IMG/VR virus record: IMGVR_UViG_3300011114_000654 | Location: 1-59,001 of that record | Strand: one strand, 5' to 3' | Source of the DNA: a virus | DNA length: 59,001 nt | Translations under genes and position numbers: made by a program | Part shown: positions 1 to 59,001 of the stretch, one piece after another | Layout of the letters: the number at the start of each line of letters is the position of its first letter | How positions within the stretch are numbered: the stretch's first letter is position 1 | Notes under the pieces: generated by a model | Told to the model about the DNA's origin: nothing | Databases searched by the model: none | Seen by the model: the letters and a program-made list of their open reading frames with translations, nothing else

Positions 1-23
1 AACGGCTGGCAGATTCCACGATG

Positions 24-25
<2 letters not shown>
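1..25. repeat. Terminal direct repeat, left copy
   Basis: These 25 bases recur exactly at 58977-59001. This indicates that the sequence closes on itself, either as a circular assembly or as part of a true terminal redundancy. The repeat contains the right arm of a hairpin whose left arm lies at 58964-58973, so the hairpin is complete only at the right end or in the circular form. Confidence 0.9.
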
Positions 26-78
<53 letters not shown>

Positions 79-114
79 CAAAGTCTAGATAGTTAGATAG
101 TTAGATAGATAGTG

Positions 115-159
115 TGTGAGATATTCCACACACTTACATACCGGATAGTGTAGTAGAAT
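115..159 (+). promoter_or_regulatory. Early promoter with CRP-like palindrome (copy A)
   Basis: TGTGA-GATATT-CCACA (115-130) is one mismatch from the CRP/FNR-family consensus TGTGA-N6-TCACA. Its centre (122.5) lies 31.5 bp before a -10 box TAGAAT (154-159), which places it near -42 to -43 of the inferred start at about 166. No good -35 is visible, as expected for a class II activated promoter. The SD cassette GAAAGG begins immediately after the inferred start. Copies B and C have the same geometry. Confidence 0.6.
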
Positions 160-185
160 AGTATTGTATGAAAGGTAGGGTAGTT

Positions 186-788
186 ATGGATTGTAATATT
201 GGAATGTCCAAAATGATGGATGTGTTATCTAAGCTCGGTTATTCTGTACCAGCTTTCAAAATGGTAGATAATACCGTTTACGTATCTAGATTAGTAGATG
301 GTATTGAATACCCTACGCCTACGCTGGTAAACGATACTCTGATGGATGGATTTATGCGTGGTGAAATCCAGGATAACTCACATAGCGTTTCATACGATTT
401 GGGAGGTACGAATCTCAGCGTAGAATTTGCAACGATATGTGGATTCAAAGGTAAACCTATAGAATGGCAAATTACCATCGTTTGCAATGTGGAATGGATG
501 CCTAAACCTACGCAAATTGTACCGTTTGATAGGTTTGCGATATGTCAAGCTTATTTCTGGTACCTCACACACTATTACGATGGTATGTGGAGTAATGAAT
601 ACAAACGGCTATGCAAAATGCAGACATACTACAAACCTGCAGCATCTGAACGGATGCCAAATTCACCAGAATCTGCAACGATATACAATCAGCTGGAAAT
701 CCGTAATGGATACAAACCTACTGGATGGATGGTGCTGTCAGACGATGATAGCTGTGACGATATCGTGATTTGGGATGATGCAGATTAG
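186..788 (+). CDS. Hypothetical early protein, 200 aa
   Basis: I do not recognise this protein. An in-frame ATG exists at 168, but it lies before the SD sequence (AAAGGTAGGGTAG). The ATG at 186 sits at the position the same leader gives in the neighbouring genes, so I chose it. The product has no membrane segment and ends in a very acidic tail (DDDSCDDIVIWDDAD). It is the first gene after the circular junction and after promoter copy A. A role in early host takeover is possible from position only. Confidence 0.75.
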   Translation: MDCNIGMSKMMDVLSKLGYSVPAFKMVDNTVYVSRLVDGIEYPTPTLVNDTLMDGFMRGEIQDNSHSVSYDLGGTNLSVEFATICGFKGKPIEWQITIVCNVEWMPKPTQIVPFDRFAICQAYFWYLTHYYDGMWSNEYKRLCKMQTYYKPAASERMPNSPESATIYNQLEIRNGYKPTGWMVLSDDDSCDDIVIWDDAD

Positions 789-833
789 TGTGGAATATCT
801 CACACTATACAATACCGGATTGTGTAGTAAACT
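789..833 (+). promoter_or_regulatory. Early promoter with CRP-like palindrome (copy B)
   Basis: TGTGG-AATATC-TCACA (789-804) differs from TGTGA-N6-TCACA at one base. Its centre is 31.5 bp upstream of the -10 box TAAACT (828-833), exactly as in copies A and C. The inferred start (about 840) directly precedes GAAAGGTAGGGTAG. An alternative -10, TACAAT at 808-813, would instead put the palindrome over the spacer and suggest repression. Confidence 0.6.
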
Positions 834-857
834 AGTATTGAAAGGTAGGGTAGTTAG

Positions 858-1127
858 ATGATTCACGTATCGGGTTTGTTATTCATCCAGCACAATGACA
901 ATTTTGGGATTGTGTACGATACTGTACGCAAAATGGCAGTATCTCAGATTCCATTTCAGACATACGATGAATGCCAGCGTAGGATTCACACGTGTGGAAT
1001 ATCGGTAGATGAATACCATCACAAAGTAATATGCAAAGCTTTCACCGACAATCGTTATTTGAATATTATGGAAATGAAAGCTCTTAAAACCTTTATATCG
1101 ATGGTACGTAATACGTCAGATAAATAA
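858..1127 (+). CDS. Hypothetical early protein, 89 aa
   Basis: Small protein of unknown function. It follows promoter copy B with an inferred 5' leader of about 18 nt that consists almost only of the SD cassette GAAAGGTAGGGTAGTTAG. No membrane segment or metal-binding motif is visible. The gene is probably the only one read from promoter B before the hairpin at 1136-1166, though read-through to the following genes is likely because they have no promoter of their own. Confidence 0.75.
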   Translation: MIHVSGLLFIQHNDNFGIVYDTVRKMAVSQIPFQTYDECQRRIHTCGISVDEYHHKVICKAFTDNRYLNIMEMKALKTFISMVRNTSDK

Positions 1128-1135
1128 TTGGTGCT

Positions 1136-1166
1136 GTAGGGTATCTGCTAAGTGTGGATACCCTAC
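1136..1166 (+). promoter_or_regulatory. Perfect 10-bp hairpin upstream of an SD cassette
   Basis: GTAGGGTATC (1136-1145) pairs perfectly with GATACCCTAC (1157-1166) across an 11-nt loop. It stands 5 nt before GAAAGGTAGGTAGG of the next gene. There is no U-run, so it is unlikely to be a simple terminator. An mRNA processing or stabilising hairpin, or an insulator of the ribosome site, fits better. Similar hairpins occur at 4098, 57524, 58034 and 58633. Confidence 0.7.
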
Positions 1167-1186
1167 CAGATGAAAGGTAGGTAGGT

Positions 1187-1486
1187 ATGGATTACACAAT
1201 GCACACATCTACGAAATGCTGGATAACAATTCCAGGCATTCTATTAGATGCAGATATGAATATAGATGCGCTTTATGAAATGCTACGTGGTAGCGAAGAA
1301 ATACCAGATATCACACTGGTGATTACATCATCTGATAATGTACCAGAAACAATGACATTCAAAGGTGCTGCAGGATTAATCGGATGTTACGAATTCATAA
1401 AGTCTAATATGCACCATCAGCTCAGACTAAAGGTACAGGAAATAACACACATCAAAGCTTTGCTGGAATACACAAAGGAAAGGTAG
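1187..1486 (+). CDS. Hypothetical early protein, 99 aa
   Basis: Unknown small soluble protein, with no recognised motif or membrane segment. The start is set by the strong cassette GAAAGGTAGGTAGGTATG that follows the hairpin at 1136-1166. The next gene begins 6 nt after the stop, and its SD is formed by the last codons of this one (GGAAAGGTAGGTAG). The two are therefore almost certainly co-translated in one operon. Confidence 0.75.
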   Translation: MDYTMHTSTKCWITIPGILLDADMNIDALYEMLRGSEEIPDITLVITSSDNVPETMTFKGAAGLIGCYEFIKSNMHHQLRLKVQEITHIKALLEYTKER

Positions 1487-1492
1487 GTAGGT

Positions 1493-1801
1493 ATGAGATT
1501 AGATATCCACGTGGCATCGTCTGCATCTGATTACGCTTCGAATCGTGGCGTACGCATATTCAGCGAATATAAGAGCTTGACTGAATTTGAATCAGCGAAT
1601 AACGAGATGCCATTCTATTCTAGATTAGCAAATGACGGAAATCATATCGTAGTAATTCAGCGTGACGGATGGAATGCTAGTGTATTAGGTAGGTTTGATG
1701 TCAAGCGTATGCGTACCCGTAATTACCTAAAGCTTTACCCTATCAAAGGTGACGCATACGCTCACGTGAAGGTCACCAGCATACGTATTCAGGAAAGGTA
1801 G
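1493..1801 (+). CDS. Hypothetical early protein, 102 aa
   Basis: Unknown basic-looking small protein with several Arg/Lys clusters in the C-terminal third (DVKRMRTRNYLKLY). It starts 6 nt after the preceding stop with SD GGAAAGGTAGGTAGG. Its own 3' end (CAGGAAAGGTAGGTAG) supplies the SD of the next gene. This coding-embedded ribosome site is shared along the operon. No function can be assigned. Confidence 0.75.
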   Translation: MRLDIHVASSASDYASNRGVRIFSEYKSLTEFESANNEMPFYSRLANDGNHIVVIQRDGWNASVLGRFDVKRMRTRNYLKLYPIKGDAYAHVKVTSIRIQER

Positions 1802-1808
1802 GTAGATT

Positions 1809-2099
1809 ATGGTAATAGGCAATTTGACGCGCAGGGAACGAGTATTTGACATACTCGCAGACATCAGGGATTTACATACAATCCAGGATAAAGATAAACG
1901 TATTCAACAGCTGGAATCTATCGCTGAAAGTATCGGTGAGCTTAGAGAAAAACGTGCATACGAAGCGTGTAGGGTACGGAATCTAGCTGAGGTATGGCGT
2001 AACGATTATAAAGCTGGAGTAGGCTATACCATCGCGGAAGATATCGATAATCTGTATTACTTTATGGAACAATCGTTATTGAGTAAAACAATCAGGTAG
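1809..2099 (+). CDS. Hypothetical early protein, 96 aa, coiled-coil-like
   Basis: Unknown protein rich in Lys/Glu/Arg, with a stretch around residues 20-60 (KDKRIQQLESIAESIGELREKR) whose heptad-like spacing suggests a helical or coiled-coil segment. The ATG at 1809 follows GGAAAGGTAGGTAGATT. It lies in the same tightly packed early operon and its 3' end again carries a GGTAGTAGGTAG ribosome site for the next gene. Confidence 0.72.
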   Translation: MVIGNLTRRERVFDILADIRDLHTIQDKDKRIQQLESIAESIGELREKRAYEACRVRNLAEVWRNDYKAGVGYTIAEDIDNLYYFMEQSLLSKTIR

Positions 2100-2108
2100 T
2101 AGGTAGAT

Positions 2109-2354
2109 ATGACACACAATACAGATGAACAAATCCTAAACGATACTAAACAGGAAGCTATACGCCAAGTCAAAATATCGTTTGCGGATAGGTATAGGGT
2201 GGAATACGTCACGTCAAAATGGGGAGTTAACAGCTACACAAGTATTACCCTAGCGGATGCCATCAATTACATCAATAAAGCAAAGCTAGTAAAGGTAGAT
2301 AGCGGAGACATCTATTTGGATAATGCATCCATCATGTCACGAGATGTATCCTGA
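2109..2354 (+). CDS. Hypothetical early protein, 81 aa
   Basis: Unknown small protein; no motif recognised. The start at 2109 follows CAGGTAGTAGGTAGAT. It is the last gene before promoter copy C, whose palindrome begins at the base after its stop codon. The operon starting at promoter B therefore ends here or is reinforced by promoter C. Confidence 0.72.
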   Translation: MTHNTDEQILNDTKQEAIRQVKISFADRYRVEYVTSKWGVNSYTSITLADAINYINKAKLVKVDSGDIYLDNASIMSRDVS

Positions 2355-2399
2355 TGTGCAATATCTCACACATCACATTACTGTATTGTGTAGTAGACT
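2355..2399 (+). promoter_or_regulatory. Early promoter with CRP-like palindrome (copy C)
   Basis: TGTGC-AATATC-TCACA (2355-2370) is centred 31.5 bp upstream of the -10 box TAGACT (2394-2399), the same distance as in copies A and B. The inferred start, about 2406, falls at the G of GAAAGGTAGGTAGG. The sequence GTGTAGTAGACTAG around the -10 closely matches the other two copies, which supports a shared promoter class. Confidence 0.6.
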
Positions 2400-2420
2400 A
2401 GGTACGAAAGGTAGGTAGGT

Positions 2421-2714
2421 ATGTCAGATTATAACGGCTGGAAGAATTACGAAACGTGGAATGTAAACCTTTGGTTTGGTGACGATATGACAGGGATGGC
2501 AGCAGATAACGGTAAAGCTATCGATGCAGACTGGTGTAGGGAAATCGTCGAAGAATACCTACAGAATTCCGTAGGTAATGTATTCCAGGGTTTCATCGGT
2601 GACATAGTCCAATCATTCTTAGGTAGCGTAGATTGGCGTGAAATCGCAAAGCACGTAAACGATGATGCGGAATTGTCCGACGATACAGACGATACAGACG
2701 AAGAAAGCGAATAG
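2421..2714 (+). CDS. DUF7249-like small phage protein, 97 aa
   Basis: The N-terminus (NGWKNYETWNVNLWFGDD) matches a motif I recall from small phage proteins annotated as DUF7249 and similar; their function is unknown. The C-terminus is strongly acidic (DDTDDTDEESE). The gene follows promoter copy C with the SD cassette GAAAGGTAGGTAGG, and the next gene starts 3 nt after its stop. An acidic DNA-mimic-like tail is visible but no activity is inferred. Confidence 0.75.
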   Translation: MSDYNGWKNYETWNVNLWFGDDMTGMAADNGKAIDADWCREIVEEYLQNSVGNVFQGFIGDIVQSFLGSVDWREIAKHVNDDAELSDDTDDTDEESE

Positions 2715-2716
2715 GT

Positions 2717-2971
2717 ATGAATCTCAGTATAGAAATGACAGATACGTTTGGTGACGTACCAAATTACAGCTGGGTTATCCGTAAGACTGTAAAGCATACG
2801 GGTAAAGCTTCGGATGCTGCGATTGTACGCAAAGTCAAACGTACATTAGGCGTCACGTACACACACAATTACTGTAGCTGGAATGGTGACACGTTTACCA
2901 TCGAATTCCCTAAAGGTACCAACATCATTATTTCCGCTACAGTCTGCGACGATGCAGAGATTCAGGAGTAG
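2717..2971 (+). CDS. Hypothetical early protein, 84 aa
   Basis: Unknown protein. It starts 3 nt after the upstream stop, with GAATAGG inside that gene's 3' end acting as the ribosome site. The sequence looks like a small alpha/beta fold with no transmembrane segment. The 3' end (CAGGAGTAGGCAGG) provides the SD for the next gene, which continues the same operon from promoter copy C. Confidence 0.7.
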   Translation: MNLSIEMTDTFGDVPNYSWVIRKTVKHTGKASDAAIVRKVKRTLGVTYTHNYCSWNGDTFTIEFPKGTNIIISATVCDDAEIQE

Positions 2972-2977
2972 GCAGGT

Positions 2978-3259
2978 ATGACAAAGGACGAAATGTTTCA
3001 GGCAGTTAGCGAGCAGGAAGATGCATTCTTTAATGAGCTTCAAGCTATGCGAGCTAAGTATCCAGGATTCTATGTCGAAGCTTGGATGCCTACAGACATC
3101 ATCATTCAGGCAGATGGACGATACGAAGCTAAGGATGCACAACAGCTGGAAGACTTTTGCTGTAATGTCGTTGGATGCATTAAGCATGATGCCAATACAG
3201 GTACATCGTGGCATACCTTGGAATCTGCTATCGATATAGCGATTAGAGACTATTCGTAG
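2978..3259 (+). CDS. Hypothetical early protein, 93 aa, paralogue of the 4148 gene
   Basis: Unknown protein. It has an N-terminal Glu/Gln-rich helix followed by AMRAKYPGFYVEAWMPTD, which resembles the segment RQLFPECHIEAFSPDE of the protein at 4148-4384. Both are small and acidic and end in a helix, so they look like diverged paralogues. It uses the ribosome site GGAGTAGGCAGG. Function unknown. Confidence 0.7.
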   Translation: MTKDEMFQAVSEQEDAFFNELQAMRAKYPGFYVEAWMPTDIIIQADGRYEAKDAQQLEDFCCNVVGCIKHDANTGTSWHTLESAIDIAIRDYS

Positions 3260-3260
3260 G

Positions 3261-3289
3261 TTTACATCCCAGTACAGATGGGTATTTAT
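3261..3289 (+). promoter_or_regulatory. Possible promoter TTTACA-N16-TATTTA
   Basis: TTTACA (3261-3266), a 16-bp spacer and TATTTA (3283-3288) precede the cassette GTGAAAGGTAGTAGG of the gene at 3315. The -10 match is only moderate. A similar TTTACAT followed by a hairpin occurs before the gene at 4148, so this may be part of a repeated intergenic element rather than a strong promoter. Confidence 0.35.
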
Positions 3290-3314
3290 GCAGTGTGAAA
3301 GGTAGTAGGTAGGT

Positions 3315-3515
3315 ATGTATACACTTATTGTAGCCAACGTAGGAAAAATCGGTGAGTATGCGTCACGCAAATTAGCAAAGGATGCGTACAAATCGTACGT
3401 CGATTTATCGACATCAGGGTATGGCAGGGTAGCTGGTGAATCGGTTTACTTGTTTGAGAATGACGAAATCATCGAAGAACATATGGGTACGAGATACGAA
3501 CAAGAAAGCGAGTAG
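3315..3515 (+). CDS. Hypothetical early protein, 66 aa
   Basis: Small protein with a run ending in GYGRVAGESVYLFENDEIIEE. I associate this pattern with short phage proteins that begin YTLIV and carry GRVAGE, but I know of no function. The start is fixed by GAAAGGTAGTAGGTAGGTATG. The next gene begins 11 nt downstream after another GAGTAGGTAGGTAG ribosome site. Confidence 0.72.
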   Translation: MYTLIVANVGKIGEYASRKLAKDAYKSYVDLSTSGYGRVAGESVYLFENDEIIEEHMGTRYEQESE

Positions 3516-3525
3516 GTAGGTAGCT

Positions 3526-4086
3526 ATGGTAATCAGAATTGAATCGGTCGATATCGACCAAATCTCAGCGTCAGATATGTTAGAGCAGGTAGCTGTATGT
3601 GAAAGGGAAGGTATCACATTCAAGCTCTATCATGCATTCGTAGACGATAGTAAACACCAGGTGATGGAATTGCCTAATACCATAGGCGTTTACTCTGGTG
3701 GCGATACGGTATGGAATGAATCTATCGATAATGTAGCCGATGCCATCTATGCACAATATGGAATCAAACGGCATTCAGTCCAGCTTGACGATATCCGTTT
3801 GATGTTTTGGAAACATATCCTTGACATCGATAGCGTGAGCGTAGGATTAATCAATCCGCTCACGTGTACCCGACATATCGAAATATCTGTATACGGTAAT
3901 GGTGACATCCACAATTACGGAATGTTTGAATTCGATAAGAATGGGAATTTGGAAAGTGTTACATTCCGATACGGTAGAGATGGTGCGCAGCGAATCATTC
4001 ATGAGATTGAGTTAGCTGGTGCATTCTCACGCAAGGATTTGAATGAATACGTAGTCAATCGTTTGGTGGCAGCGGTAGGCTGCTGA
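3526..4086 (+). CDS. Hypothetical early protein, 186 aa
   Basis: Unknown soluble protein, one of the larger products of this early block. It has no recognised catalytic motif. The start at 3526 follows GAGTAGGTAGGTAGCT. The C-terminal region (SRKDLNEYVVNRLVAAV) is predicted helical by eye. It is followed by the perfect hairpin at 4098-4125. Confidence 0.72.
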   Translation: MVIRIESVDIDQISASDMLEQVAVCEREGITFKLYHAFVDDSKHQVMELPNTIGVYSGGDTVWNESIDNVADAIYAQYGIKRHSVQLDDIRLMFWKHILDIDSVSVGLINPLTCTRHIEISVYGNGDIHNYGMFEFDKNGNLESVTFRYGRDGAQRIIHEIELAGAFSRKDLNEYVVNRLVAAVGC

Positions 4087-4097
4087 TACGTTTACAT

Positions 4098-4125
4098 ATG
4101 CCTGTATCATTTCAGGTACAGGCAT
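4098..4125 (+). promoter_or_regulatory. Perfect 9-bp hairpin upstream of an SD cassette
   Basis: ATGCCTGTA (4098-4106) pairs with TACAGGCAT (4117-4125) across a 10-nt loop. It is followed by TCATTCCCTAAGGTAGGTAGG and the ATG at 4148. There is no U-tract, so a processing or stabilising element is more likely than a terminator. TTTACAT just upstream parallels the arrangement at 3261. Confidence 0.65.
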
Positions 4126-4147
4126 TCATTCCCTAAGGTAGGTAGGT

Positions 4148-4384
4148 ATGTTTAATCAAAAGTTATTCGACGCTGAATTGGAGCGTATTCGACAGCTGTT
4201 CCCAGAATGCCATATTGAAGCATTTTCACCAGATGAATACAAGATAGCTGATGCCACACTCCAGGATACGGATGCACGAAAGGTAGCAGAGTATCTGTAC
4301 ACACATACGGATAGTGTGCATATGTGGCAGATGGTACACAAAGCTATTGAGTATGCGAAGAATGTTAGGGGATTGTATTCATGA
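4148..4384 (+). CDS. Hypothetical early protein, 78 aa, paralogue of the 2978 gene
   Basis: Unknown small protein. The motif FPECHIEAFSPDEYKIAD lines up with YPGFYVEAWMPTD of the protein at 2978-3259, which suggests an old duplication in this block. The start follows TAAGGTAGGTAGG. Its stop overlaps the start of the next small membrane protein gene (ATGA at 4381), so the two are translationally coupled. Confidence 0.72.
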   Translation: MFNQKLFDAELERIRQLFPECHIEAFSPDEYKIADATLQDTDARKVAEYLYTHTDSVHMWQMVHKAIEYAKNVRGLYS

Positions 4385-4503
4385 AACAGACTGGAAGCTT
4401 TGTTTGCTTTCTTGGATGGGCTACTCTCTTTGCAGGGTATGTACCTCTAGCCCTTGGTTTATTAGTAATCGGATTCACCCTTGTCTTTTCAAGCAAGCGG
4501 TGA
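4381..4503 (+). CDS. Small membrane protein, 40 aa
   Basis: The reading frame starts within ATGA, overlapping the previous stop, with AGGGG 9 nt upstream. The product is almost all hydrophobic, with segments around residues 6-20 and 21-36 (VPLALGLLVIGFTLVF), and ends in SSKR, which suggests one or two membrane helices with a cytoplasmic basic end. Size and coupling support a real gene. Function unknown; a membrane-targeted early toxin or inhibitor is only a guess. Confidence 0.6.
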   Translation: MKQTGSFVCFLGWATLFAGYVPLALGLLVIGFTLVFSSKR

Positions 4504-4507
4504 GTCC

Positions 4508-4529
4508 GGTTTCTCTTTTTGAAACCAGT
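4508..4529 (+). other. Short inverted repeat after the membrane-protein gene
   Basis: GGTTTC and GAAACC pair across a short T-rich loop (TCTTTTT), just after the stop at 4503 and just before the CCAGTTC doublet. It could weakly terminate or modulate the early transcript. The stem is only 6 bp and the T-run is in the loop, so I do not call it a terminator. Confidence 0.4.
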
Positions 4530-4573
4530 TCTGATACCAGTTCGATGGAAAGGAATAGATAGATAGATAGATG
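4524..4573 (+). promoter_or_regulatory. ACCAGTTC doublet and (GATA)3-GATG start element
   Basis: ACCAGTTC occurs at 4524-4531 and 4536-4543 (12-bp period). GGAAAGGAA and three GATA units follow, with the fourth unit GATG supplying the ATG at 4571. The SD (AAAGGA) is about 16 nt from the ATG, longer than optimal, and each 4-bp repeat change would shift that spacing. The same layout occurs at 24-78. Confidence 0.65.
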
Positions 4574-5131
4574 GCACAAATCAAGCAGGGACGTAAGCCT
4601 GTATTCGGTAGAGGTAACTATGCACACGTAACCCAGTTACGTTGGGGAAGCATTACCAGATACTTTGAAAGCAAAGAAGAAGCTATACAGGAAGCGCGAG
4701 GTATCCAATACAACATGATGAAGCAACGGATGACAGGCAGGGTACACGTACTAGTCAGTCAGTTCCGTAGGCAGGTTAGTCACCATTGGACTAAGAAGGA
4801 TATCATCACATTCTTGAATGGAGACTTCGGATGGACAACGATATATGACGTATCCATCACAGGCGGTAAGGTTACAAAGTTCATAGATAAGGTGAACCAA
4901 AAGCGTAACTATGCAACGATTGAAGAGTTCACCACACCTATCGTGAATCCTACTCCACCTATGAAGAATGGGTTAGAGATTATCCAAAACAACGAGAGTC
5001 TCTTTGAATTGTGTAAACGTGCGCCAACACCTACCGCATTCAAGATGGCACTTAGGAAGATAGATATGCTCAAAGCTCCCATTACAGCAAGTGTAGCGCA
5101 ATACGTTTGGAGGGTTACACATGAGGATTAA
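4571..5131 (+). CDS. Hypothetical protein, 186 aa
   Basis: Unknown protein, basic in its N-terminal half (GRKPVFGRGNYAHVTQLRWG), suggesting nucleic-acid contact. Residues 75-100 contain WTKKDIITFLNGDFGWTTIYD. It is the first gene of the DNA-metabolism block and overlaps the downstream VRR-NUC gene by 11 nt, which argues for a joint role in DNA processing. The start is the ATG at the end of the GATA tract. Confidence 0.7.
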   Translation: MAQIKQGRKPVFGRGNYAHVTQLRWGSITRYFESKEEAIQEARGIQYNMMKQRMTGRVHVLVSQFRRQVSHHWTKKDIITFLNGDFGWTTIYDVSITGGKVTKFIDKVNQKRNYATIEEFTTPIVNPTPPMKNGLEIIQNNESLFELCKRAPTPTAFKMALRKIDMLKAPITASVAQYVWRVTHED

Positions 5132-5543
5132 GCCTGAGGCAGCACTACAAAAACAAGTAGTAGATACCTTGATGGTGCTAGGTTACAAAGTCTTTGAAAC
5201 AGGGAAGACTAGGACTAAGGTCAGATGCACTAAATGTGGTGCGTACAGTTATGCGACAGGCTATCAGGGTAATACTCCAGGGCTACCAGACTTATACATA
5301 CACTCGTCACACCATCTTTGGGGAAGTAAGGCAGTAGCCATCGAGCTGAAGGCTGCGAAAGGGAAAACATCTGAGGTACAGCAAGAGATAGCAGATGCTG
5401 GGTATACGACAATCTGTCGGTCTATCGAAGAGGTTCTATCGGTCATATCTAGGGTTGAGGCAGACCTTAACAACTGGACAGCCGTAGACAAGATTACAAG
5501 ATTTATGGAGGCAAACTTTGGGCTATTTGAAACCAAGTATTGA
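5121..5543 (+). CDS. VRR-NUC domain nuclease, 140 aa
   Basis: Shows the VRR-NUC fold signature of PD-(D/E)XK-type nucleases: an N-terminal EAALQKQVVDTL helix, GNTPGLPDLYI (PDL motif), AIELKAAKGKTSEVQ (E-x-K motif followed by a conserved Gln), and a C-terminal GYTTICRS strand. Family members cut branched or structured DNA in recombination and repair. It also has CTKCGAYSYATG, a possible two-cysteine turn. It overlaps both neighbours, indicating a tightly coupled operon with the ERF gene downstream. Confidence 0.85.
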   Translation: MRIKPEAALQKQVVDTLMVLGYKVFETGKTRTKVRCTKCGAYSYATGYQGNTPGLPDLYIHSSHHLWGSKAVAIELKAAKGKTSEVQQEIADAGYTTICRSIEEVLSVISRVEADLNNWTAVDKITRFMEANFGLFETKY

Positions 5544-6168
5544 TTGTTGGGACTACCTGTTCCAGAAGACAGGTTCAGACTACGTATGGGTCAATATGGA
5601 GACCATAGAGGGTATCAATCTCATACAAGAGTCAGAGAAGGATGGATGGAGATATGCAGTTATCTTCGATAATGAAGTAACGCAAAACGGCATCGAGTAC
5701 AACACCCGTATACAACTTCGCTCCCTGATGAATCGATACCGATTCTTTGAATATAACGGACGCAAGGTACAGGCATTAGGCTGCAAGGGAACACTATGCA
5801 CCTGCCCTACAGATGCACCAGAAGGCAGACTTACACCAGACTTTGGTGGGTTTGTCTATCGTGTAGCAAAGGTTAGCGATGGCAAGCTTGGATGCGTCCA
5901 TAGACTAATCAACGGTAAAGCACACCAAGTAGTATCAGCTGATATCGAACACGCATTAGGTGTTATCAAGGAAACGAGTGATAACCCTGAGGAAGCTATG
6001 CTCAACCCAGCGATGCTACTTGAGTACATTCCAGTCACCAAGATTTATTCACAAGCTGACTACCTCATACTCCAGGATACTGAATCACCATTCAACCTCA
6101 ACGAAATCTCAGGACTCTACCCTGATGATGATGAAGAGGAACTACTTTTGGCTAAGATTGATTATTGA
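5518..6168 (+). CDS. Hypothetical protein, 216 aa (TTG start)
   Basis: Unknown protein. I chose the TTG at 5518 because GGAGG stands 7 nt upstream; the first in-frame ATG (5596) has no ribosome site. Residues 85-100 contain a cluster (LGCKGTLCTCPTDAPEG) with three cysteines that might bind metal. The C-terminus is acidic (PDDDEEELLLAK). It overlaps the nuclease gene and ends inside the -35 region of the promoter for the ERF gene. Confidence 0.65.
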   Translation: MGYLKPSIDCWDYLFQKTGSDYVWVNMETIEGINLIQESEKDGWRYAVIFDNEVTQNGIEYNTRIQLRSLMNRYRFFEYNGRKVQALGCKGTLCTCPTDAPEGRLTPDFGGFVYRVAKVSDGKLGCVHRLINGKAHQVVSADIEHALGVIKETSDNPEEAMLNPAMLLEYIPVTKIYSQADYLILQDTESPFNLNEISGLYPDDDEEELLLAKIDY

Positions 6169-6193
6169 CAATACAGTATTCTTGTAGTACACT
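6165..6193 (+). promoter_or_regulatory. Sigma70-type promoter TTGACA-N17-TACACT
   Basis: A consensus -35 TTGACA (6165-6170), a 17-bp spacer and -10 TACACT (6188-6193) lie 23 nt before the ERF gene. The inferred start is about 6200. This is the best conventional promoter in the window and probably drives the recombination and replication operon. Confidence 0.8.
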
Positions 6194-6215
6194 TTCTACG
6201 TAAGGGAGAAAACCT

Positions 6216-6968
6216 ATGTTTCAATCAGATTCGTTGTCTAGTATTGCACCTGACCTTGTAAAGGTTCAGGCTGGCATTAATGGTGTTGCACGTGATGGCA
6301 ACAACCCTATTTTCCGTAGTAAATACATCACACTTGATGGCATCTTGCTGGCTGTACGTCCTGTCCTTAGCCAGTTCAATATCTTCCTCAGTCAATCAAC
6401 CAATGAGAAGATTAATGAGGAAGGTGTAGTCACATCCATTACTGTACGTAGCACCCTACTTCACGCTAGTGGTGAATGGATTGCAAACGAAGTAACCGTA
6501 CCAGTAAACCCAGCAGTTGACCGTAACGGAAAAGTACAGTTAGTAGACGCTCACCGGGTTGGTTCGTCCATCACATACGGACGTCGATATAGTCTGTCGA
6601 GCTTGCTTGCTATCGGTGAAGATGATGACGATGGCAACACCGCTAGTGGTTACCAGAATCAGAATCAGGCTCCACAAAAACCTTTGCAACAGCCGCAGGC
6701 TCCACAACAGCAAACACATATAGCACCTTCTTCACCAATAGTAGTAGTTACACCTCTACAGCGATTCAACAGTCAGGTAGATAGGTTGTATGGCAAGGAT
6801 ACGTCCAAGGAAGACCGTAAGGGTATTCATAACGCTATCGCAGGGTCAGGTAAAGAGGTAAAGATTACGTCTGATTCTCTTACACACGTAGCTGACTGCT
6901 TGATGGAGTGTAAAGACCAGGCTGATGCAGACGAGTTTATCACTGGATGCATGAAGGCATCCGAATAG
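6216..6968 (+). CDS. erf: ERF-family single-strand annealing protein
   Basis: The N-terminal 150 residues show the ERF/Redbeta-like recombinase pattern: KVQAGINGVARDGNNPIFRS, YITLDGILLAVRPVL, and the signature VGSSITYGRRYSLSSLLAIGEDDDDGN. Family members anneal complementary single strands in phage recombination and replication. A Gln/Pro-rich linker (residues about 152-175) leads to a C-terminal domain of unknown role. SD AAGGGAG is 8 nt before the ATG. The gene heads the operon driven by the promoter at 6165. Confidence 0.88.
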   Translation: MFQSDSLSSIAPDLVKVQAGINGVARDGNNPIFRSKYITLDGILLAVRPVLSQFNIFLSQSTNEKINEEGVVTSITVRSTLLHASGEWIANEVTVPVNPAVDRNGKVQLVDAHRVGSSITYGRRYSLSSLLAIGEDDDDGNTASGYQNQNQAPQKPLQQPQAPQQQTHIAPSSPIVVVTPLQRFNSQVDRLYGKDTSKEDRKGIHNAIAGSGKEVKITSDSLTHVADCLMECKDQADADEFITGCMKASE

Positions 6969-6982
6969 AAAGGTAGGTAGGT

Positions 6983-7573
6983 ATGGCTATTATTGAGATT
7001 GATGGTGACCTGTTCGACGATGAGACAGGCGAGTATGCGGGACCAACGGGGAGAGACCTCCCCTCAATCCTTGAAGGTGAAGAAGACCTCCTCAAGTATA
7101 TGAGAATCTTGCTTGATGCTGAGACACGTGCTGCAGCTGAAGAGATGAAGTACAAGTCTGTCTTAGAGAACATCAACAAGATGGTAAAACGACATAAGTC
7201 TAAGGTCGGTTATCTTCGTGCTATGTATGAAGGTCAAGCTGCAAAGGTAGCAAACACACTCCTTCCTAGGGATAAGGAAGGTAACCTTCGCAGTAAGACG
7301 TACCGTTGTCCATTTGGGACTATCGGTCAACGTACGACACAACCTAGCCTGAAGATTAGCGATATGGCACGTGCTATCAACTTCATTCAAGAATCAGCAC
7401 CTCAGGCTATCAAGACAGAACAAAAGGTTCTTGTATCTTCGATTCCTGACGAGATAAAGCACAAGCTCCTTACAGACGTTGATATCGCAGAGCAATTTGG
7501 CTTTGAAGTGAACCCCGGTGGAGAGAGCATCACCATCAAGACTATAACGGAGACTAAAGATGAGACGAAGTGA
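6983..7573 (+). CDS. Siphovirus Gp157/Gam-like protein, 196 aa
   Basis: A helical central region (residues 35-85, KYMRILLDAETRAAAEE onward) is followed by a compact segment RCPFGTIGQRTTQPSLKISD. This order is typical of Gp157/Gam-like phage proteins, which in some cases block host exonucleases, and which usually lie beside ERF or other annealing genes, as here. No enzyme motif is present. SD is GAAAGGTAGGTAGG. Assignment is by pattern and context only. Confidence 0.6.
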   Translation: MAIIEIDGDLFDDETGEYAGPTGRDLPSILEGEEDLLKYMRILLDAETRAAAEEMKYKSVLENINKMVKRHKSKVGYLRAMYEGQAAKVANTLLPRDKEGNLRSKTYRCPFGTIGQRTTQPSLKISDMARAINFIQESAPQAIKTEQKVLVSSIPDEIKHKLLTDVDIAEQFGFEVNPGGESITIKTITETKDETK

Positions 7574-7799
7574 GCTGGAGTTAGTGCTTGAAGGATTAGT
7601 AAACCTTAGAGCAAAGGCACACTACCTACAGGTCAATACAGAGTTGAAGACAGGTCAACCTCAATACCCTATCGCTGGAGTGCTAGAGAAGCTTGACCAG
7701 GCTGTCAATCTATTGACCAAGGAAGTACACGCCGTACAAGGTAGGAAGCCTAGGACTATGACAGAAAAGTTCAATAGCTTTGTAGGTAGCCTAAAATGA
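7560..7799 (+). CDS. Hypothetical protein, 79 aa
   Basis: Unknown small helical protein; it overlaps the 3' end of the Gp157/Gam-like gene by 14 nt and is itself overlapped 4 nt by the next gene. The N-terminal half is rich in Leu and Glu and may form a helix hairpin. The context suggests a recombination accessory factor, but the sequence gives no direct evidence. Confidence 0.65.
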   Translation: MRRSELELVLEGLVNLRAKAHYLQVNTELKTGQPQYPIAGVLEKLDQAVNLLTKEVHAVQGRKPRTMTEKFNSFVGSLK

Positions 7800-8347
7800 G
7801 TGAAGTGGTACATATTGGTAGCCTTACCGATTCTGTATCCATAAGTGAAACAGGGTTGTCCGTTGTCAAGGAGTTGTCCTTCGACCAATGGTCAACCCTT
7901 ATGGGTACGTTGAGTCGTATGGATACGGCGTTTCAGTTCGCCCTTGGCGATGCTCTCCTCTATGGGGAGAGCAGATATGGTGAACGATACTCTCAAGCAG
8001 TTGATGTTACAGGACAGTCGTATCAAAGCCTAGCCAACTACGTATGGGTAGCGAAGGCTGTTGATAAGGATAGGCGTGTACCAGGGCTATCTTGGACACA
8101 TCATAGAGTAGTAGCCAAGCTTGACCCTGAAAAACAAACAGAGCTTCTTACGATTGCAAGGAAAAACGATTGGACTATCACTACCTTAATGGAAGAGGTA
8201 CGTGGTGAACCATTACCTAAGGCTAACTCTGAACAGGTATCTGTACCTAAAGGTATGTCAGTCAGGGATGCTAACGCTGTACTACATCAGGCAGCGAACT
8301 GTCAGTCGTTGTGTTCTACGTGTCCATTCAACAAGGGAGAAGAATGA
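7796..8347 (+). CDS. ParB-like/HTH DNA-binding protein, 183 aa
   Basis: Residues 60-140 contain ESRYGERYSQAVDVTGQSYQSLANYVWVA followed by LSWTHHRVVAKLDPEKQTELL and KNDWTITTL. This order (alternating HTH-like segment, HHxxVA, W-S/T-x-x-x-L) resembles plasmid or phage ParB-related and DUF3102-like DNA-binding proteins. Four cysteines near the end (CQSLCSTCPF plus one upstream) could bind a metal. The ATGA overlap couples it to the methyltransferase gene. Confidence 0.55.
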   Translation: MSEVVHIGSLTDSVSISETGLSVVKELSFDQWSTLMGTLSRMDTAFQFALGDALLYGESRYGERYSQAVDVTGQSYQSLANYVWVAKAVDKDRRVPGLSWTHHRVVAKLDPEKQTELLTIARKNDWTITTLMEEVRGEPLPKANSEQVSVPKGMSVRDANAVLHQAANCQSLCSTCPFNKGEE

Positions 8348-9327
8348 GATATCTAAGTGTTTGTAGTGGCATCGAGGCAGCTAGTGTAGCGTGGGAGCCT
8401 CTAGGGTGGACACCTGTAGGGTTCTCTGAGATAGAACCATTCCCCTGTAAGGTATTGCAGCATCACTATCCCCAAGTAAAGAACTATGGGGACATGACCA
8501 AATATAAGGAGTGGGATATAGATGGAGATTCAGTTGACCTTCTGGTTGGAGGAACCCCCTGTCAAGCATTCAGCGTTGCAGGACTCAGAAAAGGACTTGA
8601 AGACCCAAGGGGAAACCTCAGCCTCACTTTCGTTGGAATGGTTGACCACTTTAAGCCAGAATGGGTTGTCTGGGAAAATGTCCCCGGTGTACTGTCAAGC
8701 TCAGGAGGACGGGACTTTGGTTCCTTCATCGGGGCGATGGCAAGTATCGGGTATGGGTTCGCTTGGAGGTGTCTTGACGCTCAATTCTACGGCGTCCCGC
8801 AAAGACGTCGTAGAGTCTTCCTTGTCGGACATTCTTCTGGAGACAGCAGACGTGCCGGAGAAGTACTATTTGAGCCAGAGAGCTTGTCAGGGAATCATAG
8901 CGAGAGCAAACAGGCGGGGAAAAGCATTGCCGAAGGCACTATCACAGGCACTGTATCTTCAAAGTGGGCTAAAGGTTCCGGAGGGCCAGCCGGAGACGAG
9001 TGTTACAACTTAGTACCTGTCCTGTGTCAAAACAATCAGACAGATGCCAGGTTGAAGGAAGAACCTAACACAAGTCAAACAGTACTCGCACGTTGGGGTA
9101 CAGGTGGAGGTAACACTCCAATAGTGCAGCACACAACTAGAGTACGAAGGCTTACACCAACTGAGGTAGAACGACTCCAAGGATTCCCTGATGGGTATAC
9201 AGACATAAGACCTAACGACAGGTATACGCCAGACGGTCCACGCTACAAGTCATTAGGCAATTCTATGGCTGTCCCTTGTATGAGATACATAGGCGAACGG
9301 ATACAAGGTGTATCTAATCGTATGTGA
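8344..9327 (+). CDS. C5-cytosine DNA methyltransferase, 327 aa
   Basis: Transfers a methyl group from SAM to cytosine C5 in DNA. Visible motifs in order: I (YLSVCSGIEAAS), IV (GGTPCQAFSVAG with catalytic Cys), VI (VVWENVPGV), VIII (VPQRRRRVFLVG), a variable target-recognition region (about 185-265) and X (LGNSMAVPCM). The start is the ATG of the ATGA overlap at 8344. In this replication block it most likely protects phage DNA from host restriction. The target sequence cannot be read from the protein. Confidence 0.93.
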   Translation: MRYLSVCSGIEAASVAWEPLGWTPVGFSEIEPFPCKVLQHHYPQVKNYGDMTKYKEWDIDGDSVDLLVGGTPCQAFSVAGLRKGLEDPRGNLSLTFVGMVDHFKPEWVVWENVPGVLSSSGGRDFGSFIGAMASIGYGFAWRCLDAQFYGVPQRRRRVFLVGHSSGDSRRAGEVLFEPESLSGNHSESKQAGKSIAEGTITGTVSSKWAKGSGGPAGDECYNLVPVLCQNNQTDARLKEEPNTSQTVLARWGTGGGNTPIVQHTTRVRRLTPTEVERLQGFPDGYTDIRPNDRYTPDGPRYKSLGNSMAVPCMRYIGERIQGVSNRM

Positions 9328-9335
9328 TATAGTCC

Positions 9336-9367
9336 TATTCCCTGAAGCACATTAGCTGATGGGAATA
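9336..9367 (+). other. Inverted repeat between methyltransferase and initiator genes
   Basis: TATTCCC (9336-9342) pairs with GGGAATA (9361-9367). The arm is 7 bp and the loop 18 nt. It precedes the ribosome site TAGGTAGGT of the gene at 9389. It may be a processing hairpin like those in the early block, or incidental. Confidence 0.4.
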
Positions 9368-9388
9368 TTTGGTTTATAGGTAGGTAAC

Positions 9389-10285
9389 ATGATTACAATA
9401 TTTAACGGCAGGACACGTAGTTTACGTACGTCCGAACAAAGCTCTTTCGTGCAACTTGAACACCGCATACTCCAGCATATGAATAAGTTCACATCAAGTG
9501 AGTGGATGGTGTTCTGCGCTATCTCACTACACGCAGACCAAGAAGGTGTATGCTTCCCATCTATCCCTAGACTAATGAAGTCAACAGGCTTATCAGCACC
9601 TACGATTCGTGCTGCAATCGCAGGGCTAGAGACCAAGGAGATTGAAGGATGTAAGGTTGTATCACGTCGCATGAGGTTCCAAGAAGGACGTCAAACAAGT
9701 AACGAATACATCATCCTTCCCGGCTATCAGGGGGAAAGTATTTTGGAGGGGGAGGGTAAAGAATCTTATAGGGGGGAGGGTAAAGAAATTAGTACCCCTA
9801 TTAACAAGAATCAATTAGAACAAGAACCAATTAACAATAACAAGAATCAATTAGAACGAGAACCCATTAACAATAATCAATTACAAATCACACACTCTGA
9901 GGCTAAGACTCCAAAGAAACGTAAGACTACAGCACTACCAAAGAGTGATGACCCAGCACGAGAGCTTTACGAATCATTCAGGCTATGGAAGTATCCATCA
10001 CTACAGGCATCTGACTTCAACATCACTGAATGGAAGTCCGTCTACTTTGTCCTTTACCAGATGGTGGCAAAGGGTATTAGTGGGGAGACCCTGGTGAATG
10101 CTTGCCAGAACCTTACCAACAAATGGGGTAACGCTGATATGGTCACAATCAACTCTCTATGGAAACACTGGTCAACAGCAACGCAACTTACCGCAACCAT
10201 TGGAACACCTCTAAAGAAAGCTACGACGAGAGACCACGCAACATCAGCTGAGGATGTCATGAAGTTTGTTAGGGGTATGTCTTGA
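9389..10285 (+). CDS. Replication initiator-like HTH protein, 298 aa
   Basis: The N-terminal 110 residues carry a winged-helix pattern (SEWMVFCAISLHAD..CFPSIPRLMKSTGLSAPTIRAAIAGL), as in phage O-type and DnaD-like initiators. The middle (residues 110-195) is low complexity, with repeated EGEGKES and NNKNQLE units encoded by iteron-like DNA. The C-terminal domain (residues 200-298) resembles a helicase-recruiting helical domain. The gene lies upstream of a probable helicase loader and DnaB, the usual lambda-like order, and the repeats make an internal origin plausible. Confidence 0.75.
   Translation: MITIFNGRTRSLRTSEQSSFVQLEHRILQHMNKFTSSEWMVFCAISLHADQEGVCFPSIPRLMKSTGLSAPTIRAAIAGLETKEIEGCKVVSRRMRFQEGRQTSNEYIILPGYQGESILEGEGKESYRGEGKEISTPINKNQLEQEPINNNKNQLEREPINNNQLQITHSEAKTPKKRKTTALPKSDDPARELYESFRLWKYPSLQASDFNITEWKSVYFVLYQMVAKGISGETLVNACQNLTNKWGNADMVTINSLWKHWSTATQLTATIGTPLKKATTRDHATSAEDVMKFVRGMS
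9730..9809 (+). repeat. Origin-like repeats inside the initiator gene
   Basis: Three G-rich/AAAG units stand in tandem: GGGGGAAAGTATTTTG (9730-9745), a block with AAAGAATCTT (9758-9767) and a block ending at 9809 that shares 21 exact bases with 53274-53294. All three recur, inverted and in the same order, at 53274-53361. Downstream AT-rich repeats (9805-9890, AATCAATTAGAAC occurring twice) could be an unwinding element. Confidence 0.7.
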
Positions 10286-10309
10286 CAGTACGGTGTATTA
10301 TGGTAAAGT
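10282..10309 (+). promoter_or_regulatory. Sigma70-type promoter TTGACA-N16-TAAAGT
   Basis: TTGACA (10282-10287) overlaps the stop codon of the initiator gene. TAAAGT at 10304-10309 follows after 16 bp, about 20 nt before the next start codon. The match is good at -35 and moderate at -10. It probably provides independent expression of the helicase operon. Confidence 0.7.
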
Positions 10310-10329
10310 ACTTCACATAGGAGGTGGGT

Positions 10330-10710
10330 ATGGCAGATGTTACGATGGCAGACCAGTTTGAATGGGCATTCCCAAAGGAATGGATAACGGTCATTGAGAT
10401 GGAAGATGACGAATCAAGCTTGGATGTCAAATACGAAGTCGTTGATACTACAAAGGTATTAGAGATTGCAGCATTACTTTATGCTGGTGGGAGCGTCCCA
10501 TATGAGTTGCTTTCTGAAAGAATCTTATGGGTCACAAAACTGAAGGATGCTATGCAACCTGATGGCGATGAACCACTCACACTTGAAGAGACCCTTGAAG
10601 GAGTGACGTATTGGGTCAACGAAGAGTTGAACGCAACGATGGAATCATATGCGGAAGAGAAGCTCGCTGGATACAAAGACGGTTCGGAATGGGAGAACTA
10701 CTATGACTGA
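10330..10710 (+). CDS. Hypothetical acidic protein, 126 aa
   Basis: Unknown acidic protein with no recognised motif. The ATG at 10330 is preceded by AGGAGG with 5-nt spacing; an in-frame GTG at 10324 would abut the SD and is less likely. It is the first gene after the promoter at 10282 and overlaps the probable helicase loader. A replication accessory role is possible from position only. Confidence 0.7.
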   Translation: MADVTMADQFEWAFPKEWITVIEMEDDESSLDVKYEVVDTTKVLEIAALLYAGGSVPYELLSERILWVTKLKDAMQPDGDEPLTLEETLEGVTYWVNEELNATMESYAEEKLAGYKDGSEWENYYD

Positions 10711-11200
10711 TAAGGCGTTTGGTACGGTCGCTGGCATACTGAGTGCTATGCCAGCACAACAGCGGTGGGATGATGGCGTTGCGGTAGGCTACGCTCTTTC
10801 CCTAAAAGATGTAGACGATAAGACGGCTATTGACGTAGTCATCGATATGTTGAAGACTGAGGACTTCCGTCCTAGTCCAGCTGCAATCCTTCGTAGGGTA
10901 CGTGGTATCCGGTGTGGTGAAACATCCGTCATTCAGATGTTCAACCGCATCTGCCGGTTCCTCTCTGATGTCCATCCTTTGATGCGTACAGAGCGTGAGG
11001 TTGAGTGGCTAACAGATGGTGACTTACACCCCTTTGATATCGTTGCAGTCAAGTACATCGGTGGATGGCAGGTAGCAGGGAAGATGGATAGAGATAAGCT
11101 CACATCAGCCTTACGTGACTGGACGAAGGATGCAAACGATACAGTCCAGAACCTTGTTCAGATTGATGTCAAGCCTGAAGTAAAGGCAATCTCAGAATGA
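10703..11200 (+). CDS. Probable helicase loader-like protein, 165 aa
   Basis: Unrecognised by sequence alone. It begins MTDKAFGTVAGILSAMP; the middle has EDFRPSPAAILRRVRGI, as in small phage proteins annotated as replicative helicase loaders or inhibitors. It lies directly upstream of, and overlaps by 4 nt, a DnaB helicase gene. The ATG at 10703 follows GGGAG. The loader call rests mainly on this position and the small helical make-up; no Walker motif is present, so it is not a DnaC/DnaI AAA+ loader. Confidence 0.5.
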   Translation: MTDKAFGTVAGILSAMPAQQRWDDGVAVGYALSLKDVDDKTAIDVVIDMLKTEDFRPSPAAILRRVRGIRCGETSVIQMFNRICRFLSDVHPLMRTEREVEWLTDGDLHPFDIVAVKYIGGWQVAGKMDRDKLTSALRDWTKDANDTVQNLVQIDVKPEVKAISE

Positions 11201-12573
11201 CAGAAGTTGAGAAGCGTGTATCAGAGCTTTCATCACGCAAGAAAGATGGGTACTACCCATTCGACCCTATGGTGGAGATGTCCCTTCTTGGGACTATCCT
11301 CCTTGGGGGCAAGAAGGTTCTTGATGATGTAGAGCATATCGTCAACGAGCAGATGTTCTATCGTCCTGGCAACCAAGCTGTTTATTCGTCTATGAAGAGA
11401 GTTGTCGCTCAGACTCAAGGTAGTTGCGATATCGTCCTGCTGAATGATGACCTTACTAATCACAACCAGATAGACCTCATAGGTGGGCTAGCGTACCTAA
11501 TGCAGTTGGGTGATATGGAGTTCACTACATCAACGGCTGTAACGTACGCCAATAAGGTCAAGAGATACCACGAGCTTAGGAACATAGTAGTCAACTCTGA
11601 GTACGCTATGCTCAGGGCGCAACAAGGTGAGATTGACCCTGAGGTAATCACCCTAGACTTCGCTAAAGGAACTGAGATAAAGAATGCAACCAACGTAGTA
11701 TCAAGCGCAGGTGATGTACTACGTGAAAGTATCTTAGGTATCCTAAACGGTCGTAAGAAAGGGATTCCAACAGGCTTTGCTGATATCGATAAGGTAATCA
11801 ACGGATTCAAGGAAGGTGAACTAATCATCCTTGGTGGCAGACCATCTATGGGTAAGTCATCACTTGGACTACAGTATGCAATCAACGCATCAAGGCAATG
11901 CAAGGCGAATGGTGGTGGAGGCGCACTCTTCATTAGCGTAGAGATGTCACAAGACATGATTAGCCAGAGGCTCCTACAGATAATAGGAAACGTAGACGGT
12001 CAAGCACTTCACAATAGCTACTTCTCTAAGGGCGAGCGTGACTCTATGGAGGCTACACAACGTGAGGTGGACACATTACCCCTTTACTTCTCAACAGAGA
12101 CTCCTGTGACCATTCAGAGCATCAGGGCTAAGGCTCGTGATATGCAGCGTAAAGGCACACTATCTATGCTAGTGGTTGACTACCTTCAGATGCTTGATAC
12201 AGGGAAGGAGACGCAGGGTAGGACACGTGATATTGGAGTACTGAGCAGAGGGTTGAAGTCAATAGCCAAAGAGTTTAGTATCCCAGTCGTAGCTTTATCG
12301 TCACTCTCACGTGCAAGTGAACAGCGCAATGACAAGCGACCAATCATGTCAGACCTACGAGAGTCTGGAGATATTGAGTCAGATGCTGACGTGGTACAAT
12401 TTCTGTATAGACCAGACTATTACGCTGAAGATAGGAATGCTTGGGATGAAGATATGCCTTCCGAGACAGAAGTGATAACAGCGAAAAACCGCAATGGGTC
12501 TATTGGAGTATCACGAATCGAGTTCCACAAACGTGTAGCACGTTTCGCTAATATCCCAGAAGGAAGCCTCTAA
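11197..12573 (+). CDS. dnaB: Replicative DNA helicase, DnaB family, 458 aa
   Basis: Unwinds DNA at the replication fork as a hexamer. The N-terminal domain (residues 20-120, PFDPMVEMSLLGTILL) is followed by the RecA-like motor: Walker A GGRPSMGKSSL (about 215-225), LFISVEMSQDMISQRLL, Walker B-type LVVDYLQML, and LSRASEQRNDKRPIMSDLRESGDIESDAD. Length and motif order match full-length DnaB. It overlaps its upstream neighbour by 4 nt and the next gene by TAATG. Confidence 0.95.
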   Translation: MTEVEKRVSELSSRKKDGYYPFDPMVEMSLLGTILLGGKKVLDDVEHIVNEQMFYRPGNQAVYSSMKRVVAQTQGSCDIVLLNDDLTNHNQIDLIGGLAYLMQLGDMEFTTSTAVTYANKVKRYHELRNIVVNSEYAMLRAQQGEIDPEVITLDFAKGTEIKNATNVVSSAGDVLRESILGILNGRKKGIPTGFADIDKVINGFKEGELIILGGRPSMGKSSLGLQYAINASRQCKANGGGGALFISVEMSQDMISQRLLQIIGNVDGQALHNSYFSKGERDSMEATQREVDTLPLYFSTETPVTIQSIRAKARDMQRKGTLSMLVVDYLQMLDTGKETQGRTRDIGVLSRGLKSIAKEFSIPVVALSSLSRASEQRNDKRPIMSDLRESGDIESDADVVQFLYRPDYYAEDRNAWDEDMPSETEVITAKNRNGSIGVSRIEFHKRVARFANIPEGSL

Positions 12574-12803
12574 TGGATGTATCAATCCGAACCGGATACA
12601 AGCGTGTGTCGAACTGGCAACGACACGTGATTATGACTGTAGCAGACTCTAAGACCAGGGCAGAAGCAGCTGAGAGACTAGGGCTAAAGATACGTACACT
12701 TGATGACCTTTTGTATCGTGCATACAAGACGATGGGTTGTCGCAATATCAAGGAAGCAGAAGTCATCCTAGGTAGCAAGGGATTCACAACAAGGAGCGAG
12801 TAA
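12573..12803 (+). CDS. LuxR/GerE-type HTH protein, 76 aa
   Basis: The whole protein is one DNA-binding domain: SNWQRHVIMTVADSKTRAEAAERLGLKIRTLDDLLYRAYKTMG resembles the C-terminal HTH of LuxR-type regulators (A..LGlk..Tl...l.rA..KmG). There is no receiver or ligand domain. It could regulate phage or host promoters and is one of two such proteins in the genome (the other at 50153). The start overlaps the helicase stop (TAATG). Confidence 0.65.
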   Translation: MDVSIRTGYKRVSNWQRHVIMTVADSKTRAEAAERLGLKIRTLDDLLYRAYKTMGCRNIKEAEVILGSKGFTTRSE

Positions 12804-12907
12804 TGAACATAGTTGCAACCATCATATGTGTTATGTTTTTAGCAGTAGTGTGTTTCTTTTTGGGTATAGGATACGTGATAGACAAGCATATAGAGGAGGG
12901 TAAATGA
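12803..12907 (+). CDS. Small single-span membrane protein, 34 aa
   Basis: The ATG overlaps the preceding stop (TAATG) with AAGGAG 7 nt upstream, and the stop overlaps the next start (ATGA), so this frame is embedded in a coupled operon. Residues 3-25 are hydrophobic (IVATIICVMFLAVVCFFLGIG), followed by a charged tail (DKHIEEGK). This gives one membrane helix with a short cytoplasmic tail. Function unknown. Confidence 0.65.
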   Translation: MNIVATIICVMFLAVVCFFLGIGYVIDKHIEEGK

Positions 12908-13161
12908 TTGGAGTAAGACACATCAGCCAACTGTCTGTATCTGGTAATGCAAGATTAGCTCGTGTAAAGCTTGTTAAACTTATCGACCAGATACCTGAAG
13001 ATGTTCAGTTACGCATTTGGGATATGCATAAAGACGGAATGAGTAGGCGAAGTATTAGTAATATATTAATTGCAGAGGGTGTGCCATCTCCTAAGATGAC
13101 CCTACCTTGGGGAGTAAATGCAATTGCTGTAGTCATAGACAAATACAAGGAGAAGGTATGA
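12904..13161 (+). CDS. Small HTH-like protein, 85 aa
   Basis: Residues 38-65 (LRIWDMHKDGMSRRSISNILIAEGVPSPKM) resemble the helix-turn-helix segment found in resolvase/recombinase C-termini and phage HTH proteins, where a new rule such as eGVPsP follows the recognition helix. It has no catalytic Ser domain. DNA binding is likely but the target is unknown. ATGA overlap upstream, 4-nt overlap downstream. Confidence 0.55.
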   Translation: MIGVRHISQLSVSGNARLARVKLVKLIDQIPEDVQLRIWDMHKDGMSRRSISNILIAEGVPSPKMTLPWGVNAIAVVIDKYKEKV

Positions 13162-13358
13162 AGAACTTTACGCAGATATTGGAAGACGCTAAAAGTGGTA
13201 AGGCTATTAGGCGTGTTGGGGCTAGATGGTTTGTTCAGATGGTAGACAAGAAGTTGTGTACATACAAACTAAATGGTGCTAACACCAGGGTCTTTGATGG
13301 AGTTACAGTTCTGTCATCTTTTGACATATTGTCGAACGACTGGGAAGTAGTGGAATGA
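13158..13358 (+). CDS. Tad2/DUF2829-like protein, 66 aa (paralogue 1)
   Basis: Begins MKNFTQILEDAKSGKAIRRVGARWF and ends SSFDILSNDWEVVE. The frame M..F...L..GK...R...W and the terminal DilsnDWEVVE match the DUF2829 pattern now linked to Tad2, a sponge for Thoeris cyclic ADP-ribose signals. It is shorter than usual (about 70-90 aa). Three more copies lie at 13355, 13719 and 54307. The start is the ATG inside the upstream stop overlap; in-frame extension from 13107 is rejected because it would overlap the upstream gene by 55 nt. Confidence 0.5.
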   Translation: MKNFTQILEDAKSGKAIRRVGARWFVQMVDKKLCTYKLNGANTRVFDGVTVLSSFDILSNDWEVVE

Positions 13359-13573
13359 AGTTTAGCGAAGTAGTTGACGAGCTTATGGATGGTAAGCGTG
13401 TACGTAAAACCAATTGGGATGACATTACTGCTTACTTAAAGTATGACGCAGAATGCAATATGTTTGACTTCTACATGACTACAGACGGGCATATTTACAC
13501 CACGCAGTCTTACACGTCGCTAGACTTGACATCTAAAGATTTGACATCTGACTTCTGGGAGGTAGTGGAATGA
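13355..13573 (+). CDS. Tad2/DUF2829-like protein, 72 aa (paralogue 2)
   Basis: MKFSEVVDELMDGKRVRKTNWDD at the N-terminus and LTSDFWEVVE at the C-terminus match the DUF2829/Tad2 frame (F.e....L..GK.v.R..W; D..a.dWevv) better than paralogue 1. A tyrosine-rich central strand follows. It overlaps its neighbours by 4 nt on each side. If Tad2-like, it would bind cyclic nucleotide signals; this is inference from a weak motif. Confidence 0.55.
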   Translation: MKFSEVVDELMDGKRVRKTNWDDITAYLKYDAECNMFDFYMTTDGHIYTTQSYTSLDLTSKDLTSDFWEVVE

Positions 13574-13722
13574 GAGTTTGGATTGTACTAGTAGACCCTA
13601 TATTCAGTTGTGATTACACCGATATCAAAGGAGTATTTGGGTCTCATCAAGCAGCGTTAGACTACATGAAAAAGCATGAATGTTTATACTTGTGGTCGGA
13701 TGAAGGAGAGGTAGTGCAATGA
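13570..13722 (+). CDS. Small DUF7336-like protein, 50 aa
   Basis: The ATG overlaps the preceding stop (ATGA). The sequence MRVWIVLVDPIFSCDYTDIK-GVFGSHQAALDYM has the strand, 'i.GVF.s...A' and helix order of small proteins annotated DUF7336, whose function is unknown. The frame ends in GEVVQ with the stop overlapping the next start. The coupling on both sides argues that it is translated. Confidence 0.6.
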   Translation: MRVWIVLVDPIFSCDYTDIKGVFGSHQAALDYMKKHECLYLWSDEGEVVQ

Positions 13723-13967
13723 CACTACACGAAATAACTCCATCCATTGAGAAGGGATTACCATTCAGACGTGTATCCTTCCCTGAGAAACTCTATTACT
13801 ACTACGACATGAATGACAAGTGGTTCATCCAAGGTAACTCAGAAAATGGATGTGAGATTATCATGTACACACTTGACTTAAAGATTGACGATTTAGTGGC
13901 TAATGACTGGGAAGTAGATGAATGGGATAACCATATTGTTGACACCAACAAAAAGGTAGACGCATGA
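13719..13967 (+). CDS. Tad2/DUF2829-like protein, 82 aa (paralogue 3)
   Basis: The N-terminus MTLHEITPSIEKGLPFRRVSFPEKLYYYYD keeps the spacing of the paralogues but has lost the conserved Lys and Trp. The C-terminal KIDDLVANDWEVDEW retains the DlvanDWEV signature. A 15-residue charged tail follows. It is the most diverged member of the family, perhaps specialised or decaying. Confidence 0.45.
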   Translation: MTLHEITPSIEKGLPFRRVSFPEKLYYYYDMNDKWFIQGNSENGCEIIMYTLDLKIDDLVANDWEVDEWDNHIVDTNKKVDA

Positions 13968-14227
13968 AGTTTGAAGCACAAGTACTAAGACCTAGCGATG
14001 ACGAGAGTCTTATAATTGAAATGGCAAAAACTGCCTACAAGTTCTTTGAGAAACATCCAAATGAATATGCTACTGATATCTACGCAAAAGGTGATGACGG
14101 AATTGTAGGACACGTAGGGAAGATAGTAAACCCAAAGTACGTAACGCTAGTAGACAGCGCAGCATCTATGGTGTCAACCTACAACACTAGGAATCTCATA
14201 CGGACGGTTATGCTGAAAGATAAATAA
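13964..14227 (+). CDS. Hypothetical protein, 87 aa
   Basis: Unknown small protein, last gene of the plus-strand replication operon, overlapping the previous gene by 4 nt. No motif recognised. It is followed at once by the bidirectional terminator at 14235-14263, beyond which the late genes come in from the other strand. Confidence 0.7.
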   Translation: MKFEAQVLRPSDDESLIIEMAKTAYKFFEKHPNEYATDIYAKGDDGIVGHVGKIVNPKYVTLVDSAASMVSTYNTRNLIRTVMLKDK

Positions 14228-14234
14228 ACAAGAG

Positions 14235-14263
14235 TAAGACACCAACATAACGCTGGTGTCTTA
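14235..14263. terminator. Bidirectional rho-independent terminator
   Basis: TAAGACACCA (14235-14244) pairs perfectly with TGGTGTCTTA (14254-14263) over a 9-nt loop. T-rich sequence (TTTGTTTATC) follows on the plus strand, and TTGTTTATTT follows on the minus strand. It separates the convergent early/middle and late transcription units. Confidence 0.9.
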
Positions 14264-14268
14264 TTTGT

Positions 14269-15045
14269 TTATCTTTTCAGGATGATAGACGTATCATCAA
14301 TAGCAACTGTCAATCCCTGCCAATTAGCAAAGTCACGTACAGACACCATAGACTTACCGCCAAGTATGATTGGTGAACAAGGGATAGCCTTATCATCCCA
14401 CAATGGAACTAAGTCAAAGGCTAGTCTAGTCTTGACGTCTTCACCATACAACGCCTCAAGCATAGGACGTAGCGCAGCATAAGCTTTACCGTTAGTCAAT
14501 ATAGACTTGATGGAGTCAGAACCTATGACTACATTACGCTCAGATGAAACATCATCAAGCAGGTCAGCCCATCTAGCAAACACAAGACGCCCTAGGTTAC
14601 GCCCTGTATATAGGTTAGGACGCTCTACAACAGACGTACCATTCCTTGAACCATCAAGGTTACTGTTACCCTCAATGGATGTGAATGAGTTGTCCTTATA
14701 GCCAGATACAAGGAATACGTGAACAGCATCATCGCTATCTTCCGCAGCCAATACAAACCCAACATCACCTACATATGGTGTCTTATGTAAGATGCCTAAC
14801 TTCTTTGCGCGAGCAAGCAATACATCACAGCTGGCTGAACGACCTAGTTGCCAATCAAGCTTAGTCTTGAACTTCCACCTTGCGTGTACAGCACTGAGAA
14901 ACGAAGCACACCAGAAACTACCTAGAGGGACATTACAGGCTGTATTCCATACGTCGATATGGAAACCTCTATTGCTACCCATAGGCTCTTCTTTAGTACC
15001 AACAAAGCCTCTTGCTACCGATATGAACTCTTGTACTGGACTCAT
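14269..15045 (-). CDS. Endolysin, CHAP-like peptidoglycan hydrolase, 258 aa
   Basis: Cleaves the host cell wall at lysis. The N-terminal 140 residues show the CHAP-like cysteine hydrolase family: GTKEEPMGSNRGFHIDVWN, GSFWCASFLSAV (catalytic Cys), DAVHVFLVSG (catalytic His) and SIEGNSNLDGSRNGTSVVER. The C-terminal part (residues 165-258, with AYAALRPMLEAL) resembles copper-amine-oxidase-N-like repeats often used for wall binding. SD AGGAGG lies 7 nt upstream; the start overlaps the stop of the 3010-aa gene (ATGA). Confidence 0.85.
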   Translation of the reverse strand: MSPVQEFISVARGFVGTKEEPMGSNRGFHIDVWNTACNVPLGSFWCASFLSAVHARWKFKTKLDWQLGRSASCDVLLARAKKLGILHKTPYVGDVGFVLAAEDSDDAVHVFLVSGYKDNSFTSIEGNSNLDGSRNGTSVVERPNLYTGRNLGRLVFARWADLLDDVSSERNVVIGSDSIKSILTNGKAYAALRPMLEALYGEDVKTRLAFDLVPLWDDKAIPCSPIILGGKSMVSVRDFANWQGLTVAIDDTSIILKR

Positions 15046-18000
15046 TCAAGAACCTCCTCCTCAACTTGCTCCATCTGGTCTGGTCGTAATTCAGACTCAG
15101 GATTAATCAACCACTCTTCTTTATCTGAACCAAGTAGGTAATACTGCCACCCTGGAGGATTGCCGTATGTATCGTAGTCGTATTCACCCTTACCGGCTGG
15201 TGGGTTATATCTAAGCCGTCCACCTAATATGTTGACTGCACCAACAAAGGCTGCCTCAAAGTTCTTGTCCTCTTCTTCTCTATCATTAGCCGCCTTATAC
15301 GTTTCAAGGTACGACTGCATCCAAAGGAACATAAGATTCTTGGTAACCAACTTGCTGAGATTCATCTCAGGTGCATCAATACCAATCTCTTTCAACATAG
15401 GCTTAGTTACGTTGTCATACCAAGTCTTCAGGTCTTCATCAACATAACCAACAGGCTTGCCCATAAAGTCACGACCAGTGAACATCTCTTTCAATATACT
15501 GATAGCAGGAGCGTTTACTAATCGTCCCTCAACGACAGCACCCATCATACTAGCAAACTTCTCACGTGCCTCTTTAGGTGAATCCTTTGGTGACATCTTC
15601 AAAGCGTTAGCGAATGCATCACCAAACTCAAGGAACATCATGCTTCCACCGGGAGCTTTGAATACATAGTTGCCAACCTGTATCTTTGTACCGGCAGCAG
15701 CAATAGATGTCTTTACCTTGAACTGGTCGAATGGACGATACAAACCAAAGTATGCAAGTAGCGCAAACCACAATGCACGTGCCTTCAATAGCATCTTCCA
15801 GTTAGCCCTGAATGCATACGGGTTCAGACTACGTGTTGATGGAATACCATTCAACTCCATCCACTTTTTACCAACATCAGTTTGTCCTAAGAAATATCGT
15901 CCTATTGGGTCAGCCATTACACGACTTGCAAGCCAGCGTGGTGCAAACATGACACGACGCATCATGCGACCAATAGCCTTGTCGTATTCCTGTGCGCTAA
16001 ACTTGATGTCACCATTCATGACATTCAATACGGCTGCCATATCAGATGCCGCTTCTTTGAACCCAGCAGATGATGTGTCGTAACCTAACTCTTCATAAGT
16101 AGCCATCGCCTGTGCAAACTTATTGAATTTGACGTAGTCCTTCATCATCGTCATAGCACGTTCAGATGATGCTTTGAGAGGTACGTATCGCTCACCAGAC
16201 AGAACACCTTGAATATCTGGGTCAACATCCAACTCATCAACATCCATCAAGTCAATCTCAGGAAGAGTTGCGTCTGGATTTGTCTTCCGTAGTTCAGCTA
16301 ACTTCTCTTCCCTCTTCGCCCTTAGGTCATCTAGGATTCTGTCATATTGTGATGTAGCCAGAGTAAGCCTACTCTGCTTGGCTAGTTCGTAATATTTATT
16401 TGAGCGAATCTCATTACCCATAATGTGGACTTGCTCACGACCCTTGAACATCTTCTTGTTGATAGTTCCAACGCCGTTATCAAAACCTAGGTTAGGTGCA
16501 AGAGACTTTGGTCCAAGTAACAACGACTTGAAGAACAAGTCAGGTGACTCAATAGGGTTAGCAAGCATCCAGTTCTGGATAAGAGGTGCAGACCAGTCTC
16601 CAGCCATTGGGAAGCGACCTAGTGCGTTGATTGCATCAAAGACTTGCATGAACCGACTCTCGTCAATCTTCTGCACAACCTTGATGAATGTACTGTATTC
16701 CTTAGGGTCATCAAAGGTAGTCTCAACACCATCCTCATCAGCAAAGGTTATTGGATTCTCAGGTGTTGGGATATCTGAGTCATCAATATCTTTGATAGCA
16801 GCATCACTTATAGGACGAAGACTATAGAGAGGAGTACCTCTACCGGTTACATTCTGTACACGTCCCATCGGGTTGTTGACCTGATTAGGTGGCAAGTCAC
16901 CAAACGGAGACTCAGTTGTTTCGTAGGTCTTATCGATACGATTGTCTAGTGCAACAATACCTGTCTTGATATCCTCAATAGGTGCAAGTGCAGCCTTGTG
17001 GACATCGACACCACCAAGTGACTTGTAGTTAGACCGACCAAAGGTTTCTGTATACAACGCACGAATAGCATTTACGTCTTTAGTAATAGCAGAGTGTGCT
17101 GCAAATGCCGCAAAGGCTGAATGCTCACCACCACTTGAAACCTCAACTGAATCAAGGATAGTTGAATGGATTGAGTCCAACAAGTCTATGTAACGTAGTG
17201 GTATTCCGTTCACATCCTTATGCTTACTCTTAGCCATAAGTGGATGTCCGTCGGTGAGCGGTTTACCCTTTAACTTATACTTTGACTTTGGGGCAGAATC
17301 TCTCTTTGCTCTAATCTCTAATAGTGCTTGATAAACCTCGCCATAAGGCTCATATTTATCTTTGGACTCAGTTAAATTAAGTCTTTCAATTAGTTCAATA
17401 GCACCATCCAAACCTCTGTCTTGAACAATATCTTTCAAGTGAAATGACATCGGACCATTATGGATAGCAATAATCTGTTCAGGCTTTACATCAGATAACT
17501 GCTGTTGGTTATACTTAATCTTTGAAGGGTCTTCCCAGAACTCAACCAAAGGCTTAAGGTTCATATCTTCATATGCCTTGAGTGAAGACTCGTTAGACCA
17601 AACAAAGTTTGGCTCTCCGTATGTTTCACCCTTAGCACTAGAAAGACGAATGCCATTCTCAGCAATAGAATCCAGGGCTTCCTTTGACTTAGTGTAATGA
17701 ACACGTCGAACCATACCCGGTGGTATTGGCTCACTAAGGAAGTGCTTCCCATACTTATGCAAAGCAGTCAAGCGAGAGTCATCAACAGACGCTGTCATCT
17801 TTAGATAAGTGAACTGTCTGTCAAGCTCAGACATCAAAGAGTCATAAGCCATCTTTGTCTCAGGGTTAGTATCGTACGAGTTAGCAGGTAGCTTGTCGTA
17901 GTTACTTGCAATACCCAATCGACGCTCTTGGTTGTCCTGAGCGTATGTCCAGTCACCGGGTAACTTTATGTCACGTTCCGCAACCGTTGACAGCGAAGAC

Positions 18001-21000
18001 TCTATAACATCTCTTAGCCTTTGGTCGGTAATAGACTGATGTCCGGCTTCATAGATTTCCGGCTTGATGAGGTGAAGTACATTTCTCGCTTCATAGAAGG
18101 GGATGGCATAACCTTGCGCCGCTTCGTTTCCGAAATGCCAGACTCTTTCAGTATCTTGGATAGCCTGAACTGGAATGCGTCTCTTAGAGAGTTCGCCGGT
18201 AATGTTGCCGACGGCTTTCTCAAAATCGTTGAGGGATTCTTCATATGTCTTACCTCTCTGCTCCACGTTGTGTAGCGTTACAGACTGTCCATCAATACTC
18301 TTACGGAGATATGGATACATACGCTTCATAGAAGCATATACGTTGTCTGTTACTGGACCATCAAACTCAAAGGTGACTGATGGCTCTACTGAATAACCAC
18401 GCTTCTGGTTGTAGCCTATCTCTTCACCAGGGTTTGCCTTTGTGACGAGTAATGCCTCTGAGATGTTGTTACGGATAGCAAAGTCAATAGCCTTACCGAT
18501 GGTGTCAACCCCAGCATCGTTGATGCCAATTGTTCCATCGATGACTAATACGTCATTTATCTCCATCAACTTGATGTTGCTGTTACCTAAGTCTGAGCGT
18601 AGGACATCAGAGTCAACTCGCTGTTGAACAATAGGGGTAACAGACTCACGTGGCACACCACTTCTTGTTGAAGACTCAGCGAAGTCTACAGGTGTACGTG
18701 AATCAGGATTGATAGTGGAACTTTGACCGTTGGCTAACGCTCTGTCCGCTTTGTCTGCAAAAGGATTTTTCCGACTGGAGTACAGGACATTACCGCCGGT
18801 GTTACCTGCGTCATCGTTATAAGACGCCCGTTTATTACGGCTTTGTGCCTCCAGCGCAGCTGCAAATGGTGCTGCGTCCGCAATATTGGCTTGCAGTTCT
18901 GGTAGTGACCGTCGCATCCACTTTTCTGCTGTGAGCTTGCGATTGCCTTGCTTTGTGAATGTGTCACGAGTTCTACCTTCTCCCGCTTTCATTGTACCAA
19001 TTACGTTGAGCCAGTTTTGTAGACTCAGTGAATCATCACCGTTAGTGGAGACATCAGATAGCAATCCATACTCGTTAGCCTGATTGACGATAGCTAAGAG
19101 ATTATTAGGGACAATGCCCTCAAGCATACCTGCAGCACGTTCAACATCCTCAGGCTTATTACTTGCAGCCTTGATTGAGTATTCCTTTAGGACGTCATTA
19201 CTGAATGCCGTAATACGCCCAGTCATACCAGCGTAAGAGTTATCTTCAAGAGCTTTGCTTACAGCGTTATACGGATTATCAAGACCAATGACCTGAATAT
19301 TACGTGGACCAGATGAACCAGATACAAAGTTCAACAACATCTTGCCAAACTCTGGAGCCATACCAATATCATCAGATAGAGCAATCACATCTCGTGGAGT
19401 GACCTCAGTCTGCGTTGATGTTCCATCCTCAGCGTATAACTCAACAGCAACAATAGGCTTATCAAGATTGCGCTTGGAAACGAGTAGTGGTCCAAAAGGA
19501 TACTTCTTAGTAGAAAGAATCTTTCCACGAACAGGTACACCATTTACATCAATAATGACAGGTGCGTTATCCCACAAAGAGATGCGCTGCCAATCATATG
19601 GAACAGCCCACTGAACCTCATACTTACCATTCTCAAGAGGCGTCACAACAGCCGAGGACATCTCTGAATATGCAGAACGCATAAACGTACGCAAGTTATC
19701 CCAAAGCTCTGTCATACGAGCCTTGGCTTCAGCACTACCCTGCTTTTGAATGAAAGCATTCTCACCATTCAGGAATGATGCCTTCATACGTGCTGCAAAC
19801 ATCTCTTGCATTTCATATGAGGCTATGCTCTGGTTTGTAGTCGTAGGCTCACGTAGAGTTTTACCAAGTTTGGTTGCTACCTCACGTGCCATATCAACAG
19901 GCATATTCTCAAGAATGGCGTGTGACAGTTCTTCTATGATGGTGTTAGGGTCAGCCTGATTCATAGTGATAAACACTACTTGTTGACCTACATCATTATT
20001 CTTGTCACGAATATTGACATACGCACCTTCACCTACAAAGACTTCATCAAACGCAGATGAGATATTAGGTGCCTTAGAAAGTACAGCGAATACAGGTGTA
20101 TTCGTCTGATATCTCTCTCGGATAAGTTTCGACTGTACCTTACGTACAACTTCACGCTTTTGGTCAATCGATAATGCGTCACCAAAGTACATGACACGCT
20201 CATCACGTGAGTACGTACCATCAGGGTTGAGTACTAACGCTCTCTTTGATGCTTCCTCATTCAACATAGTAATAATGTTGGTGACACGAGGAACCTCAAA
20301 CTTCTGATAAAGGCGAGCAATCCTATTCCTTACAAGCTTTTGCTTTGTAGCCTGTTTAGTGTCGGTGTCAAGAATAGGGACTTCATCAATACTGTACTTA
20401 GTGAGGCTGCCACTAGTAACTGTAGACGAAAACTCACGCACACCTTGAGCGTACTGTTGTGCAATCAAAAGGTCTCTGTTTACAAATGCACGAATCCACT
20501 CGTCGTAATACTTTGATACAGAGTCTGCATATCTATCAACCTCTGATGCTGGCATCTTGACGTTAGCGTCTTTGATTACTTGCTTGAGAATATCCTTGAG
20601 TTCGGTGACATTACGTGCCTTGCGGAACACATCATTAATGTCTCCAAGCCCTTCAATAGATGCGGTAATGCGTACAAGAGAATCGTCATCAAGCATCTCA
20701 ACATCACCTGGCATAGTGACGTCAAGTGCGCTACCTTCTTCGGCTGGGAGAATATCTGCTTCACCTAACAATTCACCTTCAGTGATAATAGATGGCTTAG
20801 GCTCTTCAACTACAACAGGTTCAACAGGGGCTGGAGTAGGCTCAGGAGTAACAATAGGAATGTCTACTTCGGCAGCACGTTCCTCTGCTTTACGCAAACG
20901 AGCTTCACCAAGCGTCTCTTCCTCAATAGGGTTAATCACTGGTGTAGCACGACGGCGAGTCCTACGACGAGGTGTAGGCGCAGGAGCCTCTGTAGGCGTC

Positions 21001-24000
21001 ACTGGAGGCGTTACTTCAGCAGTTGGCTCAGTTACCTTAGTACGCTTTGTAGGAGTACGTTCTCGTGGCTCAGGTGTAACCTCTGTTTCTTTAGGTGCTG
21101 GTGTAGGTTTAGTCTTAGCAGTAGGTGTTGCTGGCTCAGGACGTGGAGCCTCAGCACTCTTTGTGCGACGTGCCTTCTCAGGAGTTGGCTTTGCAGTCGT
21201 ACCACCATAAGCACGTGTGATAGCAGATTGTTGAACTGTAAACGCAGGAGCCATAGGATTGCTAACACTAACAACCGTTGGACCAAACTGCGTATTACCT
21301 ACAACGACACCATTATCGACGTCACCAGAAGGAGTTCTAAACTCAACAATAGAACCTACTTCATAGTCTGCATCACTCTTTGAGAATGACTTTGAAAATT
21401 CTTTACGTGTATTCTTACTTGCAGCGGACAATCTAGTCTGCGCTGTTCCACCCGGAACACCTTCAGAACGCATCTTATTACGATAACCATTTAGGTTATC
21501 TTTGCGTGTCTTAGCATCTGCAACTTGCTCAGGTGTAAGAAGGACTGGATGGTCTTGACCCGTAAAACGCTCTCTATCAGATGCCTTGAAGATAGGGTCA
21601 TACTTACTTCTATCAACTCTAAACTGCGATGGGTCAACAGCCATAGAAGATGTGTCTAGTATTTCACCCTCAAACTTCGTAGCGACAGAATCTCGTGATA
21701 ATCCCTCAACAGTATCGTTAGGGACAACCATCATGTCGAAGCCACCAACAGGTGATGGAACCTGCACAACAGAATAATTCTTGTCGATAGCCTTGACTAC
21801 ACGCCCGTAAAGAGGTGTGCCAACTACATCAATACGCCGATTGAAGTCAGTATCAGATGGACCTTCACCATCCTTTGAAGGAACGTAATCAGCTGCTCTA
21901 CTAAGGTCATACTCATAGTTCTTGAGTTGATAGCCAGTCCTATCACTTGGTGTAATACCACCAGCCTTGAATGCTTCAGCCGCTAGTTTCTGGTTATCAC
22001 CAAACAACATATCCGTACTGACCAAGTCAAGTCGTGACTCACCAGTCTTCTTATCCGTTGTCTTAACTGTTGCAAGACCATCATGCGTTAGACCAAGGAA
22101 CGATTGCGCTTCATCACCACGAGTCTGGACTTTACCAAACGTGCTTGCAGCCTTAGCGTACGTTCCAGCAATACTGAATCCCTTCTTAGGAGCCAGTGAA
22201 CTTACTGCATTCAGTAAGCTCTGACCAACCATAGGGTTGTCAGCACCAACTCTATCTGATTCAACTACAGGTGCATTACTGATAGTCGCAGACATATTCT
22301 CTGGGTTGATATTGACTACACGACCACCACCAATAGGGACTACGTTTTCACCTAGTGGATTCCTTGGTGTAGCAGTCGCTGTACGTGCCTCAGCAAATGT
22401 AGGAGTAATACCACCAGCAGAAGGAGTAGGTGTTGGAGTTACACCCGGTGTTACACCAGCACTAGGTGTACGAGCAAACGGTGATGGTGCAACAATTGGT
22501 TGATAGGCTTCAGGAGTATACGTATCGAAACGCGCATCCAGCCCACGAGTAATAGCCATACCAGCACGTTGTCCTGGTGCATTCAGGAATCTACCAAGCT
22601 TATGTTGTCCTTCAAACAATCCACCAAGAGCGGTCTTACCTAGAATCATCCATAGTGGGTCACGCTCTGCTTCAGGTTTTTGGTTGTTCTCTTGAAGTGC
22701 CATTGCAAGGTCAGAACTGGCTTCAACACCACGCTCTGCAACATCACTAAGGAACTCACGTCCCGGTGCAGATGCCGCAAAGCCACGACCAAACGTAGCA
22801 GCAGTACCAACACCCGGTATACGTTCTAACTGTTGACCAGCCGTTCTAGCACCCTGCATAAATGGAGTAGATGCTAACTTACCAGCAAGTCCTTGAGTAG
22901 GAACAGCCGCTGTCGCAAGTGCTTCCCTGCCAGCAGTACCTAGTTTAGTTGCAGCAAGTCCTGACTTTAGACCACCACCAAAACCTGTAGGTAGGGTTGG
23001 TCTACCCATCAAAAAGTTGGTAGCGAGTTGTCCTGCATAAGTGAACTCAGGGGAAAGTTCTCTACCCTCTTGCATATACTCAGCACGAGCTTGACTAAGT
23101 GGACTACGCTGAATGTCAAGCCCAAGACCAGTCTTTGATGGAGAATATGAAGACCCCATCGCAAGTTCGCCAAGTACGTTCTGAGCCTGTTGCGTTGCAG
23201 TAGATGCAGCAAGACCTGTACCAAAACCAACAGCAGCACCAGCTAATGGTCCACCAGCAAAAGTCGTAGGAATTGCAGCAAGACTACCAGTAATGCCACC
23301 AACAACAGTAGGTAATGCGCCTTCAGCAAAAGTAGAACCACCTATTTCAGATACTTCTGCACCATACTGAAATGGCTTTGATGGACTAAGTTCAGGCTTT
23401 GAATATAGAGTATCAGCAGTAAATTGGTCTACAGCCCTACCAGCCTCAGGGCTAAACGCAGATGCAATACGTCCAGCGGTAGACAATACAGGTGTGGCAA
23501 CTGCCTTAGATACACCAGAGAGGACACCAAAAGGCATACCAGCAAGCATAGCCGGTACAGTCTGAGGTCTATCGAATGCTGTAAGACCCCTTTCCTTCTC
23601 AAGTTTAGTTGCTGCTGCTTTACCTCTGGCTGCAATATCACCTGTCTTCTGACGTTGGTCATACATCGTCTGAGCAGGTTCACCCAACTCAAGAGTAAAA
23701 CCAGTATAGGTAGGTGCGTCTACATCAGCACCTTCTATCTGCCCACCAGTACGACGCAGTAGGTCAAGTGGTGTGATAGGCGTAGTCTTAGTCTGGGTAA
23801 CAAACCCTTGAGGTGTAGGGACTTGAACATCTACAGACTTGGTAAGTTTATTACCTTGAGAGTCCATTAACTGGACACCACGCAATACCTTTAGACGCTT
23901 ATCACCTACACCAAGATAGTTGTTATATTCTGATTGAGAGAGCCAATTCTTACGAAGACCCAGTGAAAGACTATTCTTGTATGTACCAAGAAGGCTAGAG

Positions 24001-24074
24001 TCTAAGAATGTACGGTCATCGTCAGCAAGAGTCTGTACAAGCCGACGGAATCTTTGCCTTTGGTCTTCAGCCAT
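15042..24074 (-). CDS. Giant internal virion / polyvalent protein, 3010 aa
   Basis: Very large multidomain protein, probably packaged and ejected with the DNA. Visible parts: a glycine/alanine-rich hydrophobic stretch near residues 255-290; Pro/Thr/Arg-rich linkers around 960-1100; IIEELSHAILE near 1380, similar to a metalloprotease helix but lacking the first His of HExxH; VRRVHYTKSKEALDSIAENGI near 2120, like an ADP-ribosyltransferase start; and a C-terminal region with FAPRWLASRVMADPIG near 2710, reminiscent of polyvalent-protein-associated domains (LPD38-like). It sits between the internal virion genes and the endolysin. Exact functions are unknown. Confidence 0.8.
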   Translation of the reverse strand: MAEDQRQRFRRLVQTLADDDRTFLDSSLLGTYKNSLSLGLRKNWLSQSEYNNYLGVGDKRLKVLRGVQLMDSQGNKLTKSVDVQVPTPQGFVTQTKTTPITPLDLLRRTGGQIEGADVDAPTYTGFTLELGEPAQTMYDQRQKTGDIAARGKAAATKLEKERGLTAFDRPQTVPAMLAGMPFGVLSGVSKAVATPVLSTAGRIASAFSPEAGRAVDQFTADTLYSKPELSPSKPFQYGAEVSEIGGSTFAEGALPTVVGGITGSLAAIPTTFAGGPLAGAAVGFGTGLAASTATQQAQNVLGELAMGSSYSPSKTGLGLDIQRSPLSQARAEYMQEGRELSPEFTYAGQLATNFLMGRPTLPTGFGGGLKSGLAATKLGTAGREALATAAVPTQGLAGKLASTPFMQGARTAGQQLERIPGVGTAATFGRGFAASAPGREFLSDVAERGVEASSDLAMALQENNQKPEAERDPLWMILGKTALGGLFEGQHKLGRFLNAPGQRAGMAITRGLDARFDTYTPEAYQPIVAPSPFARTPSAGVTPGVTPTPTPSAGGITPTFAEARTATATPRNPLGENVVPIGGGRVVNINPENMSATISNAPVVESDRVGADNPMVGQSLLNAVSSLAPKKGFSIAGTYAKAASTFGKVQTRGDEAQSFLGLTHDGLATVKTTDKKTGESRLDLVSTDMLFGDNQKLAAEAFKAGGITPSDRTGYQLKNYEYDLSRAADYVPSKDGEGPSDTDFNRRIDVVGTPLYGRVVKAIDKNYSVVQVPSPVGGFDMMVVPNDTVEGLSRDSVATKFEGEILDTSSMAVDPSQFRVDRSKYDPIFKASDRERFTGQDHPVLLTPEQVADAKTRKDNLNGYRNKMRSEGVPGGTAQTRLSAASKNTRKEFSKSFSKSDADYEVGSIVEFRTPSGDVDNGVVVGNTQFGPTVVSVSNPMAPAFTVQQSAITRAYGGTTAKPTPEKARRTKSAEAPRPEPATPTAKTKPTPAPKETEVTPEPRERTPTKRTKVTEPTAEVTPPVTPTEAPAPTPRRRTRRRATPVINPIEEETLGEARLRKAEERAAEVDIPIVTPEPTPAPVEPVVVEEPKPSIITEGELLGEADILPAEEGSALDVTMPGDVEMLDDDSLVRITASIEGLGDINDVFRKARNVTELKDILKQVIKDANVKMPASEVDRYADSVSKYYDEWIRAFVNRDLLIAQQYAQGVREFSSTVTSGSLTKYSIDEVPILDTDTKQATKQKLVRNRIARLYQKFEVPRVTNIITMLNEEASKRALVLNPDGTYSRDERVMYFGDALSIDQKREVVRKVQSKLIRERYQTNTPVFAVLSKAPNISSAFDEVFVGEGAYVNIRDKNNDVGQQVVFITMNQADPNTIIEELSHAILENMPVDMAREVATKLGKTLREPTTTNQSIASYEMQEMFAARMKASFLNGENAFIQKQGSAEAKARMTELWDNLRTFMRSAYSEMSSAVVTPLENGKYEVQWAVPYDWQRISLWDNAPVIIDVNGVPVRGKILSTKKYPFGPLLVSKRNLDKPIVAVELYAEDGTSTQTEVTPRDVIALSDDIGMAPEFGKMLLNFVSGSSGPRNIQVIGLDNPYNAVSKALEDNSYAGMTGRITAFSNDVLKEYSIKAASNKPEDVERAAGMLEGIVPNNLLAIVNQANEYGLLSDVSTNGDDSLSLQNWLNVIGTMKAGEGRTRDTFTKQGNRKLTAEKWMRRSLPELQANIADAAPFAAALEAQSRNKRASYNDDAGNTGGNVLYSSRKNPFADKADRALANGQSSTINPDSRTPVDFAESSTRSGVPRESVTPIVQQRVDSDVLRSDLGNSNIKLMEINDVLVIDGTIGINDAGVDTIGKAIDFAIRNNISEALLVTKANPGEEIGYNQKRGYSVEPSVTFEFDGPVTDNVYASMKRMYPYLRKSIDGQSVTLHNVEQRGKTYEESLNDFEKAVGNITGELSKRRIPVQAIQDTERVWHFGNEAAQGYAIPFYEARNVLHLIKPEIYEAGHQSITDQRLRDVIESSLSTVAERDIKLPGDWTYAQDNQERRLGIASNYDKLPANSYDTNPETKMAYDSLMSELDRQFTYLKMTASVDDSRLTALHKYGKHFLSEPIPPGMVRRVHYTKSKEALDSIAENGIRLSSAKGETYGEPNFVWSNESSLKAYEDMNLKPLVEFWEDPSKIKYNQQQLSDVKPEQIIAIHNGPMSFHLKDIVQDRGLDGAIELIERLNLTESKDKYEPYGEVYQALLEIRAKRDSAPKSKYKLKGKPLTDGHPLMAKSKHKDVNGIPLRYIDLLDSIHSTILDSVEVSSGGEHSAFAAFAAHSAITKDVNAIRALYTETFGRSNYKSLGGVDVHKAALAPIEDIKTGIVALDNRIDKTYETTESPFGDLPPNQVNNPMGRVQNVTGRGTPLYSLRPISDAAIKDIDDSDIPTPENPITFADEDGVETTFDDPKEYSTFIKVVQKIDESRFMQVFDAINALGRFPMAGDWSAPLIQNWMLANPIESPDLFFKSLLLGPKSLAPNLGFDNGVGTINKKMFKGREQVHIMGNEIRSNKYYELAKQSRLTLATSQYDRILDDLRAKREEKLAELRKTNPDATLPEIDLMDVDELDVDPDIQGVLSGERYVPLKASSERAMTMMKDYVKFNKFAQAMATYEELGYDTSSAGFKEAASDMAAVLNVMNGDIKFSAQEYDKAIGRMMRRVMFAPRWLASRVMADPIGRYFLGQTDVGKKWMELNGIPSTRSLNPYAFRANWKMLLKARALWFALLAYFGLYRPFDQFKVKTSIAAAGTKIQVGNYVFKAPGGSMMFLEFGDAFANALKMSPKDSPKEAREKFASMMGAVVEGRLVNAPAISILKEMFTGRDFMGKPVGYVDEDLKTWYDNVTKPMLKEIGIDAPEMNLSKLVTKNLMFLWMQSYLETYKAANDREEEDKNFEAAFVGAVNILGGRLRYNPPAGKGEYDYDTYGNPPGWQYYLLGSDKEEWLINPESELRPDQMEQVEEEVLE

Positions 24075-24086
24075 TATTGAACGCCT

Positions 24087-25730
24087 TTATTTCATTTGAG
24101 AGAGAGCCGTAGCGGCTTGCCCTAGTTTACCGCCCTGCGTCATACGCATACCGGTTTTGCCACTTGGGTCATATGGAACAAGCTTGCCACCAGCCTTGAT
24201 AAACATACCACCAACACCACCACCTTGAGGAGCAGGTGCTGGAGCAGGACCCGGCGCAGGTTGAGGATACGGTTGTGGCTGAGGATACGGTTGTGGATAT
24301 GGATACGGCTGTTGTTGAGGTGCAGGATATGGATAAGGAGCTGGTGGAGCATACCCTTGAGGTGCAGCCTGTGGGTACATATACTGCTGAGGTGCAGTAT
24401 TACTAAATACAGACATATCAAGGTCTACGTCACCAAGACCAAGGTTATCCATAGAGTTCTGGAACATATTGTAGTCAACACGACCACTAGCAGCTTGACG
24501 TAATGTCCCAACTTCACTCTCAAGGAATCCAACAATACTCCTCAATTGATTGACTTCTGAACTACGACCTTCAGTCTTTGCCTTAGCCATCTTCTCTTGT
24601 GCAGAGCGCAAAGAGCCTTCAGCTTTTGATAGGTTGCTCTGAGCAGTATTCTGTATCTTCCGCATATGGTCTGCCATCTTGAATGATGTGCTAATACCTA
24701 ATCTACGACGAGCATCATCACGTGCCATTACAGCAAGGTCACGACGTAATGCTAAACCAGCATACTTTACACCAAGGCTATCCTTAGCAATCTGAGTACG
24801 AAGGTCTGCATTCTTTATCTGGGATAATGCCTTCTCAGTTTTCAACTGCATCTCTTGAGGACGTATCTTTATCTTAGATTCGATATCTTTAATGGCAGCA
24901 TCAGTACGGTCGATATCAGCATATATCTTCTTGACCTTAGCACCTTCAGCACCAGCAGGAAGATAGTTTGCAACAACATCCTTTGCAGGTGTGACGTACG
25001 ACTTCATCATCTTGCCATCCTGCTCGGTAATACGAACAGTTTGACCAGTCTGTGGGTCTACGAATGAACCACCAGCACCAATACCTCTAGCCTTCAACGC
25101 CTCAGGTTCAGATACAAGCGCAAGTGGTGATACTGCTTCTTGACCTTTACCAATAACGGACTTGTATCCAGGGAGGAACTTGTTGACAATATCTGAGGAT
25201 GCACCCATTGCTGTAAGAGCATCACGTCCACGAGTAACCAAGAACTGCTTGGACTCTTCGTCTGGAGTAAGTTCGGCTTCTCTACGATAAGCTTCTGCCG
25301 ACTTGATGAGCGCAGCAATATCCATAGTTGGCTTAGGCAACAAGCCTTGCTGGATAGTTGATGGCTTCATCAGTTTGGTTACATCACCAAACCTAGTAGT
25401 CAATTCTTGTGCTGATTCAGGGTCAGCAGTCATAGACTTGAGGTAAACCTCATTTTCAGCACGTCTACGTTTACGTGCTTCAAGTACTGCTTGACGGCTG
25501 GCTTCATCCATACCCGGTACAGATAGTTGTTTTAGAGTATTATCGTCATCAAGTGCATCAAGTTCAGCGACACGACGGGCTTCCTTGAACTTAGTATCAA
25601 GTTCCATTCCACGCTGACGTCGCTCAGTTAACTTGAACTGGTCTTCAGCACGTTTATTCTGCTTCTGCTGTTGGACAAACTGATTACCCTGTTGGAATCC
25701 TTGCAGTAGTCCAGAAAGATTAATAGCCAT
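24087..25730 (-). CDS. Internal virion protein-like, 547 aa
   Basis: Long helical protein, rich in Lys/Glu/Arg/Gln to about residue 400, with coiled-coil-like stretches. It is followed by a low-complexity tail (about 425-500) of repeated Pro-Tyr-Pro-Gln units, then a conserved-looking GGMFIKAGGKLVPYDPSGK. Position between two other internal-virion-type genes in a podovirus late operon suggests an ejection protein. Its start overlaps the preceding stop (TAATG). No enzyme motif seen. Confidence 0.65.
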   Translation of the reverse strand: MAINLSGLLQGFQQGNQFVQQQKQNKRAEDQFKLTERRQRGMELDTKFKEARRVAELDALDDDNTLKQLSVPGMDEASRQAVLEARKRRRAENEVYLKSMTADPESAQELTTRFGDVTKLMKPSTIQQGLLPKPTMDIAALIKSAEAYRREAELTPDEESKQFLVTRGRDALTAMGASSDIVNKFLPGYKSVIGKGQEAVSPLALVSEPEALKARGIGAGGSFVDPQTGQTVRITEQDGKMMKSYVTPAKDVVANYLPAGAEGAKVKKIYADIDRTDAAIKDIESKIKIRPQEMQLKTEKALSQIKNADLRTQIAKDSLGVKYAGLALRRDLAVMARDDARRRLGISTSFKMADHMRKIQNTAQSNLSKAEGSLRSAQEKMAKAKTEGRSSEVNQLRSIVGFLESEVGTLRQAASGRVDYNMFQNSMDNLGLGDVDLDMSVFSNTAPQQYMYPQAAPQGYAPPAPYPYPAPQQQPYPYPQPYPQPQPYPQPAPGPAPAPAPQGGGVGGMFIKAGGKLVPYDPSGKTGMRMTQGGKLGQAATALSQMK

Positions 25731-27106
25731 TATCCGTAGAATGCCTTTCCGAAGTTTCGTTGTGTCATAGGTACTTCGCCTTCACGTAATACAGCTTGAC
25801 CACTTATTGGTTCACCAACAAATTCAGGATTACTACGTGCATACATCTTCATGTATCGACCAGTACGTGGGTCTAGGTATGCAACTAAGGCAAGACCATT
25901 ACCGAGGTCTTTAGTAATACGCTTACTAGGATTACGTTCAATCTCTTGCATAGTGGCAATATCAGTAACTTGTTGTATGCCACCGCCAATATTCTGAGGT
26001 TGCGCTCTACCTGCATTCACAATATCTTGTGGTGTTATTGCTGAATCTTGAGGTGTTGGCAAATTGAATGACACATCAGGTGCTTGTTCAATAGTAGTGT
26101 CTAACCCATATCCTAGAGTATTCTCAGGTGTAAATGGTGTATTTGTTGGCTGAGATGGTTGACCAGGGGTCTTCTTTCCACGAGTACGCATACGCTGTAA
26201 CTCAGGTTCTAACAACGCAAGTACTGAGCCAATACTTTCCATCTCCTGTTGACGGTTAGCCCTAGCAATAGCATCCTCTTGCATCTTCTGATTACGCTCA
26301 AGGTTCATCTGGTTCAACGCCATTTGAGATGCTTGCAGATTCATCCCTTGACCAGCCTGTAGTTCAGCAGCAGCCTGAGCATCTCGGTTAGCAAGTAGGT
26401 TAGCAGCCATATTCAACATCTCAGGACGTTGCTGTAGTTGCTGTTGAATAATAGCGTTATTAAGGTCAGCGGAACGCCCACTTTGTGCTGCAAGGTTAGC
26501 CTGTTCTACACCAGCCTGAATACCACCACCTACACCTCTTGCGGCTAAGTTCTGTTGCATAGCAGCCTCAGACGCAGCACCAATTGCACGATTTCTAGAT
26601 TCACCAGCACCATAGATAGGAGCAAGTTGACGGCTTGATATACCTTGGGTCAACATATCTAGCAGGTCACTCTGGGTCTTCTCATACTGAGGACGAATCT
26701 GTTGACGTAGTTCTGTAGCATCACGCATCTGCTGTGACGCAAAGTTCTTTTGACCTTCAATCATATTAGCGTTCATAGCCTGAGCCGCTAACTTCTTCTC
26801 ATCATATACAGGTTTACGTGGGTTCATCATTCGATTGAAGTTGATGCCACCTGTCAGGTCGTTGAATGTTTTGATAGCACCATATGCAGGTACTGCCGCC
26901 CTAAGGTAAGTATCAGCACCTGCCTCAAGCCCACCTTTAATGTCACCCTTAAGTGCTTTCTGACCAGCATTCAGATAGCCCATAGTGGTATTGGCGTTAT
27001 CAATACCTCCCATTCCACCAATACTATTAATATCCTTAGCCCACTGAGGGTTTTGCTTAGACATACGACCGAACCAAGCGAATGGATTTGCTGCGTTATT
27101 TGCCAT
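25730..27106 (-). CDS. Internal virion protein-like, 458 aa
   Basis: Ala/Gln/Met-rich, largely helical protein (QNLAARGVGGGIQAGVEQAN and QQQLQQRPEMLNMAANLLA). A short N-terminal segment containing AAVPAYGAIKTFNDLTGG could associate with membranes. The composition is typical of podovirus ejection proteins such as T7 gp14-type cores. It is coupled (TAATG) to the next gene and precedes the 3010-aa protein. Assignment by composition and gene order. Confidence 0.6.
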   Translation of the reverse strand: MANNAANPFAWFGRMSKQNPQWAKDINSIGGMGGIDNANTTMGYLNAGQKALKGDIKGGLEAGADTYLRAAVPAYGAIKTFNDLTGGINFNRMMNPRKPVYDEKKLAAQAMNANMIEGQKNFASQQMRDATELRQQIRPQYEKTQSDLLDMLTQGISSRQLAPIYGAGESRNRAIGAASEAAMQQNLAARGVGGGIQAGVEQANLAAQSGRSADLNNAIIQQQLQQRPEMLNMAANLLANRDAQAAAELQAGQGMNLQASQMALNQMNLERNQKMQEDAIARANRQQEMESIGSVLALLEPELQRMRTRGKKTPGQPSQPTNTPFTPENTLGYGLDTTIEQAPDVSFNLPTPQDSAITPQDIVNAGRAQPQNIGGGIQQVTDIATMQEIERNPSKRITKDLGNGLALVAYLDPRTGRYMKMYARSNPEFVGEPISGQAVLREGEVPMTQRNFGKAFYG

Positions 27107-27185
27107 TATTTTGTACCGTCATTCGCCTATTTCCTTGTGCGAATCCTTCGTTCAATCTATTCCTGCATTATACATAGGTCTATAC

Positions 27186-27635
27186 CTAAGAGAAACTTAG
27201 CACCTGCCAACCCGGACTTGTGCCATCACTACACGCAATAAACGAACAACAAGTATGCGTGTTCTTCAATATGGTGAAGTGAGAAGGTCTCCATAACGTG
27301 TCGCCAGTCTGTACTGCAATACTCACTTCACGAGTACCTGAATCAACCTTTGCCAACCACACAATACGACCTATACAAGAGTTAGCAGGTGGCATCGTAA
27401 CTGCAATGTCATTACTAGTGCAATCACACCTCAGAACGTATGGAGCGTTATCAAGAGTAATCGTAGATGCAGTTGTAGTCGTAATCGTAACTTCAGCTGC
27501 AACTGCTTTAGGACGTTCGTTATATGTACTGAAGTCTCCTTCAATAACTAACGCACTACCACCCGGCAATACTGTTACTACTGGTACACCTTGGTCACCA
27601 GGGGGAACTACTGGGGCTGGTGTAGGAATACTCAT
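27186..27635 (-). CDS. Small tail/structural protein, 149 aa
   Basis: A Pro-rich N-terminus (residues 1-30, TPAPVVPPGDQG) leads into a Thr/Val-rich beta-structured domain (TITTTTASTITLDNAPYVLRC) ending GWQVLSFS, as in small tail decoration or fibre-tip domains. It starts in a TAATG overlap with the 1328-aa tail protein gene, so the two are probably partners. Function not otherwise recognised. Confidence 0.55.
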   Translation of the reverse strand: MSIPTPAPVVPPGDQGVPVVTVLPGGSALVIEGDFSTYNERPKAVAAEVTITTTTASTITLDNAPYVLRCDCTSNDIAVTMPPANSCIGRIVWLAKVDSGTREVSIAVQTGDTLWRPSHFTILKNTHTCCSFIACSDGTSPGWQVLSFS

Positions 27636-30600
27636 TATCTATGCCTCTGTATTCCACTCTCAACCATATGGATATGTACCGCATATAGTCTAAATGGATA
27701 ATCTAACTCAGTACCAGATAAACCAATCTGGAAGTTCACACCAATGACATCTCTATTCAATCCACGTATAGCCCTAGATGAGTTACCAGTAATAGTGTAA
27801 TTACCAGTGGTCTGTACACCAACCTCATTCTGTACAACCCAACTAACAGTTGAACCGCCAGACGTATCACCAATAGCGTGTAGGTCTATCTGGCTAGGAC
27901 GATTCTTTGAATAGTATGAAATACCATCTGAATACGCCTGACCAAAAGCTCGTGTTAATACTTCCCAGTCAATCTCTCCAAGTAAACAGAACTCAGGAAC
28001 AGTTCCACCAGTAAACGTATAAGCCGGACCACTAACAGACGCACTAAGTTGAACACTATTGTTTGTCACCGTCTTCACGTACATAGTCGTATCAACAGTA
28101 AGCCCACCACCAGCCTTCACAATAGTCACAGGGTCATTTGCATTTAGACCTGTAGTATTCGTAGTGCCTGAGAATGTTAGTGTAGTAGTGCCAGCACCAC
28201 CATTAGGCTTGTATCTATATGGGCTATCGTAGAAATTATTCAACACATATATCTGACCGTCATATCCACCAACATAAAGGATACTTCTGTCATTTGTCGT
28301 ATCTATAGATACACCGCCAGTCATAACTGATGGCGCACTAAATGCAACCCACCCTGAATAGCGTGTATCCCACACATATGCTTGCACGTTACTGCGGTAG
28401 TCAACGGTATCAGTCTTATATGCCCTTGGAGCAAACAAGAATAGCTTCTTGTCGTGCATAGCCATAAAGGATTTTGCGTACTGCTCAGATGTTATATAGT
28501 TGTCACTATCAATCTGAACCCTATACTTACTGATTGACATCAAGCCATCAAGCGCAACAGACTTAGGGATAACCTGAGTGCCAGCAAACTGAACAACACC
28601 ACTTGTGTTCAAATACCAAGGTTGACCAAGTATGTTTGCAAGACCTCTTGGTGCAAGCAAACCAATACCAGGCTCACGTAGGAATGCCTGTATTGAATAG
28701 TTTGTTGGGTCAAAACCTGTAACCGGATAAACAGTATTCTCTCGGAAGACCAGAAGTACAGCTGTTGTACTATTGTTCTTGGACATCATATCGCCGTGGT
28801 ACGACAACATATTCACGATGTACTCTTTGTCATCTTTCGAGGAAACATCAAACGATGCACCCTTGATTGCTATCTTAGGGTCAGTAGGAAGCGGAACGTG
28901 GGTAGTATTGATTGTGTACTCGTTGTCTGAATCAAACTGCCAAGATACCCATAAAGAGTTATTCTTACTTACCCACAAACGATTCTGGTGAACTGATATA
29001 GCAGTAGCACCAGTAGGGAAGTAATCCTGACCAGACTCGTACACATCACCCTGTGAACCCTTTGGTCCATCATCTAAAACAGCAGATTCAGCAACATTAT
29101 CAACAAGTGTAATGCCACCCGTCGTACTAAGCAGTGTGAGGTTTACACCATTGATGGTATTGTCACTAAGCTTCAAAGAACCAAGACAACGATACAACCC
29201 ATCAGTAAATGCCGTACTAGAACGATAAATAATAAGGTGCGTATAACCTGCGCTAGTAAGTGTTTCGTTAGCAGGGTTCAGCATAATCTGATTAGCACTA
29301 AGTGCCTCAGTAGCAGTTATCTGCTCACTTGCACCAGAGAGTTCACTCTCAAAGCCTTTAGCATATACAGTTGAAGCAGCAGTACCAACCCCCGGTATAT
29401 ATGGTGCAGATGCACCATCCTCTGGATACCATCTTGAGAACCTATAGGTGTACTTGATATCAGCAGACAAGTTGCCATTTACAACAATGTCACCGATATA
29501 CATGAAGTCTTCACCATCAACTAAGTCTTGAATGTCAGTCTCACAACGGAGATACATCTGACGTACAGCACTAATACGGGAGTCAGTAAATCCTCTTACA
29601 CTCCACGTCATGTAGCCTGTCTTCTCGTTGATAGTGCCGTAACCACCCCACTCGATGGCAGCACCACTTTGCTGTAAACCTATCCTAAGGTTAGGTGCTA
29701 TATCCCTAATCTTCTCAGGTAGCTGCATACGCATACTAACACTGTCGTACTTACTCCAGTCTTTTGCCGTTGCGAAAGAGAACTTTACAGCACAACCTTT
29801 AAGGAGTCCTGCGTACCCAGCGACATTAGTATTGTTCTGATAAACCTTGACCTTTACGAGTCCTGTAATAGGGTCAGCAGCATCAGTACTATCTGTATTG
29901 AATCTAGGACTTACAGCGTGTAGGTTTACGTTCGTTACGTAGATACCTTTTTGACTACCATCCTTTGCGTTTACGTTCTGTATCAATATCTGGAAAGATG
30001 TAATCTGGTCTCTGAAGGGACGGAAGTCAGCGAGTAGATTAGCCTTAATCCAGTCAGTGCCTGACCTAGCAATAGGAGGTGCAACAATAGCAGATGCATA
30101 AGCACCTTGAATAGCAACACCATTCTTATAAGCTTGTAAGGATATCTTGATGGACTGACCGGTAACACTATTCTGAGTGTCTACGTTGATAGCCCATAGG
30201 CTAAGGAGGTACATACCTGCACCTTGAATAGTATGGTAACTATTGCTTCCTGTAGCAGTGAATGTATATGCAGCACCACCTTGTGAAACTATCGATACCG
30301 TAAACGTGTTGACCGTAGGTACAGTCAATACCCACGCAGGAGTATTAGCAGGAATTCCTACAGTACCCATAAAGAGTATCTGTTGACCAACCTTTAGGTT
30401 ATGGCTTGCACTAGTTACTATAGACGTTGATGCAACAGTACAGGTGATTGCTGTTGAACTATCATTTTGGTTAGTAAAGTTCAGTTGCTCATCAGGAACG
30501 TTGATGTACTGTAAAGAGTGAGTTCCACTACCAGCACTACCTGCACTAATAGCAGTCCCACTAACTGTAGCCGACACTTGTATGATTGATGAAGACGGAG

Positions 30601-31621
30601 TCCCTACAACATAATATGTTGTATTGACAGCAAAGTTAGTTGGTAATGTCCCAGCAGTTGCAATCTGAATTGGTGTATCAACAGCAGGGATAGGATTGAA
30701 AGTTCCACCAATATTAGCACTGCCATTCGTAAATGTAATTGGAGTACTCGTATAAGGAACATTCTGGTAGATGCCATCATCAGTACCAGCAATCTCAATC
30801 ATACGAGTTGCCCCTTGACCTAGAGGGGAAACAATCTCAGAAGTAACACCAGATGGGAAGTTGCCAGCAGTGACAGTAAGTGGGATAGCCTTACGCTGGG
30901 GGTCACCAGAATACTTGAGCCAAGCTGCAGCAGATGTTGGCATAGCACCTGTACTACCAGCAGTAAAGTTCCAGTCAGAGATAAGGGTTGTTATTCCACC
31001 AGCTCTAAGTATTGGTCCAACAGCACTATCAACAAACGTATGTTTGTTAGTAGTAGGAACACCATACTCAACAAACGCATATGCTCTAGCAGATGGCTTG
31101 AGGTTAGGGAACCCAGTAATAGTAGGGACTATCTCAATAGTTGAACCATCAGTACGGAATAACCCAATAGGTGATTCAGTTCCATCTGACTTACGCCCTG
31201 GAACACCATAGACGTACTTGCCATAAGCAACCATTCTGACGTTAGGGCTATACAACGTATCAAAGGCACTATTAGTTGTTAGGTTCGTATACGAATTAGT
31301 AGTCGTATTGAATAGACGGACATCACCAGCAGACGAGTAAACAAAGTTGCTTGTAACACCAGATGAACCCTTGATAGGAACCATCTCATACACGCCGTTA
31401 GCGTCACTACCAGCACCATTAAGTTCAGTAGGCTGTAGTAACCCCTGCCAGCCATTACGTAGTACAAGAGAACCACCATCAAGTTGCAGGTTACTTATGG
31501 TTTCAGCGTAGCCCGTTTCAAGCTTATTCGGGTCGTTATAGGTATCAACACCACGCCATACTTTGTCACCAACAATAAACGGCTGGGCTGAATCAGTAAC
31601 CATACGTGTTGTATCTGCCAT
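27635..31621 (-). CDS. Large tail protein, nozzle-like, 1328 aa
   Basis: The N-terminus (GVDTYNDPNKLETGYAETISNLQLDGGSLVLRNGWQ, quoted in parts: residues 24-58) has the 'observed mean, then R-x-G-W' pattern seen in podovirus nozzle or tail tube-like proteins of beta-propeller type. Residues 330-460 contain inserted Ser/Thr-rich beta domains. The C-terminal third has repeated YVGGYDGQIYVLNN-like strands. Gene order (after adaptors and spikes, before internal virion proteins) supports a distal tail-tube or nozzle role. No catalytic motif. Confidence 0.6.
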   Translation of the reverse strand: MADTTRMVTDSAQPFIVGDKVWRGVDTYNDPNKLETGYAETISNLQLDGGSLVLRNGWQGLLQPTELNGAGSDANGVYEMVPIKGSSGVTSNFVYSSAGDVRLFNTTTNSYTNLTTNSAFDTLYSPNVRMVAYGKYVYGVPGRKSDGTESPIGLFRTDGSTIEIVPTITGFPNLKPSARAYAFVEYGVPTTNKHTFVDSAVGPILRAGGITTLISDWNFTAGSTGAMPTSAAAWLKYSGDPQRKAIPLTVTAGNFPSGVTSEIVSPLGQGATRMIEIAGTDDGIYQNVPYTSTPITFTNGSANIGGTFNPIPAVDTPIQIATAGTLPTNFAVNTTYYVVGTPSSSIIQVSATVSGTAISAGSAGSGTHSLQYINVPDEQLNFTNQNDSSTAITCTVASTSIVTSASHNLKVGQQILFMGTVGIPANTPAWVLTVPTVNTFTVSIVSQGGAAYTFTATGSNSYHTIQGAGMYLLSLWAINVDTQNSVTGQSIKISLQAYKNGVAIQGAYASAIVAPPIARSGTDWIKANLLADFRPFRDQITSFQILIQNVNAKDGSQKGIYVTNVNLHAVSPRFNTDSTDAADPITGLVKVKVYQNNTNVAGYAGLLKGCAVKFSFATAKDWSKYDSVSMRMQLPEKIRDIAPNLRIGLQQSGAAIEWGGYGTINEKTGYMTWSVRGFTDSRISAVRQMYLRCETDIQDLVDGEDFMYIGDIVVNGNLSADIKYTYRFSRWYPEDGASAPYIPGVGTAASTVYAKGFESELSGASEQITATEALSANQIMLNPANETLTSAGYTHLIIYRSSTAFTDGLYRCLGSLKLSDNTINGVNLTLLSTTGGITLVDNVAESAVLDDGPKGSQGDVYESGQDYFPTGATAISVHQNRLWVSKNNSLWVSWQFDSDNEYTINTTHVPLPTDPKIAIKGASFDVSSKDDKEYIVNMLSYHGDMMSKNNSTTAVLLVFRENTVYPVTGFDPTNYSIQAFLREPGIGLLAPRGLANILGQPWYLNTSGVVQFAGTQVIPKSVALDGLMSISKYRVQIDSDNYITSEQYAKSFMAMHDKKLFLFAPRAYKTDTVDYRSNVQAYVWDTRYSGWVAFSAPSVMTGGVSIDTTNDRSILYVGGYDGQIYVLNNFYDSPYRYKPNGGAGTTTLTFSGTTNTTGLNANDPVTIVKAGGGLTVDTTMYVKTVTNNSVQLSASVSGPAYTFTGGTVPEFCLLGEIDWEVLTRAFGQAYSDGISYYSKNRPSQIDLHAIGDTSGGSTVSWVVQNEVGVQTTGNYTITGNSSRAIRGLNRDVIGVNFQIGLSGTELDYPFRLYAVHIHMVESGIQRHR

Positions 31622-32370
31622 TAGTCACACCCTTTGCGTTTCCAACCGTTTGATATCGTTGGCACGTACTTGATAGTAGTAGTTGCATTTGCATATCGCA
31701 ACATTAGTGGACCCAGAGGGAATGCAAAGCCTACAGTCCCGTAGGTATGGCATCCGTTATCGTTACGACGTATCCACGTCTGCTCAGTTGTTGCAGGCAC
31801 AAATACGTTACCAGCAGCAAGCCTTAGACAAGGGATGAATACACCACTACGGAATGAGCCAGCAGGTAGGTCATCTACAGGGTCAAACAGGTAGTCAGGA
31901 CACTCACAAACTGTATAACCTATGTCTAGGTCAACAGATGCACTCCCTGAAAGTGTAATACTTGCTTCGACTACACCACCAACAATAGGAGTGCTATCAA
32001 CTGTAGCCGTACCATTCAAGGCTAACGCAAAGTTGATTATAGGTAGAGTATCTACAGAAGCCCTACCACTTAAAGTAAGTGACTGTACAAACCTAGGTTG
32101 TAGGGTAGATGTTGCAAATCCACTAAGAGATACTGAACGTATCTGAGCAGGTGTAACGTTAGTTTCTGCACGTCCCGATAAAGATATCGTAGCGAAGACA
32201 GGTAAAGTTACAGACGCTTGACCAGAGAGACTAAAGTTAGAAGGAGGGACAATGATTGGTGGTTCAATCGTAATGACTGCATCACCACCACCACCTTGAC
32301 CAAAGTCAATTGGAGCAGGTACTGGCACTGGAACAGGAGGTAGTCCACCACCCTCTTCTTCTGTAGGCAT
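31621..32370 (-). CDS. Tail-associated repeat protein, 249 aa
   Basis: After a Pro/Gly-rich start (residues 1-40) there are six copies of a roughly 20-residue unit with the core L-S/N-G-x-A-x-V (LSGQASV, LSGRAET, LSGFATS, LSGRASV, LNGTATV, LSGSASV). A C-terminal domain follows with paired cysteines (CECPDYLFDP, CLRLA). Beta-repeat stalk plus globular tip is a plausible fibre architecture. It overlaps the nozzle-like gene start (TAATG). Confidence 0.6.
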   Translation of the reverse strand: MPTEEEGGGLPPVPVPVPAPIDFGQGGGGDAVITIEPPIIVPPSNFSLSGQASVTLPVFATISLSGRAETNVTPAQIRSVSLSGFATSTLQPRFVQSLTLSGRASVDTLPIINFALALNGTATVDSTPIVGGVVEASITLSGSASVDLDIGYTVCECPDYLFDPVDDLPAGSFRSGVFIPCLRLAAGNVFVPATTEQTWIRRNDNGCHTYGTVGFAFPLGPLMLRYANATTTIKYVPTISNGWKRKGCD

Positions 32371-32373
32371 CTA

Positions 32374-32763
32374 TTAATCCATAGATATAGTAATTCCAGC
32401 AATGTTGAACTGTAGGGACTGACCAGAAGTTACAGTGACAACACTATCAAAATTACCGTATAGCAGACAAGTGCCAGCTGAAGCAGCAGTATAAAAACCC
32501 ACACCATAAACAGAAGTAGAACCCCAACCTGAGTTAGTGAATGTAATAGCCCCTGTATTAGTAACTGCACTACCACTGGTTGATGCTCCAAAAGCAATAG
32601 CCTGACGGGAACTACCACTCATTTCAGTTTGTGCTGAGTCACTACCAGCAGCACTTAGAATGCCAATGTAGGTAACCTGACCAGCAGTATACGAAGTTCC
32701 ATTCAATATAAGATTAATCAACGCACTCTCAAGAGTGTTCGTCATAGCAGTTGTTGTAGGCAT
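32374..32763 (-). CDS. Tail fibre-like protein, 129 aa
   Basis: Matches the pattern of short phage tail fibre proteins (Gp80-like): NTLESALINLILNGTSYTAGQVTYIGILS at the N-terminus, ITFTNSGWGSTSVYGVGFY in the middle and a beta-rich end. Such proteins form small trimeric domains in fibres or baseplates. It lies between the spike module and the repeat protein with 3-10 nt gaps, so it is in the late operon. Confidence 0.7.
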   Translation of the reverse strand: MPTTTAMTNTLESALINLILNGTSYTAGQVTYIGILSAAGSDSAQTEMSGSSRQAIAFGASTSGSAVTNTGAITFTNSGWGSTSVYGVGFYTAASAGTCLLYGNFDSVVTVTSGQSLQFNIAGITISMD

Positions 32764-32773
32764 CTCTTATTCC

Positions 32774-34774
32774 TTAATTCGGGTCTATACCACTTACGTT
32801 GGATGATACCGCAGTCGTTGTAACCGATGCAGTCCAAGCGTCAGTCGTATCATCTTCCTTCTTTACAACCATCTGGGAACTACCGACGTTCACCTTGTTA
32901 CGTATAGCACGTAACGCTGAACGTACAGTACGCTCCTCAGCAGTACCAGCATTCAAACCACTACCAAGGTCTCGTGCAAGCATCTCATCAGCCATAGCAT
33001 TCGTCTGAAGCTTTTCGCCAAACGAACCACTTGCAGTATGACCAACACGCTGTTCATCCCATACACCATCGATAATGTTGTCAGGACTTGCTACAGTAGC
33101 AACTGAGCCAGCAATATTACCTGTTACGTTACCAGCAACACCACCTACGGTTCCTACTACGTTACCAGTAACACTTCCTACTGAACCTGTTGTATTGAAC
33201 GTCTGGGATGTGGAAAGTGAATAGCCAGTTTTGTCTTGTATGAACGCACCTATAGAACCAATATTATTATGTGTTGATGCTGTTGCATCAAGAACTGCTT
33301 GTGCAGTTTGTGCAGCGGTTAGTCCACCACTAGATAACTTGATGCTCATTACAGCACCATTAGTGCCAGAGGCTCCTCTAACAACTACGGTTACATCATC
33401 TGCTCCTGCTTGTAATGCTGCATCGGGAATGTCCAATCTATAGACACCGGGCATATCAACTGCGTCAACCTCGGCAAAGCCGCCTGCTGTCCACGCCTGA
33501 GCGATTGTGCGGGCTACCAGCGGAATGCTGACAGAGGCTGTGCGTGTGCGGTTGTAGCGAGCTGTGAGACCAGAGGTTGAGGCGGTGAGACCTGTCGCAC
33601 CGAGGTAGAGTTCGATGCTTTGTGACGTAGAGCCGGGAGCGATTGTGATGGTTGATGCGTTGCGCTCGGTTGGATTGTATTGACCCGCTATTGTTGCGGT
33701 TGTGTTGTTGTACGAACCAATGTTCGGAGTACCTCCCGCCCAAGCGTCTCCGTAGAAGTCAGTAGCCGGAGTGCCAGTCGATGAACCGGTAGCGTAGGAA
33801 TAGAGTCCGTTCGCGCTAAACCAGTCGTATTGTGTCATCCCCCATAAACGCCAAATACCTGTATTGAATGGGATATAGGCATTCGCAAAGTTGTTTGATT
33901 GGACTATTGCAGCAGCAAGGCTAAAACTATTTGCCACGTTATTAGTAACAGTACAGTTTGCTGTTCCTGACGTAACATTTATAGGTTGTGCTGGACCAGT
34001 TACATTATTTCTTATCGTAACTAAAGATTTACCTGCACTTTGACCAAAACTAATACCAATACCTGTGTTATTCCAAAAGTTGAATGTAGTCCCTTGATAT
34101 GTTGCATTTGCACCACTTATCAAAAAGACATGATTTGTGCTACCTACACCAACGCATCTATCAACAGTCAATCCGTAAACGTAATCTTGTGTTGCTGGGC
34201 TATTTTTACCAATACTTCCATCGATATATACGTTGGCATTTCCAAAACCTATAAAATGACATTGTTGGATAAGATAATTTTTAGTAAGTCCATTTGTTGT
34301 AGTGTCGGTAACCTGAATAGCACCGTCTACACCACAGTTCATAAATAAACATTTACGCCATTTTATTTCTACACAGTTTAGAAGACTAAATAGACCTCTG
34401 TTTGTAGCCGTTTCACATATTAAGTTTTCAAAGTTTAGATAGTCTTTACTTGTCATTACAAACAAATATTGATTGACGTTTGCTGCTCCTGTATCGCTTA
34501 TTAACCTAGTGGTAATCAAGACACGACCGGGTGTAATACCGCTAAACTGTGAAGCGGTCGGATTTCCATAGACAAATGTTGGAGCCGTATAAGTACCGCC
34601 TACCGTAATCTGTGCATTCTGCCTGTAGTCACCGGGAGCGATGTACAGAGTATCACCGGAGCCAATACCAGTAGCACCTAATGCTTTGGCAATGGTTTGC
34701 CACGCTTGACCGGAACCGGAACCTGTACCAGTATTTGAATCGTTACCGTCCGTACGGACATAATAAATCGCCAT
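32774..34774 (-). CDS. Tail spike with parallel beta-helix, 666 aa (copy 2)
   Basis: N-terminus MAIYYVRTDGNDSNTGTGSGSG-QAWQTIAKAL...GDTLYIAPGDY is the DUF1565/pectate-lyase-like entry into a right-handed beta-helix, used by spikes that bind or cut surface polysaccharide. The middle (about 100-330) has Asn/Val ladders. The C-terminus (TERNASTITIAPGSTSQSIEL onward, about residue 370-666) closely matches the second spike at 35262-37103. No catalytic residues can be named. Part of a tandem duplicated module. Confidence 0.75.
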   Translation of the reverse strand: MAIYYVRTDGNDSNTGTGSGSGQAWQTIAKALGATGIGSGDTLYIAPGDYRQNAQITVGGTYTAPTFVYGNPTASQFSGITPGRVLITTRLISDTGAANVNQYLFVMTSKDYLNFENLICETATNRGLFSLLNCVEIKWRKCLFMNCGVDGAIQVTDTTTNGLTKNYLIQQCHFIGFGNANVYIDGSIGKNSPATQDYVYGLTVDRCVGVGSTNHVFLISGANATYQGTTFNFWNNTGIGISFGQSAGKSLVTIRNNVTGPAQPINVTSGTANCTVTNNVANSFSLAAAIVQSNNFANAYIPFNTGIWRLWGMTQYDWFSANGLYSYATGSSTGTPATDFYGDAWAGGTPNIGSYNNTTATIAGQYNPTERNASTITIAPGSTSQSIELYLGATGLTASTSGLTARYNRTRTASVSIPLVARTIAQAWTAGGFAEVDAVDMPGVYRLDIPDAALQAGADDVTVVVRGASGTNGAVMSIKLSSGGLTAAQTAQAVLDATASTHNNIGSIGAFIQDKTGYSLSTSQTFNTTGSVGSVTGNVVGTVGGVAGNVTGNIAGSVATVASPDNIIDGVWDEQRVGHTASGSFGEKLQTNAMADEMLARDLGSGLNAGTAEERTVRSALRAIRNKVNVGSSQMVVKKEDDTTDAWTASVTTTAVSSNVSGIDPN

Positions 34775-34775
34775 A

Positions 34776-35003
34776 TTATTCAGCCGTTCCCGCTACGATT
34801 TCAGCCGCAATGTAGGTCATAAACTGTTGAACCACGTTCAACTGAAACTGTTCATCCTGCTGTACATACCAAGCAAAAACATCCGTTCCATCAGGTCCAA
34901 AGTCTGCAATCTTGCGAAACTGATAATCAAGGATGTCACCCTTGATGTTGTAGTTACCGGGTGAGTTTTCAAGAGCTGTGATGATAATGTCTCGGAAGTT
35001 CAT
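34776..35003 (-). CDS. Small spike-associated protein, 75 aa (copy 2)
   Basis: Paralogue of the 75-aa protein at 37103-37330. Both keep NSPG, GDI.D, FG..GT.VF.W.V.QD.QFQ and the identical C-terminus EIVAGTAE; the rest has diverged. Each copy lies directly upstream of its spike gene. A chaperone or attachment role for the spike is a reasonable inference from this one-to-one pairing. Confidence 0.65.
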   Translation of the reverse strand: MNFRDIIITALENSPGNYNIKGDILDYQFRKIADFGPDGTDVFAWYVQQDEQFQLNVVQQFMTYIAAEIVAGTAE

Positions 35004-35254
35004 TTGCCCACCTTCAAAGCATTCACACCCGTACCCTTGAAAGGCATCGTCAAGAAGCCGAGCGCAGCACTCATCGCAGCAGTAAGACCAGCCGCTACAG
35101 CCTTGCCGCCGTACAGTGCCATCACTGCGCCGAGCTCGGAAATGTCGTGTGCTTCGGATGTGCGGATGCCGTCACCGAACACAGTGCTGAAGGACGCAAC
35201 AAAGGCGATCAAGACAATAATCAGCAACCTACTTATACTTATTTGTTTCATCAT
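35000..35254 (-). CDS. Small membrane protein, 84 aa (copy 2)
   Basis: I chose ATG 35254 because AGGAC stands 6 nt upstream and it clears the upstream spike stop. Residues 1-25 (ISISRLLIIVLIAFVASFSTVF) form a membrane helix or signal anchor. Residues 48-70 (GGKAVAAGLTAAMSAALGFL) form a second, Ala/Gly-rich helix. The last 40 residues are nearly identical to the 40-aa protein at 37327-37449. Holin-like topology is possible. The high GC of this stretch sets it apart from its surroundings. Confidence 0.6.
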   Translation of the reverse strand: MMKQISISRLLIIVLIAFVASFSTVFGDGIRTSEAHDISELGAVMALYGGKAVAAGLTAAMSAALGFLTMPFKGTGVNALKVGK

Positions 35255-35261
35255 ACTTGTC

Positions 35262-37103
35262 CTAACTAGGGTCAACGCCCGTAATCGTTTTACTGCTATC
35301 ACTACTACTTACAGTTGCTGACCACGCAGTACTTGCATCATCTTCTTTGTATACAGTCATCTCATTATTGATGACTGTTGTCTTATTGCGTAAGCCTCTT
35401 AGAGCAGACCTTACAGTCCGCTCATTAATAGCACCTGCACCTGAACCACTACCTATCTCTCTCGCGAGGAGTTCATCTGCTAGTACATTAGCATTTAGAC
35501 GCTGACCAGTAGTGCCAGCAGTTGTGTGGCTAGAAAGTTGCTCATCCCACACAAGTATAGGAATCTCACCAACCTCTTGGTCTATGCCGTTAGCCAGTCC
35601 ATTAGTCTCAGTGAGTATGCCACCCATTGTCGTAGCATCAACGTAACCAGCAGGGCTAGTACCCCAAACAGCCGCGCCAGTTTGCGCAGCTGTCAATCCA
35701 CCACTACTCAACGTTACTGTAAGTACCGCACCATTAGTACCTGATGCACCACGTACAACAATAGTTACGTCTGAGGAACCTGCCGCGAATGCAGCATCGG
35801 GAACGTCTAAGCGATAAACACCAGGAGTAAGCGAGGAGCTTATCTCTGCAAAGCCACCAGAAGCCCACGAGCCGGTTGCCGTTTGCGTCACCAGAGTGAT
35901 TGCTACCGGTGCGCTACGGTTTCGGACGTAGTAAGCAGATAAGCCAGATGTCGCAAAGGTTAGACCTGTTGCACCAAGGTATAGTTCGATGCTTTGGGAT
36001 GTTGAGCCGGGAGCGATTGTGATGGTGGAGGCGTTGCGCTCGGTAGGGTTGTAGTTACCGACTGCGCCTATTGCCCTAAATGTTCCTGAGCCTGCGTCTG
36101 GTTTGGCTCCAGTCCACGTCACACCATAAATATCGGTAGCAGGTGCGCCTGTCGCATTACCAAAGTTAGTATTTATAGAGCCAAAGTATGAGGTGTAAAT
36201 TTGTAGATTATTTAACCCTACAAGTAACGTCTCACCAAAATCAACGCCGATGTCACCTACACTACTTGACGTGCCATTATCGGCTACATTAAGTCTCGCA
36301 CTATTGCCAAGTAAGCGATTAAAGTTCTCAATTATTGTGTTTGACACGCCATTAGAAAACGTGTCTATGTCGCTTAAAATTAGCGAATTACGAACAGTAA
36401 CCGGGAATGTAACACTTCCGTTATTACAAAAGACACCCCAACCTTTAACAATTATGGTGCAGTTCATAACTGCCACTTGCGCACCTGTCGAACTGATTGT
36501 CTGGTTGTTGCTATTCAGAAACAATGAATTTGTTACTGTTGAACCATCAGCAACATTTTGCCCAGTTATGCTTAGTTGACTGGTTCCACCAAAGAAAATA
36601 CATCTAGTCACTGAGATATTTACAGCGGTGCTTGTTGGGCTAGTAACAGCCAGTAATTGAGCAGCGTTCAATCTCGCTATAAACGCACATTCAGTAAACT
36701 TCAAATTGGTACAAGTCGTAAAACTTAGACCATTGTTGTTTAATTTGAATTGTATGTTTTGAAAATGCAGGTAGTTTTTAGTGGTCGCAGAGACTACGTT
36801 TCCAGAATAACCAGCCCCTGATAATGTTGAGTTGTAATTAGTTATAACAACAGGCCCGGCGGTAACGCCGGCAAAAACAGTACACGTTGGGTCACCAATG
36901 ATATTAGTTTCTACCGTTGGGTTTGTTATGGTTACAGATATCTGATTTGTATACACACCCGGTGCCACGTACAAAGTGTCACCACTTGCAAAGCCAGATG
37001 AACTAGACAAGGCATAAGCGACTGTGGCCCACGCTTGACCAGACGCTTGACCAGTGCCTGTGTTTGCGTTGTTGCCGTCTAATCGAACATAGTAAGTTGC
37101 CAT
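35262..37103 (-). CDS. Tail spike with parallel beta-helix, 613 aa (copy 1)
   Basis: The start is the ATG at 37103 in a TAATG overlap; an in-frame upstream start is rejected because it lies inside the 75-aa gene and has no counterpart in copy 2. MATYYVRLDGNNANTGTGQASG-QAWATVAYAL...ASGDTLYVAPGVY mirrors copy 2. Residues 100-330 differ strongly, while the C-terminal part (YNPTERNASTITIAPGSTSQ onward) is near-identical to copy 2. This suggests swapping of the receptor-binding middle. Confidence 0.75.
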   Translation of the reverse strand: MATYYVRLDGNNANTGTGQASGQAWATVAYALSSSSGFASGDTLYVAPGVYTNQISVTITNPTVETNIIGDPTCTVFAGVTAGPVVITNYNSTLSGAGYSGNVVSATTKNYLHFQNIQFKLNNNGLSFTTCTNLKFTECAFIARLNAAQLLAVTSPTSTAVNISVTRCIFFGGTSQLSITGQNVADGSTVTNSLFLNSNNQTISSTGAQVAVMNCTIIVKGWGVFCNNGSVTFPVTVRNSLILSDIDTFSNGVSNTIIENFNRLLGNSARLNVADNGTSSSVGDIGVDFGETLLVGLNNLQIYTSYFGSINTNFGNATGAPATDIYGVTWTGAKPDAGSGTFRAIGAVGNYNPTERNASTITIAPGSTSQSIELYLGATGLTFATSGLSAYYVRNRSAPVAITLVTQTATGSWASGGFAEISSSLTPGVYRLDVPDAAFAAGSSDVTIVVRGASGTNGAVLTVTLSSGGLTAAQTGAAVWGTSPAGYVDATTMGGILTETNGLANGIDQEVGEIPILVWDEQLSSHTTAGTTGQRLNANVLADELLAREIGSGSGAGAINERTVRSALRGLRNKTTVINNEMTVYKEDDASTAWSATVSSSDSSKTITGVDPS

Positions 37104-37330
37104 TATTCCGCTGTTCCTGCGACAATTTCCTGGGCCATAATCACTGAAAACTGAGTGCTGTAGTTCTGCTGAAACTGAGCATCCTGCGTAACCCACCAGC
37201 CGAATACACTTGTACCATTCTCGCCGAATGAACCGAGCAGGTTGCCTTCGTTGTCGTAGATGTCACCAAAGACAATCCAATCACCCGGACTGTTTGGGTT
37301 AGGCTCTAAACGATAGTTTTGCAGGTTCAT
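37103..37330 (-). CDS. Small spike-associated protein, 75 aa (copy 1)
   Basis: Paralogue of 34776-35003 (shared GDI.D, FG..GT.VF.W.V.QD.QFQ, and EIVAGTAE at the end). It overlaps the 40-aa gene upstream by 4 nt and the spike gene downstream by TAATG. Role inferred only from its constant position before a spike. Confidence 0.65.
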   Translation of the reverse strand: MNLQNYRLEPNPNSPGDWIVFGDIYDNEGNLLGSFGENGTSVFGWWVTQDAQFQQNYSTQFSVIMAQEIVAGTAE

Positions 37331-37449
37331 TTGCCCACCTTCAAACTGTTCGCATTCGTCCCCTTGAACGGCATCGTCAAGAAGCCAAGCGCAGCACTCA
37401 TCGCAGCAGAGACACCAGCCGCTACAGCCTTGCCGCCGTAGACCGCCAT
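37327..37449 (-). CDS. Truncated paralogue of the small membrane protein, 40 aa
   Basis: The frame starts in a TGATG overlap with the gene at 37449-37628 and encodes MAVYGGKAVAAGVSAAMSAA and GFLTMPFKG, then ends NSLKVGK. It corresponds to the last 40 residues of the 84-aa protein at 35000-35254, with the N-terminal membrane helix missing. It keeps one Ala/Gly-rich helix. It may be a functional short form or a decaying remnant left by the duplication. Confidence 0.6.
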   Translation of the reverse strand: MAVYGGKAVAAGVSAAMSAALGFLTMPFKGTNANSLKVGK

Positions 37450-37628
37450 CACTTCTTTACCTTCCTTGCATCAATAGCAAGTATGACCACATCACGTACC
37501 TTTTCAAGGTCAGATGTAGACAGGAATTCAAGGTTCTCAATAATCTGGTTCACTACAAGCATCTCACCAAAAGGAATCTTGACTTCAGGCACACCAGTCT
37601 TCTTTAGGAACTTACTTAGCCAACTCAT
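37449..37628 (-). CDS. Small hypothetical protein, 59 aa
   Basis: The start overlaps the previous stop (ATGA), with AAGGAGG 7 nt upstream, a strong ribosome site. The sequence MSWLSKFLKKTGVPEVKIPF has an amphipathic N-terminal helix and no membrane span; the rest is a short alpha/beta-like stretch ending DARKVKK. It lies among the three small genes after the adaptors, where lysis or tail-completion genes are expected. Function unknown. Confidence 0.65.
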   Translation of the reverse strand: MSWLSKFLKKTGVPEVKIPFGEMLVVNQIIENLEFLSTSDLEKVRDVVILAIDARKVKK

Positions 37629-37960
37629 AACATTTCCTCCTTAGATGCTCTCTTGACAACCAAATCACTAGGTGTATTCTCTCGTATCTGTTGCAATACA
37701 ACATCTCTTTGAGAGACTAACTGAAACGCTTTAGCATCAGAGTCCTGACGCACAAAGAAGGCTATTACCGCTGTAATCAGTGCGGGTATCCCCGCACGTA
37801 TACCTTCAACTCCACAAAGCGTAAGTACCTTCATAACATAACCAAATGTGGCAGTGTCTGGTATGTGCCTTGCTTCCCACTCCATATTGAAAGCGGGACC
37901 AGCACTAGCCATAAATGCACCAAGTGCAATCCATACCAAACGACCCCACGCTATATTCAT
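37625..37960 (-). CDS. Holin-like small membrane protein, 111 aa
   Basis: Two hydrophobic segments (RLVWIALGAFMASAGPAF near residues 6-24 and GIPALITAVIAFFVRQ near 58-74) flank a charged loop, with a basic/acidic C-terminus. This resembles class II holins, although the endolysin lies more than 20 kb away. ATGA overlaps on both sides tie it to its neighbours. An alternative is a virion membrane-associated protein. Confidence 0.5.
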   Translation of the reverse strand: MNIAWGRLVWIALGAFMASAGPAFNMEWEARHIPDTATFGYVMKVLTLCGVEGIRAGIPALITAVIAFFVRQDSDAKAFQLVSQRDVVLQQIRENTPSDLVVKRASKEEML

Positions 37961-38226
37961 CGTACTGTTTTAGTCTTCTCTTCTAAGACTCTCAGTCGTT
38001 CCTTGACGCTCTGGAGTTCTTTATCCAATCGTACAATCTCTACCCGCATATCCTGAATACTTCCCTTAAGGTCTTTGTACTGCGTCTCACTCTGAGCAGT
38101 AAGGTTAGCGAGCATAATCTCAAGCTTGTCTACCTTACGTACAAACGTAAAGGATGCACCCAAGAAGGACGAAACAGCACCTAGGAATACAGTCAGTAAG
38201 ACTATACCAATATCCTTAATTTCCAT
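37957..38226 (-). CDS. Membrane-anchored coiled-coil protein, 89 aa
   Basis: ATG 38226 is chosen for GGAGG 8 nt upstream; the GTG at 38235 lies before it. Residues 4-27 (DIGIVLLTVFLGAVSSFLGASFTFV) form a membrane helix. The rest is a continuous charged coiled coil (VDKLEIMLANLTAQSETQYK... ELQSVKERLRVLEEK). A spanin-like or holin-partner role is possible; no lipobox is present. Confidence 0.6.
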   Translation of the reverse strand: MEIKDIGIVLLTVFLGAVSSFLGASFTFVRKVDKLEIMLANLTAQSETQYKDLKGSIQDMRVEIVRLDKELQSVKERLRVLEEKTKTVR

Positions 38227-38956
38227 CAGAACCACCTGTTACGGGAGGGATTGCAAATGGAGAACCCGGCATACGCAAGAATGTATCAAGTTGAGACCAC
38301 AACCTCATACGAGTCTCGTTGTACCAATTTCCCCAGAAGGCACGTTGAGCAACAGATGGGTCATCCGTATTCTTTAATGCCAACTTGTAGGCAGCGTAAC
38401 TAGCCCACATCTTTAACTGCAAGTCATCAGGAATAACGGTAACAGATGTAGCACCAATATCACCTAGTGTGCCACAACCATAAACAGTAAATACAGTGGA
38501 TGCTGACGGAGCAGGATAAATCCTTATCTGGTAATCACCAGAGCGATACCAATACTTAGGCGTACCAGCTACTGTAGACTCGAACGTGGGGTCATATGCC
38601 CTTAGGGTAGGTTCACTACAGTGGACTAGATTTGTAAGCCCAGATTGGACAGTAAGAGGAAACCACATACTACTAGCGTCGTTCACCGTTGAAGCGTCAG
38701 TAGGTACGTAGGTTGAGTCTAGACTAATGCTAGACAAATTGATAATAGGATTGGACTGAGTAACTGTTCCTTTTGCTGGAACGTATATACAAGTCCTACA
38801 CGTTTCTTTGATAGCTTCGTTGAGGTAAGTCTCAATCGTTTGACTGGTCGTTGTAGAGACAGTGCCTGAACCGTTGCCAACTTCACCTACTGAGGAATCA
38901 GTTGCTTCGTTCAAGAGGCGAATAACCTCTGATGTAAGTGTAGTCAGGGTTGCCAT
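38216..38956 (-). CDS. Head-tail connector/adaptor protein, 246 aa
   Basis: Begins with a helix (LTSEVIRLLNEATDSS) and TIETYLNEAIKETCRTC, then a beta-rich middle and LKMWASYAAYKLALKNTDDPSVAQRAFWGNWYNETR near 195-230. This is typical of phage adaptor or neck proteins that link portal to tail. It is coupled to the second adaptor (TAATG) and follows the head genes in order. Confidence 0.7.
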   Translation of the reverse strand: MATLTTLTSEVIRLLNEATDSSVGEVGNGSGTVSTTTSQTIETYLNEAIKETCRTCIYVPAKGTVTQSNPIINLSSISLDSTYVPTDASTVNDASSMWFPLTVQSGLTNLVHCSEPTLRAYDPTFESTVAGTPKYWYRSGDYQIRIYPAPSASTVFTVYGCGTLGDIGATSVTVIPDDLQLKMWASYAAYKLALKNTDDPSVAQRAFWGNWYNETRMRLWSQLDTFLRMPGSPFAIPPVTGGSDGN

Positions 38957-39597
38957 TAAACTGTCCTTCGACCATAGATAGCAGAGTTGGATTCAACCAT
39001 ACCTAGTCTATCTAAGTATTCTGCCTTGTATATAGCAAGTACATTAGCGTCCTTCATCTGCATAGCACGAGAGTAAAGAACACTATAAACAAGACAGTCG
39101 TGTGCTGAATCTGGTAATGGACACTCTTGGTCATCTGCCAGAGGTACTGCATTACCGTTCGTATCGTACTGCCATATCATTCCAGGTTGACAGTAACCTT
39201 CAATCATCACGCCGTTTGTAACACTAGAGATTGGCGTAGGAAGGAACCTAAGCCTATTCGTTGCATAAAGTATGCAAGCGTCAATAACAGCGTCACCTTG
39301 AGTCCTGTAGCGGTCCACTTGCCTATCGGCAAAGTCTAACAGTCGTAGCCGTCGGTACTCGTTGTCTTCCAACTTGAATACTCCCCTAATACGATACATA
39401 TCAGGGGAGCAATACTCGTCTACACCATCTTCTAAGTCTAGGTAACGTCTGCCAAACAAACAGTCTGTTTTACGGGCTATCTGATTGGCAGCTTCCAACA
39501 CTAGGTATTCCAAGCCAAACGGGTCAAGGTCTTGCTTGCTACCAAAGTGGTGCAAACCTATCATCCTGACCTTTTGTTTGATTTCACCTAATGTCAT
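38956..39597 (-). CDS. Head-tail adaptor protein, 213 aa
   Basis: TLGEIKQKVRMIGLHHFGS at the N-terminus, YLVLEAANQIARKTDCLFGR and a C-terminal DSAHDCLVYSVLYSRAMQMKD match adaptor proteins of podoviruses and related phages (helical bundle around a beta sandwich), which dock under the portal. It lies directly after the capsid and cement genes. Confidence 0.72.
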   Translation of the reverse strand: MTLGEIKQKVRMIGLHHFGSKQDLDPFGLEYLVLEAANQIARKTDCLFGRRYLDLEDGVDEYCSPDMYRIRGVFKLEDNEYRRLRLLDFADRQVDRYRTQGDAVIDACILYATNRLRFLPTPISSVTNGVMIEGYCQPGMIWQYDTNGNAVPLADDQECPLPDSAHDCLVYSVLYSRAMQMKDANVLAIYKAEYLDRLGMVESNSAIYGRRTV

Positions 39598-39615
39598 CTC
39601 GTTACCTTAGTCTAA

Positions 39616-40188
39616 TTAGAGACCGACTGAGCCGTCACGTCCATTGACGAGTGCAGCCATAACTACCTGTACTGTTGCTCCAGATGCAGCACCAGAAGCA
39701 GTACCAGTAAGTTGCAGTTGCCAATATGGCTTAGGAGACAATACAGGAAGGTATGCAACATACGTTCCAGCGGAAGTCTGAAGTGGGACATCAGCCGAGA
39801 TACTTACAGGAGACGAGGATAGTGCGCCAGCAGATACTGTAGATGCAGCAGAAGCAACTACTTTCCAAACTGGAGACCCAATGTTTGTAAGTGTTCCACC
39901 CATAGTGTAAACAACTTTTGCAAACAGTGGGCTATTCTGCCCATTTGTCCCAACGAGGTCAGATGACCCTGATGCAGCAGTATCTGCCTGTGAAGCAAAA
40001 TCTGCAGCAGCTGCAAGAACCATATTTGGGGTTGAGAATACGTCAGATGCACCACGATAAGCAACCGAAGATGCTGTAATCGTAATAGTGGAACCAAGTT
40101 TGTCAGTTGTTGCAGTCTGATTCATCTGCGGAGCAGAAGCACCAGTAACCGCTGTAAATTTGAAGGAAGCCTTCTTATCACGTGCCAT
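39616..40188 (-). CDS. Probable capsid decoration/cement protein, 190 aa
   Basis: A beta-rich, Ala/Ser/Thr-rich protein with no charged helices. PYWQLQLTGTASGAASGATVQV and VSISADVPLQTSAGTYVAYLPV suggest a beta sandwich of the type used by cement or decoration proteins encoded just after the major capsid gene, as here. The family cannot be named with certainty (Bbp16-like is one possibility). Confidence 0.6.
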   Translation of the reverse strand: MARDKKASFKFTAVTGASAPQMNQTATTDKLGSTITITASSVAYRGASDVFSTPNMVLAAAADFASQADTAASGSSDLVGTNGQNSPLFAKVVYTMGGTLTNIGSPVWKVVASAASTVSAGALSSSPVSISADVPLQTSAGTYVAYLPVLSPKPYWQLQLTGTASGAASGATVQVVMAALVNGRDGSVGL

Positions 40189-40206
40189 TTCTTTTCTTCC
40201 TTTCTA

Positions 40207-41223
40207 TTATGCGACTCGGCAGAACAAACGACCAACGGCACGAGTGTGTGGAATCCACAAACCAATACCCCAGTCGAATACGACGTTGTGCATAATGCCA
40301 TTTTCCTTGGAAAGACCAAGGTAAGTAGGCTTGAACGGTCCGCTCTGCCATCCCTGTGCATATCCAGTTCCATAACGAACTGCATAGATGGAGGAAGCAA
40401 CGGAACCTGTAATACCAGATGCGGTTTGCGTATCAGAGATTACACTCGTAGTACCGTCAGCCTTACGACCAACTGTACGGACGGTTGCATTCTTGTACTT
40501 CTCAACTGGGCGGTCGAACGAGTCACGAGTGACATCGAATCCAGCCCCAATTCCCATAGTACGGATTGCAAACTCAACAGAACGCTTTGCCTTCTCAGAC
40601 ATATACAAGACAACACCATCTCCATCTGGGGAGTTCATGTTGTCAAGCAACTGCTGGAGATACGCAAAGAATGCATTAGCGGTAGCACTTGTCGTACTAG
40701 CCGAAATATCAATACGTGCTGCATCAGGAGCAATAAGCGACATTTCCGATGGAATATCAAAGTCACTTGGGTTATCCATACGATAAGCAAGACCCGGAAA
40801 ACAGTCAATATTGCCTGTCAGCGGGTTATTGTTTACGAATTTATCATTGAAGTCATAAGCAAAACCTTCAAGGAAGATTTGAACCTGAGCTTCAATTGGG
40901 TCGATGATATTCGTAGGCTGGTCAAGCAGAACGTGGTCTACAAGAATCTTGTTACGAATGAGGTACATCTGCTCTTCATAAGACTTTGGTCGTCCCTTAA
41001 CCGCTACCGGTTCAGAGTTAACGCCAGTCCAGTTTGGAGCAGGAATACCAGAGTTGAGATAACGCACACCAATCTGCTTGAGCGATGGTGATGTGTAAAG
41101 AGGAATATCCTTAAGGGCATTCCACGTTTTGTGAAGAGATTTGGTGATTTCTTTGACGAGAGGGTCATTGCTGATTGCTGCTTGGTCCGCAAGCGTCAAA
41201 GCACCGTTGAAGTCAATAGCCAT
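40207..41223 (-). CDS. Major capsid protein, HK97 fold, 338 aa
   Basis: Length, position after the scaffold gene and internal features (an N-terminal helix rich in acidic and basic residues, ILVDHVLLDQPTNIIDPIEAQVQIFLEGFAYDFNDKFVNN, given in part, and a C-terminal GIGLWIPHTRAVGRL) agree with HK97-fold capsid proteins of podovirus-like phages. The DNA has a clear SD upstream. No accessory insertion domain is seen. Confidence 0.8.
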   Translation of the reverse strand: MAIDFNGALTLADQAAISNDPLVKEITKSLHKTWNALKDIPLYTSPSLKQIGVRYLNSGIPAPNWTGVNSEPVAVKGRPKSYEEQMYLIRNKILVDHVLLDQPTNIIDPIEAQVQIFLEGFAYDFNDKFVNNNPLTGNIDCFPGLAYRMDNPSDFDIPSEMSLIAPDAARIDISASTTSATANAFFAYLQQLLDNMNSPDGDGVVLYMSEKAKRSVEFAIRTMGIGAGFDVTRDSFDRPVEKYKNATVRTVGRKADGTTSVISDTQTASGITGSVASSIYAVRYGTGYAQGWQSGPFKPTYLGLSKENGIMHNVVFDWGIGLWIPHTRAVGRLFCRVA

Positions 41224-41236
41224 TTATTTAGCCTTC

Positions 41237-42070
41237 CTACATTGGTCTATTTCGATTGATACCCATCAAATCCGATAAGCTCATCCTGCGAGGAGCCTGT
41301 GAGTTTCCACTAACCGTTGGTGCTGCCGAACCTGCTTGAGATTGCGGAGTCGGAGTACGCTGACTTTGAACAACCTGTTTAGTAAGTTCTGGCACTAGTG
41401 ATTGTTGTAAACTCTGGATTTGTTCGTGAACCATCTTTACGGCATCAGTAGGTTTAATACCTACGTTAACCAGACTGTCCACTAAGTGACTTGCTTTTTG
41501 TGCCAAAGGATACTGCTGTATAGCCTGTTCCCTCTCTCGTTGACTTATAAACTGTCCAACTTCCTGCATAGCTTGTTCATAGCGGAACTTCTGGAGTTCA
41601 GCATCAAGTTGCAGTTGGGCAGTAGTGGGGTCAACTAAGTCTTGGGATTGAAGCTCACGATAACGCTGCCTTATTGACTCTTCCTGCATTTCGACTTGTT
41701 GTTGCTGTTGCATCTTGCGAATGTCAGCTGAGGATTGGAACCCCTGCTGCTCAAACTGCTGGATAACATCAGCCCACTTTTCGTAACGGTCGGAATAAGA
41801 CTTGGCTTTATCGTTTACTTCTTTGAACCGCTCGTATGGGATTGGTCCAGGCTCATTAGAAGTTTCAACTGGCTCTGATAGATAACCGAAGTCATCATCA
41901 GTTGCGGATTGCTCCGCTGGGACCATAGCATCGTTGTTAACGCCTTCTGTGCTATAAGTATCGTAGTCGGCGGCTCCACGTACTTCGTCCAATATGGCGT
42001 TACCAACGCCGTAACCGTCTGACGCACCCGTTGATGATTCGGGTGTAGGTGTCATCATCTCGTCTGACAA
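41237..42070 (-). CDS. Scaffolding protein, 277 aa (TTG start)
   Basis: Directs capsid assembly. The protein is acidic at the N-terminus, then a long Gln/Glu-rich coiled coil (residues 95-195, KMQQQQQVEMQEESIRQRY), ending in a basic tail (RRMSLSDLMGINRNRPM) that would contact the capsid protein. The TTG at 42070 is chosen because AAGGAG lies about 10 nt upstream; the ATG at 42058 is farther away. It sits between portal and capsid genes as usual. Confidence 0.8.
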   Translation of the reverse strand: MSDEMMTPTPESSTGASDGYGVGNAILDEVRGAADYDTYSTEGVNNDAMVPAEQSATDDDFGYLSEPVETSNEPGPIPYERFKEVNDKAKSYSDRYEKWADVIQQFEQQGFQSSADIRKMQQQQQVEMQEESIRQRYRELQSQDLVDPTTAQLQLDAELQKFRYEQAMQEVGQFISQREREQAIQQYPLAQKASHLVDSLVNVGIKPTDAVKMVHEQIQSLQQSLVPELTKQVVQSQRTPTPQSQAGSAAPTVSGNSQAPRRMSLSDLMGINRNRPM

Positions 42071-42103
42071 ATTAATCGTACTCCTTAATTATGGTTTTGC
42101 CAA

Positions 42104-44335
42104 CTATTGATTGGCGTTCGGCATTGTTTGACTTTTAATTTTTTCCGTAGAAATGTCAACAATACCCTTTGCAGCGTCGTTCTCTTGAGTCAATCGAGAA
42201 CGCTCACGCATCTTGATAAGGTCAGCGTCAGTCTTTGCAGCGACCTGTGCCTGTATCTTCTGTATCTCCAGTTGCGACTGCATCTGAGCAGTCTCTGGGT
42301 CAAACTTACTAGCAGACTGTTCAGCAACAGATTGTTGTTGCATAGCCATCTGCTGTGCCATCATTGCTTGTTGAGCCATACCTTCTTCTTGCTCATTCAA
42401 GTGCTGAATAATCTTTGATGTCTCAGGTATGTTGAGCATACTGACTACAAGCTTATTTGTTGATGGGTCACTTGGGTCACCAAACAATCCCATCTGACGC
42501 ATAGTCAAAACTTTTTGTAGCTTCTGGTCAGGGCTATCTTCCATACTGGACCCCGGTACATACACAATGCGGTATTGACCACCATTACGTATATGCTCAA
42601 AGGTAATAACACCTTGCTCAATACTGTCGTATGGATTTCCACTTCCTTCGACATTACCAATGAATGGAGCAACGCCAAACTGCTCTACAAGAGAAATCTC
42701 CCACTCTTTGATTTTAGCGGCTGATATTTCTATGTCCGCACGAACATAAGAGTGTTGAGTATTATCTGCACGTTGAAGCAACTGGACTGCCTCAGCTGGT
42801 GTTCCAGCAGGAGCCATACCTTGTGATACGTCATGCAATCCAGCGATATCCATCATGTCCTTCTCTATGTACTGAAGCATAGGGAATAGGTCACCACCGA
42901 TACCTGGCGCACGACTTACAACTGGAGGCGCAGCACCGGGGTTGTAGTAAATCTTCTTGTATGTACGGCTCTCATCGTAAAAATCATCACCAGTATGATT
43001 GAAAGCATCTGCACCTACGTTAGACAAACGCTGAACCATTACGTAATCACGCTGTTGCTCAAACTGCTCAAGCATACGTGAATAGACTCGGTTGTATGTC
43101 TGCTGGAGTGAACACAAGTCAAAGCCTAGAGCGTGTCCATAAGGAGTACCACTACGTGGTTGCCATCGAAGAGGAATGAATGGAAACTCATCCTTCTTCT
43201 TGTATAGCCAAGGTCCTGCGTGAAGCAGAACTGAGTTAGTGCTAACTATATATCGCCCTGATGGATACTGTTGTGACGGTTTTTCCCAGTACTCATAAAC
43301 AATTGCAGCACGTTTTTTTGAGTCACTCTGTGCAAGTCGTGCTGTACTAGGTGGAACCCATCCGTTACCTGAACCGTTACCGCCCTCTAAGTAAGCATCA
43401 ATATACGATGCGTTATTACCCATCATAGCGTCAGGGTTGACTAGCTTACCTGTGTCACCATAGTTATCTACGAACCACGACAGTGGCTTTGCAGACGCAT
43501 GAATCAACCAACGGACATCAGCATCACGCTTTGCTGTTGGGTCTAGGAATACGTCAAAGGCTGGAAGAATCTCTTCCCTTACATCACCAATTTGGATGTT
43601 TTCATAACCTGTAATCTCACCTGTTTCAGGAGAGAAGTAAGGCATAACTTGTTCGCCATTAGCATCCCAGTAAATCTTTAGGTAAGACGTTCCACATACA
43701 CAAGCCCAGCGGACACGCTCTTTAAGTTGAGTTTCACGACTGAACTGGCGATTGTAGTGATTACAGATATGGTTTGCTTCATCAGATGCTAGTAGGTCAC
43801 GTTGTGACTGAGACAGTGGAACAGCCCTTGCATCTGGACCAACCTGCGTTAGCTTACCAACTACACCATCAATCAATGGACGCATCTTATTGACAGTGAT
43901 GTAACGGTTAGGCTCATCCTTATTCTGCAACTGAATAAGATTACGTGTCTGGCTTGAGATACGGAACCACTGCCGACCTTCAAAGAAGGCTACCGACATA
44001 GCCCATTCAAGTTCCATCTCTTGCCTAGCACGATAAGCGATATCAAATTGCTCTTTGACAAACTTGGTAATCTTTATCTTTTCTTCATCTGGTGCTTCAG
44101 GTAATACCTTCCACTCATTAGAGTTATGGTCAAGAGTAAGATTATTATCAGTAATAGTTTCATCGTTCTTCAACTTCGCAGCACCAGGGATACCTGATAC
44201 AAGTCGTTGTTCGTAAGCCATTACCTTAGGCTGGTTTTCTTCCTGAATCTTCTGTTCAGCAAAGGACACAAGCCCAGACATAACGTCCATCCCACTAGTA
44301 TTCTTATTCCTTTTGCGCTGAAGCGGCAGTCTCAT
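42104..44335 (-). CDS. Portal protein, 743 aa
   Basis: Dodecameric ring for DNA entry and exit, as in P22-like portals. Visible: a wing/stem region with FDIAYRARQEMELEWAMSVAFFEGRQW, NRYITVNKMRPLIDGVVGKL, LDPTAKRDADVRWLIHAS, and a Gln/Met-rich helical C-terminus (AMQQQSVAEQSASKF). The start is the ATG at 44335, which overlaps the stop of a 46-codon gene (TGATG); ATG 44347 is in frame but has no spaced SD. It follows terminase in the expected order. Confidence 0.88.
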   Translation of the reverse strand: MRLPLQRKRNKNTSGMDVMSGLVSFAEQKIQEENQPKVMAYEQRLVSGIPGAAKLKNDETITDNNLTLDHNSNEWKVLPEAPDEEKIKITKFVKEQFDIAYRARQEMELEWAMSVAFFEGRQWFRISSQTRNLIQLQNKDEPNRYITVNKMRPLIDGVVGKLTQVGPDARAVPLSQSQRDLLASDEANHICNHYNRQFSRETQLKERVRWACVCGTSYLKIYWDANGEQVMPYFSPETGEITGYENIQIGDVREEILPAFDVFLDPTAKRDADVRWLIHASAKPLSWFVDNYGDTGKLVNPDAMMGNNASYIDAYLEGGNGSGNGWVPPSTARLAQSDSKKRAAIVYEYWEKPSQQYPSGRYIVSTNSVLLHAGPWLYKKKDEFPFIPLRWQPRSGTPYGHALGFDLCSLQQTYNRVYSRMLEQFEQQRDYVMVQRLSNVGADAFNHTGDDFYDESRTYKKIYYNPGAAPPVVSRAPGIGGDLFPMLQYIEKDMMDIAGLHDVSQGMAPAGTPAEAVQLLQRADNTQHSYVRADIEISAAKIKEWEISLVEQFGVAPFIGNVEGSGNPYDSIEQGVITFEHIRNGGQYRIVYVPGSSMEDSPDQKLQKVLTMRQMGLFGDPSDPSTNKLVVSMLNIPETSKIIQHLNEQEEGMAQQAMMAQQMAMQQQSVAEQSASKFDPETAQMQSQLEIQKIQAQVAAKTDADLIKMRERSRLTQENDAAKGIVDISTEKIKSQTMPNANQ

Positions 44336-44475
44336 CAGATGTACCATCCCTTGTCATCCTGTGTTTTCTTTACAGGAATGTTTCTACGAATGCAGTGTAA
44401 TTCATATGCAGTATACATACACGCACTTGCAACTAAAAATGCGAGTGTACCAAAGTAAATATCTGTAAGTCTCAC
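44335..44475 (-). CDS. Small membrane protein between terminase and portal, 46 aa
   Basis: The GTG start at 44475 overlaps the terminase stop (GTGA), with GGAAGGAAAG 7-9 nt upstream, and the stop overlaps the portal start (TGATG). Residues 4-22 (TDIYFGTLAFLVASACMYT) are hydrophobic, followed by a basic stretch (CIRRNIPVKKTQDDKGW). One membrane helix is likely. Such a gene is unexpected here; it could couple packaging proteins to the membrane, or act in lysis. Confidence 0.6.
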   Translation of the reverse strand: MRLTDIYFGTLAFLVASACMYTAYELHCIRRNIPVKKTQDDKGWYI

Positions 44476-46214
44476 AGGTAATCTTTCCTTCCGTATCCAT
44501 CATCTGCCCACAAAGGTTTCCAAGTTTTCATGTCAGAAGTTTCTGGGCATTGAACAGGATATTCACGCCACATCAATCCATATCTAAATGAGTCAATAGC
44601 GTGGTCGCTACGTGTACCACCATCAATATCTTCAGGGTCTCGTGGGTCTGCCATCGTTTTACCTAACTCACGTATCAAGTTAGGGCAAGCATCACGCACT
44701 ATACGTATCTTAGGCTTAACCTTGTCACCTTCAACCCTTGATGCCATCAACCATTCCTTGACACGTCTCCATCCAGCCTTACGGTCCTTAACCGCACGTA
44801 CACAAGGCAATCCCTTCTTCCACCAAATCTCAACAGGATACTCACCAATACGTTGTGCAGGATTCTCAGGTGGGAAAGTATTAGCCCAGTCAAAGGCAAT
44901 AGCCTCTAACTTCGTATTCCATTTACCTTCTTTGAATCGTCTATCAGATGCCTCAGCCAACTTAAACTTCTCCAATAGGAGAAGAGCGTTCTCAGCTTGT
45001 TTACTTGACACATGACCTGCTTCATAGAACTCACCTATAACGTAGATGTTTTCTTTTTCATCAGAACAGTAAAGAATGAATGCAGCTGGTGAACCTGTAC
45101 CAAAGTCGTGACTTGCCCAATATCTCCACCAAGGCTGAGTTTCAACAGAATCTACTACGTGCCAAGGCTCTCCATCTGGACCATATTCCTTGAAGTCAGA
45201 GAAGAACTTACCTCCAACACCAACTTCATGCTGGCACTCACGCAAGAATGCAATGATGCCAAAGTCATCTATCTCTCTCTGGCAAACATCAAGAGACTTG
45301 TGGTCCCAGTTAGCTTCACCACTTTGAATCTTGTAACCCGTACGACCATCCTCTTTCTCAACAGGGACGTACTCTAGGTTTTCAATAGCAGGAACGATAG
45401 GTGATTGGATTCTGTTCTGTAACATATCTAACTCACCATTTAAAACACGACTCATTACTGAGTTAGCGTGAATCTTATTCTGCACAAAAACTATTGCACA
45501 ATCAGTACTCTTCGCTGGGAGAATAGTCTGAGTGATAGTCTGAATCTTCTTTTCAACTCTATTAACAGAGTCATCAAGCTCATCAATATCGTCCAAGATA
45601 ATCATGTCAGGACGAAGGTTGTCTAACTTTACACCACGTGCGCCGGTATCAAGTCCGAACGCCAAGATATTGAATCCGTTAGACGTACGTAACTTTTCAG
45701 CATTCCAACCCCTAGAGTATCCATACTTGTTTATGGCTCTCTCAATGCCACACTTCTCCATCGTGTTCGCAATATCTGCAACGTGACGGTTGGCAGCATC
45801 CTGCGTTGAACACACATAAAGAAGAAATCGCCTAGTAGCCTTGACTGCAATACGACTAGAGATAAGTTCCATCGTAGTAGACTTGCCACCACCACGAAAC
45901 CAACACTCTATAAGTGCAGGTGGAGGATTACCAGCCTCTATACCTTCAGCCCATTCCCAAGCACGAATGTGATGCCTTGCTAATGGTGCAGATGCAGCAT
46001 GAGGGGCAAACTTACGTAACCACTTTTGATAATCTAACTCCGAACCATCAATAGCATATGCCCTTGATTCAAAGCCACCACCATCAATTACGTCATCAAA
46101 CTTCTCTTGCATTGCTTCAAGCAACGCTACAGATAACGGCTTATTCGGTCGGATGAACTTCCTCAGTGCCTTGGGAGTTATCTTGGTATTCACCTGACTC
46201 TTCTGCTGCGCCAT
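44472..46214 (-). CDS. terL: Terminase large subunit, 580 aa
   Basis: Packaging ATPase and nuclease. Walker A is CWFRGGGKSTTMEL (about 105-118), Walker B MIILDDIDELDD, and the C-terminal RNase-H-like nuclease region contains WASHDFGTGSPAAFILY and a GGTRSDHAIDSFRYGL segment with an acidic residue. It overlaps the small-subunit gene by 74 nt and is read from ATG 46214. The family type (headful or cohesive end) cannot be decided here. Confidence 0.93.
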   Translation of the reverse strand: MAQQKSQVNTKITPKALRKFIRPNKPLSVALLEAMQEKFDDVIDGGGFESRAYAIDGSELDYQKWLRKFAPHAASAPLARHHIRAWEWAEGIEAGNPPPALIECWFRGGGKSTTMELISSRIAVKATRRFLLYVCSTQDAANRHVADIANTMEKCGIERAINKYGYSRGWNAEKLRTSNGFNILAFGLDTGARGVKLDNLRPDMIILDDIDELDDSVNRVEKKIQTITQTILPAKSTDCAIVFVQNKIHANSVMSRVLNGELDMLQNRIQSPIVPAIENLEYVPVEKEDGRTGYKIQSGEANWDHKSLDVCQREIDDFGIIAFLRECQHEVGVGGKFFSDFKEYGPDGEPWHVVDSVETQPWWRYWASHDFGTGSPAAFILYCSDEKENIYVIGEFYEAGHVSSKQAENALLLLEKFKLAEASDRRFKEGKWNTKLEAIAFDWANTFPPENPAQRIGEYPVEIWWKKGLPCVRAVKDRKAGWRRVKEWLMASRVEGDKVKPKIRIVRDACPNLIRELGKTMADPRDPEDIDGGTRSDHAIDSFRYGLMWREYPVQCPETSDMKTWKPLWADDGYGRKDYL

Positions 46215-47007
46215 CTATTACCTCGGCATCTATAATTTCTTCTTCATATGACTGCTTGTAAACAGTCAACAGTTTGCCAATGCCAGCCTTGATTCCTTGT
46301 CTCTCATCGGAGTTGCTTACAGTACGATTAATTACGTTTACTATCTGCATGACAAGACTGAATGCTTGGTCTACTTCCAGAGTATATGCCTTTTGATGCA
46401 TCAACCGTTGTTCTGTTTCAACGATATCAGTACGTCGTTCAATGAGTTCAAGGACATCCTTTGATGCCGCAAACTCACTCAACGTATGACTAATAGCCTT
46501 GCCTAACTCATCAAACAGTTCCCAAAAATCCTCTTGGTATTTGTGGTCAGCACAAGACTTATACATCTCCTGAATCTTCTTGTATTGGTCAAGACTAACA
46601 CCTTCAGCAGCTGCTTCTGCTCTTATGTCTAGAAGAGCGGTGATATATGCAGTGTCATCTCGCAAAGACCAAAGTTCAGGGTCATCTCTAAGCTTGTCAA
46701 TGCGGTCAAGCATCTTCTTGCCAACATTACGGAATCTACCTTGGTTACTACTTTGGAGTCCTGTATTGAATAACAACGAATTGGTATTGGCTGGTTTTGG
46801 TACACCGCCGTGCTTTATACAAAATGCACTTCCCTTGACTGCAATGTTTCGACACTTCCACGCTTTAGAACCTTGTGCAACCTCTGCGTCACAACACCTA
46901 ATTAATGTTCCGTTACGTGTCTTATAGCGGACGCCATCCGTTTCAGTAATAGGGTCAGTTATTTCTAACCCACCCTTCTGAAGGAACATCTTACGCTTAT
47001 CTGTCAA
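46141..47007 (-). CDS. Probable terminase small subunit, 288 aa (TTG start)
   Basis: Located directly upstream of the large subunit. The segment CRNIAVKGSAFCIKHGGVPKPANTN is the zinc-knuckle-like HGG motif found in terminase small subunits and related phage proteins. A long helical middle (residues 100-230) and an acidic tail follow. The start is the TTG at 47007 (SD AAAGGTG about 10 nt upstream); the next ATG (46989) has no SD. Divergent from a leaderless gene across a 36-bp gap. Confidence 0.7.
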   Translation of the reverse strand: MTDKRKMFLQKGGLEITDPITETDGVRYKTRNGTLIRCCDAEVAQGSKAWKCRNIAVKGSAFCIKHGGVPKPANTNSLLFNTGLQSSNQGRFRNVGKKMLDRIDKLRDDPELWSLRDDTAYITALLDIRAEAAAEGVSLDQYKKIQEMYKSCADHKYQEDFWELFDELGKAISHTLSEFAASKDVLELIERRTDIVETEQRLMHQKAYTLEVDQAFSLVMQIVNVINRTVSNSDERQGIKAGIGKLLTVYKQSYEEEIIDAEVIDGAAEESGEYQDNSQGTEEVHPTE

Positions 47008-47031
47008 TTGTAGTTAGCACCTTTACCAGTG

Positions 47032-47037
47032 TATAAT
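47032..47037 (+). promoter_or_regulatory. Leaderless promoter -10 box TATAAT
   Basis: TATAAT (47032-47037) is followed by exactly 6 nt and the ATG at 47044, so the transcript would begin at the start codon. A weak -35 (TTGTAG, 47008-47013, 18-bp spacer) is present. The palindromic TATA core (TGTATAATTC / GAATTATACA) may also serve the minus-strand packaging operon. Confidence 0.65.
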
Positions 47038-47043
47038 TCCATT

Positions 47044-47304
47044 ATGTCGCATGAACAGGTAGAACACTACCGCAAGAGTAATATTCAGCCATTAGATGTA
47101 ATCGTTGACTGGGACCTAGACTTCTGTTTAGGTAATATTATCAAGTACATAGGACGGGCTGGCAAAAAGAAAAGTGCCTCCGAACAAGATGACTTGCAGA
47201 AGGCACTCTGGTATTTAGTGTTTGAGATTACTAAGTCAACATCTGTTGCTGACAATATTGTTATAGCAGTATCTGCTATTCCATCCCAAGAAAACGACGA
47301 ATAG
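47044..47304 (+). CDS. DUF3310 protein, 86 aa
   Basis: HYRKSNIQPLDVIVDWDLDFCLGNIIKYIGRAGKK followed by DDLQKALWYLVFEI is the DUF3310 pattern (often labelled nucleotide kinase in phages, without proof). The ATG at 47044 is chosen over the GTG at 47029 because the -10 box ends 6 nt before it, implying leaderless translation. The 3' end overlaps the convergent gene at 47276 by 29 nt. Confidence 0.85.
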   Translation: MSHEQVEHYRKSNIQPLDVIVDWDLDFCLGNIIKYIGRAGKKKSASEQDDLQKALWYLVFEITKSTSVADNIVIAVSAIPSQENDE

Positions 47305-48352
47305 GCTTACGCATTCCAGTTGGGTCAGTAGGCGTCATAGGTTTATTTGCATTTGCAGCACGTTCCCTTGCCTGTTTTTCAGACGCAAGATAATCATTCA
47401 ACTTAGCACGACCAGCAGGATTGATTGCTGACAGTTGAGTCTTCTGCCAATCATCGTAATATGCTAGAGCCGCACGTTTCATGTCATCTGACATACCCCT
47501 AAACTTTTCAGTACCCTGCATAAGCTTACGAGCTTCCCCAAAGTTACGACCCTTACTGATAAGGTCAACTGCATATCCAGTCAAGTCTTCAATTGGCTTG
47601 TATTTGCCCTTTAGACCTGTCATATGTGTTTCGTGCTTACCATTACCACTAGGAGTTACATAACCCATAGTTTCGGAATTGCCCATTCCGGTTTGCATAC
47701 CCTGCTTCATTTTAAATCGACGTGTAGCTGCTTCTTCTAGCCTAAGTTTTTCAAGCTCAGGAAACTCTCCTGATGCTTTTTGTGTTGCCGCAACAACTGC
47801 AATTGGAAGTGCGGCTTTAGCACCACTCATTACCATTTGGTTTCCGGCACTACGAGCAAGCGCAGCGGGAAGTTGATTGACCGCAGTTTGAACAGCGGCT
47901 CTACCACCCTGCTTGACCATTTCACCGGCACCACGTGTAGCAAGTTCACCAACACTACGCTTAACCATCTCACCGCCAGCACGTGTAGCGAGTTCTCCGG
48001 CAGGACGTTTCACTATTTCACCAGCAGCACGTGTTGCAAGTTCACCAGCTGGACGCTTGACCATCTCACCACTTGCACGACGAGCGATGTCACCAGCCTC
48101 ACGCTTTACAAGCTCACCACTAGCACGTGTAGCAATTTCAGCAGGTGCTGAACGTACTAATGCCTTTGACAATTCACTTGTAGCATTTCCAACAATACCG
48201 GGGTCACGCAGACGCATCGTCTGTTGCCATTGACGTGCAGCGTTTAGCGTACGAGTAGTACCCGCTTTATCAGGAACAATACCAGGGTTATTACTCCTCA
48301 TAGTTGCCTGAAAGCGTTTAGCCGCACTCAGATTAGGAGATGCGCCAGCCAT
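47276..48352 (-). CDS. Octapeptide-repeat protein, 358 aa
   Basis: Residues about 66-150 are at least nine tandem octapeptides of the form xxGE-hydrophobic-A/V-T/K-R (ASGELVKR, EAGDIARR, ASGEMVKR, PAGELATR and so on), alternating two flavours so the true period is 16 residues. A hydrophobic Ala-rich stretch (170-195) and a helical C-terminal domain follow. It resembles a structural or internal scaffold protein; no known family. First gene of a minus-strand cluster of small proteins. Confidence 0.7.
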   Translation of the reverse strand: MAGASPNLSAAKRFQATMRSNNPGIVPDKAGTTRTLNAARQWQQTMRLRDPGIVGNATSELSKALVRSAPAEIATRASGELVKREAGDIARRASGEMVKRPAGELATRAAGEIVKRPAGELATRAGGEMVKRSVGELATRGAGEMVKQGGRAAVQTAVNQLPAALARSAGNQMVMSGAKAALPIAVVAATQKASGEFPELEKLRLEEAATRRFKMKQGMQTGMGNSETMGYVTPSGNGKHETHMTGLKGKYKPIEDLTGYAVDLISKGRNFGEARKLMQGTEKFRGMSDDMKRAALAYYDDWQKTQLSAINPAGRAKLNDYLASEKQARERAANANKPMTPTDPTGMRKPIRRFLGME

Positions 48353-48561
48353 TACTTCTTACCTTTTTTGGTAAAGCGATGTTCTTTCATTTCGCCTTTC
48401 ACCATACTTTTAACTGAAGACGGTCGTTTACCATATTCCTTGGTTTCAGCCTTCATTACTGCGGATGTTGATTTCATAGGTTTTTTATGTTCACCTGACT
48501 CAACACCCATCATCTTTGACATAGACATAGCACCCTTTGGATAGGGCATTCCCATTGGCAT
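48352..48561 (-). CDS. Small Met/Lys/His-rich protein, 69 aa
   Basis: Three units with the core M-x-x-E-x-x-E-H/Y, spaced about 19 residues (MGVESGEH, MKAETKEY, VKGEMKEH), separated by KKP- or KRP-type stretches. The same unit occurs three times in the protein at 49043-49315. Basic overall. Function unknown; a virion or DNA-associated small protein is possible. Confidence 0.65.
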   Translation of the reverse strand: MPMGMPYPKGAMSMSKMMGVESGEHKKPMKSTSAVMKAETKEYGKRPSSVKSMVKGEMKEHRFTKKGKK

Positions 48562-48563
48562 AG

Positions 48564-49040
48564 TTATTTTCCTTTTTTCCCAACACCCATAGCCATAGAT
48601 AAAACTGACTGACCAGCATAACTTGGATACTTCAAAGAACTTCTTGCTTGAGATGTATACTTACCGTACTTGTTACTCTCAAGATTTTTAATTGCCGCAA
48701 CAGCATTTTCTCTTGCAGCTTTTACACCACGTTGCATAATTGGAATTTGGTCAGCATTTTCTTTGCGAGTCATAAAATTAGCCATATTCTCACGAACATT
48801 TTTTGATAATGGCTTTACATCTTTAGATGACTCATACGTACTGACTAAATTATTAGCTGCATCAACATATCTAGCACCAGCTCGTTGACCGAGCATATCT
48901 GCTTTATATTCGCCTTCTTCACCCTTGCCAATTTTACCTAGTTGTTCTTTTTTGACATATGAGTCATTATTACCAGCACTGCCTTGAAGTGCAGTTGTGC
49001 CATACTTATTACTGTTAGTTTTAACTTGTGCCTTAGCCAC
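48564..49040 (-). CDS. Hypothetical protein, 158 aa
   Basis: Unknown, with a Lys/Gly/Asn-rich N-terminus (residues 1-45), a helical middle (KNVRENMANFMTRKENAD) and a C-terminus YPSYAGQSVLSMAMGVGKKGK. It lies 2 nt from each neighbour in a cluster of small basic proteins. No motif recognised. Confidence 0.65.
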   Translation of the reverse strand: MAKAQVKTNSNKYGTTALQGSAGNNDSYVKKEQLGKIGKGEEGEYKADMLGQRAGARYVDAANNLVSTYESSKDVKPLSKNVRENMANFMTRKENADQIPIMQRGVKAARENAVAAIKNLESNKYGKYTSQARSSLKYPSYAGQSVLSMAMGVGKKGK

Positions 49041-49042
49041 AG

Positions 49043-49315
49043 TTACTTCCTTTTCTTGTAAATAGCAGTAGCCTTTGCTTCCTGCTCTCGACTTGCTTTG
49101 ATTACCAACTCACCTTCAGCGTTAGAATGTTCTGAGTACTCAGCTTCCATTGCTCGTCGCATAGTCGGGCGATTGCCTAACTTATGCTCACGTTGCTCCA
49201 TTTTCAGAAGCTCCGTTTTAGTAGGTGCTTTCTTAAGGTTATGTTCCTTCGTTTCTATGTTCATCAAAGTCCCCATAGAAAGATGGTTCATATGCTTGTT
49301 CATCTCGTTCAGCAT
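49043..49315 (-). CDS. Small basic repeat protein, 90 aa
   Basis: Carries the same M-x-x-E-x-x-E-H unit as the 69-aa protein at 48352 (MNIETKEH, MEQREH, EAEYSEH), so the two are related. The remainder is basic and helical (IKASREQEAKATAIYKKRK). The ATG at 49315 immediately follows the stop of the upstream 57-aa gene, with AAGG as SD. Confidence 0.6.
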   Translation of the reverse strand: MLNEMNKHMNHLSMGTLMNIETKEHNLKKAPTKTELLKMEQREHKLGNRPTMRRAMEAEYSEHSNAEGELVIKASREQEAKATAIYKKRK

Positions 49316-49489
49316 TTACTTAGCCTTACCTAGGACTTTCTTTAGTCTAGGGTTCTTCGCCTTGGCGGCAGGACTAGCCTTACGTGCAGAAGTTGCAAGA
49401 ATGGCACCAGCACTATCCATAGAGATTCCTTGCTTTTTAGCAATCTCTGCTTGAACTACTTTGAATCCACGATGCGCTTTAGTTTTCAT
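49316..49489 (-). CDS. Small basic protein, 57 aa
   Basis: MKTKAHRGFKVVQAEIAKK, then GISMDSAGAILATSARKAS, ending NPRLKKVLGKAK. This pattern (HRGFK..Q..IA..qgis...A.AILA..aR.AS..AK..NP.L.kv) is familiar from small phage proteins of unknown function that accompany structural clusters. No SD of note is visible upstream; its stop (TAA) is directly followed by the ATG of the next gene. Confidence 0.7.
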   Translation of the reverse strand: MKTKAHRGFKVVQAEIAKKQGISMDSAGAILATSARKASPAAKAKNPRLKKVLGKAK

Positions 49490-49499
49490 TCGTACCTCA

Positions 49500-49748
49500 C
49501 TAACAATTCCAAGCCCGTAAAGACTTATTGATTCTACTGTTAGGGTCTTTTGCTACTTCAGGCGATGTGTTCTTCTCACGCATTCCAGTCATACGACTAC
49601 AGAATGATTTACGGCGAGCAGCATCTTTTGGCGTTTTAGGCTTAGGAGCTGGTGGCTTCAAGTTAGCACCCGTAGTCTTCTTGAAATGCGCTCTACCAGC
49701 TGCATTCAATCCACCCTTGGGGTTCTGATATTTCTTTACGACGCCCAT
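49500..49748 (-). CDS. DUF6321-like small protein, 82 aa (leaderless)
   Basis: GGLNAAGRAHFKKTTGANLKPP, ARRKSFCSRMTGMREKNT and DPNSRINKSLRAWNC match the DUF6321 pattern, a short basic protein common in aquatic phages, role unknown. The -10 box TACAAT (minus strand, plus coordinates 49755-49760) stands exactly 6 nt before the ATG, so the message should be leaderless. It heads the minus-strand cluster 47.3-49.7 kb. Confidence 0.8.
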   Translation of the reverse strand: MGVVKKYQNPKGGLNAAGRAHFKKTTGANLKPPAPKPKTPKDAARRKSFCSRMTGMREKNTSPEVAKDPNSRINKSLRAWNC

Positions 49749-49754
49749 AATCGG

Positions 49755-49800
49755 ATTGTAACGTATATGCTATCTAATGCATACCTGATAAACTTGTCAT
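49755..49800. promoter_or_regulatory. Divergent leaderless promoter pair
   Basis: The 52-bp gap between two start codons contains a minus-strand -10 TACAAT (49755-49760) 6 nt before ATG 49748, and a plus-strand -10 TAAACT (49789-49794) 6 nt before ATG 49801. Both give transcripts starting at the ATG. No SD sequence is seen for either gene. Confidence 0.6.
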
Positions 49801-50160
49801 ATGGCACAAAAATTAATCACTTCAACTGATGACCCTTTGTACATCAATGCAATCGTACACCTAGCCAACCTTCTCGATGAACGTACATTTGGGACACCTA
49901 TGGGTGTATCCCCTAAATGGAAAGAGAAGTTTATGGGAAAGCAATATTGTGAAGATGGATGCATTAATGGACGTTGTCCTGGTCATACACTCATCTGCAA
50001 TCTAGGGACAATCGTAAAGCATCCAACATACTCATTCTTTGTATTTCATAGGGAAGATTACTCAAACGGTAAAAATCAAAGCGTGATTTACTTCTATGAA
50101 GATGAGGCAAAGGCTGAAACGCAGTTCAACACACTAAAGAGGAGAGCAAGGGATGTATGA
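49801..50160 (+). CDS. Hypothetical Cys-cluster protein, 119 aa (leaderless)
   Basis: Unknown. Residues 49-68 carry four cysteines and a His (CEDGCINGRCPGHTLIC), likely a small zinc-binding knuckle; the C-terminus is charged and helical. TAAACT lies 6 nt before the ATG and there is no SD, indicating leaderless translation. It overlaps the downstream LuxR-type gene by 8 nt, so the pair may be a regulator and cofactor. Confidence 0.65.
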   Translation: MAQKLITSTDDPLYINAIVHLANLLDERTFGTPMGVSPKWKEKFMGKQYCEDGCINGRCPGHTLICNLGTIVKHPTYSFFVFHREDYSNGKNQSVIYFYEDEAKAETQFNTLKRRARDV

Positions 50161-50386
50161 CAACCTAACGCCTAAAGAGCATACGATTTTGAATCTTATG
50201 GCAATAGAGCGCATGACCGTAAATGAAATAGGTGAGAAACTACTCATCTCTAAACGGACTGTCCATTATCATCTTCAGAACATCTACAAGAAACAGGGCT
50301 ATGAACCTAATGCTAGGTCTCAGATGAAGCTTGCCCTTGAATATGCAGATTATGTATCAAAGCAACTTGCCAACAAAGAAGACTAA
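50153..50386 (+). CDS. LuxR/GerE-type HTH regulator, 77 aa
   Basis: LTPKEHTILNLMAIERMTVNEIGEKLLISKRTVHYHLQNIYKKQGYEPNARSQMKLAL (quoted in parts: LTPKEHTIL, ISKRTVHYHLQNIYKKQG, ARSQMKLAL) is the full GerE helix-turn-helix. No receiver or sensory domain is present. Standing alone between structural clusters on the opposite strand, it could act as a phage transcription regulator. Followed by a terminator-like hairpin. Confidence 0.82.
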   Translation: MYDNLTPKEHTILNLMAIERMTVNEIGEKLLISKRTVHYHLQNIYKKQGYEPNARSQMKLALEYADYVSKQLANKED

Positions 50387-50441
50387 GGTATAATCCTACT
50401 GTCTGATACCTACCTACCTTACCTTTCAGGCAACCTATCCA

Positions 50442-50470
50442 GAGCCAGTCGTACTCCCAGCGGCTGGCTC
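50442..50470. terminator. Probable bidirectional terminator hairpin
   Basis: GAGCCAG (50442-50448) pairs with CTGGCTC (50464-50470). The loop is 15 nt. CTCCTTATTT follows on the plus strand. It lies between convergent genes (50153 + and 50475 -), which supports a terminator role although the U-tract is short. Confidence 0.6.
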
Positions 50471-50474
50471 CTCC

Positions 50475-50705
50475 TTATTTAGGTTCATCAACCGAGATTA
50501 TCTCAACACCATCTATCTCAGATAACCTGAATATTGAAAGGTACTTTGATAATTCGTGTTTATCTAGGGACGATATTTCTACATCCCTTTCACTGAGCCA
50601 TTCAGTAAGCTCTTTATATTCTCTGTATGCACCAAGCATATTCAAACCATAACTAACAAGTGCGTATATGGCAAACCCGACGCATACAAAGAATATGTTA
50701 TCCAT
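50475..50705 (-). CDS. Small membrane protein, 76 aa
   Basis: ATG 50705 is chosen for AGGA 8 nt upstream and because it clears the dUTPase gene; extension to 50732 would overlap it. Residues 3-24 (NIFFVCVGFAIYALVSYGLNML) form a membrane helix, followed by a charged soluble tail (YKELTEWLSERDVEISSLDKHE). Function unknown. Confidence 0.65.
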   Translation of the reverse strand: MDNIFFVCVGFAIYALVSYGLNMLGAYREYKELTEWLSERDVEISSLDKHELSKYLSIFRLSEIDGVEIISVDEPK

Positions 50706-50706
50706 C

Positions 50707-51135
50707 TTAGATTCCTGTAGAACCAAATCCACCAGTGCGTTCAGCGTCTGCTGTTACACGACTAAGAATACTCACATCACACTGTCCAAATAACAACTGA
50801 GCAATACGGTCACCCTTGTTAATCTGAAAGCGACCAGCATCAATACTGTTAGGGAATTTAGCGAGGATAACTTTGATTTCCTGCCGGTAGTCAGAATCAA
50901 TGATTCCGGGCGCATTGAGTACGAATACACCATACTTGGCAGCAAGACCCGACCTTGAGCAAACAAGGGCGTAGTGACCATCTGGGAGGTCTACAGACAC
51001 ACCTGTTGAGACCACCGTTACATCACCGTCTTCTACAACAGCATCATTCAATGCATAGAGGTCAAAACCAGCTGAACCGGCTGTAGCTCTTGTTGGTACC
51101 ACTGCATCTTTGTCGAGTAAATTAAACAACCTCAT
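50707..51135 (-). CDS. dut: dUTPase, 142 aa
   Basis: Hydrolyses dUTP to dUMP and PPi, lowering uracil in DNA and feeding ThyX. The trimeric dUTPase motifs are visible: AGFDLYAL (1), CSRSGLAAKYGVFVLNAPGIIDSDYRQ (2 and 3), KGDRIAQLLFGQ (4) and RTGGFGSTGI (5, the flexible C-terminal P-loop-like tail). Length is normal. The gene overlaps thyX by 14 nt, a natural pairing. Confidence 0.93.
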   Translation of the reverse strand: MRLFNLLDKDAVVPTRATAGSAGFDLYALNDAVVEDGDVTVVSTGVSVDLPDGHYALVCSRSGLAAKYGVFVLNAPGIIDSDYRQEIKVILAKFPNSIDAGRFQINKGDRIAQLLFGQCDVSILSRVTADAERTGGFGSTGI

Positions 51136-51778
51136 CTCCTTTGAGTTCTTCTACGATTTCTGCAAGCATTGGGAATTCAACCTGGAACTGTTCATATATC
51201 TTATTCGCCAAGTCTTCATGTTCACTCTGTGTACCGTTACCACGCCTTACGTCCATATAGTGAATCCAATCACGTAGACGTCCATTGGCATATAGCGTAG
51301 TGGGCGCACATTCAGGCAGTATGGCACGAGCGGTTTCCAGTGCAACGCCAGCTTCTACAAGTTTGTCATATGCGCTTTCAATCTGCTGAATTGCATTAGA
51401 AACAATGCTGTCAGCATAGAGTTGCATATCCAAAGGCAGCTCAATAGATGATTGCCTGTTGTACGGATGTTTGCCACGCATATTTGGAGGCGTGATTTCT
51501 TCTTTGACTTCTGCATATCTTTGACTAAACTCCTGAACCTTGATGGATGAATGCCTAATGAACTGTCGGCTCACCATTCTAGAAGTATGAATCTCTATTG
51601 TCCAGTTAGCCATCTCAAAGATTGACCAGTGTTTATGTTTGATGCAATATTTGATAAGTCGTTTATTTGCAGCGTCTGACCTATCGTTCTGATTGCTAGA
51701 GGAAACTCTTGCACAAAAACATATATGTTCTAGTGCGTTGGGGGTTTTCCAAACAGTACTTACTTTGTTCATGTTCAC
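51122..51778 (-). CDS. thyX: FAD-dependent thymidylate synthase, 218 aa
   Basis: Makes dTMP from dUMP using FAD and folate. The signature region reads RHSSIKVQEFSQRYAEV; the classical ThyX motif RHRxxSxxxxSxR is altered (third Arg is Ser, the first Ser is Lys) while QEFSQRY is intact. A helical C-terminal part (ARAILPECAPTTLYANGRLRDWIHYMDVR) fits the family well. GTG 51778 is 7 nt after a minus-strand TAGATT (-10); ATG 51772 is an alternative. Overlaps dut. Confidence 0.9.
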   Translation of the reverse strand: MNMNKVSTVWKTPNALEHICFCARVSSSNQNDRSDAANKRLIKYCIKHKHWSIFEMANWTIEIHTSRMVSRQFIRHSSIKVQEFSQRYAEVKEEITPPNMRGKHPYNRQSSIELPLDMQLYADSIVSNAIQQIESAYDKLVEAGVALETARAILPECAPTTLYANGRLRDWIHYMDVRRGNGTQSEHEDLANKIYEQFQVEFPMLAEIVEELKGDEVV

Positions 51779-51793
51779 CCTATAAAATCTATT
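51779..51793. promoter_or_regulatory. Overlapping divergent -10 boxes in a 15-bp gap
   Basis: Between thyX (GTG 51778, minus) and the gene at 51794 (plus) only 15 bp remain. The plus -10 TAAAAT (51783-51788) and the minus -10 TAGATT (51786-51791) overlap. RNA polymerase could bind in only one direction at a time, so the two genes may be expressed alternately. Both messages would be leaderless or nearly so. Confidence 0.5.
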
Positions 51794-52285
51794 ATGCGTA
51801 AGTTATTTGAAACACCAGCCAATAGGAACTCTCAGTCATACGCTGCCCTGAAATTACAAGGGCGGCTGTTCTGCCTTTATGGAGAGTGCGATATCACCTT
51901 GATGCCTACAACCTGTAAGCACGACATGACCTGGTGGACACCATATCTATCAGGCATATGTGAATACAAGCAACGAACACATAAGTTTGGGACATACCCA
52001 GATGTGATGATTACTAAATCTAAGTGGGACTACCTGCGTTCCCATAATGGTTATTCCATTTTGTTTACCGAGTTTACAGATGGTGATTACATTACAGAGA
52101 TACAGGGTCTAGATGACTTAGATTCCAGACTGGCTGGACCAAGAGTAAAGAGGAATGAGTTTGACGAAGCTTTGTCCGTTTTCATTCCTCTCAAGCATTT
52201 CATAAGCCTTTCGGCTTGGTACCCTAAAGGCTATCAGGCGAATGGGTCTTCAATTTCTTCAACTGAATCTGCTGAAGACGAATGA
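51794..52285 (+). CDS. Hypothetical protein, 163 aa (leaderless)
   Basis: Unknown. Residues 20-100 (QGRLFCLYGECDITLMPTTCKHDMTWWTPY, GTYPDVMITKSKWDYL, in part) suggest a mixed alpha/beta fold, and PDVMITK might be a remote PD-(D/E)XK-like fragment, but no catalytic set is complete. No SD; the -10 box overlaps the thyX promoter region. The last 52 nt overlap the convergent ssb gene. Confidence 0.6.
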   Translation: MRKLFETPANRNSQSYAALKLQGRLFCLYGECDITLMPTTCKHDMTWWTPYLSGICEYKQRTHKFGTYPDVMITKSKWDYLRSHNGYSILFTEFTDGDYITEIQGLDDLDSRLAGPRVKRNEFDEALSVFIPLKHFISLSAWYPKGYQANGSSISSTESAEDE

Positions 52286-52629
52286 GATGTTGGCTGTTGA
52301 GTTCCACCCTCAACCTTAGTTTTTCCGCTATCCAAAGGCTGAATCGAATCAGAAACAACTTCCCAAACTTTACGCTGAGTGTTGTCTTTATCAGTATATT
52401 GACGAACTTGTAGACGCCCTTCAATAGCAACAAGTCTGCCCTTAGAAAGGTAAGTAGCAGCAAAATCAGCAGACTGCCCCCAAGCGGTAACATCAAAGAA
52501 ATCAGTTTCCTTTTCCCGCCCTTTTCGGTCTACTGCTACACGTAAGTTTGCTACACCCTTGCCAGACTGAGTCATGCGATGCTCAGGGTCAGCAACCAAT
52601 CGACCAATCAGAACGACTCTATTCAGCAT
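52234..52629 (-). CDS. ssb: Single-stranded DNA-binding protein, 131 aa
   Basis: OB-fold protein that coats ssDNA. The N-terminus MLNRVVLIGRLVADPEHRMTQSGKGV and FFDVTAWGQSADFAATYLSKGRLVAIEGRLQV are the classic SSB signature. A flexible Ser/Thr-rich linker leads to the acidic tip EEIEDPFA that contacts partner proteins. Its start is coupled to the gene at 52619-52894. Length is slightly short, as for phage SSBs. Confidence 0.95.
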   Translation of the reverse strand: MLNRVVLIGRLVADPEHRMTQSGKGVANLRVAVDRKGREKETDFFDVTAWGQSADFAATYLSKGRLVAIEGRLQVRQYTDKDNTQRKVWEVVSDSIQPLDSGKTKVEGGTQQPTSHSSSADSVEEIEDPFA

Positions 52630-52894
52630 CAGTAACCTCTGGATTCAACACGACTGTGTAAGGTTGATTATGGACTTGCATCGAGCGGATAGCCAACTCT
52701 GCAAAGTCAAGCATAATCTTCATAGGAACTTTTGCTTCGTAGTTACGAATGTACATCCAAGCTTCACCAGCTGATACAGCCGAAACCATCTCAGTGCTGT
52801 CTACCGTTTTGATTGACACATCATAGGTACCAGGAACCTTAGGGTTGATTTCAACCTCTGCATCCGAATCCCTTGAAAAGGAAATAACTTTCAT
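52619..52894 (-). CDS. Hypothetical protein, 91 aa
   Basis: Unknown small protein. The ATG at 52894 (MKVISFSRD) follows AGGAG with 7-nt spacing; an in-frame ATG at 52924 lies upstream of that SD. It overlaps ssb by 11 nt, so it may be an SSB partner. A minus-strand extended -10 box TGGTATACT (plus 52931-52940) lies upstream. Confidence 0.7.
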   Translation of the reverse strand: MKVISFSRDSDAEVEINPKVPGTYDVSIKTVDSTEMVSAVSAGEAWMYIRNYEAKVPMKIMLDFAELAIRSMQVHNQPYTVVLNPEVTDAE

Positions 52895-52930
52895 CACTGT
52901 ACTCCTCTGACAGATACCTGTCATCAGTGA

Positions 52931-52940
52931 CAGTATACCA
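52931..52940 (-). promoter_or_regulatory. Extended -10 promoter TGGTATACT (minus strand)
   Basis: On the minus strand TG-N-TATACT is an extended -10 element. No -35 of note is present, which is typical for extended -10 promoters. It lies about 40 nt before the ATG at 52894 and probably drives the 91-aa gene and ssb. Confidence 0.5.
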
Positions 52941-52946
52941 CAATAG

Positions 52947-53204
52947 TTATTTGACGCTTCTGTCAGGGTTTCTTTTGAAACTGCGATTGGTCGCAGGTTT
53001 CACCAACCGTAGGTTGGAAGGTGCATTAGTACCACCTTTTGAAAGTGGTTTCTTGTGGTCGATGTCTTTACCCTTACGGTCTACCCCGTTAGCGTCCATA
53101 GCCCTACGAGCCTTCTGGCGTTCCATACGGGTAGGGTGTTCACCTCTAGCGACTTGCTGTGCGTATTCCTTTTTGTAGGGTCTCTCTTTGTTCACGTATG
53201 GCAT
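52947..53204 (-). CDS. HNH-like basic protein, 85 aa (leaderless)
   Basis: The segment KDIDHKKPLSKGGTNAPSNLRL and the following NRSFKRNPD have the HNH-nuclease layout (D-x-D/H-H, G-G, N-L-R, N). It is very basic, fitting DNA binding or cutting. The ATG at 53204 follows a minus-strand -10 TATGAT by exactly 6 nt, with no SD, so the message should be leaderless. It borders the origin-like region at 53.2-53.4 kb. Confidence 0.7.
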   Translation of the reverse strand: MPYVNKERPYKKEYAQQVARGEHPTRMERQKARRAMDANGVDRKGKDIDHKKPLSKGGTNAPSNLRLVKPATNRSFKRNPDRSVK

Positions 53205-53226
53205 AGCCAAATCATAACATAAGCTC

Positions 53227-53362
53227 TACGCGCGTATTTATATATATACATATGTAATATGTATATTAATCTCTCTTGTTAATAGGGGTACTAAATTCTT
53301 TCCCCCTCAATAACCGGGATAGGAAAGATTCTTTCCAATACCCCTCAAAATACTTTCCCCCA
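53227..53362. other. Origin-like region: AT-rich DNA plus inverted initiator repeats
   Basis: 53227-53273 is A/T-dominated (TATTTATATATATACATATG and TAATATGTATATTAA) beside a CGCGCG step, a candidate unwinding element. 53274-53361 contains, inverted and in order, the three repeat blocks of 9730-9809 (21, about 10 and 16 exact bases). The central GGAAAGATTCTTTCC is a perfect palindrome. No gene explains this region. Together these features resemble a replication origin; alternatively it is a remnant of a second initiator gene. Confidence 0.6.
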
Positions 53363-53383
53363 CAACTGTCGGGATTTGATACA

Positions 53384-53400
53384 TTTCGCACGTGCGTAAA
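53384..53400. other. Palindrome CGCACGTGCG
   Basis: A perfect 10-bp palindrome within TTTCGCACGTGCGTAAA, in the gap between the origin-like region and the next gene. It could be a regulator binding site; nothing links it to a known protein. Confidence 0.35.
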
Positions 53401-53427
53401 CACCTAAATATTGGCAAAATAACAGGA

Positions 53428-53433
53428 TAAAAT
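53428..53433 (+). promoter_or_regulatory. Leaderless promoter -10 box TAAAAT
   Basis: TAAAAT (53428-53433) is followed by 6 nt and the ATG at 53440, the same geometry as at 47032, 49755, 49789, 53211 and 56611. No SD precedes the ATG. Confidence 0.6.
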
Positions 53434-53439
53434 CGCCAT

Positions 53440-53556
53440 ATGAGTACCGCAAAAAAGACTAATCCAACCCTTTGGAGTAAGGTAGTAAGTGACGTAAAGT
53501 CATCATCTAAAGGTGGTGATTCAGGTGAATGGTCTTATGAAGGTTATTTATTTTAA
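53440..53556 (+). CDS. Short DUF5872-like N-terminal fragment, 38 aa
   Basis: The frame reads TNPTLWSKVVSDVKSSSKGG then SGEWSYEGYLF and stops. The first part resembles the N-terminus of small phage proteins with 'kp.LW..v...v....kGG..GqWSArKa' (DUF5872-like), but after GEWS the expected ARKAQ is missing. An HNH gene starts 2 nt later. Downstream of that gene a short frame reads FVAQPKTVAKKVAKFR then stop. The gene may therefore have been truncated by insertion of the nuclease gene. Leaderless promoter upstream. Confidence 0.5.
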   Translation: MSTAKKTNPTLWSKVVSDVKSSSKGGDSGEWSYEGYLF

Positions 53557-53558
53557 AT

Positions 53559-54017
53559 ATGTGTAATCAATACAAGGTATGCACAAAGTGTAAAGAGTCT
53601 AAGTTAATAAGTTCATTCAGGAGTAGGGGTGGAAATCTTTCACATTTACTAAAAAGCCACTGTAATACCTGTTTGTATAAAACTCATAAAAATTGGGTCA
53701 GTAATAATCAAGATAGAGTTGATGAGTATAGAGAAAGAGATAGTTGGACCTTAGTTAAACGATGTGCTAGATATGATTTAAGTCCTGAGCAATTTATTGA
53801 CAAATACGAAAGACAAGAAAGGTGTTGTGCAATTTGCCACTCTGAAATAAATATAGTTGATAGTGCAATTGACCATAATCATATAACTGGAGAGTTTAGA
53901 GGAATCTTATGCAAACAATGTAATAGAGCATTGGGTATGTTTAAGGATAGTCCTACTGTTTTGAGAAATGCATTGGAGTACTTAGAATCATATGGTAGTT
54001 ATGGTGATGAGGATTAA
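53559..54017 (+). CDS. Endonuclease VII-type HNH protein, 152 aa
   Basis: Cys-rich N-terminus (CTKCKESKLISSF, HCNTCLYKTH) and a His-Cys box core CAICHSEINIVDSAIDHNHITGEFRGILCKQCNRALGMFKD, the recombination endonuclease VII/HNH pattern with paired zinc-binding CxxC motifs and catalytic DHNH. The composition is more AT-rich than neighbours, suggesting recent acquisition as a mobile homing-type gene. It starts 2 nt after the 38-codon fragment gene. Confidence 0.85.
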   Translation: MCNQYKVCTKCKESKLISSFRSRGGNLSHLLKSHCNTCLYKTHKNWVSNNQDRVDEYRERDSWTLVKRCARYDLSPEQFIDKYERQERCCAICHSEINIVDSAIDHNHITGEFRGILCKQCNRALGMFKDSPTVLRNALEYLESYGSYGDED

Positions 54018-54032
54018 TTTATAATTTGTAGC

Positions 54033-54050
54033 GCAACCTAAGACGGTTGC
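54033..54050 (+). other. Short hairpin after the HNH gene
   Basis: GCAACC (54033-54038) pairs with GGTTGC (54045-54050); a further GGTTGC follows at 54057-54062, so two pairings compete. It may be part of an RNA structure or of the residual gene fragment noted at 53440. Confidence 0.35.
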
Positions 54051-54098
54051 AAAGAAGGTTGCTAAGTTTAGATAACACTTGTACAATTACCAGTGAGT

Positions 54099-54171
54099 AG
54101 CAGGGTAGTCTATTTGGTAAAACGTGTGTTCCGGACACTAGGATAGGTAGGTTCAAATCCTCCCCTTGCTA
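54099..54171 (+). tRNA. tRNA-like gene, isotype uncertain
   Basis: The acceptor stem AGCAGGG/CCTTGCT has one G-U pair, U8-A9 is present, and the T-arm GTAGG-TTCAAAT-CCTCC has one mismatch and a canonical loop. The D-arm is weak (3 of 4 pairs). The anticodon arm closes only three pairs if the loop is TTCCGGA (anticodon CCG, Arg). An alternative loop GTTCCGG would give TCC (Gly) but spoils the D-arm. No 3' CCA is encoded. It is either a degenerate phage tRNA or another small structured RNA. Confidence 0.5.
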
Positions 54172-54232
54172 CTAAATAGAACCGGGCAAGCCTCTGAATA
54201 TGCTCAAACCGCCGGGTCGCTTTACTAAAAGT

Positions 54233-54276
54233 CTTTGCTAAAAATATTTGTCGAGCTAAGTTAGCAAAGGTTTTTT
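54233..54276 (+). terminator. Rho-independent terminator
   Basis: CTTTGCTAA (54233-54241) pairs perfectly with TTAGCAAAG (54261-54269), followed by GTTTTTT. It ends the transcript carrying the HNH gene and the tRNA-like element. The gene at 54307 must have its own start or rely on read-through. Confidence 0.85.
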
Positions 54277-54306
54277 ACCAAGGTAAGTACTGGGAGATTA
54301 CTGAAT

Positions 54307-54522
54307 ATGACGTTTGGCGAAGTGTACAACGCTATTGCGGTAGGTAAGAAAGTATCTCGTGTTCACTGGGACAGTGACAAAGCGTACCTTCGTTGGTCTG
54401 AAGCATTCAACGCTTTTGTATTTACCATAGACAAGCACGAAACCATCCTAGAAGGCATCACTATTCCTACTGAAGACTTCTTCGCTGATGACTGGATTGT
54501 GATAGAGGAACCAGCTTGGTAG
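54307..54522 (+). CDS. Tad2/DUF2829-like protein, 71 aa (paralogue 4)
   Basis: MTFGEVYNAIAVGKKVSRVHWDS at the N-terminus and PTEDFFADDWIVIEE at the C-terminus form the best match in this genome to the DUF2829/Tad2 frame (F.eal..l..GKkv.R..W ... D..A.DW.v.). SD GGGAG is about 10 nt upstream. It overlaps the beta-class methyltransferase gene by 7 nt, so counter-signalling and counter-restriction functions may be co-expressed. Three relatives lie at 13158-13967. Confidence 0.6.
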   Translation: MTFGEVYNAIAVGKKVSRVHWDSDKAYLRWSEAFNAFVFTIDKHETILEGITIPTEDFFADDWIVIEEPAW

Positions 54523-55781
54523 ATAAGTATTCCCTCCATCTAGGCAACTGCCTTGACACACTCAAAGGTATCCCGGACAACTCAGTAGACTCTATTGTTA
54601 CTGACCCACCATACGGTATATCCTTCATGTCCAAGAAGTGGGATTATGACGTACCAAGTGTTGAGATATGGCGTGAATGTTTACGTGTACTCAAGCCTGG
54701 CGGCTACTTACTATCGTTTGCTGGAACACGTACACAGCACCGAATGGCAGTCAATATTGAAGACGCAGGGTTTGAAATACGTGACATGATTGCGTGGGTT
54801 TACAGCAGCGGATTCCCTAAATCACATAACGTAAGCTGCGCTATTGACAAGTCATTTGGTCATCCTAATAGAGGCAGAGCAATCCCTACAGCCTCTACAT
54901 ATCAAGCTTCAGACGTTGATAAAGAGAACAAATTGACCAGTAATGAGGTCACTCCATACGAACCACTAACTGATGAAGCAAAGGATTGGCAAGGCTGGGG
55001 GACAGCTCTTAAACCCGCCTGCGAGCCAATCACAATGGCACGTAAGCCACTTGAGGGTACAGTGTCTAATAACGTACTCAAGTATGGTGTAGGTGCTATC
55101 AATATTGATGCCACACGTGTCCCAATGGATGAAGATGACTTCAATAAACTATCTGCTGGCGTAGATAAGATACGTGAGCGTGGTGGTGTAATGGACAACT
55201 CTTGGAAGAACAGTAGTGACCTATCAGGGGCTAATCCTGCTAACCCTCTAGGCAGATGGGGAGCTAATCTTATACATGATGGCTCACAAGCAGTACTAGA
55301 CCTATTCCCTGATGCAAAGGGTGGTTCGTGGGTACAAACCGATGGTGCTAGACATTTCAACAATAACGGAAAGGCTACATCTCCACGAAGGTTAGGTGAT
55401 GATAAATCAATAGGTTCAGCTGCTAGGTTTTTCTACTGCTCTAAGTCCAACAAGCGTGACCGGAACGAAGGTCTTGAAGACCTAGAGCCTAAGCAATACT
55501 CACATGATGGTAGAGAGAAACGTAACGAAACAGCCTATCAACGTAACGATAGCGTAGCCTCAAACCACCATCCAACGGTAAAACCTACAGACCTAATGCG
55601 TTATCTAGTACGAATGGTAACTAGACGTGGGGGTACAGTATTAGACCCATTTATGGGTAGTGGTACTACAGGTAAGGCAGCAATGCTTGAAGGTGTTAAC
55701 TTCATAGGGTGTGAGCTTGACGAAGAGTATCTCAAAATAGCTGAAAAGCGTATTCAGCACGAGTTAAACAAGCAAGCCTGA
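54516..55781 (+). CDS. DNA methyltransferase, beta class (N6-adenine/N4-cytosine), 421 aa (TTG start)
   Basis: Motif IV SIVTDPPYGISF (about 28-39) comes first and motif I LDPFMGSGTTGKAA near the C-terminus (375-390) last, the order of beta-class enzymes; HPTVKPTDLMRYLVR precedes it. The middle region (about 130-330) is the target-recognition domain. The TTG at 54516 is the only start that keeps DPPY, with AGAGGA 6 nt upstream. It likely modifies phage DNA against host restriction. It overlaps the Tad2-like gene by 7 nt. Confidence 0.92.
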   Translation: MVDKYSLHLGNCLDTLKGIPDNSVDSIVTDPPYGISFMSKKWDYDVPSVEIWRECLRVLKPGGYLLSFAGTRTQHRMAVNIEDAGFEIRDMIAWVYSSGFPKSHNVSCAIDKSFGHPNRGRAIPTASTYQASDVDKENKLTSNEVTPYEPLTDEAKDWQGWGTALKPACEPITMARKPLEGTVSNNVLKYGVGAINIDATRVPMDEDDFNKLSAGVDKIRERGGVMDNSWKNSSDLSGANPANPLGRWGANLIHDGSQAVLDLFPDAKGGSWVQTDGARHFNNNGKATSPRRLGDDKSIGSAARFFYCSKSNKRDRNEGLEDLEPKQYSHDGREKRNETAYQRNDSVASNHHPTVKPTDLMRYLVRMVTRRGGTVLDPFMGSGTTGKAAMLEGVNFIGCELDEEYLKIAEKRIQHELNKQA

Positions 55782-55792
55782 CTATATTGAAT

Positions 55793-55835
55793 GTGCTGGC
55801 ATCAGTTACCAATCCAAGGTTATTAATACCAGCAC
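55793..55835 (+). other. Hairpin after the methyltransferase gene
   Basis: GTGCTGG (55793-55799) pairs with CCAGCAC (55829-55835), with a 29-nt interior that contains further short pairings. There is no T-run. It directly precedes the larger structured element at 55841-55937 and could be part of one RNA. Confidence 0.5.
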
Positions 55836-55840
55836 ACTCT

Positions 55841-55937
55841 AGAACTACTGACGGATTCCAACCGTCCTACCCCTAATAATAAGGATAGACTGCCGCCAGG
55901 CTTATAGGCAACCGTTGCGTGGGTAGCGAGTAGTTCT
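55841..55937 (-). ncRNA. Multibranched structured element with tRNA-like acceptor/T-arm geometry
   Basis: An outer 9-bp helix AGAACTACT/AGTAGTTCT (55841-55849 with 55929-55937) encloses a 5-bp hairpin with 7-nt loop (GACGG-ATTCCAA-CCGTC, 55850-55866) and a 6-bp helix CTACCC/GGGTAG (55867-55872 with 55921-55926). Read on the minus strand, the 5-bp arm (GACGG-TTGGAAT-CCGTC) abuts the 3' strand of the outer helix with no spacer, as T-arm and acceptor do in tRNA and tmRNA. The interior has no D- or anticodon arm, so it is not a normal tRNA. Strand is uncertain. Confidence 0.5.
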
Positions 55938-56137
55938 TACTAGTAAGTCTATCATATAGTGGTAAGTTTACCAGTATAGATGTATACTATGTTTGCTATC
56001 GAGAGATAGTGAACGAAAAAGAAAGTCTCCAGAAAACCTTCTATTGTTCATAGATATAGGCATATCAATTTGTTGGGATTAAATAATCAACTGTGCTGGA
56101 TTAGCTGGTATGCCTGTATCGACTACTCCCTAACACC

Positions 56138-56162
56138 AAAAAAACCACTAATCTCTTAGTGG
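56138..56162 (-). terminator. Rho-independent terminator (minus strand)
   Basis: CCACTAA (56145-56151) and TTAGTGG (56156-56162) form a perfect stem with a 4-nt loop; on the minus strand the stem is followed by seven T residues (plus-strand A run at 56138-56144). It lies downstream of the SNase-like gene at 56233-56604 and ends its transcript. CACC-TTGC-GGTG at 56203-56214 is a further small hairpin in the same leader. Confidence 0.85.
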
Positions 56163-56232
56163 CTCTTCTGTTTGGTTGTGAGTTGTTGTTCTTGTTGATG
56201 CTCACCTTGCGGTGGCAGTTCATTCTAGCACA

Positions 56233-56604
56233 CTATGTTGGTTTCACACCAGTGCCGTCATACGGTTTAGCGTGACCGTTGATACCAAGCATCTGAGCTA
56301 AGTCCTCACCACATGACGATACGTCACCTAGTATGCGTCCATACTTATCCTTCTTGTAGTTCTTCACACTAACAATGATAGGGACGCCTTCAGCCTTACT
56401 CTCTACCCAGTTCTTGGTAAAGCCTCTAGCGTTCACTCCAGCCTCTGTACTGACCTCAGGGCAGTCAACCTTTGCCAGGCGTACCTTCATCCCTATCAAA
56501 GCTACACCGAACCCTAGGTCTATATCTGCCTCCAGCGTGTCACCATCTACTACCCTTACATTACGCAGCACGTAGTTATACAAGGTACTTATCTTCTTAC
56601 TCAT
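56233..56604 (-). CDS. Staphylococcal nuclease-like (SNase) protein, 123 aa (leaderless)
   Basis: VRVVDGDTLEADIDLGFGV, KVRLAKVDCPEVS and KKDKYGRILGDVSS match the SNase/thermonuclease core: the DGDT metal-site strand, the R of VRL and the DKYGR motif. The domain is near full length; no signal peptide is present, so the enzyme would act inside the cell, for example on host DNA. A -10 TAGTAT (plus 56611-56616) is 6 nt before the ATG with no SD, implying a leaderless message. Confidence 0.88.
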   Translation of the reverse strand: MSKKISTLYNYVLRNVRVVDGDTLEADIDLGFGVALIGMKVRLAKVDCPEVSTEAGVNARGFTKNWVESKAEGVPIIVSVKNYKKDKYGRILGDVSSCGEDLAQMLGINGHAKPYDGTGVKPT

Positions 56605-56610
56605 AGGGAC

Positions 56611-56616
56611 ATACTA
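56611..56616 (-). promoter_or_regulatory. Leaderless promoter -10 box TAGTAT
   Basis: On the minus strand TAGTAT is followed by 6 nt (GTCCCT) and the SNase ATG at 56604. A partial -35 (TTGGTG) lies 17 bp upstream. It matches the geometry of the other leaderless promoters in the 47-57 kb region. Confidence 0.6.
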
Positions 56617-57182
56617 CAGCGTCACAATCTATCCACCAACTGGATAATATCTATCCATTAGCACGAAGTGCGTGGGCGTACTGCATACCTATCTGAATAG
56701 CATAGCCTTGATACGCACACCATACGCAGCCTTACAATACACGCTACTACAGCACTACCTATCAATCTTCTACCTACGTATATATTGAATCTAACAGTAT
56801 TTGTACACCTTACAATTAGAGTAGATGGATAGGAAAGATTCTTTCTAGTTGTTACACTTAGCAAGTATGTAGTAGTAGGAGTTAGTTTCTACGATGGGAG
56901 AAAGGTAGATGTGGATAGGATAGGGATGTAAATGTCGGAGTCCCCCCCTACCACACTGCGCACTGGGGTGGGAGCTTGCCTTACCCCCTCCCCCTAGTCA
57001 GCAGATTGGAAAAAAGGGAGTCCTCATTTTCTACCTAGTCCGCAGATTGGACATACCAGCTGGTGGATTCCGCTGCGGGTGGTAAACAATAATTTCAAGC
57101 TTAGTGTATGCAACAATTGTGTATAGAATGGAACGCGCGCGCGTGATAGCACGATCGATTCCATTTGTCAAGCTTTTACCAG
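56617..57182. other. Long non-coding region with repeats and G/C runs
   Basis: About 570 bp without a credible gene. It contains a 19-base copy of GGATAGGAAAGATTCTTTC (56827-56845) shared with the origin-like region, a run of seven C (56942-56948), G/C-rich pyrimidine blocks (56980-56994), two direct copies of CCTAGTC(A/C)GCAGATTGGA 41 bp apart (56993-57010 and 57034-57051), and an alternating CGCGCGCG step with a CGATCG palindrome (57132-57155). A packaging, origin or regulatory function is plausible. Confidence 0.6.
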
Positions 57183-57226
57183 TGTGAAATTGTTCACATT
57201 GTAAATTGTGGTGCATGCTGTACAAT
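57183..57226 (+). promoter_or_regulatory. Early promoter with perfect CRP-like site
   Basis: TGTGA-AATTGT-TCACA (57183-57198) matches the CRP/FNR-family consensus exactly in both half-sites. It abuts a -35 TTGTAA (57199-57204), followed after 16 bp by -10 TACAAT (57221-57226). The palindrome centre lies about 42 bp upstream of the inferred start (about 57233), the class II activator position. Downstream genes run through the circular junction into the early block. Confidence 0.7.
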
Positions 57227-57264
57227 CCAGTGTGTGGAAAGCTTGGTAGGAAAGGTTACAGAGA

Positions 57265-57513
57265 ATGAATAAATCGTACAGAGCGGAATTGTTGGAATTG
57301 GCATTATTTGCCAGTATGCAACGCTACCCTATAACAGCAAAGAGTACACCGGTTACAGCGGATACAGTCAACTTGTTAATCCGCTCTGGTGCTATCACCG
57401 GATGCACAATTGACGGTACAGCCTACGATTTCAACTGTACGGGTAGCATTTGGGATTCTTCCGAATATCGCGCACATAACCAAATGGTAGACGCAGGGAA
57501 CGTCAACGAATAA
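57265..57513 (+). CDS. Hypothetical early protein, 82 aa
   Basis: Unknown. First gene after the CRP-site promoter, with SD GGAAAGG about 12 nt before the ATG. The sequence has a helical N-terminus (YRAELLELALFASMQRY) and an open beta-like C-terminal half (GCTIDGTAYDFNCTGS). It is followed by the perfect hairpin at 57524-57554. Confidence 0.72.
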   Translation: MNKSYRAELLELALFASMQRYPITAKSTPVTADTVNLLIRSGAITGCTIDGTAYDFNCTGSIWDSSEYRAHNQMVDAGNVNE

Positions 57514-57523
57514 CTGAAAGGAT

Positions 57524-57554
57524 ACCTGCCGATATTCGCAAAGTATCGGCAGGT
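57524..57554 (+). promoter_or_regulatory. Perfect 11-bp hairpin upstream of an SD cassette
   Basis: ACCTGCCGATA (57524-57534) pairs perfectly with TATCGGCAGGT (57544-57554) over a 9-nt loop, and GAAAGGTAGG begins 3 nt later. Same class as the hairpins at 1136, 4098, 58034 and 58633. Confidence 0.72.
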
Positions 57555-57571
57555 TTGAAAGGTAGGAAATT

Positions 57572-57886
57572 ATGAAAGTCATAGAACGTAAAATGTTGCA
57601 AGCTGTAAAGCTTGGAAAGTCTACGGATTTGGGTAATACCCGTATTGTCGCAATTGATAACAGTGTGAAGGTTTACCTATTCAACAATCTAATTGCCACA
57701 CTTGACGGTGATACAGGTACGCTTGACGTTATCACCCGTTATCAGTCGGCTACCACCAAATCACGCCTTAATGCCATCCTGCGCGAATATGCGAATACAT
57801 CAATCCATCAATCGGATTTCGTCTGGTATTACGCGGATAACACGTACACCGGGAACGGCCGTACATTTTGGGGAATTACCAAATGA
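57572..57886 (+). CDS. Hypothetical early protein, 104 aa
   Basis: Unknown protein with TDLGNTRIVAIDNSVKVYLFNNLIATLDG (in part), a beta-rich run typical of small early proteins, and an aromatic-rich C-terminus (FVWYYADNTYTGNGRTFWG). SD GAAAGGTAGG precedes the ATG. The stop overlaps the next start (ATGA). Confidence 0.72.
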   Translation: MKVIERKMLQAVKLGKSTDLGNTRIVAIDNSVKVYLFNNLIATLDGDTGTLDVITRYQSATTKSRLNAILREYANTSIHQSDFVWYYADNTYTGNGRTFWGITK

Positions 57887-58023
57887 GAATGCATCATTTA
57901 CCATCGTACAGAGCGGGCAAATTGACCCGTCATATCCTGCAACGGTTTGCTGTATCTGCAGGGTACCTGCTAGCGTTTTACGTGCTATATATCGGTTTGT
58001 GGATTATTCACAACGGCCGATAG
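57883..58023 (+). CDS. Small membrane protein, 46 aa
   Basis: The start lies in an ATGA overlap with the previous gene. The product has a basic N-terminal half (MRMHHLPSYRAGKLTRHILQ) and one hydrophobic helix (FAVSAGYLLAFYVLYIGLWII, residues 22-42). Basic-in topology (Type II-like) with a short exposed tail is likely. Function unknown; early membrane-targeted peptides of this kind are frequent in lytic phages. Confidence 0.65.
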   Translation: MRMHHLPSYRAGKLTRHILQRFAVSAGYLLAFYVLYIGLWIIHNGR

Positions 58024-58033
58024 GGAAAGCTTG

Positions 58034-58063
58034 GCAGGGTATCACCAGGATTTGGTACCCTGC
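58034..58063 (+). promoter_or_regulatory. Perfect 8-bp hairpin upstream of an SD cassette
   Basis: GCAGGGTA (58034-58041) pairs with TACCCTGC (58056-58063), 14-nt loop, followed by AATTTTT and then GAAAGGTAGG. This copy has a short T-run and might act as a weak terminator or attenuator as well as an RNA 5' hairpin. Confidence 0.65.
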
Positions 58064-58087
58064 AATTTTTGAAAGGTAGGTAGGAAA

Positions 58088-58381
58088 ATGTCGGTTTACA
58101 CTTTGTTAGAACGTGAGGAAATCAATACCTCACATTTGGTTATGGTTCACCCTGATACAGATGATTTTTTCAGCTGGTATGGTTGTGATTCTTGTAACCT
58201 TTCATCTGGTACCACGTTGGGACATACGGTTAACGAAACAAAGTTAACTGATATTGCAACGGGTACAGAGTATGAATTTCAGTTATGCGCAGGATGTAGG
58301 TATGAATTTGAATACCCTTCAAATGATGCCGATGAATTCAACGCAGATGAAAATAATCACGTTACGGAATTGGGAGCTTGA
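58088..58381 (+). CDS. Hypothetical early protein with two CxxC motifs, 97 aa
   Basis: Unknown acidic protein. It carries CDSC (residues 37-40) and CAGC (about 73-76), a plausible small zinc ribbon. SD GAAAGGTAGGTAGG precedes the start. Its 3' end supplies the GGGAG ribosome site of the next gene. Confidence 0.72.
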   Translation: MSVYTLLEREEINTSHLVMVHPDTDDFFSWYGCDSCNLSSGTTLGHTVNETKLTDIATGTEYEFQLCAGCRYEFEYPSNDADEFNADENNHVTELGA

Positions 58382-58383
58382 CA

Positions 58384-58623
58384 ATGGCACGCATAAAACA
58401 GATACAGCAGAAATTGGAATTGTATAACCTGCAGTCGATGATACAAAGTGGAATGCCTGGGTATCGTATAACGATATACACAAAAGAATACCGGCAGATA
58501 TTCTCTGGTAATTCGTCGGAAAGCTTGGCATACCTTGACGGATACGGCCAAGCGTTACATTTGGCAAATCAGAATTCACCATTCTACAATTCTGAATTCC
58601 TGCCAGAATGGTACACAAAGTAG
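58384..58623 (+). CDS. Hypothetical early protein, 79 aa
   Basis: Unknown protein. ATG 58384 is chosen because GGGAG lies 8 nt upstream; an in-frame TTG at 58378 is closer to the SD than optimal. The N-terminus is basic and helical (MARIKQIQQKLELYNLQSMI) and the C-terminus is aromatic and polar. Followed by the hairpin at 58633-58664. Confidence 0.7.
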   Translation: MARIKQIQQKLELYNLQSMIQSGMPGYRITIYTKEYRQIFSGNSSESLAYLDGYGQALHLANQNSPFYNSEFLPEWYTK

Positions 58624-58632
58624 GAAAGGATA

Positions 58633-58664
58633 GCAGGGTACGTGGTAGGTATCGCGTACCCTGC
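58633..58664 (+). promoter_or_regulatory. Perfect 10-bp hairpin upstream of an SD cassette
   Basis: GCAGGGTACG (58633-58642) pairs with CGTACCCTGC (58655-58664) over a 12-nt loop; GGAAAGGTAGG begins at the next base. The stem shares GCAGGGTA/TACCCTGC with the hairpin at 58034. Confidence 0.7.
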
Positions 58665-58681
58665 GGAAAGGTAGGTTAATC

Positions 58682-58942
58682 ATGCGATACAGATACGGTC
58701 ACGATAATTGTTATTACATCAATTGTACGGGTACCCGTTGGGTAATTCCGGGTTATCAGATACGGGTAATTGGGGAAAGCTATAACAAAATTAGGCGTGT
58801 GGATTATTTCGAACAATTCGGTAATTTTGCAACGGCTACGGTACGGGTAAACGGTAAACGATACACAGGATTTGCTGCAGAGTCGGATATTCCAGGCGAT
58901 ACCCTGCCAGTACTAAAGCTTGACAAATGCAGGGTAGGCTAA
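58682..58942 (+). CDS. Hypothetical early protein, 86 aa
   Basis: Unknown, basic, beta-rich protein (YYINCTGTRWVIPGYQIRVIGES and FATATVRVNGKRYTGF). It could be a small OB- or SH3-like fold. SD GGAAAGGTAGG lies 8 nt before the ATG. Last gene before the circular junction. Confidence 0.72.
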   Translation: MRYRYGHDNCYYINCTGTRWVIPGYQIRVIGESYNKIRRVDYFEQFGNFATATVRVNGKRYTGFAAESDIPGDTLPVLKLDKCRVG

Positions 58943-58963
58943 TCGGCAGCATACGTGCAATCT

Positions 58964-58990
58964 ATCTGCCAGCTGTAACGGCTGGCAGAT
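58964..58990 (+). other. Hairpin at the genome junction
   Basis: ATCTGCCAGC (58964-58973) pairs perfectly with GCTGGCAGAT (58981-58990), loop TGTAACG. The right arm belongs to the 25-bp terminal repeat, so the hairpin is intact at the right end and in the circular form, but broken at the left end. It may be the last of the inter-gene hairpins, or a terminator of the 57.2-58.9 kb block. Confidence 0.65.
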
Positions 58991-59001
58991 TCCACGATGC
59001 C
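58977..59001. repeat. Terminal direct repeat, right copy
   Basis: Exact copy of bases 1-25. It shows that the contig ends overlap, so the genome is circular or terminally redundant. A true physical terminal repeat of only 25 bp would be short for a terminase-packaged phage, so assembly overlap is the more likely origin. Confidence 0.9.

Follow-up and report, generated by a model that had tools for sequence, protein, structure and literature searches.

The early gene region of this freshwater phage raises the question of which protein acts on a palindrome that stands at a fixed distance before several of its promoters, and whether such a protein would come from the host or from the phage itself. 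The window, by which is meant the whole analysed stretch of 59,001 nucleotides, is one closed phage genome with a 25-bp terminal direct repeat shared by its ends. The junction is spanned without break in the relative G001, whose terminase is 98% identical, and the elements across the joined ends lie 272 bp apart in the window and 274 bp apart in G001. Because of the terminal repeat and the crossing of the junction in G001, the map can be read as closed, and a palindrome at 57183-57198 thus precedes the other three sites on the same strand and stands before the same rightward gene block. This block begins near 57.2 kb, crosses the join and extends to 14.2 kb; it encodes small proteins mostly without known function, followed by an ERF recombinase, a replication initiator and a DnaB helicase. 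The leftward block (14.3-49 kb) holds the virion genes, among which is a leftward ORF of 3009 aa (15042-24074) that the relatives keep at 22-90% and that has no Pfam and no credible PHROG match. A Kyano_Gp96 homologue at 57572-57886, with 38-43% identity to Synechococcus/Prochlorococcus T4-like phages, is unexpected next to actinophage-like virion genes. The phage is probably lytic, since no tyrosine or serine recombinase (integrase, resolvase) was found in the phages searched; among cultured phages it has no nucleotide relatives. The features of the early promoters are as follows, each +1 being a prediction.

115-130, plus strand: CRP/GlxR-like palindrome 1, TGTGAGATATTCCACA
139-145, plus strand: spacer element TACCGGA of promoter 1 (-27 to -21), making the dyad TAC-N11-GTA with GTA at 153-155
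154-159, plus strand: -10 element TAGAAT of promoter 1
166: predicted +1 G of promoter 1, with Shine-Dalgarno sequence GAAAGGTAGGG at 170-180 and likely start codon at 186
168-788, plus strand: gene behind promoter 1, listed with 206 aa, probably starting at 186, without a Pfam match
789-804, plus strand: CRP/GlxR-like palindrome 2, TGTGGAATATCTCACA
813-819, plus strand: spacer element TACCGGA of promoter 2
828-833, plus strand: -10 element TAAACT of promoter 2
840: predicted +1 G of promoter 2, also the first base of Shine-Dalgarno sequence GAAAGGTAGG (840-849), with ATG at 858
858-1127, plus strand: first gene of the operon of promoter 2, 89 aa, without a credible Pfam match
2355-2370, plus strand: CRP/GlxR-like palindrome 3, TGTGCAATATCTCACA
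2379-2385, plus strand: spacer element TACTGTA of promoter 3
2394-2399, plus strand: -10 element TAGACT of promoter 3
2406: predicted +1 G of promoter 3, also the first base of Shine-Dalgarno sequence GAAAGGTAGG, with ATG at 2421
2421-2714, plus strand: first gene behind promoter 3, 97 aa, DUF7249
57143-57171, minus strand: leftward promoter TTGACA-N17-TATCAC, divergent from the rightward one across the fourth palindrome
57183-57198, plus strand: fourth CRP-like palindrome, TGTGAAATTGTTCACA, with the complete E. coli CRP core consensus, flanked by divergent promoters
57221-57226, plus strand: rightward -10 TACAAT, 22 bases after the fourth palindrome (centre to box 30.5 bp)

The first-pass annotation had described the first three palindromes, each centred exactly 31.5 bp before a TANNNT box and each with a Shine-Dalgarno cassette right after the presumed start, and this description holds throughout. 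All three lie where it had placed them, an exact 23-base gap leads to TANNNT in 3/3, and GAAAGGTAGG is found at or just 3' of a G situated 7 nt past the -10 (166, 840, 2406). Sites 1 and 2 are exact reverse complements of each other. Several other elements were seen nearby. For example, a GATA-repeat tract (GATAGATAGATA...) occupies 45-120, immediately 5' of palindrome 1, and is kept by G001. Likewise, the leftward TTGACA-N17-TATCAC promoter is followed by a CACGCGCGCGCGTTCC block of alternating CG (57120-57171 in all), which is conserved in G001, G002, and G021. A stem-loop GTAGGGTATC...GATACCCTAC is present at 1136-1168, and L171, G004, and L168 (intergenic) have GCAGGGTAGAAATACCCTGC; the stem-loops between early genes adjoin the Shine-Dalgarno sequence on its 5' side without a T run and may serve to process or stabilise RNA.

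The bare palindrome is not unusual, as TGTGN8CACA occurs 4 times in the window against 2.3 expected. Its spacing to the promoter is another matter: TGTGN8CACA-N23-TANNNT is found 3 times against 0.06 expected, and at least three occurrences were reached in 0/100 shuffles. The TGTGN8CACA sites are intergenic in 4/4 cases, the intergenic share of the window being only 7.5%. The pattern TGTGN7CACA was rejected as having the wrong spacing, with three chance matches only.

When 2.9 million viral contigs were scanned with the whole unit, the matches fell almost only within this phage family, and those in L169, L170, and L172 look like chance. The unit recurs in seven relatives (G001, G002, G003, G004, G021, L168, and L171), where it consists of TGTGNNATATCTCACA, a free -35 hexamer, TACYGKA at -27 to -21, G-TANNNT, 6 nt, and G. 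The distances are constant, with 23 nt between TGTGNNATATCTCACA and TANNNT and 6 nt from there to an invariant G, which often runs directly into the Shine-Dalgarno sequence and is kept even where that sequence lies further downstream. This G was demanded by one unit scan, and the units first read without that filter have it too. The proposal had been staked on the palindromes being present in related phages with the same genes, and there they are indeed kept: the unit stands before the orthologues of 2421-2714 in G002, G003, G021, and L168 (57-66% amino acid identity) and before the orthologue of 858-1127 in G004/L171 (46% identity). No unit lies directly 5' of the 2421-2714 orthologue in G001, G004, and L171, where that gene is located inside an operon.

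Conservation was measured on 15 dereplicated units. The outer palindrome, for which the units had been selected, carries 1.62 bits per base, and the inner eight bases, for which they had not, carry 1.09; the -35 hexamer has 0.51 and the upstream sequence 0.30. The unselected inner bases A-45 and T-44 are present in 15/15. Judged as a 16-bp dyad of the form TGTGA-N6-TCACA or NGTGN8CACN, all units have TGTG (15/15) and ACA (15/15), and A at position 5 occurs in 6/15 and its partner T(12) in 14/15. The frequent absence of the A of TGTGA from one half-site counts against CRP/GlxR-type activation. In a separate count, every TACYGKA in ten records was taken and GTGN8CAC was sought within 80 bp; it was present at 20/28 promoter-like places vs 9/220 others (Fisher p 1.6e-16, uncorrected for relatedness). 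The units may partly be copies of one ancestor, and the counts may thereby be inflated.

The geometry of the unit recalls activation, with some departures from what had been supposed. The first-pass annotation implied a class II position at -41.5, whereas the three sites have their centres at -43.5 from the predicted start, 2 bp further upstream. Across the family the centre is at -43.5 in 14 units and at -42.5 or -41.5 in several (G003, G007, L168), and AATTG-type sites have theirs one and two helical turns higher up, at about -53 and about -64.5, as would be expected if an activator had to contact the polymerase from one face of the helix. The phase to the -10 is thus fixed across the units, with the start site itself a prediction. 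The claim that no -35 box is present is right for the window, where the hexamers have 0-1/6 matches to TTGACA, and wrong for G004, L168, and L171, where TTTACA abuts the palindrome. In these three the palindrome coexists with a good -35, and it is therefore no simple replacement for one. The expectation that palindrome and -35 quality exclude each other was dropped (rho -0.07). A missing -35 says little in any case, since many actinobacterial promoters show no recognisable -35 and in C. glutamicum a weak -35 is the usual state (PMC3917453).

As to the binding protein, the phage pattern GTG-N8-CAC equals the published motif of GlxR, the CRP of corynebacteria, which is NGTGN8CACN (PMC10033298), and sites of CRP-Mt cluster at -60 to -40 (PMC4117774). 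The NtcA motif is GTA-N8-TAC (PMC3898017), and an NtcA-type promoter was rejected, all sites here being GTG-N8-CAC. Neither a CRP-type HTH (PF13545) nor a cNMP-binding domain (PF00027) was found in the phages searched, a HTH_Crp_2 match in G019 being below the cut-off and disregarded, and WhiB was likewise not found in the phages. Two phage HTH genes are present, a LuxR-type gene (50153-50386) and a sigma-r4-like gene (12573-12803), and both occur also in G006/G007/G009, relatives in which no palindrome centred at -43.5 was found. The earlier suggestion of a host or phage activator can accordingly be narrowed. The identity with the GlxR/CRP consensus, the conservation at orthologous genes and the helical-phase spacing support a CRP-family-type operator in a fixed activator position; and a host protein is the better guess, because no CRP-type domain was found in the phages searched and the two HTH genes occur without the palindrome too. 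No paper on a host CRP at phage early promoters was found among the openly accessible papers searched.

Alternatively, a phage-encoded activator could bind the palindrome; it would be a product of the first rightward operon (57.2-59 kb) or would travel in the virion, and sites 1 to 3 would then serve delayed-early or middle promoters. Phage-encoded regulators typically have operators that recur only in the early block, many small early genes have no known function, and the site at 57183 has a somewhat different core (AATTG), so that its promoter could come first. However, no HTH gene was seen whose presence tracks the palindrome, and the motif corresponds to the consensus of a family of cellular proteins, which leaves a phage activator unlikely though by no means negligible.

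A host activator requires a suitable host, and this is probably an actinobacterium, to judge from two kinds of sequence affinity. The portal, endolysin, and capsid proteins are nearest to those of phages of Arthrobacter, Microbacterium, Streptomyces, and Gordonia. In the promoters, TAGACTAG agrees with the TANANTNG portion of the consensus for C. glutamicum (PMC3917453). The phage -10 also partly fits the C. glutamicum extended -10 GNTANANTNG (PMC3917453). Against such a host, thyX and gp96 are closest to those of cyanophages; psbA, a cyanobacterial sign, is not present. The terminase has no relatives in GTDB genomes, and hence no host could be assigned from prophages. ThyX in genomes was tried as a host clue and set aside as uninformative, with only 41-43% matches to Flavobacteriales/Chlorobiaceae.

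A second dyad lies in the spacer of the same promoters. In every unit TAC at -27 to -25 and GTA at -13 to -11 are conserved, forming TAC-N11-GTA, which overlaps the -10; the TAC was selected for in the scan and G-13 was not. Sometimes it takes the form TACC-N9-GGTA or TACCGTACGGTA. In the window it occupies 139-155, 813-829, and 2379-2395, with its centre at -19. G007 has the spacer dyad with TTGACA/TTGCAC and without the palindrome, and in other viral contigs TTG-N5-TACCGKA-N6-GGTANNAT is strongly enriched for TTGAC (11/23 distinct sequences). The dyad with TTGAC -35 boxes also occurs in the apparently unrelated contigs L174, L176, L177, L182, L186, L188, and L201. The dyad may well be the operator of a different regulator, which perhaps shuts the promoters off. 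Activation of the MerR type through it was rejected, the spacer being 17 bp and not 19-20. The 77-aa LuxR/GerE-type HTH protein of 50153-50386, conserved across the wider family, is a candidate for this regulator.

This second dyad bears on whether the palindrome itself is a repressor operator, at which a phage or host dimer beside the -35 would block the polymerase and shut the early genes off. The palindrome abuts the -35 hexamer in every -43.5 case, the good -35s in some relatives would need no activator, and CRP-family proteins are able to repress. But the window promoters are nearly without a -35, and TAC-N11-GTA is better placed for repression than the palindrome. Operators for the lysogeny repressor of a temperate phage were rejected, such a repressor being unlikely where no integrase or resolvase was found. 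Moreover, repression would need neither a constant distance to the -10 in all -43.5 units nor steps of about 10 bp in the exceptions, and these helical-turn steps are the main reason for preferring activation. Repression is therefore held to be improbable.

It would also be very unlikely that the palindromes are chance sequences in a promoter merely copied three times. The sites within one genome do resemble each other, and the bare palindrome is common enough; yet its conservation exceeds that of all other parts of the unit except the -10, TACCG, and +1 positions, and it persists at orthologues with 57-66% identity where the adjacent -35 hexamer has diverged. Least credible of all is that the 60-bp unit, palindrome included, is the recognition sequence of a T7-like or N4 virion-type phage RNA polymerase, as could be imagined from its repetition with fixed geometry and from the unassigned 3009-aa ORF, because the unit has sigma-70 hallmarks (T-12, A-11, T-7, +1 seven nt on, and TTGACA/TTGCAC/TTTACA at 17 bp in relatives) and that ORF lies in the structural block without Pfam or credible PHROG match.

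Hence, host CRP/GlxR-type activation of early phage promoters through a real and conserved promoter module is judged the rather probable explanation. The early promoters of this probably actinobacterial lytic phage would be read by the sigma-70-type RNA polymerase of the host. A host CRP/GlxR-family dimer would dock on TGTGNNATATCTCACA (-51 to -36), immediately adjoining the -35 position, and would recruit the polymerase, in class II fashion, to a TANNNT -10 whose own -35 is poor. The anatomy of the sequence, its spacing and conservation, and the failure to find a CRP-family gene in the phages searched are observations; which protein binds, that it activates and does not repress, where transcription starts, the 'early' timing, and the host are inferred. 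A wider reading, which is possible though doubtful, is that a freshwater actinophage family ties its whole early programme to the cAMP/CRP (GlxR) state of the host, a single CRP dimer site of one geometry at each early promoter, opposed by the dyad over the -10, forming a built-in on/off switch through which the phage would sense the energy status of its host as infection begins. If this were true, the start of infection in such freshwater phages would depend on a global regulator of the host, infection success would follow the carbon/cAMP state of the host, and the NtcA sites proposed for cyanophages would have an actinobacterial counterpart.

Among known systems, class II CRP-dependent promoters of the E. 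coli galP1 type have the activator site adjoining a weak -35 in fixed phase to the -10. The phage units resemble these in their fixed phase and, in the window, in the weak -35 beside the site; most of them are centred at -43.5 instead of -41.5, and some relatives have a near-consensus -35. Phage N4 has three early single-stranded DNA hairpin promoters for its virion RNA polymerase, with the hairpins centred near -11. Three early promoters with inverted repeats are found here too, but with the dyad at -43.5 and a sigma-70-type -10; an N4-type promoter was rejected, as TANNNT occupies -12 to -7 and the dyads are centred at -43.5 and -19. The phage sites are like the operators of GlxR (C. glutamicum) and CRP-Mt (M. 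tuberculosis) in being 16-bp, intergenic GTGN8CAC palindromes with a TA-centred core, 5' of TANNNT/TANANT promoters at -60 to -40. Unlike those operators, they recur before every early promoter with the centre held at -43.5, and they are predicted sites in a phage. A precedent is that of the T4-like cyanophages, in which 1-16 predicted NtcA sites per genome led to the proposal that a host regulator is exploited (Sullivan et al. 2010, PMC3037559). In both cases sites for a CRP-family host regulator are predicted in phage promoters; the cyanophage sites are GTA-N8-TAC before varied genes, whereas those described here are GTG-N8-CAC, confined to the early block and held to one geometry, so that the phage family, the host group, and the uniform geometry are what is new.

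Follow-up and report, generated by a model that had tools for sequence, protein, structure and literature searches.

The initiator gene and the intergenic site

The window, meaning the whole 59,001-bp stretch of virus DNA that was analysed (IMG/VR record IMGVR_UViG_3300011114_000654), carries a 25-bp terminal direct repeat and is therefore probably circular. When the record is taken as a circle, two similar iteron sites lie 15.4 kb apart, one inside a replication initiator gene and one in intergenic DNA. The features at and near the in-gene site are as follows.

9389-10285, + strand: replication initiator gene, 298 aa (Pfam HTH_36, 1.6e-9; PHROGs; AlphaFold2 model)
9731-9747, 9754-9770 and 9778-9794, + strand: cores of three in-gene iterons (sequence; synonymous constraint)
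9794-9809, + strand: in-gene copy of the trailing motif ACCCCTATTAACAAGA, common to both sites
9781-9820, + strand: weak melting element, the 40 bp of lowest duplex stability within the initiator gene (genome-wide, in the top 0.23%)
11197-12573, + strand: DnaB-type replicative helicase gene, downstream of the initiator (Pfam DnaB_C, 3.8e-80)

PHROGs matches of the initiator were to replication initiation (5.8e-9) and O-like (4e-7 and 2.5e-5). The AlphaFold2 model comprised a confident winged-helix domain (about residues 20-109), a disordered linker (115-179) and a C-terminal helical domain (about 189-266), which is the layout of an O-like initiator. The iterons encode the disordered linker between the two domains and are followed by AT-rich DNA, the arrangement of lambda-O-type genes; the 9781-9820 element overlaps the last in-gene iteron and extends past its end. 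For the C-terminal domain, neither a sequence match nor a clear fold match was obtained. PDB sequence and fold searches with the initiator gave nothing significant, the best hit (E 0.012) being a MarR-type winged-helix regulator, with a RepA N-domain at 0.11. No relatives of the initiator were found in cellular genome contigs.

Third-base identity at conserved fourfold codons was compared among 14 relatives. For pairs below 70% identity it was 0.64-0.73 in iteron columns versus 0.30-0.34 in the rest of the gene, and of 69 iteron codons for glycine, 68 were GGG or GGT. Together, these values argue that the DNA itself is under selection.

The second site and its surroundings contain the following features.

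52947-53210, - strand: HNH-like gene, first of a leftward cluster with terminase, portal and capsid/head genes
53235-53274: candidate DNA unwinding element, the 40-bp window with the lowest duplex stability in the record (nearest-neighbour energy)
53244-53266: AT-rich palindrome ATATACATATTACATATGTATAT, inside the unwinding element, kept in relatives as ACATACTACGTATGT
53274-53289, - strand: intergenic copy of the trailing motif ACCCCTATTAACAAGA
53360-53344, 53338-53322 and 53305-53289 (53289-53360 overall), - strand: cores of the three iterons of the intergenic site, in inverted orientation to those of the gene
53274-53294: 21-bp block, reverse complement of 9789-9809
53325-53334: 10-bp block, reverse complement of 9758-9767
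53346-53361: 16-bp block, reverse complement of 9730-9745
53440-53556, + strand: small ORF (MSTAKKTNP...), shortened here but full-length in relatives, and pointing away from the HNH gene

The first-pass annotation had reported that three exact blocks of 21, 10 and 16 bp from 9730-9809 recur inverted and in order at 53274-53361, and these coordinates were confirmed. An additional 10-bp exact block is common to both sites out of order, and a single alignment of the gene site with the intergenic site gave 76% identity over 89 columns (E 4e-12). With the in-gene iterons as query, the window's own genome scored 61.1 bits, far above 150 dinucleotide shuffles (mean 23, maximum 31.1). The annotation was also correct in placing the second site in non-coding DNA, as it falls between divergent genes. 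The neighbouring 47 bp, described there as nearly pure A/T, are AT-rich to a lesser degree: 53227-53273 is 77% A+T, and 89% is reached in 53235-53272.

Read on the minus strand, the intergenic site consists of the three iterons, then ACCCCTATTAACAAGA, then AT-rich DNA with the palindrome. Its iteron cores match those of the gene pairwise and in order (GGGGAAAGTATTTTG; GGAAAGAATCTT; GAAAGAAtTTAGTACCCC), and the middle one holds a perfect palindrome, GGAAAGATTCTTTCC, at 53322-53336. The AT-rich palindrome has the form ACATAC-TAC-GTATGT in most relatives and ACATAT-TAC-ATATGT in the window and in relative G002; both arms are changed, which weakly suggests one compensatory change. This palindrome could form a hairpin (DNA fold z -2.3) or serve as an additional protein site.

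Several other features of this region were recorded. A TATGAT hexamer lies six bases before the HNH start codon (53205-53216, - strand) and is seen again in several relatives; it is possibly a late promoter of leaderless type, immediately next to the melting element. A scan of the intergenic region for sigma-70-like promoters found none, the consensus used being that of sigma-70, which may not be the host's type. An Rfam search for an RNA element at the site gave no match. Within 53440-54017, the small AKKTNP gene is interrupted by an endonuclease VII gene at 53559-54017; the same junction occurs in L040, other relatives have the whole gene, and the endonuclease gene looks like a recent insertion of homing type. 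The GC-skew minimum is at 53.5 kb and in several relatives is located away from the site; since it coincides with the switch in gene direction, it does not discriminate as an origin test and was dropped as evidence. At 56827-56845, near another AT-rich stretch, 19 bp match the palindromic middle iteron exactly (GGATAGGAAAGATTCTTTC), and G002 keeps the palindrome; this is possibly a third initiator site.

Elsewhere in the record, three intergenic elements of 61 bp containing TGTGnnATATnnCACAC (115-175, 789-849 and 2355-2415) are 74-80% alike and precede early genes; they are probably shared promoters or operators. A tandem duplication of about 2.3 kb spans tail-region genes at 32774-37453, its copies (33304-35126 and 35678-37453) being 71-86% identical.

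The second site in related phages

Relatives were gathered with initiator, HNH protein and DNA-pattern searches, which yielded 11 further records of sufficient length and 12 genomes with the window. The iterons of each initiator gene were then searched against their own genome with the initiator gene masked, using 150 shuffles as control. In nine of the 12 genomes, the window included, the own-gene query scored above all shuffles; in G035, 2 of 150 shuffles scored as high, and in G032 and G007 no match stood out. For G032, a second site at 42.97-43.0 kb was located via queries from other genomes (44 bits with the iterons of G027), and for G007 one at 38.1 kb was found with the site of its relative G035. 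Each of the 12 genomes thus has a second iteron site outside the initiator gene, though the evidence is weaker for G035, G032 and G007. The comparison with relatives suggested in the first-pass annotation came out in favour of the candidate origin.

The second site was always upstream of the initiator gene, at 7-17 kb where the distance was measurable (the G022 record is incomplete), and inverted relative to it wherever orientation was readable. Among all viral contigs, matches of the trailing motif together with iterons occurred in two contexts only, within initiator genes and, upstream of the HNH gene, at the intergenic site. Gene neighbourhoods are shared by the window, G003, G022, G023 and G031, by G027 and G032, and by G033-G035; the second site is flanked by HNH and AKKTNP genes, by endolysin-like and small membrane protein genes, or by dUTPase-like and small membrane protein genes, depending on lineage. 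The three distinct neighbourhoods point to about three independent placements of the second site, and the variation in flanking genes argues against an operator of one particular gene.

Duplex stability was compared in the same genomes. The second site coincides with the genome's least stable 40 bp in the window, G002, G023 and G027 and with the second least stable in G003, G022 and G032, that is, with one of the two least stable stretches in 7 of 12 genomes. In G033, G034 and G035 the second site is palindromic and without a melting element (1.3-6.3% of windows are as unstable); there the in-gene site lies at the genome's least stable DNA (G033) or in the top 0.1% (G034 and G035). Across relatives, either the one site or the other thus seems to carry the unwinding element.

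The sequence of the iteron core varies with lineage, being GGGTAAAGAAT in the window, GGGTCAAGTTTTTTATA in G003, where it is common to both sites, GGGTnTCA in G027 and G032, and GGGTGCAgAA in G033-G035. G022 and G023 have a trailing motif shortened by one base (CCCCTTTAACAAG), both in the gene and at the intergenic site. Iteron identity within own pairs was 0.77 versus 0.58 in permuted pairs, and 13 of 40,320 permutations were as high, in a comparison for which iterons were picked by eye and shared ancestry was left in the statistic. On cross-comparison, with kinship ignored, the own gene was the top query in only 4 of 12 genomes; strict genome-by-genome specificity was therefore dropped, and co-variation is claimed at the level of lineages. 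Resemblance within a genome would be expected from co-evolution of binding and from copying between the sites alike. In G027, gene and intergenic site are similar over about 120 bp at 73%, and the extent of this match suggests that the intergenic site may well be derived from the gene by copying.

A different iteron set (GGGTATCAAA / GGGTCTCATTTTTGA) was observed upstream of the HNH gene in L053 (record G021), with an orientation to the HNH gene opposite to that in the window. It ends in CATTACATTGAA, which recurs as trailing motif in further initiator genes (L165, L168 and L169).

A proposed two-site origin system and its alternatives

In lambda, ori lies inside gene O, where iterons encoding the linker between the DNA-binding and C-terminal domains are followed by AT-rich DNA. 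The window's in-gene site is built likewise; only the in-gene origin is known from lambda, and the phage studied here differs in also having an inverted array in intergenic DNA, whose melting element is the stronger one. A cultured phage with a similar gene is Microbacterium phage Margaery (NC_073366), whose helix-turn-helix gene gp51 is 35.9% identical over residues 33-110 and has three 22-bp linker iterons, immediately after which come the least stable 40 bp in the 38 kb read. Outside gp51, it differs in having a single iteron-like copy (CCAGGAGAGGGCG; L212:13548-13566), which is intergenic, in direct orientation and, by its looks, part of a terminator hairpin; no clear second origin was seen in the 38 kb read.

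The closest known arrangement is that of Bacillus phage SPP1, in which the initiator's own gene holds one site and the other lies in non-coding DNA, at a distance of about 12-13 kb on the circular map (PMC6316719; PMC3485210). The SPP1 initiator G38P (gp38) binds both oriL and oriR, oriR has been proposed as a barrier triggering the switch to concatemer synthesis, and a phage DnaB-type helicase is encoded (PMC6316719; PMC3485210). Compared with SPP1 as published, the window likewise has an in-gene array (9731-9794), a second similar array in distant non-coding DNA (53289-53360), an AT-rich element at both sites, which the second site of G033, G034 and G035 lacks, and a DnaB-type helicase gene. 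Its second site is located at the divergence of two transcription units, a difference from SPP1, and is inverted to the first.

Based on the duplication of the sites, their recurrence in relatives, the likeness to own iterons, synonymous constraint, location and duplex instability, the phage probably has two replication origins, like SPP1, and we assign a probability of roughly 0.63 to the intergenic site being the initiator-bound origin of such a two-site system. The origin proposed for this site in the first-pass annotation has gained from comparison, through second sites in 12 of 12 genomes, their likeness to own iterons and their position at least or second least stable DNA in 7 of 12, and is as a whole partly supported. 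From these observations we infer initiator binding, melting, helicase loading and the choice of firing site. Both blocks would be binding arrays for the same phage replication initiator, the in-gene array in the style of lambda O and SPP1 oriL, the intergenic array arranged as an origin with three iterons, a fixed ACCCCTATTAACAAGA and a palindromic AT-rich melting element. Iteron binding by the winged-helix domain would strain the AT-rich DNA open, and the initiator would recruit the phage's DnaB-type helicase, whose gene lies 1.4 kb downstream of its own. Having by far the stronger melting element, the intergenic site would be the main start; the in-gene site could act as second origin, roadblock or titration/autoregulatory site, as proposed for SPP1 oriL/oriR.

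The main rival, unlikely for the window and possible especially in the clade of G033, G034 and G035, is an operator: initiator bound at the intergenic iterons would repress or activate the divergent late (HNH-led) and early promoters, coupling replication to the transcription switch, and the in-gene site would be the only origin. The intergenic site lies exactly where the two main transcription units diverge, between the expected positions of divergent promoters, so a regulatory role would also explain its conservation; the perfect palindrome of the middle iteron fits such a role, as do the palindromic second sites of that clade, which lack a melting element while the in-gene site there is at very unstable DNA. 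Against this, the site keeps its likeness to the initiator's iterons as its neighbours change between lineages, the genome's strongest melting element adjoins it in four genomes, and the promoter scan of the region was negative for the sigma-70-like type, from which the host's promoters may differ.

It is also rather doubtful that the origin in use has shifted between two sites that are both maintained, the strong melting element being intergenic in some lineages and in-gene in others, where the second copy would now be an operator.

We consider it improbable that the intergenic site serves chiefly to block forks or to switch the mode of replication, the role suggested for SPP1 oriR, with forks from the in-gene site stalling at initiator bound 15 kb away and giving way to recombination-dependent concatemer synthesis. 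Architecture and spacing resemble those of SPP1, the phage encodes an Erf-like annealing protein, and endonuclease VII adjoins the site; yet a barrier needs no melting element, and the intergenic site has the strongest one, and the endonuclease VII gene has the appearance of a late arrival.

A decayed duplicate of the initiator gene, as considered in the first-pass annotation, or a chance or recent copy without function, is very improbable: the motif is partly in the gene's frame, the frame ending STPINKRD noted earlier does exist, and the G027 match makes it quite possible that the site arose by copying, but the upstream part of that frame is out of frame with the initiator gene, similarity ends at the 9730-9809 block and includes frame changes, and all 12 genomes keep the site with iterons and palindrome conserved and the reading frame not.

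Significance of the paired sites

A phage initiator with dual origins is already known from SPP1, and the phages described here form a separate, uncultured family. If the two-site origin reading holds, their two sites with similar spacing, inverted orientation and own-like iterons would provide natural variants with which to ask what a second origin does, a role that in SPP1 is still a model; a start, a roadblock or a switch are the roles at stake. The initiator/iteron pairs of differing specificity would be usable for mapping recognition. If instead the origin shifts between the sites, one initiator would serve two interchangeable origins, or would couple replication to the switch from early to late transcription.
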